Source of the DNA: Humibacter sp. RRB41
Lineage (GTDB): Bacteria > Actinomycetota > Actinomycetes > Actinomycetales > Microbacteriaceae
Reading direction: 5' to 3'
Length of the DNA: 64,000 nucleotides
NCBI RefSeq assembly: GCF_022761015.1
Contig: NZ_JAKWJQ010000001.1
Span: forward strand, 744,001 to 808,000
Each line of letters begins with the position of its first letter. Position 1 is the first letter of the stretch. Both the position numbers and the translations under genes were made by a program. Shown piece after piece: positions 1-64,000 of this stretch. Under the pieces are notes generated by a model. The model ran no database searches. It saw only the letters and a list, made by a program, of their open reading frames with translations, and was not told where the DNA came from.

Positions 1-615
1 AGTGCCCGTAAGACCCGCCCGATGAAGATGCCCGCGAAGGTACGACAACTGCAACATCGTCCCTGATTACTTCTTGGACGTCGGCTTGACGTTCCCTCAA
101 TGGGAGAACTTGCCCGTCGGATTGCTTCGCTGGAGTTCTGCGGCCTTAGAGTCGCACCCGTGCAGCTTTGCAGTGACGGTTGCGGCGGCCTGGGCTGCGC
201 TCCGCACTACTCGTCCTTGTCGACGTGGACCTCGTGGACCTCGCGGATCTCGCCGTCCGCGATGGTCCCCGGGCGTGGCAAGAATCTGGCAACAAGTGAG
301 CAAGGTCGTGCTGATCGAGGAGGGCCCATTGATCCCGAGACACCAGGGATTTCGCGGGCGCTCCACAGTTCCTGATGACGTGGAGAATTCAAATCCCACC
401 GATACCGCCATTGTGATGTCTCAGGACATCGGAATAGCTCGAATCTACGTTTTGTGGGTTCGGGCTATTCGCTTTTCCGCGGGGTCGGCAGTCGCGTCGC
501 CGCGGTGAGCCTGGCTATCGGACCGCCCATGCGGTCGACGACGAGCGCGAACCGGCCGGGAACCACCTGGCGAAACGCACGTCCGGCTGTGCTACGCCGT
601 GCATGGCTCTCGGCC
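1..615. other. gene-poor, apparently decayed stretch
   Basis: I see no credible complete gene here. The longest open frames overlap each other on both strands and lack the G/C third-position bias of the rest of the window. On the minus strand at about 204-262 a short run of codons with normal actinobacterial usage ends in a stop and reads DGEIREVHEVHVDKDE. It may be the 3' remnant of a lost gene that I do not recognise. The stretch adjoins a clearly broken toxin-antitoxin pair, so the whole first kilobase is probably eroding DNA. Confidence 0.5.
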
Positions 616-765
616 ATGGAGACGATCACCCACCGCGAAATGCGCAACCGTGGCGGCGAAGCGCGCGCAGCCCGAACGAACGCAGAAGCGCTCGCCACAA
701 TCGAACGTGCGCCATCCGCGATGAGTTCTCGAGAGCTGATCGAAGACAGTCGAGGCAACTGGTGA
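616..765 (+). pseudogene. Phd/YefM-type antitoxin remnant
   Basis: The frame opens METITHREMRNR, which matches the usual start of Phd/YefM-family antitoxins (METITHREMRNRSGEIL in intact members). After residue 12 it loses similarity: the part that should hold the rest of the DNA-binding fold is replaced by an Arg/Ala-rich stretch. The frame ends at 49 aa, short for the family (about 70-90). Its stop overlaps the GTG start of the following toxin remnant, the arrangement expected for an intact module. Family assignment is from the N-terminal motif; decay is inferred from the lost middle. Confidence 0.6.
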
Positions 766-990
766 CAGTTGCGTACCGCGACACCTCGGCGGCGATGAAG
801 CTACTCGTAGAGGAGAGCGAATCCGAGATCCTCTCGCTCGAACCGGTGAACTCGAACCGTCGTCTCGCTGCATCCTGGTTGTTGTGCGACCGCGCTACGC
901 GCAGGGGTCGACGAGATCATCACGTACGACGAGGAACTAGCGCGCGCAGCCTCCTCGGCCGGGGTCCGCGTGGTCGCTCCCGCCGCGTAG
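762..990 (+). pseudogene. VapC-type PIN-domain toxin remnant (deletion and frameshift)
   Basis: From the GTG overlapping the antitoxin stop, the frame reads VTVAYRDTSAAMKLLVEE, a typical PIN N-terminus (first catalytic Asp within RDTSA). It continues through LAASWLLCDRATRR, like the family's ASxLLxxELRR segment. The reading frame then shifts: from about 904 another frame reads VDEIITYDEELARAASSAGVRVVAPAA and stops at 990. That is the normal C-terminus of a VapC toxin (TYDxxLAxAAxxxGxxVxAP). The middle of the domain, with at least one acidic catalytic residue, is missing, so the protein cannot be active. Confidence 0.7.
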
Positions 991-1095
991 GCGGCGGATC
1001 CGACTACGTCCGGCCACAACTGATTTCGCGTCTGTCCGCAGCCGGCTCGGTCAGTGGTGGACCGGCCGCGTGCTCAAGCGGGTCGGCGTGCGCGA

Positions 1096-1120
1096 TACCC
1101 CGGTGTAACCGGGGTAGCGT
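1096..1120. promoter_or_regulatory. perfect inverted repeat at putative kup promoter
   Basis: Arms TACCCCGGT (1096-1104) and ACCGGGGTA (1108-1116) are exact reverse complements around a 3-nt centre. The right arm runs into TAGCGT (1115-1120), a good actinobacterial -10 box, about 75 nt before the kup start. A palindrome overlapping a -10 suggests a repressor operator. No regulator gene is adjacent, so the binding protein is unknown. It could instead be a short hairpin in the transcript. Confidence 0.4.
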
Positions 1121-1194
1121 GGCGCAGGTGCAAGGGAATTTGAGGTCGTGATGACCACATCGGAACGGCCGACCAGAAGGCTCAGCGCTGCCGA

Positions 1195-3162
1195 ATGCGC
1201 CCGATGAGCGCTCCTGTCAAAGGTGACGGTCCCGAGCCTCTGCGGAAGCGCGGCATAGCGGTGCCGTTCGCGGGCCACCGTGCCGGGGCGGTAGCGGCCG
1301 CGGTCGCCGCACTGGGAGTCGTGTTCGGCGATATCGGCACGAGCCCGTTGTATGCGCTGAAGACGGTGTTCCTCCTGGACGGCGGCGCCGTCCGACCGGT
1401 GCAAGAGGATGTCTACGGCGTGGTCTCGCTGATCTTCTGGAGCATCACGATCATCGTGTCGATCAAATACGTCGGCATCTTGATGCGTGCCGACAACGAC
1501 GGCGAGGGCGGGGTGATGGCCCTCGCGGCGCTTGCGCAGCGCCTCTACGCGAGTAAGGCGAGTCGCGCCGGCGCGCTTGTCATCATCGGCATCGTCGGCG
1601 TCTCGCTCTTCTACGGTGACTCGATCATCACCCCGGCCATCAGCGTTCTGTCGGCCGTCGAGGGTCTCAACGTCACGACACCGGCCATCACGCACCTGAT
1701 CATTCCGATCGCCGCCGTCATCCTGGTCGCACTCTTCGCCGTGCAGCGTTTCGGCACAGGCCGGGTCGGCGTGCTCTTCGGTCCGGTCATGGTGCTGTGG
1801 TTCGTCGTGCTGGCCGTGGCCGGACTGGCCATGGTCATCCAGCACCCGGAGGTTCTGCTCGGCCTTCTGCCGACCTACGCGATCGCCTTCATCATCGCCC
1901 ACCCGGCGATCTCTTTCATCGCCCTCGGAGCGGTCGTCCTCGTGATCACCGGAGCCGAGGCGCTTTACGCCGACATGGGACATTTCGGGCCGTCGCCGAT
2001 ACGCCGGGCCTGGTTCTTCCTGGTGTTCCCGGCACTCACTCTCAACTATCTGGGCCAGGCAGCGCTCATCCTGCAGAACCCGGCCGCGACCGTCAATCCG
2101 TTCTTCTTGTTGATCCCGGAGTGGGGTCGGCTTCCCGTCGTGATTCTGGCGACAGTGGCGACCGTGATCGCGAGTCAGGCCGTGATCTCAGGTGCGTTCT
2201 CACTCTCGCGGCAAGCTGTGCGGCTGGGCTTGCTGCCGCCCCTGACGATCAAGCACACCTCCAAACGCGAGGGCGGCCAGATCTACCTTCCCGCCATCAA
2301 CTTCTTGCTCTTCATCGCCGTCATCGCAGTCACGCTCGCCTTCGGCTCGTCCGCACGATTGTCCACCGCTTACGGCATCTCGGTGACCGGTGCACTCGTG
2401 GTGGACACTCTGCTTCTCCTCTTCGTCGCCCGCCCGCTCTGGCATTGGGCGCCGTGGAAGATCGTGCTCGCGGCCGTTTGCTTCGGCGGGCTCGAGTTGG
2501 CCTTCCTCGCCGGCAACCTGTTCAAGATCATCGACGGAGGCTGGGTGCCGCTGCTGATAGCAGCTGCCGTCATCATCGTGATGACGACCTGGCGGCGTGG
2601 TCGGCAACTCGTGCAGAACGACAGACGAAAGATGGAGGGCTCGCTCGCCAAGTTCATCGAGGATATGCGGCAGAAGGACCTGCCCCGCGTAGCGGGAATA
2701 GCGATCTTCCCGCATCCCAACAAAGACACGACACCACTGGCGCTGCGAGCCAATGTGAAGCACAACCACGTTCTGCACGAGCACGTCATCATCGTCTCGA
2801 TCGTCACCGCTCCGGTACCGCACGTAACGACATCCGACGCCTTCGTCTATGACGAGCTGGGGTATTCCGATGACGGCATCGAGCACTTGACCATCAGATT
2901 CGGGTTCTCGGACGAGCCGAACATCCCTCGCGCGCTGCGTGCCGCATGCCGTGCGGGGACGCTCCCTCTGGATGCCGGCGCCTTCGCACACGCGTCGTAT
3001 TTCATCTCGCGCGGTGCCCTCCGCACGACGCGCACCAAGACCATGTTCCCGTGGCGCCGCTCGCTTTTCGTCGCACTCGCGCACAACGCGGCCGACCCGG
3101 CCGCGCGTTTCGGGTTGCCGACGTCTCGGACCGTCACGATGGGCAGCGACGTCGAGATCTGA
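1195..3162 (+). CDS. kup: KUP/HAK/KT-family potassium uptake protein
   Basis: This is a 655-aa polytopic membrane protein, predicted to be a proton-coupled K+ importer in the cytoplasmic membrane. Residues 45-53 carry the family signature GDIGTSPLY, followed by about 12 hydrophobic segments up to residue ~465 (for example residues 130-150, 165-185 and 205-225) and a hydrophilic C-terminal domain of about 190 residues, the normal KUP architecture. Length fits the family (about 620-660). The start is the first ATG; another in-frame ATG three codons later is equally possible. It is transcribed alone, downstream of a palindrome overlapping its probable -10 box. The downstream HAD gene lies 175 bp away. 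Confidence 0.95.
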   Translation: MRPMSAPVKGDGPEPLRKRGIAVPFAGHRAGAVAAAVAALGVVFGDIGTSPLYALKTVFLLDGGAVRPVQEDVYGVVSLIFWSITIIVSIKYVGILMRADNDGEGGVMALAALAQRLYASKASRAGALVIIGIVGVSLFYGDSIITPAISVLSAVEGLNVTTPAITHLIIPIAAVILVALFAVQRFGTGRVGVLFGPVMVLWFVVLAVAGLAMVIQHPEVLLGLLPTYAIAFIIAHPAISFIALGAVVLVITGAEALYADMGHFGPSPIRRAWFFLVFPALTLNYLGQAALILQNPAATVNPFFLLIPEWGRLPVVILATVATVIASQAVISGAFSLSRQAVRLGLLPPLTIKHTSKREGGQIYLPAINFLLFIAVIAVTLAFGSSARLSTAYGISVTGALVVDTLLLLFVARPLWHWAPWKIVLAAVCFGGLELAFLAGNLFKIIDGGWVPLLIAAAVIIVMTTWRRGRQLVQNDRRKMEGSLAKFIEDMRQKDLPRVAGIAIFPHPNKDTTPLALRANVKHNHVLHEHVIIVSIVTAPVPHVTTSDAFVYDELGYSDDGIEHLTIRFGFSDEPNIPRALRAACRAGTLPLDAGAFAHASYFISRGALRTTRTKTMFPWRRSLFVALAHNAADPAARFGLPTSRTVTMGSDVEI

Positions 3163-3337
3163 AGGTCACGTAGGTGCAAACCGGGGTTTGTCGGCGAGAC
3201 TGGCACGCCTCTCGGAGGTTCCCGACAAGCGTGATCGGGTTGCCATCGGGATCCACGATCGGGCCGTGCTACCGTCAAACCGGCCTCGCCGCCCCTACGA
3301 GTGAGGCCCACCCGAGCCAGCAAGGAGCACAACCGCG

Positions 3338-4012
3338 ATGTCGCCCGCCCGAGGCGTTGCCTTCTTCGATGTCGACGAGACCCTCGTCTCGGTGCGCACG
3401 CTCGAGTCCTTCTTGCTTTATTACCTCAAGCGCGTGCCCTCGATGATCTCCTTCGAGCGGCTCGCAGAGCTCAGGCAGCAGGTCGTGCAGCTGAGTCGGG
3501 CCGAGTTCAATCGGCTCTACTTCCGCATCTGGGCAGGGCAGGCGGAGGCGGACGTGCTCGAGGCCGGCCACGGCTGGTTCGCCGAGGTGTCGGAGCATCC
3601 CGACTTCTATCGCGCGAACGTGCTGCAGCGGCTGCGCGAGCATCAGGATGTCGGCGACCAGGTCGTGCTCGTGTCCGGATCGTTCGGCCCGCCGTTGCGT
3701 CCGCTCGGCGACGCGCTCGGCGTCGACGGCCTGTATTGCACAGAACTCGAGACCCTCGACGGCGTCTACTCCGGAGAGATCGGCGCTGCGATGATCGACG
3801 ACGACAAGCGGCACGCTGTCGACGCCTACCTCACCGGGCTCGCAGACGAGACGGTCAGTTGGGGCTACGGGGACCACCCGAGCGACCTCTCCTTGCTCGA
3901 GCGCGTCGACCATCCGGTGGTCGTCGGATCGGACCCGGCGCTGGGCGCGCTCGCCGCACAGCGCGGCTGGCCGGTGATGCCCATCGACAAGCCGCTGGCA
4001 CCACGCGCCTGA
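3338..4012 (+). CDS. HAD-superfamily hydrolase, subfamily IB (phosphoserine phosphatase-like)
   Basis: A 224-aa soluble phosphatase-type protein. All four HAD motifs are visible: motif I DVDET (Asp11 nucleophile, Asp13 acid/base), motif II Ser113 in LVSGS, motif III Lys157 in DDDKRHA, and motif IV GDHPSD (Asp179, Asp183). A helical cap occupies roughly residues 20-90, which defines subfamily IB together with SerB-like and CicA-like enzymes. Substrate is unknown. AAGGAG lies about 10 nt before the ATG. GBL biosynthesis needs a dephosphorylation step, and an AfsA-like gene sits 5 kb downstream. A link between the two is only speculation. Confidence 0.85.
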   Translation: MSPARGVAFFDVDETLVSVRTLESFLLYYLKRVPSMISFERLAELRQQVVQLSRAEFNRLYFRIWAGQAEADVLEAGHGWFAEVSEHPDFYRANVLQRLREHQDVGDQVVLVSGSFGPPLRPLGDALGVDGLYCTELETLDGVYSGEIGAAMIDDDKRHAVDAYLTGLADETVSWGYGDHPSDLSLLERVDHPVVVGSDPALGALAAQRGWPVMPIDKPLAPRA

Positions 4013-4057
4013 GCCAGTCCGGGCGGCATCCACATCTTCGAATCGACTCACGGTACG

Positions 4058-4085
4058 GTGAGCATGACTCCGATGTAATGCTCAC
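4058..4085 (+). promoter_or_regulatory. hairpin next to the ribosome-binding site of the NTF2-like gene
   Basis: GTGAGCAT (4058-4065) and ATGCTCAC (4078-4085) form a perfect 8-bp stem with a 12-nt loop. It is followed at once by GAAGGA, the probable Shine-Dalgarno, and the ATG at 4097. A TACGGT -10-like box (4054-4059) overlaps the left arm. It may be an operator or a translational hairpin; the sequence does not decide. Confidence 0.3.
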
Positions 4086-4096
4086 GAAGGATCCTG

Positions 4097-4453
4097 ATGC
4101 CATCCATCGCCGCGGCCCTGTACGACCTGCTCAATGAGCGTGACGTTTCGGTAGAGGATGCGCTTGCCAGGCATTTCACCGACGAATACCGGCAGAGCAC
4201 CAACGGCGACTGGATCGATCGCGCTGGTTTCGCCGAGCAGCTGACCCAGTTGCGGCTCTACGTCGACCATGTCGAGATTCGCGTGCTCGACGAGCTGTCG
4301 GACGACGCCTCCTATGCGGAGCGACACATCCTCACTGCGACCCAGCGGGACGGCTCGACGGCCGCCCAGGAGGTGTTCCTCTTCGGGCAGATCGCCGAGG
4401 ACGGTCGGTTCGCGTCCCTGGAAGAGCTCGTGCGGCCGCTCGCCGATTCCTGA
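4097..4453 (+). CDS. NTF2-like/SnoaL-like domain protein
   Basis: A small 118-aa soluble protein. Its pattern of an N-terminal helix (SIAAALYDLLNE), a DALARHFTDEYRQ segment and then alternating beta strands (HVEIRVLDEL, SYAERHILTATQ, EVFLFGQIAEDGRFASLEE) fits the cone-shaped NTF2-like fold used by SnoaL cyclases, ketosteroid-isomerase-like proteins and many uncharacterised proteins. I see no convincing catalytic residues. It is the last plus-strand gene before the divergent receiver/TetR block and ends 24 bp from the convergent receiver gene. Function unknown. Confidence 0.65.
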   Translation: MPSIAAALYDLLNERDVSVEDALARHFTDEYRQSTNGDWIDRAGFAEQLTQLRLYVDHVEIRVLDELSDDASYAERHILTATQRDGSTAAQEVFLFGQIAEDGRFASLEELVRPLADS

Positions 4454-4477
4454 GGCGCGCTGCACCGCGCGCGGTGC

Positions 4478-4861
4478 TCAGACTTCCGGATGCTCGTGCA
4501 GGCGCGCTTCGACAGCCCGTTGCAGATCGCGGGGGCGGAACGGCTTCACCATGAACATGTCGGCTCCGGATTCCAGGCTCTCGGCCTCGTCCCGTTCGGC
4601 GCCGCTCGCGCTCAGCACGACGATGAGGGCGTCGCTGATCGCGCGGATGCGACGCGTCGCCTCGATTCCGTCCATGCCGGGCATCCGGATGTCGATGGTC
4701 ACGACCAAGGGATGACAGCCGCGAACCGCAGCGATGCCGTCTAGTCCGTTCGTCGTAGAGATCACGTCGAAGCCCGCACGCTCGAGCACGGCACGGATGA
4801 GGGACCGGATCCCGTCGTCGTCTTCGATGACGACCGCGTTCCGGCTTGCGGCGCGGCTCAC
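4478..4861 (-). CDS. single-domain response regulator (CheY-like receiver)
   Basis: A 127-aa stand-alone receiver. The acidic cluster EDDD (13-16), phospho-acceptor Asp57 in TIDIRMPG, Ser84 at the switch Ser/Thr position and invariant Lys106 in VKPFRP are all present, so it should be phosphorylatable. It has no output domain. It aligns without gaps with the receiver of the OmpR-type regulator 1 kb away (same Asp57 and Lys106, shared VVIEDDDGIR and KPFRPR), so the two are recent paralogues. It could be a phosphate sink, relay or competitor for the nearby histidine kinase, which is inference. It starts about 200 bp downstream of the TetR gene on the same strand. Confidence 0.93.
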   Translation of the reverse strand: MSRAASRNAVVIEDDDGIRSLIRAVLERAGFDVISTTNGLDGIAAVRGCHPLVVTIDIRMPGMDGIEATRRIRAISDALIVVLSASGAERDEAESLESGADMFMVKPFRPRDLQRAVEARLHEHPEV

Positions 4862-5004
4862 CTCACCCCGGGTTTGATTGCGAACCGCGCTTCGAGTCGC
4901 CGCGATCCGGGCCCGCCCTGTCTCAGTAGGACACGAAGGAAGCCCGACGGTACCCGCAGAGTGTCCACGCGATCGATTCCTTCTCTTCGCCCAAGCCCCG
5001 AAGA

Positions 5005-5038
5005 CAATCTAGACGGTCGTCTCAGGTGGATTGAAGCC
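5005..5038 (-). promoter_or_regulatory. possible promoter with palindromic operator upstream of the receiver gene
   Basis: Read on the minus strand, TAGATT resembles a -10 box and TTCAAT, 18 nt upstream, a weak -35. Between them lies AGACG-AC-CGTCT (plus-strand 5011-5022), a 5-2-5 inverted repeat of the kind TetR-family repressors bind. It sits between the GBL-receptor-like TetR gene and the receiver gene. An operator between -35 and -10 would allow direct repression. The -35 match is poor, so this is a hypothesis. Confidence 0.3.
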
Positions 5039-5063
5039 CCCAACACTGGGGACAGAGTAGTAC

Positions 5064-5696
5064 TCAGTATGCTCCGGATGCAGTCCCGAGTTCAGCCACC
5101 ATCGCCTCACTGCCACTCACGCCGAACGACGGCAGGATGAGGAGCCAATAGCGAGCAACGCGCTCGTGGATGTCGCGAGCGCGGGTGAGCCGATGGGCCA
5201 CCTGCTGGAGCCCGGTGAACGCCTCGACCAGGACCTCGGAAGCCGAGTCGACGTCGAGACCGGGAGGGAACGTAACGGGTGCCTCGGAATCCGCGAGCAA
5301 CGCGCGTACGAGCTGCATCCAGCCCAGGAACGGGGTCGGCAGGTTCACGTCGTGCAGGCCGGCGTCGTGCTGCAGACGGATGCTCGCCCTCACGAGAACG
5401 TCGTCGCGGAACCTTCCGGCGACGACGAACGACATGATGACCACCGCATCCAACCCCGAAAACCCGTCGGCCCGGATCTGGGCGGCGATCGCATCCCAGT
5501 GGCTGAACTGGCTCGTCGCGACCTCATACGCCAGAGACGACTTCGATGAGAAGTGGTACCCGAGGGCGCCCTTTGTTCTGTTCAACCGCGCGGCGATGCT
5601 GGAAAGCGAGGCACCGGCATATCCGACCTCGTCGAACTCTGCGGCGCCCGCTCGCAGGATCTCGTCACGCCGTGCTACGGCCCGTGCTTGTGTCAT
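5064..5696 (-). CDS. TetR-family regulator of the ArpA/ScbR gamma-butyrolactone-receptor type
   Basis: A 210-aa dimeric DNA-binding repressor. The N-terminal HTH (about 8-55) reads QARAVARRDEILRAG..FDEVGYAGASLSSIAARLNRTKGALGYHFSSK, following the ArpA/ScbR pattern (xGYxxxSxxxIxxRxxxTKGALYFHFxSK) with Gly in place of Tyr in GALY. The ligand domain keeps ScbR-like blocks: FRDDVLVRASIRL, LGWMQL, SEVLVEAFTGLQQVAHRLT and ERVARYWLLILPS. Trp126 falls where ArpA and CprB carry the Trp needed for GBL binding. It is divergent from the OmpR-type regulator (130 bp) and 3.5 kb from an AfsA-family gene. By family knowledge it should release DNA on binding a GBL-type signal. It could be a pseudo-receptor responding to another ligand. 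Confidence 0.82.
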   Translation of the reverse strand: MTQARAVARRDEILRAGAAEFDEVGYAGASLSSIAARLNRTKGALGYHFSSKSSLAYEVATSQFSHWDAIAAQIRADGFSGLDAVVIMSFVVAGRFRDDVLVRASIRLQHDAGLHDVNLPTPFLGWMQLVRALLADSEAPVTFPPGLDVDSASEVLVEAFTGLQQVAHRLTRARDIHERVARYWLLILPSFGVSGSEAMVAELGTASGAY

Positions 5697-5790
5697 CGAG
5701 AGCCAGCCTAGGCGTCAGCTCGTTCTGCAGGCGATAGGCGCAGGGGATCCGCTTGCCCGTGTCCTGCTGCGCCACGGAGCCGTGTGCAAA

Positions 5791-5826
5791 GGCGATCCTC
5801 GCCGCGCGATTGCTACGCTTCCGAAC
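5791..5826 (+). promoter_or_regulatory. putative leaderless promoter of the OmpR-type regulator, with small inverted repeat
   Basis: TACGCT (5814-5819) lies 7 nt before the ATG, the spacing expected for a -10 box of a leaderless transcript. No Shine-Dalgarno is visible. Just upstream, GGCGA-TCC-TCGCC (5791-5803) is a perfect small inverted repeat in the -35 region and could be an operator for the divergent TetR regulator. No good -35 is seen. Confidence 0.4.
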
Positions 5827-6633
5827 ATGGGAGCGGTGGAGGGCGACTGCGTGGTCGTGATCGAAGACGACGACGGCATCCGCGAACTGATCGGCACGGT
5901 TCTGGGCCAGCTGGGCCTCGAGGTGATCGCCGTCGCGAACGGTGTTGAGGGTGTCGCTCAGGTCGAGGCACGGCATCCTGTGCTCGTGACGGTGGACGTC
6001 AGCATGCCGGGCATCGATGGATTCGAGACGGCGAAGCGCATTCGGGCGATCAGCAGCGCCTACATCATGATGTTGACGGCACGTGACGAGGAGATCGACG
6101 CCCTTCAGGGGCTCGGTGCGGGCGCCGACGACTATGTGCTGAAGCCGTTCCGCCCCCGTGAGCTGAGGGCGAGGGCCGAGGCGATGCTCCGGCGACCGCG
6201 CAACGTTGAGCGTCCGGCCTCGGTTGCCGTCGGTTCGGCGCCCCCTGGCGTCGTCACCTCCGACGTCGTAGAGGGCACGGATGACGTCGCACCCTCGCGA
6301 CGCGGTGTACTCGAGCACAACGGGGTCGTGCTCGATCCCGACACCCACATCGTCGAGCGCGACGGCGAAGAACTCGACCTCACGCGCAGCGAGTTCGAGC
6401 TGTTGCAAGCACTGCTCCGGTCGGGTCGTACCGTGCGCAGCAAGGACGACCTCGCGCGCCTCTTGCGTGGTGACGGCTACGTGGTCAACCCTTACGTCGG
6501 CGAAGCCGATCGGCGCGGTGTCGAAGTGCACATCGGCAACCTTCGCAAGAAGCTCGCGGATAATGCCGCGGCTCCTTATCTCATCGAAACGGTGCGCGGA
6601 GTCGGATACCGGCTCGCGGCGCGACGGGAATAA
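5827..6633 (+). CDS. OmpR/PhoB-family DNA-binding response regulator
   Basis: A 268-aa transcription factor. The receiver (about 8-122) has EDDD at 13-16, phospho-acceptor Asp57 in VDVSMPG, Thr84 and Lys106 in LKPFRP. A linker of roughly 45 residues follows, longer than usual and rich in Val, Gly and Ser. The winged helix (about 170-266) reads LTRSEFELLQALL, VEVHIGNLRKKL and IETVRGVGYRL. An in-frame opening begins far upstream, but the ATG directly after the TACGCT box gives a normal-length receiver. It precedes the histidine kinase on the same strand (433 bp gap), its likely partner, and shares a divergent region with the GBL-receptor-like TetR gene. Confidence 0.92.
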   Translation: MGAVEGDCVVVIEDDDGIRELIGTVLGQLGLEVIAVANGVEGVAQVEARHPVLVTVDVSMPGIDGFETAKRIRAISSAYIMMLTARDEEIDALQGLGAGADDYVLKPFRPRELRARAEAMLRRPRNVERPASVAVGSAPPGVVTSDVVEGTDDVAPSRRGVLEHNGVVLDPDTHIVERDGEELDLTRSEFELLQALLRSGRTVRSKDDLARLLRGDGYVVNPYVGEADRRGVEVHIGNLRKKLADNAAAPYLIETVRGVGYRLAARRE

Positions 6634-6802
6634 CCGACGGAAAACCGCCCGTGTCGACGGCCGCCGGTACGGGCACCCCCCGTTTTCGGGCCAGGCAAAG
6701 GCTGGTCAGGTTCGTCATTGTGTGGATAACTACAGGTGGGGGCAGTTACCCTGGAGTTCTCCGCACCGCTGTCTTCACGACGTGGTGTGCCGGGAGACCA
6801 CA

Positions 6803-6869
6803 CATTCGGGTTGAGGTATGTCTCGGACTTCAGGGAGAGGGGCGCCTTCATTCGGGTTGAAGGCGCCCC
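6803..6869 (+). terminator. strong GC-rich hairpin with overlapping direct repeat in the regulator-kinase gap
   Basis: GGGGCGCCTTCA (6839-6850) and TGAAGGCGCCCC (6858-6869) form a perfect 12-bp stem with a 7-nt loop, about 205 bp after the response-regulator stop. No T-run follows, so termination would be of the U-tract-less type proposed for actinobacteria. The word CATTCGGGTTGA occurs twice (6803-6814 and 6849-6860), the second copy spanning the loop. Apart from this and a TAGCGT -10-like box at 7039-7044 before the kinase, the 433-bp gap holds nothing I recognise. Confidence 0.5.
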
Positions 6870-7066
6870 ATCAAAGGCCTCCGGGCTGTGGCATAAGCCT
6901 TGGCGTTGCGGCGACATGTACAGTCTGCAATCCAACTCGACGGTTTGAGCGCGGGGATTGCTCAAGAGTCGCTCAGGACGTGCAGAAGGTGAGTCGGAGC
7001 CTCGGCGGTGCACAGCGGACGCCTGCCGCGCGATCATCTAGCGTGGCGTAAAGAGAGGGGTTCGCG

Positions 7067-9073
7067 ATGCCAGAGTCAAGAGACAGCGATGCCGTAGATC
7101 CGCTCAGCGTGGTGGTCTTCGCCGCGAACGCATCCTGCGCGGAGGCGGCACGGGCGGCACTGGACGCGGCCGGTCTCGGCTCCGATGTCGCGACGGTCGA
7201 GGACACCCTCGACGAGAACACGCACCACCCCGTGCTGCTGGTCGCTGCAAACGCTGAGCAGATCGACACCGATCTGCTCGTGTCGGCGGTCGACCGCGAT
7301 TTCGTTCTGATCGACAACGCTGCACGTGAAGTCCCGGCGCGCGTGCGGGTGCTCAGGGAACGAGCATGGCGGAGGCGGTCCCGATTGGCGAACGCCGAGC
7401 AGATGCGCACGGAGACGATGGAGCTCACGTTCGCGGTGCACACGGCAGAGACGATCGACGATCTCGCCGCTGCGGTGACCGAAGGGCTTCGCCGCATGTT
7501 CTCGGCCCACGCCGCCGCCGTGGTGATCCCGGCTGACCCAGAAGCGGCGGGTGACCCGACATCGATCGCCTGGACGGCTGATCACGGCTCTTCGCCGGAA
7601 CTCGCCGAACTGATGGAGTCTTTGGCGACCGCGGAGGCCTTGGACAGATTGCCTGCCCCGGCCGACCTGCACCTGCGGCTGGCGAAGCCCGTCGACGACC
7701 TCTTCCGTGAGCAGAACGCTGAGACCGTCGAGCGGCTGTTCGGCACGGACGCCCGTCACATCATGCTGGTTCCTGTCGAGTTCGACGGCGGTGCCAGGGG
7801 TGCGCTCTTCCTCGCTGACGCCGCCGAGCCCGCGCGCCGGACGGAGTACGAGCGCGGGCTGATGTCGTACGTCGCAATGCAGGTGGGCCGTGCCGCTTCG
7901 GAGCTTTGGCTGCGCGACCGGCAGCAGGCATCCGAAGAGCAACTGCACAAGACATCGGCCGAGCTGCAGCGGCTGGTCGATGAGATGGACGACCTCGGAG
8001 TCGTCATCCGCTCCATCGCCGATGCGGTCAACGTCGGGGTCATCTTCTACGACACCGACAACCAGCCGAAGCTGCACAACCACATGGTCGAACGGCTGCT
8101 CGCCCTCGCCGGTTTCAACGAGGCGACCGGTTTCAGCACGCACGTCTACGGGTCGGACAGGCACACGCGGGTCAAGGAGGGCGTGAACATCGTCTCCGAG
8201 ACCCTCGAAGGCGATCAGCGCGGACTCATCTACTGGATGGGCGATCCCGAAGGCGAGCAACGCGCCGTCGTGACCGAGGCGCACGCCATCAGCAAGCCGA
8301 ACGGAGAACAACTGGGATCGGCGATCGTCACCTACGACGTCACAGACCTGGCGAATGCGATCGAGATCAGGGAGGAATACCTGGCGACCGTCTCGCATGA
8401 ACTGCGTACGCCGTTGACATCCATCGTCGGCTATCTCGATCTCATCGACGACGGTTACGACGTGGAGGCTCTCGGATTCGGCAGGGAGTTCAGGACCATC
8501 CAACGCAGCGCCGAGCAGATGCTCGGCCTGATTCGCGACCTGTTGAGCACGAGCACCCGCGATCTCTCGCTGCGCATCGAGCCCGTCGACCTCTCTGCAC
8601 TCCTCGCGCAGTCGGTTTCGACGTTCCGGCCGACATTGGAGGCGGCTCACCAGACGCTGCAGTTGGAGACCCCGAAGGCGACGGTTCTCGCGCATCTCGA
8701 CGCCGGACGGGTCAGGCAGGTCGTCGACAACCTGATTTCGAACGCGACGAAGTACACCGATGAAGGCGGAGTGATCACCGTCGGGCTGAAGCCCGACGCC
8801 GACACGGTCGTGATCACCGTTGCTGACAACGGCTCGGGCATCAGCAAGCCGGATCAGGCTCGCCTCTTCGACCGGTTCTTCAGAACGAGGGATGCTCGCG
8901 AGGCGGCGATCCAAGGTGTGGGAATCGGCCTGACGATCGTGCGGACGATCGTCGACGCCCACGGCGGCACGATCTCGGTCGACAGTGAACCCGGACGCGG
9001 ATCCACCTTCACGGTGCGGCTCCCGATGCGCGCCGAAGCGAGCCCCCTTCCGACGCTTCCGCTCCAACCATGA
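7067..9073 (+). CDS. soluble GAF/PAS sensor histidine kinase
   Basis: A 668-aa kinase with no membrane segment, so it senses something in the cytoplasm. An N-terminal ~100-residue alpha/beta region resembles a receiver-like fold without a clear phospho-acceptor. It is followed by a GAF-like domain (about 118-280), a short coiled coil (about 283-310) and a PAS-like domain (about 312-425). The HisKA block EYLATVSHELRTPLTSIVGYLDLI carries phospho-accepting His444. The ATPase domain shows N-box DNLISNATKYT, G1 VADNGSGI, F-box LFDRFFR and G2 GVGIGLTIVRTI. GAGAGGGG precedes the ATG, with a TAGCGT -10-like box about 23 nt upstream. Likely partners are the OmpR-type regulator and perhaps the lone receiver. 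The AfsA-like gene follows 159 bp later. Confidence 0.92.
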   Translation: MPESRDSDAVDPLSVVVFAANASCAEAARAALDAAGLGSDVATVEDTLDENTHHPVLLVAANAEQIDTDLLVSAVDRDFVLIDNAAREVPARVRVLRERAWRRRSRLANAEQMRTETMELTFAVHTAETIDDLAAAVTEGLRRMFSAHAAAVVIPADPEAAGDPTSIAWTADHGSSPELAELMESLATAEALDRLPAPADLHLRLAKPVDDLFREQNAETVERLFGTDARHIMLVPVEFDGGARGALFLADAAEPARRTEYERGLMSYVAMQVGRAASELWLRDRQQASEEQLHKTSAELQRLVDEMDDLGVVIRSIADAVNVGVIFYDTDNQPKLHNHMVERLLALAGFNEATGFSTHVYGSDRHTRVKEGVNIVSETLEGDQRGLIYWMGDPEGEQRAVVTEAHAISKPNGEQLGSAIVTYDVTDLANAIEIREEYLATVSHELRTPLTSIVGYLDLIDDGYDVEALGFGREFRTIQRSAEQMLGLIRDLLSTSTRDLSLRIEPVDLSALLAQSVSTFRPTLEAAHQTLQLETPKATVLAHLDAGRVRQVVDNLISNATKYTDEGGVITVGLKPDADTVVITVADNGSGISKPDQARLFDRFFRTRDAREAAIQGVGIGLTIVRTIVDAHGGTISVDSEPGRGSTFTVRLPMRAEASPLPTLPLQP

Positions 9074-9232
9074 CACGTGCCGACGAGCCCGAAGCTCGGA
9101 GGGTATTCGGGTACGCGGACGCGCTATTAGTGTTGAACCACCTCGCTCGGCCTCACCCGAAGCGGCCGGGGAGTTGCCTGATCGCTGCGCGGTTCGGGGC
9201 AGCTCCGTGGATGCGAGCGGAACAAGCCGAAG

Positions 9233-10078
9233 GTGCGTCACTTGGCTCTCATTGACAACAGCGCCGCTCATCGTTCCACTCGATCCGAGTCGCTGGTCTG
9301 GGCGATCGGGCGGGCATCAGAGGGTTCGGAGGGCAGCAAGGGACAGACCTGGTACGCCGACGTCGAGATACCCCGCAGTCACTGGCTCTGCCACCCCGTG
9401 CCCGACGTCGTACCGGTCACGCTGCTGGCGGAGGCGTTCCGTCAGGCCGGTCTTGCGATCTGCGTCGCCGGACTCGGCATGGGGCAGTCGGTGCACTTCG
9501 TCGTCTCGACGATGACCGTTCAGGTGGAGACGACGTCCCTGCATTTCCCGCGATTCGGCGCCCTCGAAGAACGGCTGGAGGTGACGTTCGCCGACATCGG
9601 GTTCCGAAAGGGAGTACCGCACATCCTCAACGTCGACTACGTGCTCCCCGGGCTCGCGTCCGGCCACGTGGATGCCCGCATTCTTACCGACCGCGACTAT
9701 CGGGTGCTCCGGCGCAACGCGCTGCCGCTCGACGACGAGATCCGCGAGCCGGCCACCGAGCTCATCGACGTGGTAGAACGTGATGGCGATCACCTGACGG
9801 CGCGATTGGGTGTGAACGAGTCCGATCCCTTCTTCTTCGACCACCCGGTCGATCACCTGCCCGGGATGCTCCTGTTCCATTCGGCCGCGCGCATCCACGA
9901 GAACGAATACGGGGTTCAGCCGCGCTTCCTCACGATCGAGTTCCCGGCATTCGGAGAGTTCCGGGTGGAGACGAACGTCCAGGCTCATTTCACCGGTGCG
10001 GGCTTGAACGCCACGTTCCTGCAGAACGGCCGCACGATCGCCACGGCGGTCACGGGCACGCGCCCGGTCGGCGAGTAG
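9233..10078 (+). CDS. AfsA-family protein (gamma-butyrolactone signal synthase-like)
   Basis: A 281-aa protein with the two hotdog repeats of the A-factor biosynthesis family. The first repeat has PVTLLAEAFRQAGLAI (61-76), matching the family's LLAExxRQA block. The second has FFDHPVDHLPGMLL (201-214), the hallmark DHPxDHxPGM sequence. AfsA homologues condense a beta-ketoacyl-ACP with dihydroxyacetone phosphate, the committing step to GBL autoregulators. The GTG start gives normal family length (about 280-310); no clear Shine-Dalgarno is visible and TTG three codons later is an alternative. No BprA-like reductase is adjacent. With the ArpA/ScbR-like repressor 3.5 kb upstream it suggests a signal synthesis and response pair. 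Product chemistry cannot be read from sequence. Confidence 0.85.
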   Translation: MRHLALIDNSAAHRSTRSESLVWAIGRASEGSEGSKGQTWYADVEIPRSHWLCHPVPDVVPVTLLAEAFRQAGLAICVAGLGMGQSVHFVVSTMTVQVETTSLHFPRFGALEERLEVTFADIGFRKGVPHILNVDYVLPGLASGHVDARILTDRDYRVLRRNALPLDDEIREPATELIDVVERDGDHLTARLGVNESDPFFFDHPVDHLPGMLLFHSAARIHENEYGVQPRFLTIEFPAFGEFRVETNVQAHFTGAGLNATFLQNGRTIATAVTGTRPVGE

Positions 10079-10466
10079 TTCTCTCGTCGAATGAGGATGC
10101 TGCCACAGGCGGGCGGTGCCGGGCCCGTCCAGATCTCGCTTTGAAGCGGTGACAGGCCCAGCACCAAACCACACGTCCGGACAGATGTCCGTTCGGGCTT
10201 AGACGCTTCCATCGGGTTGGATACGCCTGTTTTGGGGGGTTGAGGACTCCGCGAAAATCGCGGCAACTGTCATGCTGCCAGCGCTCCCGACACCGAATCC
10301 GCGGGATAGCCTCAAGATTCGCTCAAGTCGAATGCAGGGTCAGCCGAGCCCGCGTCGAGAAGCTCGGGCACGGCGACGTGACGGGGTTCGCTCGGCGACG
10401 GTCCCGCCCGCACCGCACTCATGGGACCACCGTGAGAGGCTCGAACGACACGACGATGACGAGGGG
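10079..10466. other. 388-bp intergenic region with a small hairpin
   Basis: I see no gene. CCGCGA-AAA-TCGCGG (10249-10263) is a perfect 6-bp hairpin. Further upstream GGAC-AGAT-GTCC (10189-10200) forms a short inverted repeat within CCGGACAGATGTCCG-type sequence. Either might be an operator or a weak terminator for the AfsA-like gene. An upstream in-frame extension of the next gene covers part of this region but is Arg-rich and unlikely to be translated. Confidence 0.35.
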
Positions 10467-12023
10467 ATGCCCGTGACGGCGAATTCCGAGGACACCAGCG
10501 AGCTGAACGCCACCGGCGTGTGGCGGATGAGCACGGCGGAGGCCGAGGGGGTCGATCCGGCAGGCATCCGGTCGCTGATCGAGGAGTTCGACACCGACGA
10601 GACACAGGATCCGCACGCGATCGTGATCGTGCGGCACGGCGCCGTGATCGCCTCGGCGGAGTGGGCGCCGTACGCGATACGTCGCCCGCAACTGCTCTAT
10701 TCGCTGAGCAAGAGTTTCACCAGCTCGGCCGCCGGTTTCGCCGTCGCGGAAGGTCTCCTCGATCTCGACACCCCCGCCGCCGACTACTTTCCCGAGTACG
10801 CAGACAGCGTCGCCGACGCGAGTCGCGGCATCCTGGTGCGGCACCTTGCGTCGATGGCGACCGGCCACCTGAACGACATGTTTCCGGCATTCGAGGCTGA
10901 CCCGCAGCATCCGATTCGCGCCTTCTTCTCGATGCCGCCCGAGCGCGAGCCGGGCACGGTGTTCACCTACAACCAGTTGGCCACGTACACACTGGGAGCG
11001 ATCATCCAGCGCCGCTCGGGCCAGCGGTTGAGCGAGTACCTGCTGCCGAGGCTGCTCGAGCCGCTCGGCATCTCACCGATCGGCTGGCAGCAGCAGCCCG
11101 CGGATGTCGAACTCGGCTTCTCGGGGCTCTTCGCCCCGGCAGAGGCGGTCGCAAAACTCGGCCAGCTCTATCTCAACCGCGGCGTTTGGAACGGCGAGCG
11201 ACTCTTGTCGGAGGAGTGGGTGCGTGAAGCGACCAGTGCGCAGGTCGCGAACGCCGCACCCGGTGGCCTCACCGCTGCTTCTTCTGACTGGGAGCAGGGT
11301 TACGGCTTCCAGTTCTGGATGTCGCGCCACGGCTTCCGCGGCGACGGCGCGTTCGGCCAGTACTGCCTTGTGCTGCCGGAACACGACGCCGTCGTGGCGA
11401 TCACCTCGCAGACCATCGACATGCAGGATGCCCTGAACCGCGTCTGGAAGCACCTGCTGCCGGCGTTCGGCTCGGTGCCGTTGCGGCCTCAGGGAGGTGG
11501 CGACCTGCACGACGTCGTGCGTGAGATCGGCTTCCCGACGTTGCCCGAATCACTGGACGACCTCGCCCCGGATGCCGCAGGCGAGTATGGGCGAGCGGAC
11601 GATGCCGAGTCCGTCGGCGAGTTCGAGGCGCTCGCCGCGGCGACGCTCGAGCGCGACGGTGGGTCGGTTGGGTCGGCTGTGTCATGGCGTCTGACGCTGA
11701 ACGAGGGCGGCCCAGGCGCTGCCGCCGTCGGGGCGCCAGGCGGCACCGCGGGCGGAATCGTCGGAGGCGGCGAGTGGGTGACGACCGAAGCGGATGCCTC
11801 TGGAAGCCTCCGCGTGCCGGTCGCGCTGCGGGGCGGCGTCCTGTCGGACGGAACGGTGCGCGTCGACGTGGCGTTCGTCGACACTCCCCACCGGCTCACG
11901 TTGACGTTCGACCCCGCGTCGCACACGGTGACGCCGCGCTGGCGCTCGCGGCCGTTGCGCCTGGTGAGCATGCGGGAACTGCGCGCGGTGCGACCGGGGG
12001 AGACGATCGCAATCCAGGAGTGA
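10467..12023 (+). CDS. serine hydrolase of the class C beta-lactamase/esterase family
   Basis: A 518-aa protein. The beta-lactamase-like domain (about 25-340) shows the SxxK motif as SLSK (Ser79 nucleophile, Lys82), the second-motif Tyr168 in FTYNQ and a GFRGDGAFGQ segment at the third-motif position. No signal peptide or membrane anchor is visible, so it appears cytoplasmic, favouring an esterase/amidase role over antibiotic resistance. The remaining ~150 residues form a separate beta-rich C-terminal domain with a Gly/Ala-rich insert. GAGGGG overlaps the chosen ATG; a GTG two codons later would sit at ideal spacing. Substrate unknown. It follows the AfsA-like gene but is probably a separate unit. 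Confidence 0.85.
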   Translation: MPVTANSEDTSELNATGVWRMSTAEAEGVDPAGIRSLIEEFDTDETQDPHAIVIVRHGAVIASAEWAPYAIRRPQLLYSLSKSFTSSAAGFAVAEGLLDLDTPAADYFPEYADSVADASRGILVRHLASMATGHLNDMFPAFEADPQHPIRAFFSMPPEREPGTVFTYNQLATYTLGAIIQRRSGQRLSEYLLPRLLEPLGISPIGWQQQPADVELGFSGLFAPAEAVAKLGQLYLNRGVWNGERLLSEEWVREATSAQVANAAPGGLTAASSDWEQGYGFQFWMSRHGFRGDGAFGQYCLVLPEHDAVVAITSQTIDMQDALNRVWKHLLPAFGSVPLRPQGGGDLHDVVREIGFPTLPESLDDLAPDAAGEYGRADDAESVGEFEALAAATLERDGGSVGSAVSWRLTLNEGGPGAAAVGAPGGTAGGIVGGGEWVTTEADASGSLRVPVALRGGVLSDGTVRVDVAFVDTPHRLTLTFDPASHTVTPRWRSRPLRLVSMRELRAVRPGETIAIQE

Positions 12024-12052
12024 TGACGTTGTCCGCTCCGTGAATTGGGTGC

Positions 12053-12724
12053 CTAGCAGGGTGACGAGCGATACAGCCGCACGGCGATCACGTTGTCGAC
12101 GATCTCCGCGACCTCCCGATCGGTCTGATCTGGCGCTTGCGGGAGCGCGCCGATCATCGCGCCAAGGTACACGGGTGCGAGGACGAGCCCGAAGAGATCC
12201 AGAGGTGTGAGCTCGGTGGCGCCGCTTGCATCGAGCATGCGCTGAAAGTGCGAAAGCCGCGGAGCGACGAGCTCCTGGATTCCCGTCGGGCCGATCTCCG
12301 GATTCCGCGCGGCCGTGAGCATGGCGTTCAAGAAGCCCAACCCTCCTGGGCGTCTGGTGCTTGTGACGAGGTTGTGCGTATATGCCGTGAGATCGGCCCG
12401 TAGGTCACCCGTGACGGGAATCGGCGAGACCTCGTTGACCGTCTCCACCGCGACGTCGAGCAGAAGCGCCTCGGGGGTGCGCCATCGTCGGTAGATCGTC
12501 GCCGCGTGCACGCCCGAGCGAGCGGCGACCTCGAGGATGCTCGGCGCTGTCTCTCCGTTCTGCTCGATCAACTCCCGCACGGCTTTGTGCACCGCGGCGC
12601 GAGTTCGCGCTGTGCGACCTCCAGGCCGAGCATTGCCGACCGTCTGCACGCCATCGGCGGCCAGGGCTGCGGTCGCTTCCTCGCTGTCCTGTGTGGCCGC
12701 CGTCGATCGCTCGTCCCCGCTCAC
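12053..12724 (-). CDS. TetR-family transcriptional regulator (monooxygenase-linked)
   Basis: A 223-aa repressor-type protein starting at GTG. After a disordered ~35-residue N-terminus, the HTH covers about 38-85 (TRAAVHKAVRELIEQNGETAPSILEVAARSGVHAATIYRRW). The C-terminal ligand domain (GFLNAMLTAARNPEIGPTGIQELVAPRL) resembles the TetR_C_11/16-like group. It is divergent from the FAD monooxygenase, and its start lies next to the first of two copies of GCTAACGCGAAT in the shared promoter region. It probably represses itself and the monooxygenase, with the monooxygenase substrate as likely inducer. Confidence 0.9.
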   Translation of the reverse strand: MSGDERSTAATQDSEEATAALAADGVQTVGNARPGGRTARTRAAVHKAVRELIEQNGETAPSILEVAARSGVHAATIYRRWRTPEALLLDVAVETVNEVSPIPVTGDLRADLTAYTHNLVTSTRRPGGLGFLNAMLTAARNPEIGPTGIQELVAPRLSHFQRMLDASGATELTPLDLFGLVLAPVYLGAMIGALPQAPDQTDREVAEIVDNVIAVRLYRSSPC

Positions 12725-12732
12725 CCGATCAT

Positions 12733-12799
12733 GCTAACGCGAATTGTGTTGCATTTTAGACCTCATGGTGTCTAGACTCGCTAACGCGAATCGATTCGC
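12733..12799 (+). promoter_or_regulatory. divergent promoter with repeated TetR operator
   Basis: GCTAACGCGAAT occurs at 12733-12744 and again at 12780-12791; the second copy belongs to a perfect 14-bp palindrome GCGAATCGATTCGC (12786-12799). Between them TTGCAT (12749-12754) and TAGACT (12773-12778) form a -35/-10 pair with 18-bp spacing aimed at the monooxygenase. The operators thus bracket the promoter, as expected for autoregulated divergent TetR pairs. Confidence 0.65.
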
Positions 12800-12851
12800 A
12801 TACGCGGACGCATGCCAGCACCGCCGAGTGCGGGAAACACGGGAGGTCGAC

Positions 12852-14072
12852 ATGTCACGGGTGCTGATCGTCGGAGCAGGAATCGGTGGAGACGCGCTCG
12901 CGCTCATGCTGGACCGCGCCGGATGGGACGTCACGGTCGTCGAGATCGCGCCGGAACTGCGAGCAGGCGGTCAGACCGTCGACCTGCGTGGTGACAGTCG
13001 GGAGGTGCTGAACAGGCTCGGCCTCCTCGATGAGTGTCTCCTGCACCTCGTGGACCAGCGCGGGCTCGCCTGGATCGATGAGAGCGGAGAGCGCCGGGCG
13101 GCGATGCCGGTCGAGGCATTCGGCGGACAGGGATTCGTCTCGTCGGAGGAGCTGCTGCGCACCGACCTGGCCCGGATCATCCACGCGGCGTCCGGTCCGC
13201 GTACCGAGCACCGCTTCGACGACACCGTCGCACAGCTCACCGAGAATGCGCACGGCGTGCATGTCACGTTCCGTCGTCACGAGTCCGAGACGTTCGACCT
13301 CGTTGTCGGCGCCGACGGCACGCACTCGCGGGTGCGGTCGCTGGCGTTCGGTCCGGAGAGCGACTTCAGGCATCCGCTCGGTCTCGCCCACGCGTGGTTC
13401 ACGCTGCGTGAGACGGCGACGACACCGAGCGTCGAAGGCTGGTCGCTGATGTGCAACGCGGTGGGCGCGCGGGTGATCGGGGCGAGGCCGGGGCATCCTG
13501 GCGAGCAGGAGGTCGGACTGACGTTCCCCGCCGACACGCTTCCCTCACGCAAGGATGCCGAGGCGCGGTTCGCGTTGTTGGAACGAGTCTTCGCCGACAC
13601 CGGATGGCGCACGCGCGAATTCCTCGATGCCTCACGCTCGGCCGCCGACTTCGCTCTCGACACCTACGATCAGATCCACGTGGACCGGTGGCACCGCGGA
13701 CGAGTGGTGCTCCTCGGCGACAGCGCCTGGTGTGCGAGTCCGCTCAGCGGCCTCGGCACGGCGCTCGCCCTCCAGGGAGCGGAGTCCCTCGCTGCGGCGC
13801 TCGACGGCGCGGTCCCCGACGATCTCGAGCAGGCTCTGGATGCCTACGAGCGCGAGATGCGCCCGCGCACCACGGCGGCTCAGAAGATGTACCCGGGCCG
13901 CGTGCGCTCCTACGCCCCGCGCACCCGCCGCGGCATCGCCACGATGAGGTTCGTCATGCGCGTGCTGCAGACCCGCCCCATCGCCGCGCTGATCACACGT
14001 GCGGTCGCAGACTACGGGCGCGCGCCCGCTGCGATCGAGAGCGACGCCGCGTTGCTGCAGACGACACGCTGA
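12852..14072 (+). CDS. FAD-dependent monooxygenase (PHBH/TetX-like)
   Basis: A 406-aa group A flavin monooxygenase. The N-terminal dinucleotide motif is GAGIGG (8-13), followed by the family's DG motif in VGADGTHSRVR and the FAD-ribityl GD motif in VVLLGDSAWCASPLSGLGTALALQGA. The overall pattern is closest to TetX/aromatic hydroxylase-like proteins, which use NAD(P)H and O2 to hydroxylate small aromatic or polyketide substrates. GGGAGG lies 6 nt before the chosen ATG; a longer open frame extends upstream through the operator region and was rejected. The divergent TetR gene suggests substrate induction, perhaps for detoxification. Confidence 0.92.
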   Translation: MSRVLIVGAGIGGDALALMLDRAGWDVTVVEIAPELRAGGQTVDLRGDSREVLNRLGLLDECLLHLVDQRGLAWIDESGERRAAMPVEAFGGQGFVSSEELLRTDLARIIHAASGPRTEHRFDDTVAQLTENAHGVHVTFRRHESETFDLVVGADGTHSRVRSLAFGPESDFRHPLGLAHAWFTLRETATTPSVEGWSLMCNAVGARVIGARPGHPGEQEVGLTFPADTLPSRKDAEARFALLERVFADTGWRTREFLDASRSAADFALDTYDQIHVDRWHRGRVVLLGDSAWCASPLSGLGTALALQGAESLAAALDGAVPDDLEQALDAYEREMRPRTTAAQKMYPGRVRSYAPRTRRGIATMRFVMRVLQTRPIAALITRAVADYGRAPAAIESDAALLQTTR

Positions 14073-14116
14073 CCCGGGGCTGCGCTCGCTCAGGGAGCTG
14101 GGGGACGCCGCCCACC

Positions 14117-15334
14117 TCACCCGACGATCGGCACGTGCTCCTCGTCGGGCGGGCGCAGTCCGCCGTCGGACGAACGTTGGCGCAGCGCCAGCGCGATGGC
14201 GGGGAACAGCAGCACCGACAGCATCCCTGCGCCGACCAGCGCGCTGGCGGTGCCCTGCGTGATGTCGTGCTGTTCGAGCCCGATGTTGGTGACCGCGACG
14301 ATGATCGGCAGGCCCGTCGCTGAGAACAGTGTGAGTGCTGTGCGGTCGCGGGCGGTCGATCCTGGCGGGATGGCGAGCATCCCCGGCACCCCGCGAACGA
14401 TGAGCAGCATCAGCACGAAGATCGGCAGCAGGATGAGCGACCGGGAGTCCGCCAACAGGCCGCGCAGGTCGAAGTTGACGCCCGTCGCGATGAAGAAGAT
14501 CGGCACGACGAAGCCGAATGCGACGGCTTCGAGCTTGCCCTCGATCTGCTTCGCGTCGCCGGGGCGCGCGCCGGACAGCAGCACCCTGGCGAGCACTCCT
14601 GCTGCGAAGGCCCCGAGCAGCATGTCGAGGCCGAGAGCGAGGCTCAACCCGACGAGCGCGGCGATGATCGCGATCACGAAGCGCACGGCGAACTGTCCGC
14701 TGGTGTGCAACGTCGCGCGAATCAGACGATGGAACCGGTCGTGCGTTCCCCTGGACGCGAGCCAGATGCCGAGCACCGTGATGACGACGAAGCCTGCGAG
14801 CACGAGTGCCGCCGACAGCGGGGTGCGTCCGGAGAGGAAGAGGGCGATCGCGACCAGCGGACCGAACTCCCCGACCGCGCCGACCGCGGTGACCGCGATT
14901 CCGAACGGCGTCTTGAGCTCGCCGGCGTCGCGCAGCAGCGGCATGAGCGTTCCGAGTGCGGTCGAGCACAGCGCGATCCCCACATAGACACCGGCGATCG
15001 GGCTCGGAGCGAGCAGGATGCCCAACCCGATGCCGACGATCAGCGAGATCAGCCATCCGAGAGAGGCTCGGCCCAGCGGCCTGCCCCTGATCGTCGCGAA
15101 ATCGATCTCGTTGCCCGCCATGAAGAACAGGAACGCGAGGCCGAAGTTGGAGATCATGTCGAGCGCATCGGACTTCGCCACCCAACCCAGCACGCTCGGT
15201 CCGATCAGGATGCCCAGGATGATCTCGAAGACCACCAGCGGAATCTTGGCCACGCGACCGACGAGCGTCGAGAGGATCGGCGCAACGACGGCGAGGGCGG
15301 GAATCAGCACGATCGAACCGATGGACGCATCCAT
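14117..15334 (-). CDS. Kef/CPA2-type cation:proton antiporter membrane protein
   Basis: A 405-aa integral membrane protein with about 11-13 hydrophobic segments and no cytosolic nucleotide-binding domain. The N-terminal half shows the Na_H_Exchanger pattern (LVVFEIILGILIGPSVLGWV, FGLAFLFFMAGNEIDF). A later helix holds ALGLDMLLGAFAAGVLAR, where CPA2 members carry acidic transport residues. Expected role is K+ or Na+/H+ exchange and pH homeostasis. The start MDASIGSIVLIPALA was chosen because upstream codons are Arg-rich and unlike a membrane protein. It ends 44 bp from the convergent monooxygenase, in a gap holding a half copy of a dispersed repeat (14082-14104). Confidence 0.9.
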   Translation of the reverse strand: MDASIGSIVLIPALAVVAPILSTLVGRVAKIPLVVFEIILGILIGPSVLGWVAKSDALDMISNFGLAFLFFMAGNEIDFATIRGRPLGRASLGWLISLIVGIGLGILLAPSPIAGVYVGIALCSTALGTLMPLLRDAGELKTPFGIAVTAVGAVGEFGPLVAIALFLSGRTPLSAALVLAGFVVITVLGIWLASRGTHDRFHRLIRATLHTSGQFAVRFVIAIIAALVGLSLALGLDMLLGAFAAGVLARVLLSGARPGDAKQIEGKLEAVAFGFVVPIFFIATGVNFDLRGLLADSRSLILLPIFVLMLLIVRGVPGMLAIPPGSTARDRTALTLFSATGLPIIVAVTNIGLEQHDITQGTASALVGAGMLSVLLFPAIALALRQRSSDGGLRPPDEEHVPIVG

Positions 15335-15471
15335 GCTCAGGATGCTACGGCCGGCGAGCGCCCGCGCTTCGCGACCTCGCGGGGCGGACGCGATTCCGCC
15401 CTGGCTCCGCATCGGACGACGGATGCGCGGTGCCGGCCTGCATGCATCCGAATGCACAGTGGAGGCAGGTC

Positions 15472-16221
15472 GTGTCGAGTGGCACGCTATCGCTCGTGAC
15501 CGTCTCTGATGGATCCTCGTTTCTCCCTGCCGCCGCGCGACAGCACGGTGGATATCTGCCGGTCATCCTGCTCGTCCTGGTGCCGAGCTTTCTCGTGGCG
15601 CTTGCGATGGGTTCGCTGTATTTCGTGGTGATGCCGGCGATGCCGTTCCTTCGGGAGTACTACTTCAGCCAGCAAGAGCAGACCTACGCGACCTATGTCG
15701 TGCCATTGCTGACCCACATCGCCGGTGGGACCGTCGCCTTGATCGCCGGTCCCATCAACCTCGTGAACGCGCTGCGCAACGGGTACACGCGCACGCACCG
15801 CGTGTTCGGCAGCATCTACGCCGTGGCCGTCACGGTCTCCGCGACCTGCGCCGTCTTCATGTCGTTCCACGCGTATCCGGGCGTCATCCCGTTCGGTCGA
15901 CTGATCGTGACGAGCGGGTTCTGCACGCTGGGACTCACGTGGCTGTTCACGCTCGTGATGGCTCTGCGCGGCATCCTGATCCGACACGACATCGCGGCAC
16001 ATCGGTTCTGGATCATCTCCAACTTCAGCCTCACCTTCGCAGCGGTCGTGATCCGCGGCGAGAACGGGGCGATCATCGCGCTCGATCAGTTCTCTCGGCT
16101 CTACCCGTGGCTGGGCTGGGTCTCGTGGGTCCCGTGCTTGATCGTCGGCATGCTGCTGGCTCGGCATGTCAACAGGACAAGAGAGCGCCGCGCGGAAGAG
16201 CTCGCGGGCGCGCACGTCTGA
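15472..16221 (+). CDS. DUF2306-type integral membrane protein
   Basis: A 249-aa protein with about six to seven hydrophobic helices (near 25-50, 80-100, 112-132, 143-165, 175-195 and 210-230). RTHRVFGSIYAV and RHDIAAHRFWIISNFSLTFAAVVIR, with His residues at helix ends, are typical of DUF2306, a family related in layout to heme-binding cytochrome-like membrane proteins. Function is not established. GGAGG 6 nt upstream supports the GTG start. It is divergent from the antiporter and followed, convergently, by a TetR gene. Confidence 0.8.
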   Translation: MSSGTLSLVTVSDGSSFLPAAARQHGGYLPVILLVLVPSFLVALAMGSLYFVVMPAMPFLREYYFSQQEQTYATYVVPLLTHIAGGTVALIAGPINLVNALRNGYTRTHRVFGSIYAVAVTVSATCAVFMSFHAYPGVIPFGRLIVTSGFCTLGLTWLFTLVMALRGILIRHDIAAHRFWIISNFSLTFAAVVIRGENGAIIALDQFSRLYPWLGWVSWVPCLIVGMLLARHVNRTRERRAEELAGAHV

Positions 16222-16250
16222 TCCTCTTCACTGCCGCCGGTCGCGTTGCG

Positions 16251-16856
16251 TTATCTCGCGTACGCCCGCAGGAACGCATCGACCGTCGACTCGACGTGCT
16301 CATCGACCGCAGCCTTCGCCGGTGCCGGATCTGCGGGTGAAAGCAGAGCGCGATCCTGCAGAGGGCCGACGAGAGCGTAGGCCAGTTGGGATGCCGCCTC
16401 ATGCGCATCCGGAACGAGGAGCTCGCCCGCGGCATGCATCCGCTCGAGGTGGGCGGTCAGCAGCTCGATCGTCGCGGCCGGACCGCGCCGCCAGTATTCT
16501 CCGACCGGCTTCGGGAACGCGGATGCCTGCGCGATCGCGAGTCTCCGCAGGCTCAGCACCTCGGGGCGCAGCACGCCTGCCACGAGCGCGGTGCCCACCG
16601 CGACGAAGCGCTCGCGCAGGGTCGCATCGCCTTCGAGTCCCGCGGTCGCGTGCTGCAGAATACCTGTCGCTTCCGTCGTGATGGAGTCGAGCAGCGTGAT
16701 CAGCAGCGCATCCTTGTCGGCGAAGTTGCTGTAGACCGTGGCTTTCGAGACGCCGGCGGCCGACGCGATCGCGTCGATGGACGTGGCAGCGAAGCCGTTC
16801 CGCAGGAACAGTTCGCGCGCTGCAGCGAGGATCTCCGCCGACTTCCGCTCGCGCAT
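16251..16856 (-). CDS. TetR/AcrR-family transcriptional regulator
   Basis: A 201-aa repressor. The HTH lies at about 5-50 (SAEILAAARELFLRNGFAATSIDAIASAAGVSKATVYSNFADKDALL), a textbook AcrR-type domain. The C-terminal part (LRRLAIAQASAFPKPVGEYWRRGPAATIELL) resembles the TetR_C_7/AefR-like group. It is divergent from a DUF998 membrane protein with a perfect TetR-type operator between them, so autorepression and control of the neighbour are likely. Confidence 0.92.
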   Translation of the reverse strand: MRERKSAEILAAARELFLRNGFAATSIDAIASAAGVSKATVYSNFADKDALLITLLDSITTEATGILQHATAGLEGDATLRERFVAVGTALVAGVLRPEVLSLRRLAIAQASAFPKPVGEYWRRGPAATIELLTAHLERMHAAGELLVPDAHEAASQLAYALVGPLQDRALLSPADPAPAKAAVDEHVESTVDAFLRAYAR

Positions 16857-16919
16857 GCCACCTCCCAGTTGCTCGAATCGCTTGACCGACCCGCTGTTCG
16901 GAGCCTAACATCAAACGAA

Positions 16920-16934
16920 ACTGAACCGTTCAGT
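16920..16934. promoter_or_regulatory. TetR operator, perfect 7-1-7 palindrome
   Basis: ACTGAAC-C-GTTCAGT lies 64 bp upstream of the TetR start and 20 bp before the DUF998 gene. It matches the common TetR/AcrR operator form (ACTGAACNGTTCAGT). The placement lets one dimer pair control both directions. Confidence 0.75.
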
Positions 16935-16953
16935 ATTGATTGGATGTGATGAC

Positions 16954-17649
16954 ATGTTCTCGTCGCAGGGTTCAGCCGCCGTGCGCTACGACTGCACGCC
17001 AGAGGCGCGCGTCACGAAATCGCTGCTCGGATACGGCGTGATCGCCGGTCCCTTCTACGTCGTCGCATCGGTCGTGCAGGGGTTTCTGACTCCAGGGTTC
17101 GACTTCGCCAGGGACAGTTGGAGCCTGCTCTCGCTCGGCGCGGCCGGCTGGGTGCACGTCGTCGTGTTCATCCTGACCGGGCTGATGGTCATCGCCGCGG
17201 CGATCGGCGTGCACCGTCACATCGCCGAGGGGAAGGGCGCAACGGCCTGGGTCTACCTCGTCGTGTACGGAGTGCTTCTCGTCGCGGCCGGCGTCTTCTT
17301 CCCCGACCGCCCGGGCAACGGATTCACCGTGCACGGCATGCTGCACCTGCTCGTCGGCGGCGTCGGGTTCGTCGCGTTCGCCGTCGCCGCCTTCCTCCTC
17401 GCTAGGCGACTGGCGCGCACGTCGCGAACCTGGGCTGTGCTGAGTGTCGTGGCGGGCATCCTGTTGCTGGTGGGCTTCGTGGCGATCGCTGCCGGTGGCG
17501 GGAACGTCGCGGCGAACGTGGCGTTCACAGTCGTCGTGATCCTGGCCTGGGCGTGGTTCAGCTGGGTGTCGGTGATCTTCTACCGAGAGGCCGCGCTCGA
17601 GGGTCGTATCGAGGTGCCGGTCGCGGCGGCGCCGACGACCACGCGGTAG
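16954..17649 (+). CDS. DUF998 family membrane protein
   Basis: A 231-aa protein with about six hydrophobic helices. It carries the DUF998 pattern: GPFYVVASVVQGFLTPGFDFARDSWSLLSLGAAGWVH near the N-terminus, then a VHGMLHLLVGGVGFVAFAVAAFLLARRL helix and a C-terminal helix with AWFSWVSVIFYREAA. Biochemical function is unknown. The chosen ATG gives a 22-residue hydrophilic head before the first helix; further upstream is operator sequence. It is presumably the regulated target of the divergent TetR repressor. Confidence 0.85.
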   Translation: MFSSQGSAAVRYDCTPEARVTKSLLGYGVIAGPFYVVASVVQGFLTPGFDFARDSWSLLSLGAAGWVHVVVFILTGLMVIAAAIGVHRHIAEGKGATAWVYLVVYGVLLVAAGVFFPDRPGNGFTVHGMLHLLVGGVGFVAFAVAAFLLARRLARTSRTWAVLSVVAGILLLVGFVAIAAGGGNVAANVAFTVVVILAWAWFSWVSVIFYREAALEGRIEVPVAAAPTTTR

Positions 17650-17668
17650 GCGCGGGAGCGCCTGCCGG

Positions 17669-18529
17669 TCAGGGCCTCAGGAACCCACGGATGCCTGCGG
17701 CCAGCACCGCAGCATCCGCATCGTGTTGCTGCCCGGCGAGCTCGTCGAACGCGCCGTGCGCTGCAGCGGCGGCGACCTCCCGTGCCCCGTGCTGCATCAT
17801 CGCCGGGCTCGCGCCGCCGGCGATCGCCAGCACGGGAACCGGAATCGACGCGACGAGTTCGGCGGGAACGATGCTGTCGCCGAGCACGGCGTCGTCGTAG
17901 GCGAGGGTCGGGGCGAGCGCCAGCATCCCTTGCCAGGCCGGGCTCTGCCGCATGCCGGCGAGCGCCTGCTCTGGCATCCCGACCCGGGCGAGAAAGAGGG
18001 AGAGCGCCGTGTCGCGGTCGCCGGATGCCAGTGCGTGCCCGAGCGCATCCGTGTACTCGTGCGCGCCGGCGGCCAGGTCGGCCGGCATGTACGGCGGCTC
18101 GTAGACGACGACCGAGCGCACGCGCTCGTCGAGGTGTGCCGCAGCCCGCAGCGCGAGGGCACCGCCAGAGGAGACGCCGACCAGCGCAGGCGGAGCTGCG
18201 GATCCGGCGGTCTCGCTCACGACATCGACGAGCGCGGCCAGGTCGTCGAGCTCGCGGTCGACGGAGTAGGGGAGCGCATCATCGCTCTGCCCGCGCCCAC
18301 GCCGGTCGTAGATGAGCACGGCGAAATCGTCGTCGAGCTGCGTGCACAGCGGGCGCATCGGGCCGGAGTCGCGGAAGCACATCGCTCCGTCGATCAGGAT
18401 CACGCCAGGTCCGTCACCGTGGATCTCATACGCGATCGCGATGCCGTCGGCGGAGTGCGCCGCGGTGGAGTGGTCGAACCTCGTGAGGCCGGCACCGCCC
18501 TGTTCGGCGGGTGCTTGTTCAGTGGACAT
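17669..18529 (-). CDS. alpha/beta-hydrolase
   Basis: A 286-aa soluble hydrolase. The nucleophile elbow is GVSSG (118-122, Ser120), preceded by the oxyanion-side strand VILIDGAM and a DRRGRGQSD loop, as in many esterases and haloperoxidase-like proteins. The likely catalytic His is in AGQQHDAD near the C-terminus. The start MSTEQAPAEQ overlaps the preceding SRPBCC gene by 11 nt, so it is probably translationally coupled as third gene of the ArsR-SRPBCC-hydrolase operon. Substrate unknown. Confidence 0.88.
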   Translation of the reverse strand: MSTEQAPAEQGGAGLTRFDHSTAAHSADGIAIAYEIHGDGPGVILIDGAMCFRDSGPMRPLCTQLDDDFAVLIYDRRGRGQSDDALPYSVDRELDDLAALVDVVSETAGSAAPPALVGVSSGGALALRAAAHLDERVRSVVVYEPPYMPADLAAGAHEYTDALGHALASGDRDTALSLFLARVGMPEQALAGMRQSPAWQGMLALAPTLAYDDAVLGDSIVPAELVASIPVPVLAIAGGASPAMMQHGAREVAAAAAHGAFDELAGQQHDADAAVLAAGIRGFLRP

Positions 18530-19037
18530 CGTGTGGTTCCCTTCGGTCCGAAACGAGTTCTGCGAGCAGAGGTTCAAGTTGGTCCAGCGCCGCGCCGAAT
18601 CCGGCCGCAACCCCGTTCGCGACCGCGCGATCGCGGTCGAGTGCCGAGACGAAGACGAGCTGCACGTCCATGTGGGTGCCCTGCTCGATCGGCGAGAGCG
18701 AGATGGTGGCGACGGATGCCGGCCGGTCATGCACGACGCCACCGGCGGCATCCGACCCGGTCTCGACGTAGACGATGCGTTCGTCCGGAACGATGTCGCG
18801 ATAGACGGCGCGGCTCCAGTGCTCGGTGCCGTCGGGCGAGAGCAGACGGTAATGCCAGACTCCGCCGACCCTGAAGTCCACGTCGCACTCCACGACGCGG
18901 CAGTTCGGTGGACCCCACCAGCGCATCAAGTGCTCCCGCTCCGACAGCGCTCGGAACACCGTGCGGGGCGCCGCGGTGAACGATCGGTCGAGGCGGATGC
19001 CCGTCGCCGTGCGACTCACGGTCGTCGCGCCGGTCAT
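18519..19037 (-). CDS. SRPBCC/AHSA1-type START-like domain protein
   Basis: A 172-aa ligand-cavity protein of the activator-of-Hsp90-ATPase-1 C-terminal-like group. Typical blocks are DRSFTAAPRTVFRALSEREHLMRWWGPP, CDVDFRVGGVWHYRLLSPDG and the amphipathic C-terminal helix FGAALDQLEPLLAEL. ArsR-AHSA1 gene pairs are common in actinobacteria, but the ligand is not known. It starts with a 4-nt ATGA overlap with the ArsR gene, so it is co-translated. Confidence 0.92.
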   Translation of the reverse strand: MTGATTVSRTATGIRLDRSFTAAPRTVFRALSEREHLMRWWGPPNCRVVECDVDFRVGGVWHYRLLSPDGTEHWSRAVYRDIVPDERIVYVETGSDAAGGVVHDRPASVATISLSPIEQGTHMDVQLVFVSALDRDRAVANGVAAGFGAALDQLEPLLAELVSDRREPHDVH

Positions 19038-19405
19038 CGCGCGGCCTCGTCCGTCTCGAGTTCGGCGAGGTAGTCGTCGAGGCCCTCCAGGTTTCCTGCC
19101 CAGAATCGTTCGTAGCGCCTCGACCACTCGGCGAGGCTCGCGAAGCCGGTCGGCTCGAGGCGGCAGACCCGCCGCTGCGCGTCGCGCTGCCGGAAGACCA
19201 GGCCGGCACGCTCGAGAACCGTGAGGTGCTTCGAGACCGTCGGCGCGCTGAGATGCAGCTCGTCGGCGAGTGCGCCCACGGTGACCTCGTGGTCGTGCAG
19301 CGTCTCCACGATGCGGCGGCGGGTGGGATCGGCGAGCGCGGCGAAGACGGGGCCGATGTCATAGTTGCCTTTAGTAGAAATTACCACGAAAGGAAAATAT
19401 GTCAT
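19034..19405 (-). CDS. ArsR-family transcriptional regulator
   Basis: A 123-aa winged-helix repressor. The core reads VFAALADPTRRRIVETL, VGALADELHLSAPTVSKHLTVLERAGLVFRQRDAQRRVCRL. No metal-binding Cys pair is visible, so it belongs to the non-metal ArsR group usually paired with AHSA1 proteins, as here. The first ATG gives an N-terminus of MTYFPFVVISTKGNYDIG; a GTG six codons later is an alternative, and the AT-rich DNA around it could be the autoregulatory operator. First gene of a three-gene operon. Confidence 0.9.
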   Translation of the reverse strand: MTYFPFVVISTKGNYDIGPVFAALADPTRRRIVETLHDHEVTVGALADELHLSAPTVSKHLTVLERAGLVFRQRDAQRRVCRLEPTGFASLAEWSRRYERFWAGNLEGLDDYLAELETDEAAR

Positions 19406-19428
19406 TGTGCCGGAAGCGTCAAGTGCGA

Positions 19429-19465
19429 CCCTTCGACTCGCTCTACTCGCTCTACTCGCTCAGGG
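19429..19465. repeat. dispersed palindromic repeat (CCCTTCGACTCG...CTCGCTCAGGG type)
   Basis: The element begins CCCTTCGACTCG and ends CTCGCTCAGGG, with an internal duplication of CTCTACTCG. Related copies occur inside lhr (46495-46529 and 49309-49344), and a half copy lies at 14082-14104. Here it lies between the ArsR promoter and the 3' end of the SulP gene and may serve as a transcriptional hairpin. Confidence 0.7.
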
Positions 19466-19492
19466 TTCTGGGCGGCACGCGCTATGGCGGAC

Positions 19493-21139
19493 CTAGCGGA
19501 GCGTGGCGAAGGCATCCGCGACGGTGGCGTGCGAGCGGCCGGATGTCTCCAGCTGCTGGTACCACGGCAGCTTGCCTGCAATGTCGATTGACGGCTGCGG
19601 CATGCACGCCACGTGGAGCGTGATTCCCTTGGCTGACAGCTCCCTGTCCAGGTCTTCGAGTGCGTCGAGCACCGTGATCGAGATGGCGGAGAGGCGTTCG
19701 AGGTTCAGAACGAGTACGCGGATCGGCGGCTGCTGCTGATCGACCAGCGCGAGGATCGCCCGCTCGTTCTCCAGCACGTTGGCGGTGTAGAGCCCCCGCG
19801 CGAGATGGATCGCGAGAGCGTCTCCTCGTCGTTCCTCGATCTCCAAGAGCGGGGTGTTCAGCTCGCGCAGCACGAGCACGAGTGTCGTGACGACGCCCAC
19901 CAGCACGGCGGGAAGCAGGCCGAGCGTGAGCCCGACCCCCGCGGTGACCAGGGCGATCCAGAAGTCGCGGGGGCTGATCCTCGCCAGGCGCACCAGCCCC
20001 TTCACGTCGATCAGGCCGAGAACGGCGACGAAGACGAGCGACGCAAGCGTGGCCTGCGGTAGCAGAGAGAGCACGGGTCCGAGGAAGAGCGCGACGAGGA
20101 TCGCCAGCACCACGGTGGTCGCTTGAGCGAGCTGGGACTTCGCACCGGAGTTCTGGTTGACGGCGCTCTGCGAGAAGCCGCCCGCAGCCGGCAGCGTGTA
20201 GAAGAACGACCCGGCGATGCTCGCGGCCGAGATGGCGAGCAGTTCGCGGTTGCTGTCGATCTGCGGCTCCCTGGACGTGCGGATGCCCCGCGCCACCGCC
20301 ACCGTCTCGAGGAACGCCATCAACGCGATGCCGAGGGCGCCGGGCAGGAGATCGAGCGTGTGCGTGAAGTCCGGCAGGTGCGGGATCGGCAGTCCCTGCG
20401 GCACCTGAGCGATGAGGTCGACGCCGTCGCTACGGATGCCCGAGAAGGCCACCAGCGCAATGCCACCGACGACGATGATCAGCGCCGCTGGAATCGCGGG
20501 TGCGAGTCGCTTGAGCACGACGAGCAGAGCCACCGACACGACGGAGAGGATGACCGTCGGCCAGTTCGCGCCGGGAAGCGCTTCGACCACCGCGATGATC
20601 GAACGGATGAATCCGTGTCCCGTGAAGTTCGTGTCGACGCCGAACAGCTTCGGGAGTTGCCCGACCGCGACAGTGGCACCCACGCCGCACTGCACTCCGA
20701 TGATGGTCGCCTTGCTGATGTTCTCGACCAGGGAGCCGAGCTTCAGCAGCCGCATGACGAGCAGGATCGCGCCGACCAGCAGGGTCAGCGTGATCACCGA
20801 GCCCATGACATCCTTCGAACCCGCCGCCACGCCCACCGTGACCAGGGTCGACGCGGTCAGGGTGGCGATGGTCGACGTCGTCGAGACGCTCATCGCGCGC
20901 GAGCCGCCGAGCAGCACGTAGACGACCATCGGCACGATGCACGTGTAGAGGCCCACCTGCACCGGCAGGTTAGCGATCGTGGCGTACGCCATCGCCTGCG
21001 GAATGACAACAGCGCCTGCGGAGAGCCCGGCGAGTAGATCGTTGCCCAGCCATCGCCTTTGGTAACCAGAGAATCCGGGGAAGAGCCAGGCCGGCATGCG
21101 GAGGCCGGTGACGGCTCGAGCCGAATCGCTCACGATCAT
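19493..21139 (-). CDS. SulP-family anion transporter with STAS domain
   Basis: A 548-aa secondary transporter. Residues ~15-410 form the membrane domain with 10-14 helices; the N-terminal signature GLSAGAVVIPQAMAYATIANLPVQVGLY is characteristic of SulP/SLC26 proteins. A STAS domain follows (about 430-540: VLVLNLERLSAISITVLDALEDLDRELSAKGITLHVA). Family members carry sulfate, bicarbonate or dicarboxylates; the substrate cannot be read here. No carbonic anhydrase or sulfate assimilation genes adjoin. Length is normal. Confidence 0.93.
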   Translation of the reverse strand: MIVSDSARAVTGLRMPAWLFPGFSGYQRRWLGNDLLAGLSAGAVVIPQAMAYATIANLPVQVGLYTCIVPMVVYVLLGGSRAMSVSTTSTIATLTASTLVTVGVAAGSKDVMGSVITLTLLVGAILLVMRLLKLGSLVENISKATIIGVQCGVGATVAVGQLPKLFGVDTNFTGHGFIRSIIAVVEALPGANWPTVILSVVSVALLVVLKRLAPAIPAALIIVVGGIALVAFSGIRSDGVDLIAQVPQGLPIPHLPDFTHTLDLLPGALGIALMAFLETVAVARGIRTSREPQIDSNRELLAISAASIAGSFFYTLPAAGGFSQSAVNQNSGAKSQLAQATTVVLAILVALFLGPVLSLLPQATLASLVFVAVLGLIDVKGLVRLARISPRDFWIALVTAGVGLTLGLLPAVLVGVVTTLVLVLRELNTPLLEIEERRGDALAIHLARGLYTANVLENERAILALVDQQQPPIRVLVLNLERLSAISITVLDALEDLDRELSAKGITLHVACMPQPSIDIAGKLPWYQQLETSGRSHATVADAFATLR

Positions 21140-21238
21140 CCCCTCTCGCGGTGCAGACGGGCATCGGGTGGATGCGCGCCCGTGCGATCATGACCCATGC
21201 TGCAGCCACGACGTGGCAGGCACATCCTCCGCGACGGG

Positions 21239-22228
21239 TTACTTGTACGGGATCCGCACCGGCAGACCGGCCGCGCGATAGGCCGCATCGATCACCGTCA
21301 TCGTGGCGACCGAGTCGGTCGGAGGCGTGAGGTTGGTGTCGTCGCCCGCGACGGCATCCCGGAACGCCTCGAGCTGGAACTCGTAGCTGGGGCGGCGGGA
21401 TGCGTGCTCGACGCGCCTGCCGGCATCCGCGTGCACGACGGCGCGAGCGAAGAACTGGGGGCTGAGCAGGCGACTTGCCGTCAGGTGGCCGCGTGTGCCG
21501 CGCACATCGAGCCGTAGCGAGAGCAGACGCGACGACCACATCGCTACCGTCGTGGCGCCGCTCGACCCGTCGGGGAAGTGCAGAGTCGTACGCAGGTAGC
21601 GGTCGACGGCGGCGTCGCTGTGCACGGTCGCCGTCTTCGCCGCGATGACTTCGGGCTCGAGGCCTGTCGCGGATCGCACCATGTGCACGGCGTAGCAGCC
21701 GAGGTCCATCATCGATCCACCGGCAAGCATGTAGTGCCAGCGGATGTTCCGCCTCGACGGCGGCATCGGAACGCAGAGCGTCGCAGACACCGACTCGACG
21801 ACGCCGAGCTCTCCTGAGCGCACGATGTCGATCACGCGCCGGGCGAACGGGTGATAGCGGTAATGGAAGGCCTCCATCACCACCAGACCGGTCGCGTCCG
21901 CCACCGTTTTAACGGAGCGCGCTTCGTCTGCGTTCGCGGTGAACGGCTTCTCGCAGAGCACGTGCTTGCCGGCCTCGAGTGCCCGCCGCGTGTACTCGCC
22001 GTGCAGCGCGTTGGGCAGCGGAATGTAGACGGCGTCCAGCGACTCGTCGGCCAGCAACTCGTTGTAGCTGCCATACGAGCGCGGGATGCCGTGCCGGTGC
22101 GCATACTCCGCCGCCTTGCTCGCGTCGCGTGCGGCCACCGCTCCGATCGTCACGTCGATCACGTTGCGTGCCGGTGCCACGAGCGATGTCGCGGCGATGT
22201 GCGCCGCGCCAAGGATGCCGATGCGCAT
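21239..22228 (-). CDS. Gfo/Idh/MocA-family oxidoreductase
   Basis: A 329-aa NAD(P)-dependent dehydrogenase. The Rossmann start is MRIGILGAAHIA and the catalytic EKP motif is CEKPFT (Glu93-Lys94-Pro95). VVMEAFHYRYHPF is typical of the trans-dihydrodiol/glucose-fructose oxidoreductase-like subgroup, and GGSMMDLGCYAV is the conserved His/Asp substrate region variant. Substrate is probably a sugar or inositol derivative, or a diol. A longer frame upstream was rejected because the chosen ATG starts exactly at the first beta strand. Monocistronic. Confidence 0.9.
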   Translation of the reverse strand: MRIGILGAAHIAATSLVAPARNVIDVTIGAVAARDASKAAEYAHRHGIPRSYGSYNELLADESLDAVYIPLPNALHGEYTRRALEAGKHVLCEKPFTANADEARSVKTVADATGLVVMEAFHYRYHPFARRVIDIVRSGELGVVESVSATLCVPMPPSRRNIRWHYMLAGGSMMDLGCYAVHMVRSATGLEPEVIAAKTATVHSDAAVDRYLRTTLHFPDGSSGATTVAMWSSRLLSLRLDVRGTRGHLTASRLLSPQFFARAVVHADAGRRVEHASRRPSYEFQLEAFRDAVAGDDTNLTPPTDSVATMTVIDAAYRAAGLPVRIPYK

Positions 22229-22460
22229 GTGGGTGTCCGTCCGTGCGAGATCTCCATCATGCCGCGCGACGGCAGGGCGCCGCACGGCATCCGCACAAGC
22301 GGGAATCCTGGAGGCGAAGTGACCCGAACACCTGGCCGCCAGGATTCCCTATCAACACCACCGGGAACGCGCCTGTAGCCTTCCCTCGAGGCAGTGCTGC
22401 CTCCTGGAAGTACCGGACGTCACATCCGGTGGATGTCACCTCAACCTACCGTATTTATTG

Positions 22461-22478
22461 TCCCCCATTCGAGGGGGA
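22461..22478. terminator. GC hairpin flanked by A/T-rich DNA
   Basis: TCCCCC-ATTCGA-GGGGGA is a perfect 6-bp stem about 12 bp past the stop of the minus-strand hypothetical gene. On that strand it is followed by ACAATAAATA, an A/T-rich but not T-rich tail. It is plausible as a terminator. The rest of the 260-bp gap back to the Gfo/Idh gene shows nothing else I recognise. Confidence 0.4.
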
Positions 22479-22489
22479 TTACAACGATG

Positions 22490-22837
22490 TCAGCGCTCGA
22501 CGAGCGCGCGGGAGCCGCCGTGTGATGCGACCTCCGCACGCTCGTCGCGTTCGAGCCTGATGCGCAGCGACAGAGAACCCGTTCGAACCGCACGAAGCCG
22601 TGGCAGCAGAGCTCGGGCCGTCGAGGCGGCCCGAGCCATCGCCGTGGATGAACTCGGGGCGTTCACCACGACAACGGCAGTGACACTGCGGCCGGAACGG
22701 TCCGTTCGCACGCCCGATACCCCCTTGGAGTCCGTGAGGAGGGGAACGAGCTGACGGCGGAGCATCCGGAATTCGGAAAGCCCGAATCCTTCTGCGATGT
22801 ACTCGATCTCGGCTGCGTAATCAGGCACGAATGCCAT
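22490..22837 (-). CDS. hypothetical protein
   Basis: A 115-aa frame beginning MAFVPDYAAEIEYIAEGFGLSEFRMLRRQLVPLL, with plausible codon use and no membrane segment. The N-terminal half looks helical and the middle (RSVTAVVVVNAP) like a beta strand; the C-terminal third is Arg/Ala-rich. I do not recognise the family. It is isolated between a hairpin and the divergent KOW-like small gene, and could be a spurious frame. Confidence 0.4.
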   Translation of the reverse strand: MAFVPDYAAEIEYIAEGFGLSEFRMLRRQLVPLLTDSKGVSGVRTDRSGRSVTAVVVVNAPSSSTAMARAASTARALLPRLRAVRTGSLSLRIRLERDERAEVASHGGSRALVER

Positions 22838-22989
22838 GGTGCGACGAGTCGTTCGGTGTGCGTTGTGGGCTGCCTATGACCTCTCTCAGACGCAGTGGAC
22901 GACGGAACTCATCATCTGTACAGTCATCACTCGGTTCGTATTCGGGAGCAGCACAGAACCCTCAAGGATTCGCCCCTCACCATGGAGAA

Positions 22990-23241
22990 ATGAGACGGTC
23001 GCGGAGCAAGGTGCCCTTCACCTTGGGGCAAGAGGTCGAGGTGCTCGGCCGCCGCGGCACCGTGATCGCCATCCTCACCGTGCCGTCGTGCATCGTGCGA
23101 TTCCCCGACGGCAAGCGCTACATCGTCAGGCAGAGCGCGCTGCGCTCCCTGACCGAGCACCCGGGTGCGACCGTGCCGACGGCGATCGCTTCCGACCGGC
23201 GTGATCTGGCCGATACCCCGCTGCTGCGCCGCACGGCCTGA
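22990..23241 (+). CDS. small SH3/KOW-like hypothetical protein
   Basis: An 83-aa basic protein. The core VPFTLGQEVEVLGRRGTVIAILTVPSCIVRFPDGKRYIVRQSALRSL has the alternating strands and GxxGxV turn of small SH3/KOW-like barrels that bind nucleic acid or partner proteins. The in-frame ATG at MRRSRSK was chosen because upstream residues look non-coding. No known partner is adjacent. Confidence 0.6.
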   Translation: MRRSRSKVPFTLGQEVEVLGRRGTVIAILTVPSCIVRFPDGKRYIVRQSALRSLTEHPGATVPTAIASDRRDLADTPLLRRTA

Positions 23242-23267
23242 GCGTTCGTCGTGCGGCGCGGTGGTCG

Positions 23268-24182
23268 TCAGTCGTCGTGGAAGATGAGCTGGCCCAGCAC
23301 GTGAGAGCCGAGCGTGGACATCCGCCGGTTGTCGTCGGATGACGTGGCGAGCGCGGTGCCCATGCAGAGCGCCCAGCCGCGGGCGCGCAGCCAGGTGGCG
23401 GCATCCGCGTGCGTGGCGTCGTCGATGAGCGCCCGGAAGACGGCGCGCGACTCGGGCCGGAATGTGAGCCAGGCCGTTGCCAGATCCGTCGCGGGGTCTC
23501 CGGCCGTGAGGTCGCCGAAGTCGATGACGGAGGCGAGGCCCCCGCGCTGATCCAGCAGAAGGTTGCCAGGGTGCAGGTCGCCGTGGATCCAGATCGGCGG
23601 CCCATCCCAGACCGGCGCGTCGAGCGACTCCTGCCAGAGCGCGGCGAGCAACCGGGTGTCGTAGTCGGTGCGCAGCTCGCGAAGTCTCTCTCGCACTGCG
23701 GCGTCGCGTGAACGCAGTGGCACACCGCGCACCGGGTTGAGCGGCACATCCTGATGCACCATGCCATCCGGCGCAGTCGGCGCTGGTCGATGCAACGCCG
23801 TCACGAAGCGGGCGAGCGGCACGGCGAGCTGCGTGCGGTCGTGGGAAGCGACATCCGCGCCGTCGATGCCGTCGACCCAGCGCACCACGCTCCAATGCCA
23901 GCGGAACAGCGGGCTCGGAACGCCGATGCGAACGGGAACGGGCACGGGTACCGGAAGCCAGGGTGCGAGTGAAGGGAGCCAGCGCTGCTCGTGGGCGATG
24001 AGGTGCGCCGCGACATCGCGACGTGGCACTCGCACGGCCAGGTCGGGCCCGAGCCGGTAGATCACGTTGTCCCAGCCGTTGGCGACCAGTTCGAGGTCCC
24101 CGGTCAGATCCGGGTGCTGTTCGGCGAGCAGACTTCGCACGAGTTCGGGATCGACACGGATGTTCGCTGCGGGGGTTTGCAT
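23268..24182 (-). CDS. aminoglycoside phosphotransferase (APH)-family kinase
   Basis: A 304-aa protein with the eukaryotic-kinase-like small-molecule kinase fold. The catalytic loop is HGDLHPGN (His200, Asp202, Asn207) and the metal-binding DFG-like motif is VIDFGD (Asp221). The N-lobe has DNVIYRLGPDLAVRVPRR, where the Val-Arg-Val-Pro strand takes the place of the usual ATP-anchoring Lys strand. Many chromosomal members are not resistance genes and phosphorylate macrolides, homoserine or unknown metabolites. Monocistronic and convergent with the KOW-like gene. Confidence 0.88.
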   Translation of the reverse strand: MQTPAANIRVDPELVRSLLAEQHPDLTGDLELVANGWDNVIYRLGPDLAVRVPRRDVAAHLIAHEQRWLPSLAPWLPVPVPVPVRIGVPSPLFRWHWSVVRWVDGIDGADVASHDRTQLAVPLARFVTALHRPAPTAPDGMVHQDVPLNPVRGVPLRSRDAAVRERLRELRTDYDTRLLAALWQESLDAPVWDGPPIWIHGDLHPGNLLLDQRGGLASVIDFGDLTAGDPATDLATAWLTFRPESRAVFRALIDDATHADAATWLRARGWALCMGTALATSSDDNRRMSTLGSHVLGQLIFHDD

Positions 24183-24335
24183 GGCCTTCCAGGCTAGCAA
24201 CCGCGCATCCACGCGCTGGGCACAGCAGTAATAGGCTGGCGAAACCCGACGCCGAGCACGACACGCTCGACGGCTTCGTCCGGGCGCTCAGTCACGACTG
24301 GAGCGGCCGCCCGAGCAAGAAGAGAAGAGGCAACC

Positions 24336-26027
24336 ATGACGGCAGACGGCCGTGTCGGCAACAGTGCAGGCAACACCGAGTACGACCCGAGCGAGTTCCG
24401 ACGGGTCTTCGAAGGTCACTTCACGTGGGCGGCCGCGTTCGAGCGCAACATCCACCGTTATGCGCATCGACCAGCGATGACAGACCCCCCGACCGGTAGA
24501 TCGTGGACGTATGCCGAGCTCGGCCAGGTCACCGGACGACTCGTCGAAGGACTGCGATCGCGCGAGGTGGGTGTCGGCGACATCGTCTGCTATCAGCTGA
24601 TGAACGTGCCCGAGTTCGCGTTCCTCTACATCGCGGCGCAGGGGCTGCGTGCCGTCAGTTCGCCGATGAACTTCCGCTTGGCTCCCGCCGAGACCGCGCA
24701 CATCATCGACCAGGCGCATCCGGTGGTCTTCGTGTACGACACGGCGGACGCCGCCAACGTCGCTGCTGCTCTCGACCTCGCCGAGCATGCGCCGCGCATC
24801 GTCGCCGGCGTCGGCGACGATGACCTGTTGCCCGACACCGTGCGGTTCGACGACCTTTTCGCGGATGGCGCGCCGAGCTTCCACGCGCCGGCGGATGCGA
24901 GCACCTGGGATGAGACATCTCGCCTGTACACGTCGGGCACGACGGGCATGCCCAAGGCCGTTCCGCTCACCAGCCTCAACGAGGTGCTCACCGCGCACGA
25001 CGTGATCATGCACTTTCCGCTCGCGCCCACCGACAAGACGATGAACATGTCGCCGTGGTTCCACCGGGGAGGCAACTACTGCGCCGGCCCGAACACCGCG
25101 TTCTTCGTGGGCGCCGAGGTGGTCACCTTGCCGAAGTTCGATCCGCAGGTCGTGCTCGACAGCATCCAGGACTACAGGCTCACGTACGTGATCGGCGCCC
25201 CCACCAACCTGGAACGGCTGGCGGATGCCCAGGAAGCGCAGCCCCGCGACCTGTCGTCGTTGCACGGCATCGTGACGATGGGCGCGCCGCTCGACCGGGC
25301 CGCCGCGCTGCGCTACCAGCGCGTGCTGACTCCGCGGATCGCGAACGGCTACGGCACGACGGAGGCGTTCTGGAACACCTACCTTCGGCCCGAGGATCTG
25401 CCGGATGCCGCAGGAGCCGCCGGTCGCGCGTGCCTCGACGACGACGTCGCCGTGGTCAAGGTCTACAAAGAGGGCATCGCGTCGCCGGAGGATCACGCGA
25501 AGAAGGACGGTCAGGAGATCGGCGAGATCATCATGCGCTCCGTGAAGAGCGGATACGCCTACCTCGGCAACCCGGAGGAACAGGCCGAGAAGTTCCGCGA
25601 TGGGTGGGTGTACCCGGGTGATCTCGCCACCTGGGACGAGAACGAGATCGTCACCGTGGTGGGGCGCAAGGACGACATGATCATCTCGGGCGGCGAGAAC
25701 GTGCATCCGGTGCAGGTCGAAGAGGTGCTGGCGGGGCACGAGGGCGTCGCCGATTCGATCGTCGTCGGCTTGCCCGACCAGCAGTGGGGCGAGGTCGTCG
25801 TCGCGTACATCCAGCCGCGCGATGGAAAGCTGGCGGATGCCGCTGCCGCCGCGACCGAACTCGACGCCTACCTGCGCGCGAGCGTCGCGCTCGCCGACTA
25901 CAAGCGTCCGCGGCGGTACACGTTCGTCACCGAGCTGCCGTACACCGCCACCGGCAAGAAGCAGCACTTCAAGCTGAAGGCGCAGGCATCAGCGGACGCT
26001 GACGCCGGCAGGTTCGTGGCGCCGTAG
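24336..26027 (+). CDS. AMP-dependent acyl-CoA synthetase/ligase
   Basis: A 563-aa ANL-superfamily enzyme forming acyl-adenylates and then acyl-CoA. Motifs in order: P-loop YTSGTTGMPKAVP (198-210), adenine-binding NGYGTTEAFWN, the hinge region YPGDLATWDENEIVTVVGRKDDMIISGGENV, and the catalytic C-terminal Lys in TGKKQHFKLKA. The pattern suggests a fatty- or carboxylic-acid CoA ligase; chain length cannot be told. The upstream gene is divergent. The gene ends at a palindromic repeat that probably serves as a two-way terminator. Confidence 0.92.
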   Translation: MTADGRVGNSAGNTEYDPSEFRRVFEGHFTWAAAFERNIHRYAHRPAMTDPPTGRSWTYAELGQVTGRLVEGLRSREVGVGDIVCYQLMNVPEFAFLYIAAQGLRAVSSPMNFRLAPAETAHIIDQAHPVVFVYDTADAANVAAALDLAEHAPRIVAGVGDDDLLPDTVRFDDLFADGAPSFHAPADASTWDETSRLYTSGTTGMPKAVPLTSLNEVLTAHDVIMHFPLAPTDKTMNMSPWFHRGGNYCAGPNTAFFVGAEVVTLPKFDPQVVLDSIQDYRLTYVIGAPTNLERLADAQEAQPRDLSSLHGIVTMGAPLDRAAALRYQRVLTPRIANGYGTTEAFWNTYLRPEDLPDAAGAAGRACLDDDVAVVKVYKEGIASPEDHAKKDGQEIGEIIMRSVKSGYAYLGNPEEQAEKFRDGWVYPGDLATWDENEIVTVVGRKDDMIISGGENVHPVQVEEVLAGHEGVADSIVVGLPDQQWGEVVVAYIQPRDGKLADAAAAATELDAYLRASVALADYKRPRRYTFVTELPYTATGKKQHFKLKAQASADADAGRFVAP

Positions 26028-26035
26028 CGCCGCCG

Positions 26036-26071
26036 CTGGTCGCGTCCGCTCCGCGGGCGCTACTCGACCAG
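26036..26071. terminator. palindromic dispersed repeat between convergent genes
   Basis: CTGGTCG (26036-26042) pairs with CGACCAG (26065-26071) around a GC-rich core. The right half is GCGCTACTCGACCAG, also found at 32184-32198 and 35111-35125. It lies between two convergent stop codons (26027 and 26084), so it probably terminates both transcripts. Confidence 0.6.
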
Positions 26072-26083
26072 AGTGGCTGAGCT

Positions 26084-27037
26084 TCAGCCGAGCCAGACCT
26101 CGGCAGGCGGGGTGAGCTCCGCGAGCTCGTCCCAGAGCTCGTGCGGGATGTCGATGCTCGCGAGTTCCAGGGTCTGGGCGACGCGCTCCGGCGCCGAGAT
26201 GCCGACGACGGTCGAGTCGATCAACGGCGACCGTAACGAGAACTGCAGCGCGGCGGCTGCGAGCGGGATGCCGTGGCGTGCACAGGCATGCTGCATCGCG
26301 TTCGCGGCCACCGCGACGCGGTCATCACGCTCGCCGTAGCCGTACTTGGACTGTGCGGCAGGGCCCTTGGCGAGCATCCCGCCGCCGAACGGCGCCGCGT
26401 TCAGCACACCGACACCGCGCCGGCGGGCCATCGCGTACAGCCCGTCGGCCGAACGGTCGAGCAGGGTGTGCCGGTTGTGGCTCAGCACCACGTCGAAGGC
26501 CCCGGTCTCGAGGAGGCTCGCGAGCAGATCGACAGGGCCGCCCGCGACACCGATACGGTCGACGATGCCCTCGTCCCGCAGCGCGACCATGGCCGCCACC
26601 GGTCCGTCGTCGGCGACCGCCCGCTCGAAGCCGATCCGCTCCGGGTCGTGCAGGTGCAGCAGCGGCACCCGGTCGACGCCGAGCCGTTCCAGACTTTCGC
26701 GCAGGGATGCCGCGACTCGCGCTCCAGAGAAGTCGCCGGTGACGGGATCCGGGTCGACTTTCGTCGCGAGCACGACGTCGGCCGGAAGTCCGCCGAATTC
26801 GCGCAACGCAGCCCCGATGCGGCGCTCGGCGGTGCCGTTCTCGCCGTAGCCGTTCGAGGTGTCGATGAACCTGATCGGACTGTCCAGCACCGCCAGCACC
26901 GTGTCGATCGCCCGGCGCTCGTCGACGTCGTAGCCGTACAGCCGAGCCATGCTCGCCAACGGACTGGTGCCGAAACAGAGGGTCGTGACGTCGAGTCCGT
27001 TCGACCCGAGCGAACGGATGCCGACTTCCGCGGTCAC
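26084..27037 (-). CDS. aldo-keto reductase (aldose 1-dehydrogenase-like)
   Basis: A 317-aa TIM-barrel NAD(P)-dependent oxidoreductase. The catalytic tetrad can be placed at Asp59 (FIDTS), Tyr64 (NGYG), Lys93 (ATKVD) and His128 or His130 (LLHLHD). ATKVDPDP and the overall layout resemble the D-threo-aldose/L-fucose 1-dehydrogenase and pyridoxal-reductase-like group, which would fit sugar oxidation to a lactone. It overlaps the epimerase-like gene by 4 nt (ATGA) and belongs to the downstream end of the sugar-transport operon. Confidence 0.88.
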   Translation of the reverse strand: MTAEVGIRSLGSNGLDVTTLCFGTSPLASMARLYGYDVDERRAIDTVLAVLDSPIRFIDTSNGYGENGTAERRIGAALREFGGLPADVVLATKVDPDPVTGDFSGARVAASLRESLERLGVDRVPLLHLHDPERIGFERAVADDGPVAAMVALRDEGIVDRIGVAGGPVDLLASLLETGAFDVVLSHNRHTLLDRSADGLYAMARRRGVGVLNAAPFGGGMLAKGPAAQSKYGYGERDDRVAVAANAMQHACARHGIPLAAAALQFSLRSPLIDSTVVGISAPERVAQTLELASIDIPHELWDELAELTPPAEVWLG

Positions 27038-28119
27038 GCTCCGGCCCCAACCGTCGAGGCGGTGTCGACACGAGCCGGATTCCGCTCCTCGAACGCATCG
27101 CGGGCGGCGTGGTAGCCGTCGACGAAGCGGTCGAGCACGGCCTCGGTCTCCGCGTCACCGCCCGCGAGATCCGGATGCTCCGACCGCCACCGCAGCATGC
27201 GTGCGACCGCGCGCTCGAACGTGAGCTTCGGGGCGTAGCCCGGGACGAACCGGCGGATCTTCGCGTTGTCGAAGACGGCTGAGTGCCCGAGGTCGCCGAC
27301 CATCTCTCCCGACCAGAACCATTCGGGGGCGATCACGGGGTAGAACTCGCTCGGCACATGCACCAGCCTAGGTTCGACGCCAAGGGCCCTGGCGACGATC
27401 GTGTAGATCTGGTCCCACGTGTAGACGTCGTCGCCGGTGATGTTGAAGACCTCGCCGATCGTGCGCGAGTCGCCGAGCAGGCCGACGAGCCCCTGGGCGA
27501 AGTCCTCGGCGTGGGTCAGCGTCCAGAGCGAGGTCCCGTCGCCGTGCACCGGAATCTCGATTCCCCGGGCGATGCGGTCCACCACGGTCCATCCGCCGGG
27601 CAGCGGCGGGTTCTGATCGTCGTACGTGTGGGAGGGGCGCACCACGGTGACCGGGAATCCGGATGCCGTGTGCGCGTCCAAGAGCGCTCGCTCGGCCCGC
27701 CACTTCGCCGTCGCATACGGCAGCGGAGGGTTCGGCGCCGTCGGCGTCGACTCGGTGATCGGGGTCTGCAGCACCGGTTTCGCATAAATCGATCCTGAGC
27801 TGATGTGCACGTACTGGCCGACGCGGCCGGTGAAGATGCGGAGCATCCGCTGCACGTCGTCGACGTCGTACGACACGAAGTTGACGACCGAGTCGAAGCT
27901 GCGGTCCGCGATCGCGGCGGTGACGGCATCCTCGTCGGCGATGTCGGCGGTGATGCGTTCGACGGATGCCGGCAGCTCGCGCTGCACCCGGCTGGCGCCG
28001 CGGTTCAGCACCGTGACGTGCATCCCCGTCTCGACGGCCAGCCGCACGCACGATGCGCTGATCGTGCCGGTTCCGCCGATGAAGAGCACGCTCAGCGGCG
28101 CGTTGTCGTGCTGGAGCAC
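27034..28119 (-). CDS. NAD-dependent epimerase/dehydratase (extended SDR)
   Basis: A 361-aa extended SDR. It has GGTGTIS (15-21) for nucleotide binding, the central HISSGSIYA strand where the catalytic Ser/Thr sits, YATAKWRAE (the YxxxK motif) and a C-terminal substrate domain. The sequence resembles isoflavone-reductase/CDP-tyvelose-like and RNA-binding-type sugar epimerase proteins of actinobacteria; exact reaction unknown. The next gene starts inside its stop codon. Upstream lies a 14-nt repeat present three times, separating it from the tautomerase-like gene. Confidence 0.85.
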   Translation of the reverse strand: MLQHDNAPLSVLFIGGTGTISASCVRLAVETGMHVTVLNRGASRVQRELPASVERITADIADEDAVTAAIADRSFDSVVNFVSYDVDDVQRMLRIFTGRVGQYVHISSGSIYAKPVLQTPITESTPTAPNPPLPYATAKWRAERALLDAHTASGFPVTVVRPSHTYDDQNPPLPGGWTVVDRIARGIEIPVHGDGTSLWTLTHAEDFAQGLVGLLGDSRTIGEVFNITGDDVYTWDQIYTIVARALGVEPRLVHVPSEFYPVIAPEWFWSGEMVGDLGHSAVFDNAKIRRFVPGYAPKLTFERAVARMLRWRSEHPDLAGGDAETEAVLDRFVDGYHAARDAFEERNPARVDTASTVGAGA

Positions 28120-28140
28120 AGTGATTCCTCTCTGGGTTTT

Positions 28141-28182
28141 ACGAGTCTGGGCCTACGAGTCTCGGCCTACGAGTCTGGGCCC
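28141..28182. repeat. three tandem 14-nt units
   Basis: The unit ACGAGTCTGGGCCT occurs three times in a row (28141, 28155 and 28169), with one or two substitutions in the second and third copies. It lies between the tautomerase-like stop and the epimerase-like start in the same transcription direction. It may be a slippage product or a regulatory spacer. Confidence 0.8.
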
Positions 28183-28199
28183 GCTATCGGGTCAGCGGC

Positions 28200-28556
28200 C
28201 TAGCGGCCGGCCCACCAGTCCTCGAAGCCGTTCTCGGTAAGGCAGATGAGCACGTCTTCGTGACGGATGCCGAGCGGCTCGAGCCCTGCGACCACCGCCT
28301 CGAAGAACCGTCGCTTCGTCGCCACCGGGTACATGTGCACGGCGGTCACCCGGATGAGCAGAAGGTCGTGTCGCTCGACGTCGTTGTAGGTCGCGTCGAA
28401 CTTGAGTTCGCCTTCCCCGTGTGGGTGGAACACCTGGAAGCGGTCGTCGGCCGGAATGCCGAGTGCTTCGATCTGTGCGTCGTGGATCGCGTTGCCGATT
28501 CTCTCGTGCGACGCCTCGAACAGCTCGCGGGACAGATCGACTTGAATGAGCGGCAC
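28200..28556 (-). CDS. tautomerase-superfamily protein
   Basis: A 118-aa protein starting MPLIQVDL, so Pro1 is exposed after Met removal, as required for catalysis in the 4-oxalocrotonate tautomerase/MIF superfamily. The double-length pattern (LFEASHERIGNAIHDAQIEALGIP.., then LLLIRVTAVHMYPVATKRRFFEAVVAGLEPLGI) fits a fused two-unit tautomerase such as the Tautomerase_2 group. It lies downstream of the ABC permeases on the same strand. A keto-enol isomerisation in sugar-acid breakdown is plausible but not shown. Confidence 0.8.
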   Translation of the reverse strand: MPLIQVDLSRELFEASHERIGNAIHDAQIEALGIPADDRFQVFHPHGEGELKFDATYNDVERHDLLLIRVTAVHMYPVATKRRFFEAVVAGLEPLGIRHEDVLICLTENGFEDWWAGR

Positions 28557-28674
28557 GAGGCCTCCTTCTTTTTCTGGGCGGTTCGGAAATCCGGATGATT
28601 CCGCAGTGCAGGTGGTTCGGAGATCCTGTTGACAGGAATCGGGTTCGGTGCGGAACCGGAATCGCGCGCCGTCG

Positions 28675-29463
28675 TCACTTGATCGCTCCCGCCGACAGCC
28701 CTCGCTCGAACAGACCCTGGAGGCAGAGGTATGCGACGATCTCCGGTATCGCAGTGAGCACGGCTGAGGCCAATACCTTGGTCTGGTCGTTGCTGAACTC
28801 GCCGACGAAGAACTGCGGAACCAGCGTGATGGTCTGCAGGTCTTGCGACTGCAGGAAGACGAGCGGCATCAGGTAGTCGTTCCAGGCTCCGATCAGAGTG
28901 AAGATCAACACCGCCGCCGCAATCGGCCTGGTGAGTGGAATAACCAGGTAGAGGAACCCGCGGAACGAGTTGGCACCGTCGACACGTGCCGCCTCGAACA
29001 TCTCGTCCGGGAGACCGTTGATGAAGTTGCGTGTGAGCAGCACGGCGAACGGGACCTGCAACGCAGCCAACGGCAGGATCACCGAGAGGTACGTGTTGTA
29101 CAGGCCGAGCTGCTGCGTTGTGGCGAAGAGCGGCGTGAGAAGTACGACCTCCGGCAGTGTTAGGCAGACCAGCAGCATCCAGAAGTACACCTCGCGCGCC
29201 CTGATGTGCAGCTTCGCGAAGCCGTACGACGCCAGCATCGTCACCACGTACACGAGCACGATCACCCCGATCGCGATGATGGCGCTGTTCAGAAAGAACC
29301 GGAAGAATCCCGGAACTCCGAGTACGGCCGAGTAGTTGCCCCATCCCGCTCCCGCGAACGATCCCTGCACCATGACGATCAGCGGGAACAGGAACGGAAG
29401 TACGAAGACGGTCGCGACCACCTGCAGCAGGAGTTTGCCCCACCGTGTGCGTACCTCGAACAT
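28675..29463 (-). CDS. CUT1-type ABC sugar transporter permease (MalG-like)
   Basis: A 262-aa membrane protein with six predicted helices. The cytoplasmic EAA loop, which docks the ATPase, reads EAARVDGANSFRGFLYLVIPL. The first helix LLLQVVATVFVLPFLFPLIVMV and the C-terminal GLSAGAIK are typical of MalG/UgpE-like subunits. Its start overlaps the upstream permease stop by one base. No ATPase gene accompanies it, so a shared MsiK-type ATPase elsewhere must energise it. Confidence 0.95.
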   Translation of the reverse strand: MFEVRTRWGKLLLQVVATVFVLPFLFPLIVMVQGSFAGAGWGNYSAVLGVPGFFRFFLNSAIIAIGVIVLVYVVTMLASYGFAKLHIRAREVYFWMLLVCLTLPEVVLLTPLFATTQQLGLYNTYLSVILPLAALQVPFAVLLTRNFINGLPDEMFEAARVDGANSFRGFLYLVIPLTRPIAAAVLIFTLIGAWNDYLMPLVFLQSQDLQTITLVPQFFVGEFSNDQTKVLASAVLTAIPEIVAYLCLQGLFERGLSAGAIK

Positions 29464-30431
29464 CAGCGAGCTCCCTTCTTCTCTCGGGTGCGTTCACGGC
29501 CGGCCGTCTGGAAGATGATCGCCATCACCAGAGCGACGACGAGCAGGATGATCGACAGTGCCGCTCCATAGCCGGCGTGGGCCAGCTGGATGGTGGTCTG
29601 GTAGATGTACGTGCCGAGGAACTGGGTGGCGTTATTCGGTCCGGCGATCGTGACGAGCCACGGCACGTCGAACGTTTTCAGCGCCCCGATCGCGCTCAGG
29701 ATGGCCAGTGCCACTGTCGTACCCCGCACGCTGGGCCAGATGATGCTGATCAGCGTGCGCACATTGCCGGCGCCGTCGATGCGCGCCGCTTCGATCATCG
29801 ACTGATCGATCTGGCTCATCGCCGCGAAGTACAGCACAAAGGTGAGTCCGGTCCACTGCCAGATGGTGATGACCATGATCACGGGAAGCGCCGTGCTCTC
29901 CTGGCCGATCCACGGTTGGGCGAGAAAGCCGAGGCCGATGTGATCGAGGAGCCAGTTGAACTGACCGTTCGCCGCGAACATCTGTCGGAACACCGGCGCC
30001 ATGATCGCCGGCGCGAGCACGACGGGCACGAACACGATGATCTTGTAGAGAACACCGAGCCTGATCTTCGAGTGCATCATCACGGCGAACACGAGCCCGA
30101 GGAAGGTCTGCAGACCGAACGTGACGATGAAGAACAGCACCGTGTGCGAGGCAGCTTTCCAGAACACCGGATCCTGGAAGATCGCGATGTAGTTGTGCAC
30201 CCCGACCCACTCGGGCTCCGGGCTCAGCCCATCCCAATCGAGCAGTGAGATGAATCCCGTGTACCCGATGCAGTAGTAGATAAGGCCGATGCCCAGAACC
30301 AGTGCCGGCAGGATCCAGGGCAGCCCGGGTGCCTGCAGGCGGCGGTGCCGGCGGGCGTCCCCCCTGGGGGACCGTCCGCCGGACGCCGCCTGCCGCGAGG
30401 TGCGCTGCGGATGAAGAACGGACTCGGTCAC
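29463..30431 (-). CDS. CUT1-type ABC sugar transporter permease (MalF-like)
   Basis: A 322-aa membrane protein with a ~35-residue Arg-rich cytoplasmic head and six helices. The EAA loop is EAARIDGAGNVRTLISIIWPS. LPWILPALVLGIGLIYYCIGYTGFISLLDW and the ending with a Lys/Arg-rich tail (RERTREKKGAR) are usual for MalF/UgpA-like subunits. It sits directly downstream of the binding protein (46 bp) and overlaps the MalG-like gene by one base. Confidence 0.95.
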   Translation of the reverse strand: MTESVLHPQRTSRQAASGGRSPRGDARRHRRLQAPGLPWILPALVLGIGLIYYCIGYTGFISLLDWDGLSPEPEWVGVHNYIAIFQDPVFWKAASHTVLFFIVTFGLQTFLGLVFAVMMHSKIRLGVLYKIIVFVPVVLAPAIMAPVFRQMFAANGQFNWLLDHIGLGFLAQPWIGQESTALPVIMVITIWQWTGLTFVLYFAAMSQIDQSMIEAARIDGAGNVRTLISIIWPSVRGTTVALAILSAIGALKTFDVPWLVTIAGPNNATQFLGTYIYQTTIQLAHAGYGAALSIILLVVALVMAIIFQTAGRERTREKKGAR

Positions 30432-30477
30432 GATTCATCGCTCCGCATGCGATGACGAGTCATCACCGATCGCTGCC

Positions 30478-31851
30478 TCACTTGCTCGCCGCGGCTTCGG
30501 CGGCCTTCTCGAGAGTGTCGGCGGCCTGCTGAGGTGTCGAACTCCCGCCTGCCACGGATTGCGCCGCCGCGAGGATGGCGTTCTGCACGTCGGCGCTGAG
30601 CAGGGCCTCGCGGGGCTCCGATACGCTTCCGACCTTCTTCAGCAGGTCGTTGACCGGGGTGCTCTGCAGAGACGGGTCGACGAACTTGATCTGCGAGAAG
30701 TTCGGCTTGATGCCCTTGAGCGTCGGCAGGGTGTCGAGGCGATCGGCGATCGTCTGCTGGCCGTCCTGAGTTGTGGCGATCCACTTGGCGAAGGTCTCGG
30801 CAGCCGCCTGGTTCTTGGACTTGGATGCCACGGCAAGGCCGTAGTCGGCGTCGCCGTACATCTCGCTCGTGTTGCCCTTGCCGGCGACATCTGGGAAGGC
30901 GACGGGAAGGATCGGGAACGTCTTCGCCCCTGAGACACCGGCGGCGGAGATGGCCTCCTTCATGGCGGTTTCAGTGGAGTACTGCGTGTACCAGGTGCCC
31001 ATCATGATCATCGCGTACTTGCCGGTGAGGAACTGGTTGTTCGCGTCAGGGTACTGCTGCGCGCCGAGTGCTCCGGACTGCATGATGCCGCTGTCGAAGA
31101 GGTCCTTCCAGATGGAAAGAGTCTTGACGATGGTCGGATCATTCCACTTGGCTTTGCCCTCCGATGCCTTGGTCCACAGACCAGGCTTGACGGAATTGGA
31201 GATGGATTGCAGCGTGTCCTGGTCGAAGCCCTCCTGTGCCGCGCCCTGCACGAAGCATCCGACACCGTTCTGCTTGAAGACCTGGCAGTCCTTCTTCCAC
31301 TCGTCGAGGGTGGTCGGCGGCTTCAGCTTGTACTTGTCGAACAGCTCCGAATTGATCCAGAGCATGCCCGCGTAGGTGGAGCCGACCGGTAGAGCGGTCA
31401 GCTTGCCCTTGAGCGTCATGCCGCTGATGGCGATAGGAGCGATCTTCGACTTCCAGTCGGAGCCGAGCGCGGCCTTCGCGACGGGCGCCATGTCTTCCGC
31501 ATACGGCCCGAACTGCTGCACGCGCGCGCCAGGCTGGAGGTCGAAGACGTCCGGTCCGCCGCTGGAAGCGAGAGCCGCGCGAATCGTTGCGTCGTAGCTC
31601 GTGATGTCGATCAGCTTGAAGTTGACCTTGATGTTCGGATACTTCTTGTTGAACTGGGCGATGAAGTCCTTCGCCTCCTGGCTGTTCGTGGGTGTCCAGC
31701 CCCACCAATTGATGGTTCCCTTCGTGGCGGACCCGCTCGAACTCTGATTGCTGCCGCTGCTGCATGCGGCGAGCCCGAGCGCTGTCATGCCCACCATCGC
31801 TGCGACGGTGACCGCCCGCAGCGTCTTCTTCGATCGGAATGGCAAGTGCAT
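30478..31851 (-). CDS. ABC transporter sugar-binding lipoprotein (family 1)
   Basis: A 457-aa extracellular solute-binding protein. The signal peptide (1-29) ends in lipobox LAAC with lipidated Cys30, followed by a Ser/Gly linker. The mature part begins GTINWWGWTP and contains YAGMLWINSELFDKYKLKPPTTLDEWKKDCQ and MGTWYTQYS, typical of family 1 carbohydrate-binding proteins. It captures the sugar for the two permeases downstream. First gene of the operon, about 180 nt after a consensus promoter with LacI-type operators. The ligand is probably a pentose or oligosaccharide, judged only from the catabolic genes nearby. Confidence 0.95.
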   Translation of the reverse strand: MHLPFRSKKTLRAVTVAAMVGMTALGLAACSSGSNQSSSGSATKGTINWWGWTPTNSQEAKDFIAQFNKKYPNIKVNFKLIDITSYDATIRAALASSGGPDVFDLQPGARVQQFGPYAEDMAPVAKAALGSDWKSKIAPIAISGMTLKGKLTALPVGSTYAGMLWINSELFDKYKLKPPTTLDEWKKDCQVFKQNGVGCFVQGAAQEGFDQDTLQSISNSVKPGLWTKASEGKAKWNDPTIVKTLSIWKDLFDSGIMQSGALGAQQYPDANNQFLTGKYAMIMMGTWYTQYSTETAMKEAISAAGVSGAKTFPILPVAFPDVAGKGNTSEMYGDADYGLAVASKSKNQAAAETFAKWIATTQDGQQTIADRLDTLPTLKGIKPNFSQIKFVDPSLQSTPVNDLLKKVGSVSEPREALLSADVQNAILAAAQSVAGGSSTPQQAADTLEKAAEAAASK

Positions 31852-32029
31852 TGTGATCCTCTTCGGTTGCGGACACGGCGTCGTATCCGAGTTGGGGAGC
31901 CGGAATCGCCCTGATCACGGCCTGCACAGAGGAGTGACGACGTTCCGACCCGAATGCCTGCTGAGGTATCACGCGCATTGACGTCGTTGTTCCTGCTGCG
32001 GTCGCGGGGTGCAACCCGCTTTCGTCATG

Positions 32030-32087
32030 AAACTAGCCAGCGCGAAACTTCATGTCAAGGTTTCTAGTGAAGAACGAAACTTTCGTT
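32030..32087 (-). promoter_or_regulatory. promoter and LacI-type operators of the sugar ABC operon
   Basis: On the minus strand TTGACA (plus 32053-32058) and TAGTTT (32030-32035) are separated by exactly 17 bp, a near-consensus promoter. A perfect operator AACGAAA-C-TTTCGTT lies just upstream (32073-32087). A second related site, GCGAAACTTCAT (32042-32053), sits in the -35/-10 spacer. Matching half-site words recur at the other promoters of the island. Confidence 0.8.
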
Positions 32088-32132
32088 ACCAATTCGCGCC
32101 CCACTGATCGAGCAGCGCCGCCCGCGGGCCGA

Positions 32133-32198
32133 CGCGTATCGAGACCCGATGCACGAGAGGGCCTCGATACGCGGGCCTTCGGCGCGCTACTCGACCAG
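32133..32198. repeat. dispersed repeat region with 11-bp inverted repeat, probable lacI terminator
   Basis: CGCGTATCGAG (32133-32143) pairs perfectly with CTCGATACGCG (32163-32173). It is followed by GCGCTACTCGACCAG (32184-32198), the same word found at 26057 and 35111. The region lies just past the 3' end of the minus-strand LacI gene and upstream of the ABC operon promoter, so it probably ends lacI transcription. Confidence 0.65.
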
Positions 32199-32243
32199 CG
32201 GGGTGCGCGCTCTTCCTGGATCAGCGGGTGCGCGTACGCGGCG

Positions 32244-33281
32244 TCAGCCGCGGGGCGGCGCCGTGCTCTCGCGCACCACCAGCGACGTCGCCAGCTCGAC
32301 GCGGCTGAACGCGAGTTCCGGCTCGTCGCGCAGGCGGGTCACCAGGTGCGTCGCCTGCTCCGCCATCGTCGCCAGCGGCACGCGGATGGTCGTGAGCGGC
32401 GGCCCCGCCCACTTCGCGATCGCGAGATCGTCGTAGCCGACCACGGAGACGTCACCCGGAATGGTCTTTCCGAGCGATCGGACAGCCTCGTAGACACCGA
32501 GGGCGTGCAGATCCGAAGTCGCGAAGATGGCGGTAGGAGGCTCAGGCAGCGCGAGCAGCTCGCGGCCGCCAGTGACGCCATCCGCGTGGTGGAATCGTCC
32601 GGAGCGGATGTACTCGGAGCGCACGGGCAGGTGCGCGGCATCCAGTGCTGCGCGGTACCCGGACAATCGTGCCGTCGACGCCATCATGCTGTCGGGGCCG
32701 GTGATGATCGCGATGTCGGTGTGGCCGAGTCCGATCAGGTGCTGCGTTGCCAGGAAGCCGCCGTTCCAGTCGGCCGACCCGATCGATGGGGCATCCGACG
32801 CCGGCGAGCCGTACGGGTCGATCATCACCATCGGGATGCCGCGGGAGCGCAGGCGCTGCATGTCCTTCGATTCGAGCTGGGCCGCCACCAGGATGATGCC
32901 CAGCGGCTGCCTGCGCAGCACACCGTCGACCCAGCCGGCGGCCGGCAGGTGGTCGTCGTCGGACGCCGAGACGACCATGCCCATCTGCTGCTCGCGGGCG
33001 ACGCGTTCGATGCTGGCGATCGCCGCAGCGCCGAACGGGCTGTCGATCTCGAAACAGAGCACCTCGATGAGAGAAGCGGTGGCCTGGGGTGTCGAGCGTC
33101 GGTTGTAGTTGCGATCGTTGAGGAGTGCTTCGACCCTGCTGCGCGTCTCGGCGGAGACCCCTGCGCGGCCGTTCAACACCTTCGATACGGTCGCCACCGA
33201 CACCCGCGCGAGCGCTGCCACCTCGGCGAGGGTGGCGCGGGACGCGTGTGTCGTGATCGCCTCGCCGTCGGACATGCCCAT
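32244..33281 (-). CDS. LacI-family transcriptional regulator of the sugar island
   Basis: A 345-aa repressor. The N-terminal HTH and hinge (about 15-65) read ATLAEVAALARVSVATVSKVLNGRAGVSAETRSRVEALL. The periplasmic-binding-like effector domain follows, with VVGYDDLAIAKWAGPPLTTIRVP and VVRESTAPP at its end. It is divergent from the SDR/lactonase genes and upstream of the ABC operon. An ACGAAAGTTTCC operator-like site lies 25 bp before its start, suggesting autoregulation. Start chosen at MGMSDGEA; a second ATG two codons later is equally good. The inducer is presumably the imported sugar or a derived sugar acid. Confidence 0.93.
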   Translation of the reverse strand: MGMSDGEAITTHASRATLAEVAALARVSVATVSKVLNGRAGVSAETRSRVEALLNDRNYNRRSTPQATASLIEVLCFEIDSPFGAAAIASIERVAREQQMGMVVSASDDDHLPAAGWVDGVLRRQPLGIILVAAQLESKDMQRLRSRGIPMVMIDPYGSPASDAPSIGSADWNGGFLATQHLIGLGHTDIAIITGPDSMMASTARLSGYRAALDAAHLPVRSEYIRSGRFHHADGVTGGRELLALPEPPTAIFATSDLHALGVYEAVRSLGKTIPGDVSVVGYDDLAIAKWAGPPLTTIRVPLATMAEQATHLVTRLRDEPELAFSRVELATSLVVRESTAPPRG

Positions 33282-33305
33282 CACTGTATGCCACAGGATG
33301 CCCCT

Positions 33306-33362
33306 ACGAAAGTTTCCACGCCCGTCCGGCACGTTGACGTGCCTGAAGTGTCCCTCTACGCT
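33306..33362 (+). promoter_or_regulatory. LacI-type operator and promoter of the SDR-lactonase unit
   Basis: ACGAAAGTTTCCA (33306-33318) contains the 4-1-4 palindrome GAAA-G-TTTC and lies between the divergent genes. TTGACG (33334-33339) and TACGCT (33357-33362) form a 17-bp-spaced promoter pointing to the SDR gene, with transcription starting about 33 nt before its ATG. Confidence 0.65.
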
Positions 33363-33401
33363 GACGAGATAGATAGATTTCGTGACACGTGGGAAACATT
33401 C

Positions 33402-34181
33402 ATGACCGATCGAACGTCGGCGTTCGCAACCTATCCCTCACTCGAGGGGCAGCACGCCTTCGTGAGCGGCGGCGCCTCCGGGCTCGGACGAGAGTTCGTC
33501 TCCCAGCTCGCCGGCCAGGGGTCGAGGGTGTCGTTCGTCGACCTGGATGAGGCATCCGGTCGCTCGCTGGTTGCGGAGATCGTCGAACGCGGTGATCCCG
33601 AGCCGGTGTTCTCCGTCGTCGACGTGCGAAACGTTCCGGCGCTGGTCGCGGCGATCGACGACGCAGCCGATCGCTTCGGACCGGTGACCGTGCTCGTGAA
33701 CAACGCGGCGAACGATTCGCGCCACGCGGTCGCCGAGGTCGACGTCGAGCTCTGGGACGAGCGGATGGCCGTGAACATCCGTCATCACTTCTTCGCGGCG
33801 CAGGCGGTGGCGCCCGGCATGCGAAAGGCCGGCCACGGCTCGATCATCAACCTGGGCTCGATCAGCGCGCACATCGACCTCACCGACCTGCCGATCTACA
33901 TCGCGGCGAAGGCGGGCGTCGAGGGCCTCACCCGCACGCTGGCGAGGGAGCTGGGTGGCGACGGCATCCGCGTGAACTGCGTCATCCCCGGGTGGATCAT
34001 GACGCAGCGCCAGCTCACGATGTGGGTTGGCGACGCGGAGAGAGAACACATCTACCGCATGCAGGCCCTTCCCGAATTGCTCTACCCCGCCGACGTGGCG
34101 CGCATGGTCCTGTGGCTCGCGGCCGAGGACTCCCGTCTCTGCACGGGCCAGACGTGGGTCGTCGACGGCGGCTGGGAGTGA
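33402..34181 (+). CDS. SDR-family sugar dehydrogenase (Weimberg-type first step)
   Basis: A 259-aa classical short-chain dehydrogenase. Gly motif GGASGLG (23-29), NNAA (100-103), active-site Ser in LGSISAH, and Tyr166/Lys170 in YIAAK are all present. VIPGWIMTQRQL and the ending VVDGGWE resemble bacterial D-xylose/L-arabinose 1-dehydrogenases (XylB-like) and gluconate 5-dehydrogenase-like SDRs. It is followed 28 bp later by a lactonase gene. The pair would turn an aldopentose into its lactone and then the aldonic acid. Specificity is inferred from context. Confidence 0.85.
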   Translation: MTDRTSAFATYPSLEGQHAFVSGGASGLGREFVSQLAGQGSRVSFVDLDEASGRSLVAEIVERGDPEPVFSVVDVRNVPALVAAIDDAADRFGPVTVLVNNAANDSRHAVAEVDVELWDERMAVNIRHHFFAAQAVAPGMRKAGHGSIINLGSISAHIDLTDLPIYIAAKAGVEGLTRTLARELGGDGIRVNCVIPGWIMTQRQLTMWVGDAEREHIYRMQALPELLYPADVARMVLWLAAEDSRLCTGQTWVVDGGWE

Positions 34182-34209
34182 TCGTCTTCTCGAGCGGACG
34201 GAGGGTGCG

Positions 34210-35097
34210 ATGAAGGCCGAGCAGATCACGGAGCGGGTCGCGGAGCACGGTGAAGGCCCTGTGTGGGATGGCGCGGGCGGCCGCCTGCTCATCGTCGACA
34301 TGCTCGCCGGCGAGGTGCTCGACCTGGGCGATCCGACGGCCGCCGGGGCTGCGGGAGAACCCGTCACGGCGGTGCGGCATGCTGTCGGGTCTCCGGTGGC
34401 TGCGGCGTTGCGGCCTCGGGCATCCGGTGGATTCGTGGTGGCAACGGAACACGGCTTCAGCCTGTTCAGCGATCCGTTCGAGCTCGAGCGCACGGTGCCC
34501 GACGTGGTGACGGATGCCGGCATCCGCATGAACGACGGCGGATGCGATCCGCAGGGCAGGTTCTACTGCGGCACCATGGCGTACGACGAGGAGCCGGGCG
34601 CCGGGACCCTGTACCGGCTCGACCCGGACGGCTCCACCCACGTGGTGTTCGACGGCGTGACCATCTCGAATGGCCTGCAGTGGAGCGCCGACGGCGAGAC
34701 CGCGTACTACGTCGACACCCCCACGAACCACATCGACGTGTTCGACTTCGATGGAAAGGATGCCTCGTTCCACGACCGCCGCACGTTCGCCGTCGTCGAC
34801 CCGACAGACGGGCACCCGGACGGCCTCGCGGTGGATGCCGATGGCGGCGTCTGGGTCGCGCTCTGGAACGGCGGGCAGGTACGCAGGTACGACTCGGCGG
34901 GAGCGCTCACCGCCGTCGTCGAGGTGCCGGGCGTGAGCAACACCACCGCTGCCGCGTTCGGCGGGACGGATCTCTCGACGCTGTACATCACGACGTCGAG
35001 GCAGGGGATCGCGGACGGTGCGGAGCCTGCTGCAGGCGCCGTCTTCGCGGTCGACCCCGGCATCGCCGGCCGGCCGCTTCCGGTCTTCGACGGGTGA
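34210..35097 (+). CDS. SMP-30/gluconolactonase-like lactonase
   Basis: A 295-aa six-bladed beta-propeller enzyme. Glu in EHGEGPVWD starts the metal site of SMP-30 lactonases. RMNDGGCDPQGRFYCGTM carries the conserved Asn/Asp pair, and TISNGLQWSADGETAYYVDTPTNHI and DGHPDGLAVDADGGVWVA carry the remaining metal ligands (Asn, Asp). It hydrolyses aldono-lactones to sugar acids and is the expected second enzyme after the SDR. GGAGGG precedes the ATG, and the gene is co-transcribed with the SDR. Confidence 0.9.
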   Translation: MKAEQITERVAEHGEGPVWDGAGGRLLIVDMLAGEVLDLGDPTAAGAAGEPVTAVRHAVGSPVAAALRPRASGGFVVATEHGFSLFSDPFELERTVPDVVTDAGIRMNDGGCDPQGRFYCGTMAYDEEPGAGTLYRLDPDGSTHVVFDGVTISNGLQWSADGETAYYVDTPTNHIDVFDFDGKDASFHDRRTFAVVDPTDGHPDGLAVDADGGVWVALWNGGQVRRYDSAGALTAVVEVPGVSNTTAAAFGGTDLSTLYITTSRQGIADGAEPAAGAVFAVDPGIAGRPLPVFDG

Positions 35098-35110
35098 GGC
35101 AAGGTTGCGG

Positions 35111-35125
35111 GCGCTACTCGACCAG
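35111..35125. repeat. copy of the GCGCTACTCGACCAG repeat forming the 3' end of the ALDH gene
   Basis: The repeat lies between convergent lactonase and aldehyde dehydrogenase genes. Read on the minus strand it supplies the last three codons and stop of the dehydrogenase (CTG GTC GAG TAG, Leu-Val-Glu-stop). The same word is intergenic at 26057 and 32184. Confidence 0.75.
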
Positions 35126-36595
35126 CAGCGCTCCATCGACCGTGCGGGGGATTCCCCACGGGTTCGCGTCCTGCAGCGACGGCGGGAGCACGGCATCCGG
35201 CACTCCCTGGTACGCGACCGGGCGCAGGAAGCGTGCGATGGATGCCGTCCCCACCGACGTGAAGTGCGGCGCCGTGGTCGCCGGGTACGGCCCGCCGTGC
35301 TGCTGCGCGTACGACACGGTGACGCCCGTCGGCCAGCCGTTCCACAGCACGCGGCCCGCCTTGTCGGCGAGTACCGAGACGAGGGCTGCGGCATCCGCGT
35401 CGCCTTCCTCGCTCTGCACCGTCGCCGTCAGCTGACCCTCGAGCGCGTTGGCTATCGCGACCGCCTCGTCTGGCGAGTCGTAGCGCACGAGGAGCGCTGC
35501 AGGGCCGAAGTGCTCCTCGAGCAGCTCGTGCGGGTGGGCGAGCAGGGCCGCGGCATCCGTCGCGTAGAGCGTGGGCGTCGGCACGTCGGCACTCGTCGGA
35601 TCTCCGGCGAGCAACTCGACGTCGGAACGATCGGCCAGCGTGCCGAGCCCGGAGAAGAAGCCGTCGCGGATCTTGTCGTCGAGCATGACCCCGCCGCTGG
35701 ATGCCCGCACTGCGTCCACGACGAGCGGCTCGATTCCTGCGCCGCGCGGCACGAGCAGCACGCCGGGCTTCGTGCAGAACTGGCCCACCCCGAGCGTCAT
35801 CGATCCGGCGAAACCGGTCGCGATCTCCTCGGCGCGCGCGGCGGCGGCGCTCGCGGTGACGAACACCGGATTCACACTGCCCAACTCGCCATAGAACGGA
35901 ATAGGAGTCGGACGCGAGGCGGCCAAGTCGAACAGGGCGCGTCCGCCGCGCAGCGATCCGGTGAACGTCGCCACCGTGAGGTCGGGGTGCAGCACCAGGT
36001 CGCGTCCGGTCTGCAGCCCCTCGACGAGCGCGAACGTTCCGTCCGGAGCTCCGGATGCCCGCAGTGCGCCTTCGATGTGCGAGGCGACCGCGCGCGACAG
36101 TTCAGGGTGTGCAGGGTGCGCCTTCACGACGACGGGGCATCCGGCAGCGATCGCGGCGGCCGTGTCCCCACCCGGAACCGAGAAGGCGAACGGGAAGTTG
36201 CTCGCCGCGTACACCGCTGCCACGCCGAGCGGCCGCAGCACGCGACGCAGATCGGGACGCGGTCCCATGCCCCACGTCGGATCGGCGTGGTCGACCGCCG
36301 CCTCCAGGTAGGCTCCGCGCTCGAGCAGCTCCGCGAAGAGTCGCAGCTGGAACGTTGTGCGCACGAGCTCCCCGGTAAGGCGTTGCTCAGGCAGGTGACT
36401 CTCGCTCATCGCGAGCGGAACGAGGGTGTCCGCGTCGGCATCCAGCGCGTCCGCGATCGCCCGCAGCCAGACGGCCCGTTCCGCCGGAGCCGTCGCGGCG
36501 AGCAGCGGGGAGGCCTTCACGGCGGCAGCCATCGCGACGTCGAGGTCGGGGCTCGGCTGAACCGATTCGGACCGTTCCGCTGTTGTGTCGCTCAT
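35114..36595 (-). CDS. aldehyde dehydrogenase, 2-oxoglutarate-semialdehyde (2,5-dioxovalerate) type
   Basis: A 493-aa NAD(P)-dependent dehydrogenase with catalytic Cys274 in GVGQFCTKPGV, general base Glu237 in YGELGS, cofactor motif FTGS (211-214) and ASNFPFAFSVPGGDTAAAIAAGCPVVVKAHP. This last block is typical of the type III KGSADH group rather than betaine- or succinate-semialdehyde enzymes. It would make 2-oxoglutarate, the last step of the Weimberg pathway. AGGAG lies 7 nt before the ATG. Downstream of the FAH-family gene on the same strand with its own operator. The last codons derive from a dispersed repeat. Confidence 0.88.
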   Translation of the reverse strand: MSDTTAERSESVQPSPDLDVAMAAAVKASPLLAATAPAERAVWLRAIADALDADADTLVPLAMSESHLPEQRLTGELVRTTFQLRLFAELLERGAYLEAAVDHADPTWGMGPRPDLRRVLRPLGVAAVYAASNFPFAFSVPGGDTAAAIAAGCPVVVKAHPAHPELSRAVASHIEGALRASGAPDGTFALVEGLQTGRDLVLHPDLTVATFTGSLRGGRALFDLAASRPTPIPFYGELGSVNPVFVTASAAAARAEEIATGFAGSMTLGVGQFCTKPGVLLVPRGAGIEPLVVDAVRASSGGVMLDDKIRDGFFSGLGTLADRSDVELLAGDPTSADVPTPTLYATDAAALLAHPHELLEEHFGPAALLVRYDSPDEAVAIANALEGQLTATVQSEEGDADAAALVSVLADKAGRVLWNGWPTGVTVSYAQQHGGPYPATTAPHFTSVGTASIARFLRPVAYQGVPDAVLPPSLQDANPWGIPRTVDGALLVE

Positions 36596-36696
36596 CGGGT
36601 CTCCTTCATCGATCTGGTTCATCGATCTCGCTCGTGGATCTCGTGCATGGGTCTCGCACACCAGCGGCGCCGCGCATACCGGGCCTCGTGGCATCC

Positions 36697-36718
36697 GAGA
36701 AAACGTTTCCCGACTCTA
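36697..36718 (-). promoter_or_regulatory. LacI-type operator at putative ALDH promoter
   Basis: On the minus strand TAGAGT (plus 36713-36718) resembles a -10 box. Immediately downstream lies GGGAAACGTTTTCTC, centred on the palindrome AAACGTTT (36701-36708). This is a classical LacI-family site placed at the transcription start. The -35 region is poor. Confidence 0.5.
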
Positions 36719-36728
36719 TTCTGGTCCA

Positions 36729-37604
36729 TCACCGACCTGTGGTGATCACCGGATTCGTCAGCGTGCCGACGCCCGCGACGTCGATCGTCACCTCGTCGCC
36801 CGCCGTGAGTGTGAAGTCCGCGCCGGGCACGATGCCGGTACCCGTCAGCAGGAAGACCCCGTCGGGGAAGTCGAGGCCGCGGAACAGCCAATCGGCGAGG
36901 TCCGGCAGAGTGCGGGCCATGGAATCCGTCGCCGTCGCGCCCTCGAACACCGTCTCGCCGCCACGCGTGATCGTCAGCGAGATGTCGAACGGTGGCACGG
37001 CCAGCCAGGCGGGCACGATCTCCGGGCCGAGCGCACAGGACGCGGTGTAGACCTTCGCCTGTGGCAGATAGAGCAGGTTCTCGCCCTCGATCGAACGGCT
37101 GCTCGCGTCGTTCCCCGGCACGAAGCCGAACACTTCGCCGGTGGCATCGAGCACGACGCCCAGCTCGGGCTCCGGGGCATCCCACGTGGAGTCGGCGCGC
37201 ACTCCGACAGGGTCGCCGGAAGCCACGACACGTCGCCCGGTCGCCTTGAAGAACAGCTCGGGACGCTCGGCGACGTAGACGCGGTCATAGGGCGAGCCAT
37301 CCGTCGCCTCCTCGATGCGGCCGTCGCGGCTGCGCAGGTAGGTGACTCCCGCAGCCCACACTTCTTGCGCGTCGTCGATGGGTGCCAACACGCGGTCGAC
37401 ATGGATGCCCGTGCCCGCTGCACTGCCGCCCGTGACACTGGCGCCCGCCGCCTCGACCGCCGCGCGTGCCTGCTCCCGTGGCAGACGCAGCAGCTCGGAC
37501 AGCGTCATGCCCAGCGGTGCGAAGTCGTCGCCCGAGCGCACGACCCACAATATGTCGTCGCCCGATGCGACTCGGGCGAGGGCGAGGGGTGCTGTGGTGT
37601 TCAT
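36729..37604 (-). CDS. FAH-family 2-keto-3-deoxy-pentonate dehydratase-like protein
   Basis: A 291-aa fumarylacetoacetate-hydrolase-fold protein. The block [14 protein letters not shown], the segment [57 protein letters not shown] and [10 protein letters not shown] closely follow XylX/KDA-dehydratase-type proteins, including the Glu/Asp metal ligands in EPEL and NDASSR. It is expected to convert a 2-keto-3-deoxy-pentonate to 2-oxoglutarate semialdehyde. It lies between the IlvD/Edd dehydratase upstream (61 bp) and the semialdehyde dehydrogenase downstream, in pathway order. Confidence 0.9.
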
Positions 37605-37665
37605 GCTGTCGTCCTGTCTTGATCGTTGTTCGTCGGGGTTTCGCGAAATGCGCCGGCTGGACCCA

Positions 37666-39381
37666 TCAGTGGGACTCTCTCGTCACGGTCGAGCCGCTCG
37701 AGCCGACCAGGAAGTCGAGGTCGGCACCGGTATCGGCACCCTGCACGTGCTCGATGTAGAGCTTCTGCCAGCCGCGGTCCGCCTTCGCAAACGCTCCGGT
37801 CTCACGGAACGGCGGCTTGCGCGCTGCGAGTTCCGCATCGTCGACCTCGAGCTGAAGGCTCCGGTTCGGCACGTCGAGCGAGATGACATCGCCGTCGTGC
37901 ACGAGCGCGAGCGTTCCGCCCGCTGCGGCCTCCGGCGCGACGTGCAGCACCACGGTTCCGTACGCGGTGCCCGACATGCGGCCGTCGCAGACCCGCACCA
38001 TGTCGCGCACACCCTGCTTGAGAAGCTTGGACGGCAGGGGCAGGTTGGCGACCTCGGGCATGCCCGGGTAACCCTTGGGACCGCAGCCACGCAGCACGAG
38101 AACGGAGTCGGCGTCGACATCCAGATCGGGGTCGTCGATGCGAGCGTGGAAATCCTCGATCGAGTCGAAGACCACCGCCTTGCCGCGGTGCACGAGCAGC
38201 TCGGGCGTGGCGGCTGCCGGCTTGATGATCGCGCCGCGAGTGGCCAGGTTGCCGCGCAGCACGGCGATGCCCGCGTCATCCTGCAGCGGATCCTCGCGCA
38301 GTGAGATGACGTCGCGATCCCAGACGGGGTGGTCGCCGAGGAACTCGGTGAGCGCCGTGCCCATCACGGTCTGCGCGTTCGGGTCGAGCAGGTCCTGCAC
38401 CTGGTCGAGCACGGCGAGGAAGCCGCCGGCCCGGAACAGGTCCTCCATCAGGTACTCGCCGGCCGGCTGCAGATTCACCAGCAGCGGCACGTCCTTGCCG
38501 ATGCGGTCGAAGTCGTCGAGCGTCAGGTCGATGCCGAGTCGGCCGGCGATCGCCAGCAGGTGCACGACAGCGTTCGTCGAGCCACCGATCGCGGCGAGGG
38601 CGATGATCGCGTTGTGGAACGACTCCTTCGTGATGACGGTGGAGATGCGACGGTCCTGACGCACGAGCTCGACGGCCAGTCGACCGGATGCGTGCGACGC
38701 CTCGAGCAGGCGGCTGTCGGGAGCAGGGGTGCCGGCGAGCCCGGGGATCGTCATGCCGAGCGCCTCGGCCATCAGCCCCATCGTGGAAGCCGTGCCCATC
38801 GTGTTGCAGTGACCCTTCGACCGGATCATCGACGTCTCCGAGCCCTCGAACTCGGCCTCGGTGAGCGTGCCGGCTCGCACCTCTTCGCTGAGCTGCCACA
38901 CGCCGGTGCCGCACCCCATCAGGTTGCCGCGGAAGTGCCCGTTCAGCATCGGCCCGCCGGGCACGACGACGGCCGGGATGTCGACGGATGCCGCGCCCAT
39001 CAGCAAAGCGGGAATCGTCTTGTCGCACCCGCCGAGCAGCACGACGGCATCCACCGGGTTGGCACGCAGCATCTCCTCCACCTGCATCGCCGCCATGTTG
39101 CGCCACAGCATGGCTGTGGGTTTCACCAGGGTCTCGCCGAGCCCCATGACCGGAATCTCGAGGGGAATGCCGCCCGCCTCGTACACCCCGTTCTTCACGT
39201 ACTGCGCCACCTCGTTCAGGTGCATGTTGCATGGAACGAGGTCGCCCGCGGTGTTCGCGATCGCGATCTGCGGGCGCTTGCCGTCGAAGGCATCCGTCGG
39301 GATGCCGCGGCGCATCCACGCGCGATGGATGTAGGGGTCACGGCCTTCGCCGCCATACCAGTCCTGGCTCCGCAGTGTCAT
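37666..39381 (-). CDS. IlvD/Edd-family sugar-acid dehydratase (pentonate dehydratase-like)
   Basis: A 571-aa iron-sulfur dehydratase. Cluster-binding Cys can be placed at Cys51 (DLVPCN), Cys119 (GGCDKT) and Cys192 (GHCNTMG). [20 protein letters not shown] near the C-terminus is the conserved substrate/Mg region. The sequence pattern ([21 protein letters not shown]) is that of pentonate/gluconate dehydratases rather than of dihydroxyacid dehydratase IlvD. Predicted reaction: D-xylonate or L-arabinonate to 2-keto-3-deoxy-pentonate. AGGAG precedes the chosen ATG; upstream in-frame codons were rejected. A 7-2-7 palindrome lies about 75 bp upstream. Confidence 0.92.
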
Positions 39382-39455
39382 GGGCAAGCTCCTTTGCTCG
39401 GTGAGGCGTCGATGGGGCGTCATGGCGTGCGTTTCGTCGCGTGGCAGCGAGAGAC

Positions 39456-39471
39456 GCAGACTCCAGTCTGC
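39456..39471. promoter_or_regulatory. perfect palindrome upstream of the dehydratase, not LacI-like
   Basis: GCAGACT-CC-AGTCTGC is a perfect 16-bp inverted repeat between the zinc dehydrogenase stop and the dehydratase start. It lacks the GAAA/TTTC halves of the island's other sites, though a lone ACGAAAC half-site lies nearby on the minus strand. It may bind a second regulator. Confidence 0.45.
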
Positions 39472-39537
39472 CCAATTTGTTCTGACATCGCGCAATTGAA
39501 TCGGATTGTCGGGTGCGAGCTCATCGCACGACGGCCG

Positions 39538-40647
39538 TCACGGAACGAGGATGCCCCGCCCCACCGCCCCGCTCAGCAGAGCGTCGTACGCGAGGTTCAC
39601 GTCGGCCAGAGGCATCCGATCGCCGATGAGGCGGTCGAGCGGCAGCCGGCCGTCGAGGTAGAGGCCGAAGATGCGCGGAAGATCCAGCGGCGGGTTGGAC
39701 GAGCCGTACAGCGCGCCGACCACGCGCTTCTGCCGTTGGACCAGCTGGTTGAGCGGAACGGTGAACCGGGTGTCCACCGAGCCGAGACCGAGCGCGACCA
39801 TGGTGCCGCCTGCCGCGAGGCACTCGAGCGTGGTCTCCAGGGTCTGCTGCCTGCCGACCGCCTCGATCGCCCAGGGCACGCCTTCCCCTCCGGTGATGCG
39901 CAGCACCTCGCCGACCAGATCGTCTCGTGAGCTGTTGACGATGTGCGTCGCACCCAGCTCGCGCGCGAGCTCGAGCTTCGCGTCGTCGACATCGGCCACG
40001 ATCAGCGGATTCGCGCCGACGAGGCGCGCGCCCATCACGCTCGAGAGGCCCACGCCCCCGGCGCCGACGATGAGGATGCCCCGCCCGGCCGCCCGCTCCA
40101 CGACGTTGAGCACGGCGCCGACGCCCGTCACCACAGCGCACGCAGAGATGGCAGCGACCTCCGGCGGCACGCCGTCGGGCACCGGCACCACGGCGTTCTC
40201 GCTGACGACGACACGCTCGGCGAAGCACGAGACGCCCATCAGGTGGTGCAGCTCGCCGCCGTCGGGGAGCGAGAGTCGGCTCGTGCCGTCGGGCAGGCCG
40301 CCGGTGGATGCCTGCACCCTGCCGCGTTCGCACAGCGCGGGGTTGCCTGCGAGGCAGGCTGCGCACCGTCCGCACCGCGGGCGCCACAGCAGAGCGACCC
40401 GGTCGCCGACGGCGATGCGGCCGTCGGGTTCTGGACCGAGCTGTTCCACGATGCCACAGCCCTCGTGCCCGAGCACCAGAGGGAGCGGTGCGACGAGTTC
40501 TCCCGTCACGTAGTGGTAGTCGCTGTGGCACACGCCTGCGGCCTCGATGCGCACGACCAGTTCGCCGCGCTTCGGCGCCGCGAGCACGACCTCCTCGACG
40601 GCCGGGCGCACTCCGGCCTCGCGCAGTACGACGGCGCGCACCGTCAC
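39538..40647 (-). CDS. zinc-dependent medium-chain alcohol dehydrogenase
   Basis: A 369-aa MDR enzyme. Catalytic zinc ligands are Cys40 (GVCHSD) and His61-Glu62 (GHEGCG); structural zinc is held by Cys92, Cys95, Cys98 and Cys106. The NAD motif is GAGGVG, and the coenzyme-domain Asp in VADVDD favours NAD. It resembles aryl/long-chain alcohol dehydrogenases of actinobacteria. GTG start overlaps the GH5 stop by 4 nt, so the two are translationally coupled. It may oxidise the aglycone alcohol or sugar released by the glycosidase, which is inference. Confidence 0.92.
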   Translation of the reverse strand: MTVRAVVLREAGVRPAVEEVVLAAPKRGELVVRIEAAGVCHSDYHYVTGELVAPLPLVLGHEGCGIVEQLGPEPDGRIAVGDRVALLWRPRCGRCAACLAGNPALCERGRVQASTGGLPDGTSRLSLPDGGELHHLMGVSCFAERVVVSENAVVPVPDGVPPEVAAISACAVVTGVGAVLNVVERAAGRGILIVGAGGVGLSSVMGARLVGANPLIVADVDDAKLELARELGATHIVNSSRDDLVGEVLRITGGEGVPWAIEAVGRQQTLETTLECLAAGGTMVALGLGSVDTRFTVPLNQLVQRQKRVVGALYGSSNPPLDLPRIFGLYLDGRLPLDRLIGDRMPLADVNLAYDALLSGAVGRGILVP

Positions 40648-42116
40648 GCCGTCCGCTCGACGGGCGTGCCGCTTCGCCGGTCCTGCCCGCCAACGAGCTG
40701 GTCGCGAAGCGATTCCGACACCACGCACTGCTCGAACGAGAACGAGTCGGCGAGGGCGTCGAGTTCCTCGTCGCTCAGGCCGCGGAAGAGATCCGCGTAC
40801 TCCTGAGCGAGCGGCTGGGCGAACAACAGGTTGTTCAGCAGGGTCGACACCCAGTCGAAGCGGCCCCACGGGTACGGATCGAAGTTCGGGAATTCGCGCG
40901 CAACGACATCCTGCACGGCCTGGCTCACCTCGCGCACGCCCTCGCCGCCCAGCCGGTCGCTGCCCCACTGGTCGGCGGCCAGCCGGTTCTTCTTGTCGAT
41001 GAACGCGTCGAACCGTCGACGGTAGGCGGAGTCGGGGGTGACGCGGACAAGGCCCTGGCGGCCGACGTCCTTGTACATCCAGCTCGTCCAGCTCACGTCG
41101 TGATCGCGGTAGATCTCGAGCTGGTCAGCCAGGATGCGCCGGCGCATGGCATCCCTGCGCTCGTCGCCCGTGTAGATCGGTGCGAACTCGCCGACCATGA
41201 TCGGGGTGCCGGTCTTGCGCGCGAACTCCGAGCGCTGCAGGAACTTCTGGTACGCGTAGTCGCGGTCGATCCACACGCCGTCGGTCTCGCCCGGGTAGTC
41301 GCCGCCGCGCCCCAGGCCGGCCGCCACGTAGTCGTGCAACGAGTAGACGGTGTTCTCCCACGGCACTGCACCGTTCGACGAGTCACTGTTCGACGAGTCA
41401 CTGTCGAACATGTCGAACTCGGTGGAATACGTGTTGCCGTCGAGGAAGATCGTGTGGTGCGGGTCGATCGCCCGCACCGCCTCGAACAGCCGGCGGTAGA
41501 GCGGACCGACGACACCGCGCGATTCATCGGCCGGCTCGTTCATCAGGTTGTAGCCGGCGACCCAGGTGTTGTGCTTGTAGTGCTCGGCGATGGCCTTCCA
41601 GATGTTCTCCACGCGGTCCTGGAAGTGCGGATGCTGCCACAGGTGCGGCAGGTGCGTCTCGTTGTCGGAGTGCCAGTGGTGGTTCTGGCTGCCGGGCAGC
41701 GCGTGGAGGTCGATGATCGAGTAGACGCCGTGGCGACCGGATGCCTCGATGGCGCGATCGAGATGGTCGAACGCGGTCGGCAGGATCTCGAACGGACGGT
41801 CATCCGATTCGAAGTGCCGGTAGTTCACCGGGATGCGGATGATCGTCATGCCGAGTTCGCCGAGGAAGCGGGCGTCCGCCTCGCCGTAGAACGAGGTGAG
41901 CAGTCGTTCGAAGAATCGGTCAGCGCGTTCGGCGCCGATCGCGTTCGTCACCGACGTGCGCATCATCGACTCGTTCGCGGCGTATCCGGTGACGAAGTTC
42001 TCCATGTTCAGCCAGCCGCCCACGCAGACACCGGTGAAGCGGATGGGCGCTCCGTACCCGTCGAGGAATCGGGTGCCGTCGGTGCGGACGTACTTCGGCG
42101 GTTGCGCGCTGAGCAT
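40644..42116 (-). CDS. GH5-type (cellulase-family) glycoside hydrolase, apparently cytoplasmic
   Basis: A 490-aa TIM-barrel glycosidase. The acid/base Glu194 lies in YNLMNEPADE and the nucleophile Glu310 in PIMVGEFAPIYTG. GVCVGGWLNMENFVTGY (29-45) and SIIDLHALPGSQNHHWHSDN are typical of an intracellular-type GH5 group with a long C-terminal extension. There is no signal peptide, so it should act on imported glycosides. A 15-nt direct duplication (near 41376-41405) encodes DSDSSNSDSSNG in a loop. GAGG precedes the ATG; first gene of the unit with the zinc dehydrogenase, behind a consensus promoter and LacI-type site. Confidence 0.9.
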   Translation of the reverse strand: MLSAQPPKYVRTDGTRFLDGYGAPIRFTGVCVGGWLNMENFVTGYAANESMMRTSVTNAIGAERADRFFERLLTSFYGEADARFLGELGMTIIRIPVNYRHFESDDRPFEILPTAFDHLDRAIEASGRHGVYSIIDLHALPGSQNHHWHSDNETHLPHLWQHPHFQDRVENIWKAIAEHYKHNTWVAGYNLMNEPADESRGVVGPLYRRLFEAVRAIDPHHTIFLDGNTYSTEFDMFDSDSSNSDSSNGAVPWENTVYSLHDYVAAGLGRGGDYPGETDGVWIDRDYAYQKFLQRSEFARKTGTPIMVGEFAPIYTGDERRDAMRRRILADQLEIYRDHDVSWTSWMYKDVGRQGLVRVTPDSAYRRRFDAFIDKKNRLAADQWGSDRLGGEGVREVSQAVQDVVAREFPNFDPYPWGRFDWVSTLLNNLLFAQPLAQEYADLFRGLSDEELDALADSFSFEQCVVSESLRDQLVGGQDRRSGTPVERTA

Positions 42117-42246
42117 GGGCGGGACCTCACTGTCTCTTGATGTTTTCGCGTGCTCTGCGTCGTCGTGGCTCGAGCAGATTCGCCGCGTGGAAGGGTGTCC
42201 GGATGGAACCGATCGGTGATCGAGTCCCGAACGCGGGTCGACCAAG

Positions 42247-42310
42247 CGAAATGTTTCGTTTGAGCGAGTTGCTGTTTTCTCAGCGTAGGAAGGGCGATGA
42301 TCGCTGTCAA
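42247..42310 (-). promoter_or_regulatory. promoter and LacI-type operator of the GH5-dehydrogenase unit
   Basis: On the minus strand TTGACA (plus 42305-42310) and TACGCT (42282-42287) are 17 bp apart. CGAAATGTTTCG (42247-42258) is a perfect 12-bp palindrome about 25 nt downstream of the -10, where a repressor would block initiation or early elongation. Its halves match those of the ABC operon operator, with one extra central base. Confidence 0.75.
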
Positions 42311-42459
42311 GCCGTCGGAGCGGCAGTGGCAATCCAGTCAACTCCCAGCTACCGTCCACGTTTCATAGGTTTTACATGGAGGAGTCAAAGAGGTTTACCG
42401 CGTGGGCGGGGTCCACTGGATACATCGAACACCGCAGCACACCAGAACAGGACTCGATC

Positions 42460-43683
42460 ATGAGCAACCAGACACAGCGCCGGCACGTCGCCGGCTGGAT
42501 CACGGCAGCCGCCGCGGCAACCGCGGTCTTCACCATCGGCGGAGCCGCCCTGAGCTTCGCCACCGTCGACACAGTCGTGTCGGCGCTCTCCGCATCTCCC
42601 GCGTCGCAGGGCTCGAACCAGCGCACGGGCTACTACCCCTACGGCGGATCCTCCGGTAGCGACCAGACGCCGGGTGGGAATGGTTCCGGTTCCGGCTCCT
42701 CGACGACATCCTCGGGCAGCGCCGCCACGGCGAGCCAGGAGAAGGGAGTCGCCATCATCGACACCGTGCTTCAATACAACGACGCCGAAGCCGCGGGAAC
42801 GGGCATCATCCTCACGTCGAACGGCGAGATCCTCACCAACAACCACGTTGTCGAGGGTTCCACCAGTATCAAGGTGACCATCGCGTCGACCGGGAAGACC
42901 TACGCGGCGACCGTGGTCGGCACCGACGCCACCGACGATGTCGCGGTGCTGCAGCTGACAGGGGCATCCGGCCTCACGACGGCATCCATCGATTCGAGCG
43001 GAAGCATCGCCGTGGGCGACGGCGTGACCGCGGTCGGCAACGCCGGCGGCACCGGAACGCTCACCGCGGCCAGCGGCAGCGTGACCGGCACCGACAAGAC
43101 CATCACCACGCAGGCGGAAGAGGCCGTCGCATCCGAGACGCTGAACGGGCTCATCGAGACCGACGCAGCCATCGAGGCCGGCGACTCCGGCGGACCGCTG
43201 TACGACGCATCGGGCGACATCATCGGCATCGACACGGCGGCGTCGTCGAACACGGCGGAGTCCGACGGCTACGCGATCCCGATCGAGGATGCCCTCGGCA
43301 TCGCCGGTCAGATCGAGTCGGGTGAGTCCAGCTCGACCGTGACGATCGGGCTCCCCGCCTTCCTCGGTGTCGAGGTGGCAGCCGACGGCTCGACGACAGG
43401 TGGCGGCGACGCAACCGACCCCGGCTACGGCGGCGGAACCTCGACGACGGTCTCCGGTGCTCAGATCGCCCAGGTGATCGACGGCACGGCGGCGGCATCC
43501 GCAGGCCTCGAAGCCGGCGACACCATCACCGCGGTGAACGGCACGGCGATCTCGTCGTCCGACGGGCTGACCGCGACGCTCGCGCAGCTCAAGCCGGGCG
43601 CATCCGCCACGATCACCTACACCGACGCGACCGGTGCCTCGAACACCGTGACCGTGACCCTGGGATCCGGCCCCGCGGCCTGA
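42460..43683 (+). CDS. HtrA/DegP-like trypsin-fold serine protease with PDZ domain
   Basis: A 407-aa exported or membrane-anchored protease. One hydrophobic segment (about 11-34) is followed by a Ser/Gly-rich linker (50-92). The protease domain (about 95-290) has His129 (TNNHVV), Asp160 (TDDVAVL) and Ser243 (GDSGGPL). A PDZ domain (about 325-403: ISQ-type AQVIDGTAAASAGLEAGDTITAVNG) ends the protein. Such proteins handle envelope stress and protein quality control. A longer frame from an upstream ATG exists; this start was preferred since it gives a standard N-in anchor. Low-complexity Thr/Ser/Gly runs are common throughout. Confidence 0.92.
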   Translation: MSNQTQRRHVAGWITAAAAATAVFTIGGAALSFATVDTVVSALSASPASQGSNQRTGYYPYGGSSGSDQTPGGNGSGSGSSTTSSGSAATASQEKGVAIIDTVLQYNDAEAAGTGIILTSNGEILTNNHVVEGSTSIKVTIASTGKTYAATVVGTDATDDVAVLQLTGASGLTTASIDSSGSIAVGDGVTAVGNAGGTGTLTAASGSVTGTDKTITTQAEEAVASETLNGLIETDAAIEAGDSGGPLYDASGDIIGIDTAASSNTAESDGYAIPIEDALGIAGQIESGESSSTVTIGLPAFLGVEVAADGSTTGGGDATDPGYGGGTSTTVSGAQIAQVIDGTAAASAGLEAGDTITAVNGTAISSSDGLTATLAQLKPGASATITYTDATGASNTVTVTLGSGPAA

Positions 43684-43757
43684 TCACATCGCGCAAGCGC
43701 CGGACGGGTGGCCTTCGGGTCGCCCGTCCGTGCGTTGGGCGCGATGCCTGGCCGGCG

Positions 43758-44534
43758 TCAGCTCTGACAGGTCGGGCAGTACCAGGTCTCGCGCAGCTCG
43801 AGTTCGTTGCGCCCCAGCTGCATGCGTTTGATCGCGGTGCCGCAGCGACGGCACGGCATCCCCTCGCGGCGGTGCACGTACGATGTGCGGCCGCGCCGCG
43901 TCTCGCCGGTCGTCGAGCGCACCGTTCTGTCCTTGTTCGCCACGATCATGCGGTGGGCGAGCGCGACGGTCTTCGGAAGATCGGCGTCGCGCACAGGGCG
44001 GGAGGGGAGCATCCCTCGCACGAAGCAGAGTTCGTTGACGTACTCGTTGCCGAGTCCCGCGAGGTTGCGCTGGTCGAGAAGGGCGACGGCGATGGCGGCA
44101 TCCGGATGCTCAGCAACACGCCGCACCGCCTCACGCTCGTCCCAGTCGTAGCCGAGCAGATCGGGGCCGAGGTGGCCGACGGCATCCGCTTCGCGTACGG
44201 TCGGCAGCACCTCGAGCAGGCCGAGTTCGAAGCCGACGGCCTGTGCACGCACCGTGGCGAGCACGGCCCGCGCCTGGAACGCCGGGCGCCGCCAGGGTTC
44301 GCCGGGCTCGTAGACCCGCCACTCGCCTTCCATCTTCAAATGGCTGTGGATGGTCTGCCTGCCGACGCGCATGAGCAGGTGCTTGCCGCGGCTGACGACC
44401 TCCCGCACGTGCTGTCCGCTGAGATCGAGCGTCGCGAAGGCCGGTACCCGCAGATCGCACCGCGTGAGCACCTGCCCGGCGAGCGCGTCGTTCAGCGCGC
44501 GTGCCTGCCGGTACACGGTGTCGCCCTCAGGCAT
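43758..44534 (-). CDS. nei2: Fpg/Nei-family DNA glycosylase (Nei2-like endonuclease VIII)
   Basis: A 258-aa base-excision repair glycosylase/AP lyase. After Met removal Pro2 is the catalytic N-terminus and Glu3 follows (MPEGDTVYRQA, the Nei rather than Fpg pattern). The H2TH region contains LLDQRNLAGLGNEYVNELCF, and the C-terminal zinc finger has CRRCGTAIKRMQLG...TWYCPTC with the conserved finger Arg. It removes oxidised pyrimidines. It lies downstream of lhr in the same direction, as in mycobacteria, supporting a joint repair role. Confidence 0.93.
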   Translation of the reverse strand: MPEGDTVYRQARALNDALAGQVLTRCDLRVPAFATLDLSGQHVREVVSRGKHLLMRVGRQTIHSHLKMEGEWRVYEPGEPWRRPAFQARAVLATVRAQAVGFELGLLEVLPTVREADAVGHLGPDLLGYDWDEREAVRRVAEHPDAAIAVALLDQRNLAGLGNEYVNELCFVRGMLPSRPVRDADLPKTVALAHRMIVANKDRTVRSTTGETRRGRTSYVHRREGMPCRRCGTAIKRMQLGRNELELRETWYCPTCQS

Positions 44535-44577
44535 CCCGCGCGCCCGCCGCACTTGTCCGGTCGGCCACCACGACAAA

Positions 44578-44644
44578 ACAGGCAGGAATGCGGTTACCTC
44601 TCGGTAACAGGCACAATCTGCCTGTCCTCGAGATATCTGCCTGT
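44578..44644 (-). terminator. nested inverted repeats between lhr and nei2
   Basis: CTGCCTGT occurs at 44618-44625 and 44637-44644, with its complement ACAGGCAG at 44578-44585. Inside lies a second hairpin GTTACC-TCTC-GGTAAC with arms at 44593-44598 and 44603-44608. Read on the minus strand the outer stem ends in CTGCCTGTTTTG, a short T-run, so it could terminate lhr transcription. Alternatively the repeated ACAGGCAGAT words could be operator sites for nei2. Confidence 0.45.
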
Positions 44645-44666
44645 AAACCGGGGCACGGTGACCAAC

Positions 44667-47600
44667 TCACGACCGCAACCTCAGGCCGCGCGGCGACGCG
44701 TTGAACCCGGCGGCGGTGAGCGCCTCGCCGAACGGGGTGCCGAGAACGAACTCGCCGCCGACCGTCTCGATCGTCAGAGTCGAGATGCGGCCGCGATGGA
44801 TGACGTCGGCCAGTGCCCTCGTTGCCGACCGCATCGGCTCCTCGGCCCGGTCGAAAAGCAGCGTCGTCTTGCCCCCGCGTTCCACGTAGAGCACCAGTGC
44901 GCCGTCCACGAGCACGACGATCGCGCCGGCCTTGCGTCCCGGTCGGTGCCCGGTCGCCGACACGCTGCCTCCCGTCACGGATGCCTGCGGCCACGGCAGC
45001 GCCGCCCCATACGGATTCGCCGGGTCGGTCGCGGCCAACGCGACGGCGTCTCTCGGCGGTTCGAGTGTGCTGTCCAGGGTGAACGTGCGCAGCCTGTCCA
45101 CCGTGGCGCCGGTGGAGAATTGCGCAGCTCCGAGGGTCTCGACGAAGTAGCCGCGGCGGGCGCGGCCGGACTCCTCGAATCCGCTGAGCACCCGGTAGGC
45201 GAGGGCGAAGCCGCCCGGCTGGTTCTCGGCCATCACGGAACCACGCGTGACGATGCCGTAGCGCTCGAGCAGAGTCTCCGCTGCTGCTTTCGCGCGCACC
45301 GTGGCATCCGTCTCAGGCAACGGCAGGATCGACCATCTGCCCGCCGTGGTCGGCGGTCCGGAGCGAGCGGATGCGGCGCGCAGGCCCTCGGCGAACGTCG
45401 GCCGTCCGTAGCCGCGTGGAGCGCGGATGCGACCGCGCGGAGTCGCCCGCTGCGGCTTGTGGGCACCGCTGCCGCCGGTGAGCGCGCGCAACGGTGCGAA
45501 CGTGTCGTTCGTGATGAGCCCGGCCCAGACGAGATCCCAGAGCGCTGTGGTCAGTGCGGCGTCGTCGAGCGAGCCGACGGCATCCGACAGCTGCCGGAAG
45601 AAGAACGCGCCGCCAGCGCCGAGCGCCGTGAGTACCTCGCGCTGCAGCTCGTCGGTGGCGTGCTCCGGAGGCGGAATCATGGTGACCGCTGCGCTCTCGG
45701 TCAGATGCAGGCTCACCCAGCCGTCGTTGCCGGGCAGTGATCCGCTCCCGCTCCAGAGCACCTCGCCGCTCGCAGTCAGCTCGTCCAGCATCGCCGGTGA
45801 ATAGTCAGAGACGCGAGACGGCAGGATCAGGCTCTCCCATGCTGATGCGGGAACACGAGCGCCGGAGAGCTGCTCGATGACGGATGCCACGGCATCGACC
45901 CCACGCAACCCGCTGCCGACGTGCTGCCACCGCGGCAGGAATCGCCCGAACGTCTTCGGATCGACGGGCTCCACCTCGTGCCGCAACGCCGCCAGCGACA
46001 TGCGGCGCAGTCGGCGCAGCACCTCGGCATCGCACCACTCGGTACCGCTCGCGTTCGGTCGGAACTCGCCCTCCGTGATGCGGCGGTCCTGCGCAAGCCG
46101 GCGCAGGGCGTCGTGGGCGACGACCGTGCCGAGTCCGAATCGGGATGCCGCGTCGGCGACCGTGAACGGACCGTGCGTGCGCGCGTAGCGGCCGAGCAGA
46201 TCACCGAGCGGGTCGGCCACCGGTTCGATGAACGCGGTGGGAACGCCGATCGGCAACGGGACGCCGAGTGCGTCGCGCAGGCGGGATGCATCCTCGATCG
46301 CTGCGAAGTGCTCGCCGCCGGCGATGCTGACACGGAGCGCGCGCTTCGTCGCGACGAGCTCGTCGAGGGCAGTGCGCGCGTCAGCTTCATTCCCCGAGCG
46401 AGCGCCTAGGTCCCCGGTCCCTGAGCGAGCGTCAGCGTCCCCGTTCCCTGAGCGAGCATCAGCGAGTCCAAGGGTCTCGTCATGGACGTCGCCGCCCTTC
46501 GACTCACTTCGTTCGCTCAGGGAGCTGAGAGCGCTCGGGGGACGCTCCCGCGACCACCGCGCAGCCACCCCGTCGACGGTCAGTGGGCCGAGCAGGCGCA
46601 GCAGGTCGGCTGCTCCCTCCAGGCCGAACATCCGTCGATCGGGAGCGAGCCGCTGCACCTCCTGTTCGACGCGTTCGATCACGGCCGGGTCGAGCAGTTC
46701 GCGCAGCTCGGCGCGACCGAGCAGCTCGGACAGCAGCGAGGCATCAACCGCAAGCGCGGCCGCGCGGCGCTCCGCCAACGGTGAGTCGCCCTCGTACATG
46801 AACGCTGCGACATATCCGAAGAGCAGCGACCGCGCGAACGGCGACGCCTCGTCGGTGCCGACCTCGACGATGCGGATGTCCCTGCTCGCGATCCGCTCCG
46901 CCACCGTGCGCAGGGCCGGCAGGTCGTACACATCCTGCAGGCACTCGCGCATGGTCTCGAGGATGATCGGGAACGTCGGATGCCTGCGCGCGACATCCAG
47001 CAACTGCGCCGCCTTCTGCCGCTGCTGCCAGAGCGGCGACCGCCTGCCGGGGTTGTACTTCGGCAGCAACAGCGCTCGTGCCGCGCACTCGCGGAAGCGT
47101 GAGGCGAAGAGCGCGGAGCCGCCCACCTCGTCCGTCACGATCTGCTCGAGTTCTTCCGCCTCGAAGACGAACAGATCGGCGCCGGGTGGCTCGGCTTCGG
47201 CATCCGGGATGCGCACGACGATTCCGTCGTCGCTCGCGATGCAGGAGCCCTCGATGTTCAAGCGTTCCCGAACGCGTGCCGCCACGGCGAGCGCCCACGG
47301 CGCATGCACTTGCATGCCGTACGGGGAATGCAACACGATGCGCCAGTCGCCGAGCTCGTCTCTGAAGCGCTCGGCGACGAGCGTGCGGTCGGTCGGCAGG
47401 TGGCCGGTGGCCTTCTTCTGCTCGTCGAGGTAAGCGAGCAGGTTACCGGTGGCGAAGTCGTCGAGCCCGGCGTTCGCGGTGCGGGCACGGGCATCCGCCT
47501 CGGAGACGTGCGCCACCTCGCGCACGAATCCGCCGACCGCCTCGCCCAGCTCGGCCGGTCGACCGAGGCCGTCGCCCTTCCAGAACGGCAGTCGCCCGGG

Positions 47601-49565
47601 TTCCCCGAAGGCCGGCGAGACGAGTACGCGGTCGTGCGTGATCTCCTGGATGCGCCAGCTCGTGGCCCCGAGCGCGAACACGTCGCCGACGCGCGACTCG
47701 TAGACCATCTCCTCGTCGAGCTCGCCGACGCGGCGGCCACCCTTCGACGGATTCGTCTCGTCGCTCGTTCCGACCATGTAGACGCCGAAGAGCCCGCGGT
47801 CGGGAATCGTGCCGCCACTCGTCACGGCCAGTCGTTGCGCGCCAGGACGGCCGGTGAGCACGCCGTGGTCGCGATCCCACACGACACGTGGTCGCAGCTC
47901 GGCGAACTCGTCGCTCGGGTAGCGGCCGGCGATGAGGTCGAGCGTGGCGTCGTACGCACTGCGGGGAAGCGTCGCGAACGGCGCGCTGCGACGCACCGTG
48001 TCGAACCAGCCGTCGACATCCACCGGTTCGAGCGCTGTCGCCGCAATGGTCTGCTGGGCGAGTATGTCGAGCGGATTGGCCGGAACCCGGAGCTCCTCGA
48101 TGAGGCCGGCGACCATGCGCTCGCTGGCCACGGCGGAGTTGATCAGGTCTGACCGGTGCTTCGGGAAGATCACGCCCTTCGACACCTCGCCGACCTGGTG
48201 CCCGGCGCGACCGACGCGCTGCAGGCCGGATGCCACCGACGGCGGCGCCTCCACCTGCACGACGAGGTCGACCTCGCCCATGTCGATGCCGAGCTCGAGA
48301 CTGCTCGTGGCGACGACGCAGCGCAGGCGTCCGCTCTTGAGGTCGTCTTCGATGACGGCGCGCTGCTCCTTGCTCACCGAGCCGTGGTGGGCGCGGGCCA
48401 AAAGTGTGTCGGTGGCCTTCTCATCACCGGGTGCCTGGCGCAGCCCTTTTGTCTGACCCGATCCGCCCATCAATTCGGCCGGCGCGCGCTTCGGAGCATT
48501 CGCACCACCGATGTCGTCGAGAACCTGCCCGACGAGGACCGGCTCGCCCGGTTCGCGGTCTCTTTCTGCAGCATCCGCCAGGCGTTCCTCGTAGATCTCG
48601 TTCATGCGCGCGGTCAGTCGCTCTGCGAGCCGTCTCGAGTTCGTGAAGACGATGGATGACCGGTGCTCGAGCACGCGGTCGACGATCGATTCCTCGACGT
48701 GCGGCCAGATGGATCCGCCCGCGGGGCTCGAGTCGTCCTCGTGCGCGGCCGGGCTGAGGTCGCTCATGTCCTCGACGGGAACGACCACCTTCAGGTCGAA
48801 CCTCTTCTGCGAGGGCGGTGCAACGATCGTCACGGGGCTGCGGCCGCCCAGGAATCGGGCGACCTCCTCTGGCGGACGGACCGTCGCGGACAACCCGATG
48901 CGCTGGGCAGGCTTGGGCAGCATGGCATCCAGCCGCTCCAGCGACACCGCCAGGTGAGCGCCGCGCTTCGTGGCCGCGACCGCGTGCACCTCGTCGACGA
49001 TGACCGTCTGCACGCTTGCGAGTGTCTCGCGAGCCTGCGACGTGAGCATGAGGAAGAGGGACTCGGGCGTCGTGATCAGGATGTCCGGCGGCTTCGACAG
49101 CAGAGACCGCCGGTCGCTCGCCGGGGTGTCGCCGCTGCGCACGCCGACAGTGACGTGCGGCGGCTCGGTGCCCAAGCGCTTCGCCGTCTGCGTGATACCG
49201 ACGAGAGGCGAACGCAGGTTGCGTTCGACGTCGACGCCCAGCGCCTTCAGCGGCGAGATGTACAGGACGCGCGTGCCGCGTTTGGGCGTGGTGGGGCTCT
49301 TCGGCGGACCCTTCGACTCGCTTCGCTCGCTCAGGGAGCTGGGGCTCAGGGCGCTGGAAGCGTCGGCGCTTTGGTGCATCAGGCGGTCGATCGACCAGAG
49401 GAAGGACGCCAGCGTCTTGCCCGACCCCGTCGGCGCGATCACCAGCGTGTGCTCGCCGCGGGAGATGGCATCCCACGCCCCGAGCTGTGCGGAGGTGGGT
49501 GCGTCGAACGCGCCCTCGAACCACGCGCGCGTGGCGGGGGAGAAGCGGTCGAGCAGGTCGGTCAT
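44667..49565 (-). CDS. lhr: Lhr-type large ATP-dependent DNA helicase
   Basis: A 1632-aa superfamily 2 helicase: Walker A APTGSGKT (44-51), DEVH box (191-194), SAT (GLSATVRPP), and motif VI QRVGRAGH in the second RecA domain, then the winged-helix and large Lhr C-terminal domain. It is a 3'-5' ssDNA translocase and RNA:DNA unwinding enzyme linked to DNA repair. It is longer than usual (about 1500-1550) because of three in-frame low-complexity insertions: LSERSESKG near 78-86, another copy near 1013-1024, and ARSGNGDADARSGTGD-type repeats at about 1032-1058. All correspond to dispersed DNA repeats. The insertions fall outside the helicase motifs. Divergent from the alpha/beta hydrolase. Confidence 0.96.
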   Translation of the reverse strand: MTDLLDRFSPATRAWFEGAFDAPTSAQLGAWDAISRGEHTLVIAPTGSGKTLASFLWSIDRLMHQSADASSALSPSSLSERSESKGPPKSPTTPKRGTRVLYISPLKALGVDVERNLRSPLVGITQTAKRLGTEPPHVTVGVRSGDTPASDRRSLLSKPPDILITTPESLFLMLTSQARETLASVQTVIVDEVHAVAATKRGAHLAVSLERLDAMLPKPAQRIGLSATVRPPEEVARFLGGRSPVTIVAPPSQKRFDLKVVVPVEDMSDLSPAAHEDDSSPAGGSIWPHVEESIVDRVLEHRSSIVFTNSRRLAERLTARMNEIYEERLADAAERDREPGEPVLVGQVLDDIGGANAPKRAPAELMGGSGQTKGLRQAPGDEKATDTLLARAHHGSVSKEQRAVIEDDLKSGRLRCVVATSSLELGIDMGEVDLVVQVEAPPSVASGLQRVGRAGHQVGEVSKGVIFPKHRSDLINSAVASERMVAGLIEELRVPANPLDILAQQTIAATALEPVDVDGWFDTVRRSAPFATLPRSAYDATLDLIAGRYPSDEFAELRPRVVWDRDHGVLTGRPGAQRLAVTSGGTIPDRGLFGVYMVGTSDETNPSKGGRRVGELDEEMVYESRVGDVFALGATSWRIQEITHDRVLVSPAFGEPGRLPFWKGDGLGRPAELGEAVGGFVREVAHVSEADARARTANAGLDDFATGNLLAYLDEQKKATGHLPTDRTLVAERFRDELGDWRIVLHSPYGMQVHAPWALAVAARVRERLNIEGSCIASDDGIVVRIPDAEAEPPGADLFVFEAEELEQIVTDEVGGSALFASRFRECAARALLLPKYNPGRRSPLWQQRQKAAQLLDVARRHPTFPIILETMRECLQDVYDLPALRTVAERIASRDIRIVEVGTDEASPFARSLLFGYVAAFMYEGDSPLAERRAAALAVDASLLSELLGRAELRELLDPAVIERVEQEVQRLAPDRRMFGLEGAADLLRLLGPLTVDGVAARWSRERPPSALSSLSERSESKGGDVHDETLGLADARSGNGDADARSGTGDLGARSGNEADARTALDELVATKRALRVSIAGGEHFAAIEDASRLRDALGVPLPIGVPTAFIEPVADPLGDLLGRYARTHGPFTVADAASRFGLGTVVAHDALRRLAQDRRITEGEFRPNASGTEWCDAEVLRRLRRMSLAALRHEVEPVDPKTFGRFLPRWQHVGSGLRGVDAVASVIEQLSGARVPASAWESLILPSRVSDYSPAMLDELTASGEVLWSGSGSLPGNDGWVSLHLTESAAVTMIPPPEHATDELQREVLTALGAGGAFFFRQLSDAVGSLDDAALTTALWDLVWAGLITNDTFAPLRALTGGSGAHKPQRATPRGRIRAPRGYGRPTFAEGLRAASARSGPPTTAGRWSILPLPETDATVRAKAAAETLLERYGIVTRGSVMAENQPGGFALAYRVLSGFEESGRARRGYFVETLGAAQFSTGATVDRLRTFTLDSTLEPPRDAVALAATDPANPYGAALPWPQASVTGGSVSATGHRPGRKAGAIVVLVDGALVLYVERGGKTTLLFDRAEEPMRSATRALADVIHRGRISTLTIETVGGEFVLGTPFGEALTAAGFNASPRGLRLRS
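46392..46529. repeat. repeat cluster inside lhr (C-terminal linker)
   Basis: Three imperfect units around CCCTGAGCGAGC (46392-46470) are followed by a CCCTTCGACTC...GCTCAGGGAG dispersed element (46495-46529). On the lhr strand they encode SLSERSESKGGD and then repeated DARSGNGDAR-type peptides. The reading frame is kept throughout. Confidence 0.8.
49309..49344. repeat. dispersed repeat inside lhr (N-terminal helicase domain)
   Basis: A second copy of the CCCTTCGACTCG...CTCAGGGAG element lies between Walker A and motif Ia of the helicase and encodes SSLSERSESKG on the lhr strand. It falls in a loop between conserved motifs. The same DNA word is intergenic at 19429-19465. Confidence 0.85.
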
Positions 49566-49654
49566 CGCTCTATCCCAGCACGAACGTCTGACGTGCGCCT
49601 GCGGCGAACGTGCCGCCCCTACCGGCTGTCGCCGGCCCGCGCTACCTTCGCCGC

Positions 49655-50356
49655 ATGCAGACCTTTCTCATTCCAGGACTCTGGCTCGACGCGTCATCGT
49701 GGGATGCCGTGACTCCCGCGGTCGAGGCGGCAGGCCACCACGCACATCCGCTCACGATGCCCGGGCTCGAGGCGGATGATGCGGACCGCTCCGCCATCAC
49801 CCTCGACAGCCACATCGACTACGTCGTGCGCCTCATCGACGAGACGCCAGCCGACGAGGAGGTGGCGCTCGTCGCCCACAGCGGCGGTGCCCTCGTGGCG
49901 CACGGAGCCGTCGACAGGCGACCGGACCGCGTGACCCGCGTCGTGTACGTCGACTCCTGGCCCGGCGGCGAGGGATCGATCGTCAACGACGAACTGCCAT
50001 ACGACGATGCCGACATGCCGTTCCCCGGTTGGGACGCCTTCGAGGAGGCCGACGTGCGCGACATCACATCGGAGCTGGGCGAGCAGATCGCGTCGCACAC
50101 GCATCCGTCGCCGTCTCACGCCGCTGTCGACCCGCTGCACGTGAGCGACGAGCGCCGTCTCGACGTGCAGGCCACGATCATCCTGTCCACGATGCCGAGC
50201 ACGGACATGAAGGACCTCATCGAACGGGATGTCGCGTGGCTCGGCGACACCGGCCACCTGCACTCGCTGCGACTCGTCGATCTGCCGACGGGACATTGGC
50301 CGCAGTTCACCAGGCCGGAGGAGCTGAGTGCGCTCATCGTCGAGGGGCTGAAGTAG
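49655..50356 (+). CDS. alpha/beta-hydrolase
   Basis: A 233-aa soluble hydrolase. It starts at the first beta strand (MQTFLIPGLWLDASSW), has the nucleophile elbow ALVAHSGGALVAH (GxSxG variant AHSGG) and the catalytic His in LPTGHWPQFTRPEEL; the Asp is likely in VDSWPG or RLVD. Family resembles salicylate esterase/MetRS-like small hydrolases. A TACCTT box 6 nt before the ATG and absence of a Shine-Dalgarno suggest a leaderless transcript. Divergent from lhr. Substrate unknown. Confidence 0.88.
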   Translation: MQTFLIPGLWLDASSWDAVTPAVEAAGHHAHPLTMPGLEADDADRSAITLDSHIDYVVRLIDETPADEEVALVAHSGGALVAHGAVDRRPDRVTRVVYVDSWPGGEGSIVNDELPYDDADMPFPGWDAFEEADVRDITSELGEQIASHTHPSPSHAAVDPLHVSDERRLDVQATIILSTMPSTDMKDLIERDVAWLGDTGHLHSLRLVDLPTGHWPQFTRPEELSALIVEGLK

Positions 50357-50408
50357 GGCCGGGTCGTCGAGCGGCTGAAGGAGGTCCGGGCTCCGGGCCG
50401 GCCGCGAG

Positions 50409-50792
50409 TCAGGGGAGGGTGGGAATACCGAAGGATGTCGCGCACGCGGCGAGTCGCTCGTCGAACGTCGCGAGCGGGGACGCCGTCACGATGGCCGCGT
50501 CGAGCACGCAGCAGTCCGGGAGCTTCAGCGCGCTCTCGGCCCTGAGTTGAGCGAGCCGTAGGGCGCCGCCGCCGGACGGGGCCCATTCGCGGATGTGCAG
50601 GCGGTCGAGGTGCTGTAGGGCGAGCGCCTCGCGCCCGACGCGAATCGGCCCGACCAGAATCTCGGTCAGCGTGAGGGAATGGACGACGAAATCGTCGTCG
50701 AGGTGATCACGGAACAGCGCCGTCGCTCGTTGATGGTGCGCGTCACGAGGATCGAAATGGGCGATGACGATGCTCGCATCGAGAACGATCAT
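50409..50792 (-). CDS. vapC: VapC-family PIN-domain toxin
   Basis: A 127-aa ribonuclease toxin. The PIN acidic residues are Asp5 (VLDASI), Glu44 (LTEIL), Asp93 (LPDCCV) and Asp111 (ATFDERL), so the active site is intact. By family it cleaves tRNA or rRNA when not bound by its antitoxin. It overlaps the antitoxin-like gene by 4 nt downstream of it, the usual order. This is an intact counterpart of the decayed module at the left end of the window, though not closely similar. Confidence 0.9.
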   Translation of the reverse strand: MIVLDASIVIAHFDPRDAHHQRATALFRDHLDDDFVVHSLTLTEILVGPIRVGREALALQHLDRLHIREWAPSGGGALRLAQLRAESALKLPDCCVLDAAIVTASPLATFDERLAACATSFGIPTLP

Positions 50793-51052
50793 GCCGGCCA
50801 GTCGTCGCGCAAGTGATCCAGGTAGCCGGGCCCGTACGCGACCTCGAGGCTGCCGGCCGTGAAGTCGATCGCGGCGAGTCTCGTGCCGCGTTGCTCGTCG
50901 TGTTCCGATTGCAAGGCATCCGCGCCCAGCTCGAGCAATCGAGAGACTCGCTCGGCGCGGGGAACGTCGGGCCAAGCCCGTTCAGCAATTGTCAGAGCGC
51001 GCTCGACCTCGGGCGTCTCTGTGACCTGGAATCGCGGTCGAGTGGTCGGCAT
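50789..51052 (-). CDS. vapB: VapB-like antitoxin of the VapC module
   Basis: An 87-aa protein with PRFQVTETPEVERALTIAERAWPDVPRAERVSRLLELGADALQ. This resembles the ribbon-helix-helix-like antitoxins paired with actinobacterial VapC (FxVxxTxEVxxALxxA...). A C-terminal acidic/aromatic tail (YGPGYLDHLRDDWPA) would cover the toxin. Annotation rests on the position and 4-nt overlap as well as sequence. A perfect palindrome lies 13 bp before its start, as expected for autoregulation by the complex. Confidence 0.8.
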   Translation of the reverse strand: MPTTRPRFQVTETPEVERALTIAERAWPDVPRAERVSRLLELGADALQSEHDEQRGTRLAAIDFTAGSLEVAYGPGYLDHLRDDWPA

Positions 51053-51064
51053 GACAGCAAGTGT

Positions 51065-51075
51065 ACCACCGTGGT
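51065..51075. promoter_or_regulatory. probable operator of the VapBC-like module
   Basis: ACCAC-C-GTGGT is a perfect 5-1-5 palindrome in GTGTACCACCGTGGTGCACG, followed by a related GCAC-G-GTGC word. It sits directly upstream of the antitoxin and 6 bp before the divergent small frame, so antitoxin binding could affect both. Confidence 0.55.
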
Positions 51076-51080
51076 GCACG

Positions 51081-51272
51081 GTGCAACACTTCGGGCAGTA
51101 CCTGGGAGTCGTCGGTCGGGCGCTTCCGGTGTCGGATGGCGTCGCGAGCGCGATCGCCGGCTGGGATCCCGACCAGACCTACTGGCTCACCGACGTGCTG
51201 TCGAACGCAACCGACGCCGAGGAGTGGAGCGAGGGGCGCGACGGCGAATGGTCTCGAACATCCGGCCGGTAG
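51081..51272 (+). CDS. small hypothetical protein, possibly partial
   Basis: A 63-aa frame from a GTG, reading VQHFGQYLGVVGRALPVSDGVASAIAGWDPDQTYWLTDVL. Codon use is normal for this genome, with no membrane segment and an acidic C-terminus. I do not recognise it, and it may be the remnant of a longer protein. Its start lies within 30 bp of the antitoxin start on the other strand. Confidence 0.35.
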   Translation: MQHFGQYLGVVGRALPVSDGVASAIAGWDPDQTYWLTDVLSNATDAEEWSEGRDGEWSRTSGR

Positions 51273-51367
51273 CCATGCGCCTGGCTTGTGATTAGAATAA
51301 AAAGGAATTGAATGCTCTAAAAGGATAATGCTCTGAAACGACAACGCCTAAAACGACGGAGGGCACT

Positions 51368-52144
51368 GTGACTGATTCGGTGGCGGCCGGTGGCCGCATC
51401 ACGATCGCGAGCGACAGAGCCGGGCTGATCGATCTGCTCGCGATACGTGACGACGCCGTTGCGAGTCGGCGAGTCCTGAAGGCGCCCGGATTCGTCGTGG
51501 TGCGCTTGACCTTCGCGGGTGGGCAGGAGCTGGCCGAACACGAGGCGGCAGTGCCGATCCTCATCCAGGTGCTCTCCGGCGCAGTCGACATCGAGGTCGA
51601 CGGGGCGGCGGAACGATTCGAGGCAGGCGGCGTGCTCTACCTGGCGCCCCACGTTCGACACGCACTGCGCGCGATCGGCCGTGCCGACGTGCTTCTGACT
51701 CTCGCCGACGCCTCGACGCGGGTGTCCCCGGATGGGGCGGGCGTCGGCGGGAATGACGTGATCGGCTTCCCCTCGGCGATCGCCGAGACGAATCCGGCCA
51801 CGCTGGACGGCGACGGGGCGATCAGAGCGCACGCCCCGTCGCCCGAAGACCGTCGGCTGCTGGATGCCGCGGTCTGCGAGTGCGGGGTCGTCGCCGGTGC
51901 AGCCCTGCCGCAGTTCGATGTGCGCGAGGTGCCGCACGCCGTCAGGCACGCTGCGGTGTTCGGTGCACTCGACTCCCTGGGTCCTCGTGAGGGGCTTGTG
52001 CTGATCGCACCGCACGACCCGCTGCCGTTGCTCGCGCAGATCAGGGAACGGACCGGAGAACGGTTCGCCGTGACCTATCTGGAGCGTGGGCCTGAGGCGT
52101 GGTCGCTGCAGTTCATCCACCTGGGCGACGACGCCGCGCGATGA
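51368..52144 (+). CDS. cupin domain fused to a DUF2249 domain
   Basis: A 258-aa two-domain protein. The cupin barrel (about 30-115) has ELAEHEAAVPILIQVLSGAVDIEVDGAAERFEAGGVLYLAPHVRHAL, with His ligands in the usual positions for a metal. A DUF2249 domain (about 175-255) follows: EVPHAVRHAAVFGALDSLGPREGLVLIAPHDPLPLLAQI and a conserved GPEAWSLQF. DUF2249 proteins are often linked to nitric-oxide, nitrogen-oxide or heme metabolism. GGAGGG precedes the GTG. It overlaps the membrane protein gene by 4 nt. Confidence 0.85.
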   Translation: MTDSVAAGGRITIASDRAGLIDLLAIRDDAVASRRVLKAPGFVVVRLTFAGGQELAEHEAAVPILIQVLSGAVDIEVDGAAERFEAGGVLYLAPHVRHALRAIGRADVLLTLADASTRVSPDGAGVGGNDVIGFPSAIAETNPATLDGDGAIRAHAPSPEDRRLLDAAVCECGVVAGAALPQFDVREVPHAVRHAAVFGALDSLGPREGLVLIAPHDPLPLLAQIRERTGERFAVTYLERGPEAWSLQFIHLGDDAAR

Positions 52145-52593
52145 ATGCGAGGTACTCCCTCACCTCTTTTCTTGTCGGCTCGGCGTTCATTGTCCTTGGT
52201 GGACTCGTCGCCGCCGTCTCGACACCGCTCGGGTTACAGAGCGGCCCCTGGGTCGCTGCCTATCTCGTGCTGGTCTGTGGGGTGGCGCAGTGCCTCTTCG
52301 GAATTGTGCGTCGCTACGTTGCCACGTCTCCGATCACCAGCGCGCGCTTCGCCATGGAGTTCGTGTGCTGGAATGTCGGGAACGCGGCGGTCGTGGTTGG
52401 CGACCTGGCAGGCATCCCGACCGCCGTCGCGTTGGGTGGCACGCTCCTGGTGGTCGTCCTTGTTCTGCAACTCGTGCAGCTTCGGCGCGTTTCACCCGAG
52501 CTGCACTGGGCGGCCTGGCTGTACGGGAGCATCCTGGTGGTCTTGTTGCTGAGCGTTCCGGTCGGCATCGTGCTCTCCGCGTTCGGCGGCTGA
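52141..52593 (+). CDS. small four-helix membrane protein
   Basis: A 150-aa protein with four hydrophobic segments (about 8-28, 36-56, 78-110 and 120-148) and few charged residues. It starts in an ATGA overlap with the cupin/DUF2249 gene, so translation is coupled and a joint function likely. I do not recognise a family. The upstream A/T-rich region before the operon contains two AATGCTCT words (about 51312 and 51329). Confidence 0.75.
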   Translation: MNARYSLTSFLVGSAFIVLGGLVAAVSTPLGLQSGPWVAAYLVLVCGVAQCLFGIVRRYVATSPITSARFAMEFVCWNVGNAAVVVGDLAGIPTAVALGGTLLVVVLVLQLVQLRRVSPELHWAAWLYGSILVVLLLSVPVGIVLSAFGG

Positions 52594-52640
52594 GTGATGC
52601 CGACGGCGACGCATCAGCCGGACATCCGTAGGATCGACCC

Positions 52641-53258
52641 ATGGCGGTGCGCACACCGGATCCGGATCCGGAGAACTCGGGGCCTCTCGATGAGGGATCT
52701 TTCGACGCCGGATCTTTCGACGACGGCACGCTGCCCGGCGTGGGGCCTGGCTGGCTGAGCGACATCGAACTCGAGCAGATCAGGCACCGGCTGCCGATCC
52801 TCTACGTCGAAGCGGTCCCCGTGCGCGTCGACGGACTCGGACAGGTCATCGAGGTCGGCCTGCTGCTGCGCGCGAACGCCATGGGCGAGATGACGCGCAC
52901 GGTCGTCTCCGGCCGCGTGATGTACGGCGAGAGCCTGCGCGACGCACTGTTCCGGCACCTGGAGAAGGACCTCGGGCCGATGGCCTTCCCGCAGCTGCCG
53001 GCGAGCCCGGTGCCGTTCATGGTGGCCGAGTACTTTCCGATTCCGGGCGTCTCGCAGTACTCGGATGACCGTCAGCACGCGGTCTCGCTCGCCTACGTGG
53101 TGCCCGTCACCGGCACGACGGAACCACGGCAGGATGCCCTCGAACTCACCTGGCTGTCGCCGGCGGAGGCTTGCTCGTCACAGGTCACCGCCGAGCTGGA
53201 GGGTGGCCGCGGCGCGCTCGTGAAGGCCGCGTTGGCCGCGGTCGGCGTGCTGCCGTAG
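52641..53258 (+). CDS. NUDIX-fold protein of the DUF4916 family
   Basis: A 205-aa protein common in actinobacteria. The NUDIX-like region has GRVMYGESLRDALFRHLEKDLG, in which the catalytic REUXEE core is replaced by LRDALFRHLEKDLG, so hydrolase activity is doubtful. The first ~35 residues are acidic and Ser/Asp-rich. AYVVPV and ALELTWLSPAEA are typical later strands of the fold. TAGGAT lies 6 nt before the ATG, indicating a leaderless transcript. Confidence 0.85.
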   Translation: MAVRTPDPDPENSGPLDEGSFDAGSFDDGTLPGVGPGWLSDIELEQIRHRLPILYVEAVPVRVDGLGQVIEVGLLLRANAMGEMTRTVVSGRVMYGESLRDALFRHLEKDLGPMAFPQLPASPVPFMVAEYFPIPGVSQYSDDRQHAVSLAYVVPVTGTTEPRQDALELTWLSPAEACSSQVTAELEGGRGALVKAALAAVGVLP

Positions 53259-53272
53259 GTCGGCCGCACCGG

Positions 53273-53776
53273 CTATCGGGCGGTCCGCACCATGCGCAGT
53301 TCGTGCGCGGGCTCGCCGCCGAACGACTCGACCTTGGCGGTCCCGTCGAGTGCGAAGCCGTTGCGTCGATAGAACGCCTGCGCGCGGGGGTTGTCCGCGA
53401 GCACCCAGAGATAGGCGGCGGACTCGCCGAGCGCGGCATCCAGCACCCGTTGGCCGGCGCCCGAACCGTAGTGGTCGCGCAGGACGTAGATGCCCCTGAG
53501 CTCGAGCGGTGCCGGGTCGTCGACCTCGCGTGCCGGGCCGGCGGATGCCCACCCCACGATCCTCCCGTTGGATTCCGCAACCCACACCTCGCTGCCGCCC
53601 GCGATGATGCGTTCCCAGCGCGCGGCCCGCGTGCCGACATCCAGGTTCTCGAGCAGGTGCGACGAGAACACGCCAGCGTACGCCTCGCGCCACGATCGCA
53701 CGTGAACTCTGGCGATGCCGCGCGCGTCGGCGGCGGTCGCCCGACGCACGCTCAGGGGTCCTTGCTCCTCGCCCAC
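53273..53776 (-). CDS. GNAT-family N-acetyltransferase
   Basis: A 167-aa acetyl-CoA-dependent transferase. The N-terminal SVRRATAADARGIARVHVRSWREAYAGVF is common in GNATs acting on small amines or protein N-termini. LRGIYVLRDHYGSGAGQRVLDAAL is the motif A region with the CoA-binding loop (GSGAGQ), and VLADNPRAQAFYRRNGFALDG is motif B. Substrate unknown. Starts at GTG and is divergent from the FBP gene. Confidence 0.9.
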   Translation of the reverse strand: MGEEQGPLSVRRATAADARGIARVHVRSWREAYAGVFSSHLLENLDVGTRAARWERIIAGGSEVWVAESNGRIVGWASAGPAREVDDPAPLELRGIYVLRDHYGSGAGQRVLDAALGESAAYLWVLADNPRAQAFYRRNGFALDGTAKVESFGGEPAHELRMVRTAR

Positions 53777-53897
53777 ACGGAGACGATAACAAGCAGCGAC
53801 ATCAGGGGACCGTGGTTAAGCTGTTGCGATCGCGCCGTCGGGGCGCCGCACATCGGCGTTCGCATCGCATGCGGAACGCATCGTGGAGGGGAGCCGC

Positions 53898-54380
53898 GTG
53901 AAGCCGTTGACCGAGGATGACATCCGTTCGTCGTTCGTGAACGCCACCGATGAACAGCTGGCGCGGTTGCCCATTCCGGGCATCCACGAGACCCTCTGGG
54001 ACGAACGCGAGTTCCTCGGTTGGCGCGACCCGCAGGCATCCCGCCTCGGCTACATCGTGCACTGGATGGATGGTCGCCCGACCGGCATTCTCGTGCGCGC
54101 GGCGAGCGGAGGCCTGCGGCCAGGCATCGCCGCGATGTGCTCGTTCTGCCATTCGTCGCAGCCCGCGACCCAGGTGCGCATGTTCAGCGCGCCGAGGGCG
54201 GGCGAGGCCGGTCGCAACGGCAACACGATCGGTTCGTACATCTGCGACGACCTGGCGTGCTCGCTGCTCATCCGCGTCACGCCGCCGCACGTGCAATCGT
54301 CCGAGCGTCTTGCGGAGCGCGGCGCCGCGCTGCTCACCAGGGTGCAGAACTTCACAGCGACCGTGATGAAGACGGCGTAG
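53898..54380 (+). CDS. FBP-domain (elongation factor G-binding/FusB-like) zinc-finger protein
   Basis: A 160-aa protein with a helical N-terminal part and the treble-clef zinc finger of the FBP family: [13 protein letters not shown], then [19 protein letters not shown]. FusB-type relatives bind EF-G and relieve fusidic-acid stalling; actinobacterial homologues are uncharacterised. GGAGGGG lies 7 nt before the GTG at VKPLTEDD, which was preferred over a GTG five codons upstream. Followed by a long inverted repeat before pgi. Confidence 0.9.
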
Positions 54381-54399
54381 GCCGTGTCGCGTTCGATTG

Positions 54400-54474
54400 C
54401 AGCACGTTTTCAGGACAGACAACGAGCCGAGCGCACTACGTCGATGGCGGGCCGGATGTCCTGAAAACGTGCTG
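54400..54474. repeat. 18-bp perfect inverted repeat with 39-nt centre upstream of pgi
   Basis: CAGCACGTTTTCAGGACA (54400-54417) and TGTCCTGAAAACGTGCTG (54457-54474) are exact reverse complements. The 75-bp unit resembles a miniature element or a pair of operator sites rather than a simple terminator, because the loop is long. A similarly built unit lies just after pgi at 56199-56265, but its sequence is different. Confidence 0.85.
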
Positions 54475-54502
54475 GATGCCATTCGCTACTAGCGTTGAGC
54501 GT

Positions 54503-56182
<1,680 letters not shown>

Positions 56183-56198
56183 GGGGCCGGCCGTCGGT

Positions 56199-56265
56199 CG
56201 AGACTGCACGCCCACGCTGGGACAGCGGTTATACCCCGTACTCTCGCCGCGGGCGTGCAGTCTCG
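56199..56265. repeat. 15-bp perfect inverted repeat with 37-nt centre downstream of pgi
   Basis: CGAGACTGCACGCCC (56199-56213) pairs exactly with GGGCGTGCAGTCTCG (56251-56265). The A/T-richer centre contains GGTTATACCCCG. It could be a terminator, but the loop length and resemblance in design to the unit before pgi suggest a dispersed element. Confidence 0.85.
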
Positions 56266-56314
56266 CGTCATGACGGTGGAGCGCGCCCGCGGCCCGCGCT
56301 CTACCGTTGGAGGC

Positions 56315-57151
56315 ATGGCTGAAGAGAACAACGGCAGGGTCTGGTTCATCACGGGAACATCGCGCGGCTTCGGGCGCGCGTGGGCGGAGGCTGCCCTCGA
56401 GCGCGGCGACCGGGTCGCAGCGACGGCACGCAACGTGGCATCCCTCGACGGGCTCGTCGAGAAGTACGGGGATCGCGTGCTCCCGCTGCAGCTCGATGTG
56501 GATGACCGCGAGGCGGACTTCGCCGCGGTGCGCGCCGCCCACGAGAGGTTCGGACGACTCGACATCGTCATCAACAACGCGGGCTACGGGCACTTCGGGC
56601 TCATCGAAGAGGTGACCGAAGAGGAGGCTCGAGCTCAGCTCGACACCAACCTGTTCGGAGCCCTGTGGGTGACGCAGGCGGCGCTGCCGTTCCTTCGCGA
56701 GCAGGGCAGTGGCCATATCCTCCAGGTGTCGTCGATCGGCGGCATCTCGGCCTTCCCGCTCGTCGGCATCTACAACGCGTCGAAGTGGGCGCTCGAAGGA
56801 TTCAGTCAGGCGCTCGCGCAGGAGGTGGCGCCGTTCGGCATTCACGTCACGATCGTCGAGCCGGCCGCATACTCCACCGACTGGTCCGGATCGTCGTCGA
56901 AGCACTCGGCGGAGCTGCCGGCGTACGCCGACGTGCATCGCGCCGTGGCTGAAGGCCGCAAGCAGCGCAACTCGAATCCGGGGGATGCCGCAGCAACGGC
57001 CACGGCGATCCTCGAGATCGTCGACGCGGCCGAGCCGCCGTTGCGGGCATTCTTGGGCAGGGCCCCGCTCTCGATCGCGAAGGCGGACTATGCCTCACGC
57101 ATCGCGACGTGGGAGGAGTGGCAGCCGGTCGCCGAGCGCGCCCAGGGCTGA
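56315..57151 (+). CDS. classical SDR-family oxidoreductase
   Basis: A 278-aa short-chain dehydrogenase. TGTSRGFG is the cofactor motif, INNAGYG the NNAG motif, VSSIGG gives the catalytic Ser, and YNASKWALEG holds Tyr/Lys. The pattern (ITGTSRGFGRAWAEAALERGDRVAATARNVASL) is that of the large group of uncharacterised NADP-dependent SDRs related to retinol dehydrogenase-like proteins. Both a GGAGG and a TACCGT box 7 nt before the ATG are present. Convergent with the RNA helicase. Confidence 0.92.
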   Translation: MAEENNGRVWFITGTSRGFGRAWAEAALERGDRVAATARNVASLDGLVEKYGDRVLPLQLDVDDREADFAAVRAAHERFGRLDIVINNAGYGHFGLIEEVTEEEARAQLDTNLFGALWVTQAALPFLREQGSGHILQVSSIGGISAFPLVGIYNASKWALEGFSQALAQEVAPFGIHVTIVEPAAYSTDWSGSSSKHSAELPAYADVHRAVAEGRKQRNSNPGDAAATATAILEIVDAAEPPLRAFLGRAPLSIAKADYASRIATWEEWQPVAERAQG

Positions 57152-57206
57152 CGCCCGCTGCTTGCGGCGGGCCGCCCCGCATTCGCCGCCATCCGCCGAC
57201 CGGGAC

Positions 57207-58889
57207 TCAGCCCTGGGCGCGTCGGCTTCCGCGACCGCGGGCCGTGCCCGAGCTCGGACGAACCACGTCGCCGACACGGATCGGACGTCCGCTGCTGCGA
57301 CCGCCCTGGCTGCGGTTCTGACCGCCATTGCCCTGGCTGCTGCGGCCGGCGGATGCGCCGCGACCGCTGCCGGTCTCGCTCTGCGACCCGCGGTTCTGCG
57401 AGCTGCGGCCCTGGCTCTGTGTGCCCTGGCCCTGGGAATCCCGGCGCTGACCGTCGCGACTCTGGCCGTCGCGACTCTGGCCATCGCGACCCTGTGCGCT
57501 TCGACCCTCTGTGCTGCGACCCTGCGCATCGCGTGTCTGGGCGCCGCGACCGCGCGACCCGCGACCGCCGCCGTTCGCGCCGGCCCCGCGCTCGGAGCGT
57601 GCACCATCGCCTGAGCGATCCCGCCGCGCGCCCTGGCTGCCGCGCGAGCCGCCCTGGGATCCGTGCGAGCCGCGACCGCCACCGTTGTTGCCGGCCTCGC
57701 GGGGTGAGGGCTTGACATACGCAGCCACCTCGCCCACCAGTGTGGCCACTTCCGAGGAGGTCGCCGTGACGGGCACCGGCGTGACAGTGATGGCAGCCTT
57801 GCGCAGCACGTCGCGAAGGTCGCGACGCTGCTCCGGCAGCGAGATCGTCACGACGTCACCGGTCGCACCGGCGCGAGCCGTGCGTCCCGAGCGGTGCAGG
57901 TACGCCTTGTGCTCCGTCGGCGGGTCGACGTGCACCACGAGCTCGACGTCGTCGATGTGCACGCCGCGGGCTGCGACATCCGTCGCCACCATGACGCGCA
58001 CGCCACCGCTGCCGAAGGCCGCGAGGTTGCGGTCGCGCTGCGGCTGCGACAGGTTGCCGTGCAGGTCGACGGCCGGAATGCCGGAGTCCGTGAGCTTCTT
58101 GGCAAGACGCTTGGCGTGGTGCTTCGTGCGCATGAACAGGATGCTCCGCCCCTTTCCGGAGGCGAGCGCCTGCACCAGGTCGTTCTTGCCGTCGACCGAG
58201 TCGACCTCGAACACGTGGTGCGTCATGCGGTCCACGTGGCTCATCTCGTCGTCGACGGAGTGCAGCACCGGGGAGTGGAGGAATCGCTTGACGATCTTGT
58301 CCACGCCGTTGTCGAGGGTGGCGGAGAACAGCAGACGCTGTCCGTCCACGGGAGTCTTCTCGAGGATGCGCGTGACGACCGGCAGGAACCCGAGGTCGGC
58401 CATGTGGTCGGCCTCGTCGAGCACCGTGATCTCCACGGCGTCGAGGGAGACCAGACGCTGCTTCATGAGGTCCTCGAGCCGGCCGGGGCAGGCGACGAGG
58501 ATGTCGACGCCGGCGTTCAGGGCATCGACCTGACGCTTCTGGCTGACTCCGCCGAAGATCGTCGTGGTGGTCAGTTGGTATGCGGCCGCGAGCGGCTCGA
58601 GCGTGGCGGCGATCTGCGTTGCGAGCTCACGGGTGGGCGCGAGCACCAGGGCGAGCGGATGCCCGGACCTGCGTCGTCCGCCGGAGAGTCCGGTGCCCAG
58701 GCGCGCCGCGATGGGCAGCGCGAAGGCGATGGTCTTGCCTGAGCCGGTCTTGCCGCGTCCGAGCACGTCGCGTCCTGCGAGCGTGTCGGGAAGCGTGTCG
58801 GCCTGAATGGGGAACGCCTCGAGCTTGCCGTCCGCGGCGAGCAAGGAGACGAGCGGCGCGGGCACGCCGAGGGTGGAGAACGAAGTCAT
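57207..58889 (-). CDS. DEAD-box RNA helicase with long low-complexity tail
   Basis: A 560-aa helicase. Q-motif region then Walker A GKTGSGKT (46-53), APTRELA, DEAD (158-161), SAT, and HRSGRTARAG in the second RecA domain. From about residue 400 the protein becomes a Gly/Arg/Ser/Gln-rich tail with RDGQSRDGQSRDGQRRD-like repeats, likely disordered and RNA-binding, ending GRGSRRAQG. RhlE-like proteins work in cold adaptation and RNA decay. The 287-bp upstream gap could carry a long leader, as for cold-regulated helicases. Confidence 0.94.
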   Translation of the reverse strand: MTSFSTLGVPAPLVSLLAADGKLEAFPIQADTLPDTLAGRDVLGRGKTGSGKTIAFALPIAARLGTGLSGGRRRSGHPLALVLAPTRELATQIAATLEPLAAAYQLTTTTIFGGVSQKRQVDALNAGVDILVACPGRLEDLMKQRLVSLDAVEITVLDEADHMADLGFLPVVTRILEKTPVDGQRLLFSATLDNGVDKIVKRFLHSPVLHSVDDEMSHVDRMTHHVFEVDSVDGKNDLVQALASGKGRSILFMRTKHHAKRLAKKLTDSGIPAVDLHGNLSQPQRDRNLAAFGSGGVRVMVATDVAARGVHIDDVELVVHVDPPTEHKAYLHRSGRTARAGATGDVVTISLPEQRRDLRDVLRKAAITVTPVPVTATSSEVATLVGEVAAYVKPSPREAGNNGGGRGSHGSQGGSRGSQGARRDRSGDGARSERGAGANGGGRGSRGRGAQTRDAQGRSTEGRSAQGRDGQSRDGQSRDGQRRDSQGQGTQSQGRSSQNRGSQSETGSGRGASAGRSSQGNGGQNRSQGGRSSGRPIRVGDVVRPSSGTARGRGSRRAQG

Positions 58890-59176
58890 GGGGGTGCCTT
58901 TCGAGGCAGGATGCCGTCGCAGACGCGACGGAACAGTGGTGTCGGAACAATGGCGAAGGCTCCAGTGGGAGCATCCGTTCGCCGTGAGAAAGAATCGTGT
59001 GCGGCGGCCCGTGGCGGGCGGCGACGCGAGGTGATGCGCTCTGACGACGCAGGCGGATCCCGACGACGGGACCGCAAGATGATCAACAGTAACAGGCCGT
59101 CCTGAGTTCTTCGCTCAGGTGCGGTGCGGGGCGCGCCGACTAAACTCGTTTGTCCTGACTTCGAACGGGGGGCCGC
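58890..59176. other. divergent intergenic region between the helicase and HelD genes
   Basis: No credible gene is seen. TAAACT (59142-59147) is a -10-like box 29 nt before the HelD start. I looked for the inverted-repeat rifamycin-associated element reported upstream of some actinobacterial helR genes and did not find it. The helicase leader would run through the left part. Confidence 0.4.
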
Positions 59177-61468
59177 GTGCACGATTCGGAACTCGACCGT
59201 GAGCGCAACGTCGTCGACGACCTCTACGCGTTGCTCGACGGTCTGCGCGAGGACACCGTCCAACGACTCGCCGCGGTCCGCAGACAGACGGCAGGTGGCA
59301 CGCATCAGGCACGCAGCGAACGGGATGCCTACGCGCGTCTCTACGAGGACCGCATCCTTCAGTTGCGCGATGTGGAGCCCCGGCTCGTGTTCGGCCGGCT
59401 GCAGCTCGAGGACGCGGAGGCCGCAGCCTCAGCCGACCCGCTGCGCGACCCGCGTCTGCGCTATGTGGGCCGCACCGGACTGCGCGACGACGACGAGCAC
59501 ACCGTGCTGCTCGACTGGCGTGCGCCCCAGGCCAGTGCCTTCTACCAGGCGACCGCGGCGAATCCGCTCGGCGTCGCAGCCAGACGACGCCTCACGATGC
59601 GAGACAGAGAGGTGCTGCGCGTCGATGACGAGGTGTTCGATGCCGGCCTGCTCGCCGAAGCGGGGAAGCGGCCGGACGAGGTCTCGGGCGACGCGGCCCT
59701 GATGGCAGCGCTCGTGGCCCAGCGCACCGGCCGCATGAACGACATCGTCGCAACGATTCAGGCCGAGCAGGATGCCATCATCCGCAGCGAACTCCGCGAC
59801 GCCCTCGTCGTGCAGGGCGGGCCGGGCACGGGCAAGACCGCCGTCGCGCTGCACCGTGCCGCCTACCTGTTGTACGCGCACCGGCAGAAGCTCGCGACGT
59901 CCGGCGTGCTCGTGGTCGGTCCGACCAGGGCCTTTCTCACGTACATCGAGGAGGTGCTGCCATCACTCGGCGAGACCGGTGTTGTCATGCAGAGCCTGGG
60001 TGAGCTGTTCCCAGGTGCTTCGGCCGACTCCGACGACCCGCCGGCGACCGCGCAGCTCAAGGGCTCGAAGCAGATGACAGGGTTGCTGCGCGCCGCGGTC
60101 GATTCCCGTCAGAAGGTGCCGGCCGAGGCATCCGTCGTGCAGGTCGACAACGAGCGACTCGTCGTCGAACCCTCCCTGGTCGCGGATGCCCTGCGCAGCG
60201 CGCAGCGCACAGGCAAGCCGCACAACACAGCGCGTATCACGTTCGTGAAGCACGCCCTCTCGGCGCTCACCGCCCAGCTCGCCGACCAACTGCGCTCCCG
60301 CGGCGGCACGCTGGACGACGAAGACCTCGCCGTGCTGCGCGAGGATGTGCGCACCAGCTACGACGTGCGCGTGCTGCTCAACACGGCCTGGCTGCCGCTC
60401 ACCCCGGAGAAACTCATCGCGGACCTGTACGCGCGACCGCAGTGGCTCGCCGAGCTCACGCCCCGCTGGAGCGAGGAGAAGCGCGAGCTGCTGCTGCGCC
60501 CGCGCGATGCGGCGGTCACGATCAGCGACATCCCTCTGCTCGACGAGGCCGCAGAGCTCTTGGGGGAGCTGCCGGAGGCGCAGGACCAGGCATCCAAGCT
60601 GCACGCGAAGGAGCAGCGCAAGCGCGACCTGCGCATGGCCCGATCGGCCATCGCCGACGCGGGCGCCGGGGCGTTCGTCACCGCTGCGCAGCTCGTCGAC
60701 GAGTCGGTGTCGCACGGCGACGGGCTGACGACGGCCGAGCGTGCCGCCGCCGACCGCACCTGGACCTACGGGCACGTCGTCGTCGACGAAGCGCAGGAGC
60801 TCAGCCCGATGCAATGGCGGCTGCTCGTGCGACGCTGCCCGATGAAGTCGTTCACGATCGTCGGCGACATCGCCCAGTCGTCGTCGGCAAGCTCGACCCT
60901 CGCGGGCGGCGGACGCAGCTGGGCGGATGCCATCGGCCCGCTCTTCAAGGATCACTGGCGCCTCGAGCAGCTGACGGTCAACTACCGCACGCCGGCACAG
61001 ATCGCGCGCGAGGCGGAGACGCTGGCCCGCGCTGCGGGCCTGCCGATCACGCCGGCGCGTGCCGTACGCGAAGGCGAGTGGCCCGTGCGAGACGTGAGTG
61101 TCACGGCGACCGCGCAGTCCGGCCAGGTCGAGACGAGCGACGCGCTCGTCGCTGCGAGCATCGACGCGATCGAGTTCGACCGCGCGATCGACGACACCGG
61201 AACGCTCGCGGTCATCGTTCCCGTCGTTCTCGCCGATGACGTGACGGATGCCGTCACGCACCGCTTCGGCTCGCAGGCGGGTCGCGGGGCGCCCGGCCTC
61301 GTCAAGCCGATCGTGGTGCTCACCGCACAGGACGCGAAGGGCCTGGAGTTCGACGCGGTCGTCATCGTGCATCCCGACGGGGTGGTCGCGGAGTCGGCGC
61401 GAGGGGCATCCGCCCTCTACGTCGCGATGACGAGGCCGACGCAGCGCCTCACGATGGTGCGGCCGTAG
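59177..61468 (+). CDS. helD: HelD-like UvrD/Rep-family ATPase (RNA polymerase recycling factor)
   Basis: A 763-aa SF1-type protein with an N-terminal antiparallel coiled-coil region (about 1-75), followed by the HelD-specific LLDWRAPQASAFYQA segment. Walker A is GGPGTGKT (214-221), Walker B VVVDEAQELSP, and motifs VNYRTPAQIAREA and LTAQDAKGLEFDAV and YVAMTRPTQRL complete the helicase core. HelD proteins bind RNA polymerase, remove stalled complexes, and some actinobacterial members (HelR) protect against rifamycins. Role here is inferred from the domain layout. Start is GTG. ComB-like gene follows 27 bp later. Confidence 0.92.
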   Translation: MHDSELDRERNVVDDLYALLDGLREDTVQRLAAVRRQTAGGTHQARSERDAYARLYEDRILQLRDVEPRLVFGRLQLEDAEAAASADPLRDPRLRYVGRTGLRDDDEHTVLLDWRAPQASAFYQATAANPLGVAARRRLTMRDREVLRVDDEVFDAGLLAEAGKRPDEVSGDAALMAALVAQRTGRMNDIVATIQAEQDAIIRSELRDALVVQGGPGTGKTAVALHRAAYLLYAHRQKLATSGVLVVGPTRAFLTYIEEVLPSLGETGVVMQSLGELFPGASADSDDPPATAQLKGSKQMTGLLRAAVDSRQKVPAEASVVQVDNERLVVEPSLVADALRSAQRTGKPHNTARITFVKHALSALTAQLADQLRSRGGTLDDEDLAVLREDVRTSYDVRVLLNTAWLPLTPEKLIADLYARPQWLAELTPRWSEEKRELLLRPRDAAVTISDIPLLDEAAELLGELPEAQDQASKLHAKEQRKRDLRMARSAIADAGAGAFVTAAQLVDESVSHGDGLTTAERAAADRTWTYGHVVVDEAQELSPMQWRLLVRRCPMKSFTIVGDIAQSSSASSTLAGGGRSWADAIGPLFKDHWRLEQLTVNYRTPAQIAREAETLARAAGLPITPARAVREGEWPVRDVSVTATAQSGQVETSDALVAASIDAIEFDRAIDDTGTLAVIVPVVLADDVTDAVTHRFGSQAGRGAPGLVKPIVVLTAQDAKGLEFDAVVIVHPDGVVAESARGASALYVAMTRPTQRLTMVRP

Positions 61469-61495
61469 CCTCATCGCCGCCGATACCATTGCCGG

Positions 61496-62287
61496 GTGAA
61501 GATGCCGCTGCACCCCGACGACCCGATTCAGCAGAACTACGAAGTGCGTTTCGACTGGGGTCGTGACGGCCTGCGCGGCATCGCTCCGACCGCGGGCGTG
61601 ATCGTCGTGATCGATGCGATCTCGTTCACCACGACGGTCGAGATGGGCGTGGCGCTGGGCCTCGAGGTGCAGCCCTTCGCGGGCCTGAGAGCCGAGGCCG
61701 AGGCGCTGGATGCCGCCGGCAGCTTCGGCGATGCGCGCCTGGCAGGCAAGCGGGGTGCCCCGGGCGTCTCGCTGTCGCCCTCCAGCATGACGGAGCAGAA
61801 CGTCGCAGAGTTCGGTTCCCGCCGCGCCGTCGTTCCCTCGCTGAACGGCTCGCGGTTGACCGCGCTCGCCGCCACCTACGGCGTGCCCGTCATCGCGGCG
61901 AGCCTGCGCAACCGCACCGCCGTCGCGCGGTGGATCCTCGACTTTCAGACCCGCGTCGGCCACCGTGCGATGGTCGCCATCGTGGCGGCCGGCGAGGTGC
62001 GTACCGACGAGACCCTGCGCCTCGCGGTCGAGGACATGCTCACTGCTGGCGCCGTGATCGATGCCCTCGGCGCGGTCGGCATCGACGCGTGCTCGCCCGA
62101 AGCGGCCGCGGCGTGTGCCGCCTACACGGGCTTGGCTCGGGGCATCCGTCACATGTTCACGGCGTCGGTGTCGGGCGGCGAACTGCTCAAAGACGATCAG
62201 CGCGAAGACATCGAGGTGGCGTTCCAGACGGATGTCTCCACGACCGTGCCCGTGCTCGTCGACGGCGTGTACGTCGGCGCTAGCTGA
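61496..62287 (+). CDS. ComB-like 2-phosphosulfolactate phosphatase family protein
   Basis: A 263-aa Mg-dependent phosphatase-like protein. It shows the family blocks VIDAISFTTTVEMGVALG, GKRGAPGVSLSPSSM and VPSLNGSRLTALAA, then VAIVAAGEV and the C-terminal ARGIRHMFTASVSGGELL. In methanogens ComB acts in coenzyme M synthesis; the actinobacterial role is unknown. TACCAT lies 6 nt before the GTG start, a leaderless arrangement. Co-directional with HelD but probably separately transcribed. Confidence 0.88.
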   Translation: MKMPLHPDDPIQQNYEVRFDWGRDGLRGIAPTAGVIVVIDAISFTTTVEMGVALGLEVQPFAGLRAEAEALDAAGSFGDARLAGKRGAPGVSLSPSSMTEQNVAEFGSRRAVVPSLNGSRLTALAATYGVPVIAASLRNRTAVARWILDFQTRVGHRAMVAIVAAGEVRTDETLRLAVEDMLTAGAVIDALGAVGIDACSPEAAAACAAYTGLARGIRHMFTASVSGGELLKDDQREDIEVAFQTDVSTTVPVLVDGVYVGAS

Positions 62288-62343
62288 CGGCTCGATTCCG
62301 CCGACGCACAGCGCCGACGCGCGAGGCGCCGGCGCTGTGGACG

Positions 62344-63516
62344 TCACGCGGTCGGAAGCGACGCCTTGCCCGACCAGTCGATCGACTCGAAGATGGCCTT
62401 GCCTGTGGCGTCGAAGCCGACGATCTCTCCCGTCACGGTGACGGCCACGGGTGCCTGGGAGAAGACGGTTCCGGTGTCACCGTTGGCGTCGGAGGCGTCG
62501 GCGAGGAACGTCGCCGCTCCCGTCGAGATGGTGTCGACGGCCCATCCGCTGCCGTCCCAATCCCCGACGGAGAAGTTGGGAGCTGTCACGAGTGTCCACT
62601 TCTGGTTCGAGAGCTGAAGGTCGGGGTAGTCGTTGATCAGCCCGAAGCTGCATCCGGCCGGTTGGAGGCTCGGCGTGCCGATGCACTCCGCCACCCACGC
62701 GTTCACGGCGTTGTCCGCGGCTTTCTCGCCGGCATCCGTGAGGCGGGCGGTCAGAGTGACGGCCTCGTTGCTGGCGGTGCCGGATGCCTTGATGCTGGTG
62801 ACGGTGGTGCCGGCGTCTTCAGCGGTGTAGTCGTCGCTGCTCGCCATCGTCGCGTTGTAGCGGCCAGGCAGCACATCCAGCACGGCACTGCCGTTGTCGT
62901 CGATCGAGATCTGTGTTCCGTTCACGGCTACTCCAGCCTTGCTCGGACCCGCCACCGTCAGCTTCACGGTCGGGAGTGTCACGGGCTCGAGCGTCCACTT
63001 GGTGAAGAAGAGCAGCTCTTTGCCGTTGTCCTTCAGCTGGAATGTCTCGGTGTGCCGATCACCAGCAAGCTTGTAACCGACGACAACGGTCGTCGCTCCT
63101 GGCTCCGTACTCGAGGGTTTGATGGAGTACCCGCTGATGCGGTCTTCGGTTGCCGAGTAGGCCTTCTGCGTGACGAGGGGACTGTTGGTGTCGATGTTGC
63201 CGATTTTCACCGCCTTCGCGACATCCCCCTTGACGAGCGCGTCCATGAACGGCTTCACCGCGGCCTGCGGCGTATGGGCCTTGGTTTCGATTGCGAACCA
63301 GACGCCCCCGGCGATGAGCAGCACGAGCAGAAGCGCCCCGCCGCTGATCAGTGCCGCCGACAAGCCGATGCGTCTCTTCGATGCGGGGCCCGATACGTGT
63401 GCGATGTCTGCAGCGGGCTGGACCGGAGTCGCACTCACCTGTGCCTCGTAGGGAGAACTCGGCTGGGGCGACGTTGCGCCCGCCGCAGCGTTATCGGGCA
63501 GGCCCGGATCGGTCAT
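62344..63516 (-). CDS. membrane-anchored protein with Pro-rich head and beta-rich ectodomain (TcaA/DUF4878-like)
   Basis: A 390-aa protein. A cytoplasmic Pro/Ala/Ser-rich head (1-50) precedes one transmembrane segment (about 55-80: LSAALISGGALLLVLLIAGGVWFAI). The outside part begins with AVKPFMDALVKGDVAKAVKIGNI (DUF4878/lumazine-binding-like helical start) and continues with repeated beta-strand modules that resemble TcaA-type domains (VKLTVAGPSKAGVAVNG, LDVLPGRYNATM). One Cys pair (CIGTP and GCSFG) may form a disulfide. Function unknown; a cell-envelope role is likely. Confidence 0.8.
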   Translation of the reverse strand: MTDPGLPDNAAAGATSPQPSSPYEAQVSATPVQPAADIAHVSGPASKRRIGLSAALISGGALLLVLLIAGGVWFAIETKAHTPQAAVKPFMDALVKGDVAKAVKIGNIDTNSPLVTQKAYSATEDRISGYSIKPSSTEPGATTVVVGYKLAGDRHTETFQLKDNGKELLFFTKWTLEPVTLPTVKLTVAGPSKAGVAVNGTQISIDDNGSAVLDVLPGRYNATMASSDDYTAEDAGTTVTSIKASGTASNEAVTLTARLTDAGEKAADNAVNAWVAECIGTPSLQPAGCSFGLINDYPDLQLSNQKWTLVTAPNFSVGDWDGSGWAVDTISTGAATFLADASDANGDTGTVFSQAPVAVTVTGEIVGFDATGKAIFESIDWSGKASLPTA

Positions 63517-63718
63517 CGATGACTCCGTGGGTGAAGGAACGGCGCGGATGCCCCGGGGCGCACCCGACCTGAGGCGAGCAAAGCCTAGCGGACAGATCGG
63601 TCTGCAGCCGACCACGAATCGGGCGTCTCTGCGCCGGCTGTTTCCTGCGAAGGAATGGCATCCGCTCGCGTGGTGTTTCCAACACTGTTGCTGCATACGT
63701 CACGAAAGGATGCGCACC

Positions 63719-64000
63719 GTGAAGGCTGTCGTGAACGGAACCGTGCTCGCCGAGGCTCCGGTGGAAGACCTGATCAAGATCGAGGGCAATTGGTACTTCC
63801 CGCCGTCGAGCGTGAAGTCACAGCTGCTCGAGAAGAGCCCAACTCCCTACACCTGCCCATGGAAGGGCGAGTGCCAGTACTTCACCGTCAACGTCGACGG
63901 ACAGCATCTGCAGGACAGGGCGTGGAGTTATCCGACCCCGTACCCGACAGCGTTCGACCGCGTCGGCAAGGACTTCAGCGACTACGTCGCGTTCTGGAAG
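63719..64000 (+). CDS. DUF427 family protein, N-terminal part (truncated by window end)
   Basis: The visible 94 codons read VKAVVNGTVLAEAPVEDLIKIEGNWYFPPSSVKSQLLEKSPTPYTCPWKGECQYFTV, the standard start of DUF427 proteins (EGNxYFPPxxV, TxCPWKGxAxY), with Cys in place of Ala before QYF. GAAAGG lies 8 nt before the GTG; an ATG three codons upstream is an alternative but too close to the Shine-Dalgarno. The family has no established function. The gene runs off the end of the window. Confidence 0.9.
   Translation, partial: MKAVVNGTVLAEAPVEDLIKIEGNWYFPPSSVKSQLLEKSPTPYTCPWKGECQYFTVNVDGQHLQDRAWSYPTPYPTAFDRVGKDFSDYVAFWK

Follow-up and report, generated by a model that had tools for sequence, protein, structure and literature searches.

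The window, a 64,000-nucleotide stretch from the soil bacterium Humibacter sp. RRB41, carries a conserved block of genes in which, at a probability that we put at about one half, TetR gives up its repression of a decoy receiver in response to a lactone-type product, and this receiver retunes a kinase–OmpR pathway. In this mechanism an AfsA-like enzyme would condense dihydroxyacetone phosphate with a beta-keto acyl chain, giving a butenolide or lactone that is perhaps dephosphorylated by a HAD protein. As this product accumulates TetR would leave its operator and the lone receiver would be made, drawing phosphate from the kinase as a decoy or sink; OmpR phosphorylation would then fall and the transcription of kinase and afsA would be altered, closing a feedback loop. 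A first-pass annotation had pointed to five of these genes, and Pfam and NCBIfam searches found all five where it had placed them.

The order HAD – 118-aa protein – lone receiver – TetR, then OmpR – kinase – AfsA, is also present in G001 (Humibacter albus), G004 and G126. In G057 the part from the receiver to AfsA is kept and the HAD orthologue lies on a different contig, and in G003 OmpR, kinase and AfsA are retained and TetR and lone receiver are both absent, which we attribute to joint loss because of the position of G003 in the AfsA tree. Since the gene order recurs in related genomes, the grouping of the five genes is more than chance and the neighbourhood described in the first-pass annotation is a conserved one, partly so in G057 and G003; the module is co-inherited in Humibacter and one sister genus. 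The HAD-IB family phosphatase-like gene (3338..4012, plus strand; PF12710 99.7 bits, TIGR01490 above its cut-off) has an orthologue at E ≤ 1e-86 in all six module genomes and none in G002 at E ≤ 1e-10, and its protein is a candidate to dephosphorylate an AfsA-type product. The conserved 118-aa protein (4097..4453, plus strand) is unassigned, matching no Pfam family above cut-off and nothing in NCBIfam at E ≤ 0.1, and is kept in the block of L057, L058, L042 and L067. A beta-lactamase-like gene, with a likely start at about 10467, lies 3' of afsA.

The annotation had described AfsA/ArpA systems as best known from streptomycetes and not from this kind of genome. Pairs of AfsA and TetR genes are indeed rare here, yet PF03756 was found in 20 of the 398 sampled Microbacteriaceae genomes, distributed over 11 of 85 genera. 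For 12 of the 14 non-module genomes with PF03756, the fetched stretch also holds a TetR related to that of the window (>60 bits), and none of these 12 stretches holds a relative of the module kinase. Among the literature matches listed, in which subscription journals are thinly covered so that absence weighs little, we found no paper on AfsA signalling in Microbacteriaceae and none that puts a receiver under a butyrolactone receptor; for Leifsonia and Clavibacter, the accessible part of one review mentions LuxR-type evidence only (PMC4748050).

The TetR gene (5064..5696, minus strand) encodes an ScbR-family repressor, a putative lactone receptor. It scores 166.1 bits against the NCBIfam ScbR equivalog NF041196 (cut-off 150) and is the only match above that cut-off in its genome; the five module TetRs all exceed it (156.9–179.8 bits). 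Trp126, which aligns with a Trp of AvaR1, is present in all five, and the ArpA/ScbR features claimed earlier, with the Trp among them, are confirmed. The closest solved sequence is 6srn_A (E 3.2e-31), which we take to be MmfR, the database entry itself saying only TetR regulator. The recognition helix reads GA[LM][GS]YHF here versus GALY[FH]HF in three canonical rows compared.

A candidate operator for this repressor, the palindrome CTAGACGNNCGTCT at 5009..5022, overlaps the -10-like hexamer TAGATT of the lone-receiver gene (5011-5006, minus strand) and falls within the 4862-5826 DNA for which the annotation had suggested a binding assay. Exactly one copy was found in each of the five genomes with a module TetR, and genome-wide searches found none in two related genomes without it. 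The five copies lie between receiver and TetR, that of G057 within an over-long receiver reading frame, and all overlap TAG[AG][TG]T in flanks that have otherwise diverged. Any such shared palindrome occurred in 0 of 2000 shuffles, which ignore shared ancestry; the L064 region had been extended into the over-long receiver frame, favouring a find, and the genome-wide counts are independent of this. From base composition roughly 0.5 copies of the exact pattern are expected per genome, and the reversed pattern gave 1 to 3 matches per genome, so the evidence is one of position and recurrence and not of count. Further evidence comes from a more distant ScbR paralogue on another contig of G003, which has the same recognition-helix stretch as the module TetR (GALGYHF) and the identical operator core 5' of two neighbouring reading frames. 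Against this, the ScbR paralogue of G004 (L061, helix GALSYHF) has no exact copy of the core within its 19.9-kb stretch, and afsA of G004 contains the core AGACGNNCGTCT as well (L057 14219). We consider it probable that TetR controls the lone receiver.

The candidate operator thus lies at the promoter of the lone receiver and not at that of afsA. Presumably its sequence also differs from the canonical ARE operator. In autoregulated GBL loci, unlike here, an operator-like site is expected at the afsA promoter, and the absence of such a palindrome there counts against our preferred reading. We rejected autoregulation by TetR and repression of afsA, as the gaps between tetR and ompR and between kinase and afsA contain no CTAGACGNNCGTCT with up to one mismatch. 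Similar copies in afsA coding DNA (window 9969, one mismatch; L057 14217, core exact) were also set aside, their places being unmatched in other genomes.

The lone receiver (4478..4861, minus strand; PF00072, Response_reg, 84 bits) is a single-domain response regulator. From its sequence it is a paralogue of the OmpR receiver, with 60 of 127 aligned residues identical (47%) and a similar first helix, and this resemblance suggests that both probably share the kinase. The G057 protein counts against this picture, being identical to the window receiver at 57 of 127 positions and to its own OmpR at 65 of 128. The acceptor Asp and the Lys are kept in all five receivers, which rules out a broken gene. 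We put the chance that it acts on the kinase as a phosphate sink or decoy at just under even. A receiver acting positively on a signal that is made and sensed, by binding another protein or by passing phosphate on, is quite unlikely in our view: single-domain receivers do act in several ways, according to the available parts of two papers (PMC5964349, PMC12802240), but the conserved block genes include no apparent phosphotransfer protein, and the similarity to the OmpR receiver speaks for a common kinase. The integration with a phosphorelay put forward in the first-pass annotation does appear likely.

The sensor kinase (7067..9073, plus strand) has a small N-terminal alpha/beta domain, GAF, PAS-like, HisKA and HATPase domains by Pfam and NCBIfam, with HisKA, HATPase and GAF above their cut-offs and PAS_4 below. 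The alpha/beta domain is a hint from a poor predicted model (pLDDT 51.6), of which only the first 85 residues were used. The stretch SHELRTPL is identical among the three kinases aligned. With its HisKA and HATPase domains the kinase adjoins a regulator with receiver and DNA-binding domains, and the pair is a two-component system. Orthologues, at the only threshold used (E ≤ 1e-100), were found in 6 of 398 Microbacteriaceae genomes, the same six that have the module type of AfsA; the order sample gave 2 of 396 at E ≤ 1e-10, of which the window's own genome is one. In all six, afsA comes after the kinase gene, with a gap of 11 bases in G057. This pairing, and its survival in G003 without TetR and lone receiver, raises the alternative that GAF or PAS makes the kinase itself the sensor of the AfsA product, the TetR–receiver pair being an optional side arm. 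Domain searches and model give no sign of a membrane segment in the kinase, and the ligand would therefore be cytoplasmic. However, the same-branch AfsA genes of L062, L055 and L076 adjoin an ScbR-type TetR and have no kinase relative beside them, and we know of no GAF or PAS kinase that is a butyrolactone receptor, so we regard this alternative as unlikely. Because the kinase–AfsA pair is kept in G003, TetR need not be the sole receiver of the AfsA product; in that genome the product cannot depend on the local TetR alone, unless the ScbR paralogue stands in for it.

The AfsA-like gene (9233..10078, plus strand) scores 50.2 bits for PF03756 in two stretches (gathering score 24), and no second gene of this family was found in its genome. 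Its score against the ScbA/BarX equivalog NF041195 is 82.1 bits, below the cut-off of 200. We compared it with 24 canonical rows, 21 above the NF041195 cut-off from the phylum sample and three annotated as ScbA/BarX on plasmids. A split (100/99) in the AfsA tree separates a 13-row group with the module clade from a 37-row group with all 24 canonical rows, and the protein thus lies outside the branch of the canonical GBL synthases. The tree was built without seven permuted homologues (L008-L011, L013-L015), L110, L113, L070 (internal stop), one L078 AfsA (split over two frames) and G253 (no full-length protein); L056 was included though incomplete, and long reading frames were trimmed to the domain. 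Hsiao et al. 2007 are said to have found that ScbA requires its C-terminal Glu. This domain-2 Glu is present in all 24 canonical rows and is replaced by His in all six members of the module clade. Accordingly, AfsA-family membership stands as first annotated (PF03756, double hotdog), but a canonical GBL synthase does not, on grounds of branch, score and missing Glu; for the same reasons the word butyrolactone is a guess. The protein may make another product, or nothing.

Loss of synthase activity, leaving an ordinary two-component system and a TetR that answers some other cytoplasmic acyl compound, would agree with the Glu-to-His replacement in six of six and with the score below the NF041195 cut-off, findings that go part of the way to what the annotation had named as refuting its own reading. 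We think it quite unlikely, because domain-1 Glu, Arg and Gln and the domain-2 DH..DH.PG are kept in all six. The Glu is also missing from the AfsA of L062, L055 and L076, which keep an ScbR partner, and from six of the seven homologues with swapped halves, which retain DPFFFDHP..H.P and E..RQ; since these permuted proteins keep both motif sets, mostly without the Glu, one composite active site fits. The predicted model (pLDDT 64.7) also has a double hotdog fold, and the best 50 structure rows include TesB, hydratase-2 and FatA (Z 13.2-15.0, rmsd 3.0-4.5 A, mostly 180-200 residues aligned). A pseudogene was ruled out, the frame being open and 65-78% identical within the genus. On balance we lean slightly towards an AfsA product that is a lactone-type ligand of the module TetR.

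The feedback proposed in our preferred reading would run through the OmpR-family response regulator (5827..6633, plus strand, in an open frame of 5170-6633 with its likely start at 5827; PF00072 and PF00486). Upstream of its gene TTGCTACGCTT is kept in L057, L058, L064, L067 and L042, and a -10-like TACGCT ends only 7 bases before the ATG, which suggests a leaderless ompR mRNA. The direct repeat CTCAAGA-N4-CTCAGGA before the kinase gene (6961..6978, plus strand) is a candidate OmpR box, an assignment made from conservation and form. A second candidate site (10311..10328, plus strand), with one mismatch to CTCAAGANNNNCTCARGA, lies after afsA and before the beta-lactamase-like start, and in the window's genome the repeat is present only at these two places. 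Copies after afsA were found in L058 and L042 (one mismatch) and in L057 and L067 (two mismatches), and none in L064; in L042 and L067, where the kinase reading frame is over-long, the frame contains the candidate site or starts within it. The lack of any strict match in the G004 genome counts against the assignment.

Between the OmpR and kinase genes of all six module genomes lies a covarying, structured RNA, RNA1 (6751..6873, plus strand), with several hairpins, two of which carry UCGGGU in or near the loop; the last hairpin has 12 pairs, with 72 of 72 cells paired. The search of 359 genomes, run with stricter filters that lose weak matches, gave no strong match outside the six source genomes, whose own matches follow by construction since their sequences built the model. 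No Rfam 15 family matched up to E = 1 in 6600-7100. The loops of ANTAR-type double hairpins begin with A and those of RNA1 do not, and a minus-strand RNA was rejected with 3 broken cells in the last hairpin versus none on the plus strand. For RNA2, an element after afsA, the minus fold is slightly better (-55.0 vs -48.6).

A more specific form, in which the decoy receiver is the receptor's only target and the lactone sets the threshold of the kinase–OmpR pathway controlling its own synthase gene, with the structured RNA built in, is tentative, the odds being somewhat against it. In the boldest form the signal would have two receivers, since the kinase too would read the lactone directly. If our preferred reading is true, a diffusible signal is linked to phosphorelay dosage via one phosphoryl-accepting protein, which suggests a new mode of joining the two. 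The candidate operator is short and single, so that a single protein and a 60-bp DNA would suffice to test the central claim. The block also occurs in a cultured bacterium, Humibacter albus, which is not known as a pathogen. The module further yields a conserved RNA without known family and an AfsA branch whose chemistry may differ.

The best-known role of butyrolactone receptors is to switch antibiotic genes, for example in Streptomyces. Like AfsA/ArpA and ScbA/ScbR of that genus, the module combines in one locus an AfsA-family enzyme and an ScbR-family TetR with the ligand-region Trp. It differs from them in its AfsA, which belongs to a divergent branch and lacks the domain-2 Glu, in its recognition helix, in a candidate operator at a receiver gene and not at afsA or an antibiotic activator, and in the kinase and OmpR genes of the block. 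The closest solved TetR relative, 6srn, points to the MmfL/MmfR system of methylenomycin furan signalling, but the module block has a kinase pathway. An AfsA and TetR pair outside Streptomyces is provided by GblA/GblR of Rhodococcus jostii RHA1, where GblA is 37-41% identical to AfsA, ScbA and JadW1; the accessible part of that paper names no two-component genes for GblA/GblR, in contrast to the module (PMC5735094). Finally, as in the phosphate-sink two-component systems described in the available part of PMC4214558, a threshold would arise where one kinase also feeds a second receiver, although in the module the sink gene would be under a lactone receptor.

Profile searches of the window found all five genes described in the first-pass annotation at the positions assigned there, namely a lone receiver (REC, 4478-4861, - strand), a TetR-type regulator (5064-5696, -), an OmpR-family response regulator (5827-6633, +), a sensor kinase (HK, 7067-9073, +) and an AfsA-like gene (9233-10078, +). 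The conserved block extends to two more genes, one of them HAD-IB phosphatase-like (3338-4012, +), the other encoding a protein of 118 aa that matches no family (4097-4453, +). Within its genome the AfsA gene alone matches PF03756, a family found in 20 of the 398 Microbacteriaceae genomes sampled, belonging to 11 of 85 genera. The gene neighbourhood, whose conservation the first-pass annotation had proposed as a check, is conserved, the order HAD, 118 aa, REC, TetR, OmpR, HK, AfsA being complete in Humibacter albus (locus L058) and in genomes G004 (L057) and G126 (L067). In G057 (L064) the genes from REC to AfsA are kept and the HAD orthologue sits on a different contig. The locus of G003 (L042) has HAD, the 118-aa gene, OmpR, HK and AfsA and lacks both REC and TetR; this joint absence fits one working unit, and the survival of the kinase and AfsA genes suggests a second route for the AfsA product, perhaps via the kinase. 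The window comes from the genus Humibacter, and the remaining one of the five genomes sampled from this genus, G002, gave no PF03756 match, no kinase at E <= 1e-100 and no HAD gene at E <= 1e-10. Kinase orthologues (E <= 1e-100) occur in 6 of the 398 genomes, precisely the six that have the AfsA type of this module; because these genomes are akin to one another and not independent, no P value is attached to the co-occurrence. Downstream of afsA lies a beta-lactamase-like gene (10272-12023), whose true start is probably near 10467, since its first 37 residues are without counterpart in a relative (L006).

The TetR protein had been likened to butyrolactone receptors, and its assignment to the ScbR family holds for all five module TetRs, which score 166, 173, 166, 157 and 180 bits, above the ScbR cut-off. 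The window protein is the only one in its genome above that cut-off (165.9 bits versus 59.7 for the next best), and among proteins of solved structure it comes closest to 6srn_A, AvaR1, a butyrolactone receptor and CprB. Trp126 and the FTG stretch are kept in all five. The recognition-helix stretch reads GA[LM][GS]YHF in the module TetRs versus GALY[FH]HF in three canonical rows, and therefore a changed operator is expected.

Comparison of the REC-TetR intergenic regions revealed one conserved palindrome (5009-5022 in the window), which on the strand of REC adjoins a hexamer resembling a -10 box, with the form AGACGNNCGTCTAG[AG][TG]T in 5/5. A search of whole genomes for CTAGACGNNCGTCT gave a single copy, always at this place, for every one of the five genomes with REC and TetR, and none for G002 and G003. 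The reversed control of the pattern gave 1 to 3 matches per genome. AGACG-N2-CGTCT is the sole palindrome with five-base arms (spacer 0-8) common to all five regions, and none of 2000 dinucleotide shuffles, with the L064 region extended, had any such palindrome in common. On another contig of G003 (C5; L060, 3245-6878) there is a ScbR paralogue (181 bits, 39% identical, helix GALGYHF), and here the same core lies within a perfect palindrome, 24 bases long by visual count, 5' of the frame 6342-6878 (+), while a copy with one mismatch precedes the 5' end of the frame 4248-5228 (-). The frame downstream of the 24-base palindrome by this orphan regulator encodes a secreted-looking protein. Two observations count against assigning the palindrome to TetR: the paralogue of G004 (L061) has no exact copy within its 19.9-kb stretch, and a copy of the core falls inside afsA of G004. 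On balance, the sequence comparisons make it very likely that TetR represses the lone receiver through this candidate operator.

In the window, REC and the OmpR receiver share 60 of 127 aligned residues, and 60 to 69 of 125-128 across five genomes; the REC of G057 is equally close to OmpR and to the other RECs. All five RECs retain the acceptor Asp and the Lys. The first helix of a receiver determines partner choice, and that of the RECs, EDD[DE][GS]IR.L[IV]..[VI]L, is much alike in OmpR, which suggests that both are served by the same kinase. The N-terminus of the module kinase (7067-7330) is predicted to form a small alpha/beta domain, residues ~10-85, resembling a shortened receiver. A direct repeat, CTCAAGA-N4-CTCARGA, lies at 6961-6978, 88 bases upstream of the kinase start, and a second copy with one mismatch at 10311-10328, downstream of afsA. 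A stricter pattern, CTCAAGANNNNCTCARG, was found genome-wide twice in the window's genome and twice in H. albus, in each case at the module, three times in G003 (two at the module), and once, at the module, in G057 and in G126. It has no copies in G002 or G004, the copies at the G004 locus carrying 1 and 2 mismatches, and its reversed control matched once in the window's genome and nowhere in the other six. By its form and place, the repeat is a candidate OmpR site.

Between OmpR and the kinase lies a conserved structured RNA, RNA1 (6751-6873, +). In its last hairpin 72/72 cells are paired and both partners have changed at 4 of the 12 pairs; over 20 pairs counted 97.5% are paired versus 42-59% in slid controls. 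The model built on six sequences recovered those six at E <= 1.4e-15, by construction; of the 359 genomes screened, the remaining 353 gave no strong match and three weak ones (E 6e-4 to 2e-3), and nothing was found in G002 at E <= 0.01 or in Rfam. UCGGGU stands within the loop or close to it in the last two hairpins, and a -10-like TA[CTG][CT]CT was seen by eye upstream in 6/6. Downstream of afsA there is another hairpin region that contains TCGGGT and GGGTTGAGG stretches (window ~10100-10330; L057, 15042-15152; L058, 11062-11182) and is itself followed by the second OmpR-like direct repeat regardless of the next gene.

In a tree of 50 AfsA-family rows the six proteins of the module group together as a single clade (support 100/100), and a split of 100/99 places them with L062, L075, L083, L055, L066, L069 and L076, apart from 37 rows that include all 24 canonical ScbA/BarX-type synthases (21 above the ScbA/BarX cut-off and 3 so annotated); a long-branch warning, with L062, L083 and L012 among the rows, leaves the exact position of some rows unsure. 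The domain-1 Glu is present in all rows, and RQ in all except L063. The domain-2 Glu is found in 24/24 canonical rows and 36/37 of the larger group (the exception is L012) and in 0/13 of the smaller, where its position holds His (the six module proteins), Asp (L062, L075), Gln (four) or Arg (L083). Seven further homologues (L008-L011, L013-L015) have their two hotdog halves in reversed order and retain DPFFFDHP..H.P and E..RQ, the domain-2 position being occupied by Cys (four), Asp (two) or Glu (L010 alone); their hosts are Streptomyces, Streptacidiphilus, Actinoplanes and Pseudomonas. We infer one composite active site, in which Glu/Arg/Gln from one half would act with DH..DH.PG from the other, and such sites across two halves occur also in other double-hotdog enzymes. 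The module protein may be active. Its modelled structure has a double-hotdog fold (mean pLDDT 64.7, the first 57 residues poor) and matches TesB, hydratase-2 and FatA chains with Z 13-15. PMC7756379 describes an AfsA-like domain as condensing 3-keto thioesters with dihydroxyacetone phosphate. At L075 (1438-3043, contig C19 of G263) a HAD phosphatase-like frame overlaps the end of a same-branch AfsA gene, and the other AfsA gene of G263 has a further HAD match nearby. Two AfsA-TetR pairs lie about 7 kb apart in the single genome G344 (L078, 6237-7754 and 13658-15164), one AfsA gene being split across two frames.

From the layout, which is observed directly, we infer the signs of a circuit and its ligand. 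The AfsA-like enzyme would make a lactone-type compound, which would bind TetR and cause it to leave the receiver promoter; REC would then take phosphate from the kinase and so reset the level of OmpR, which would feed back on the kinase-afsA pair. The earlier proposal of a butyrolactone signal entering a phosphorelay is upheld in part and refined: the ScbR-type TetR and the kept neighbourhood favour it, whereas the AfsA-like protein falls outside the canonical synthase group and lacks the domain-2 Glu. Set beside the known systems, the block is an AfsA/ScbR-type pair whose synthase is divergent, and it is probably wired to a phosphorelay by way of a decoy receiver.
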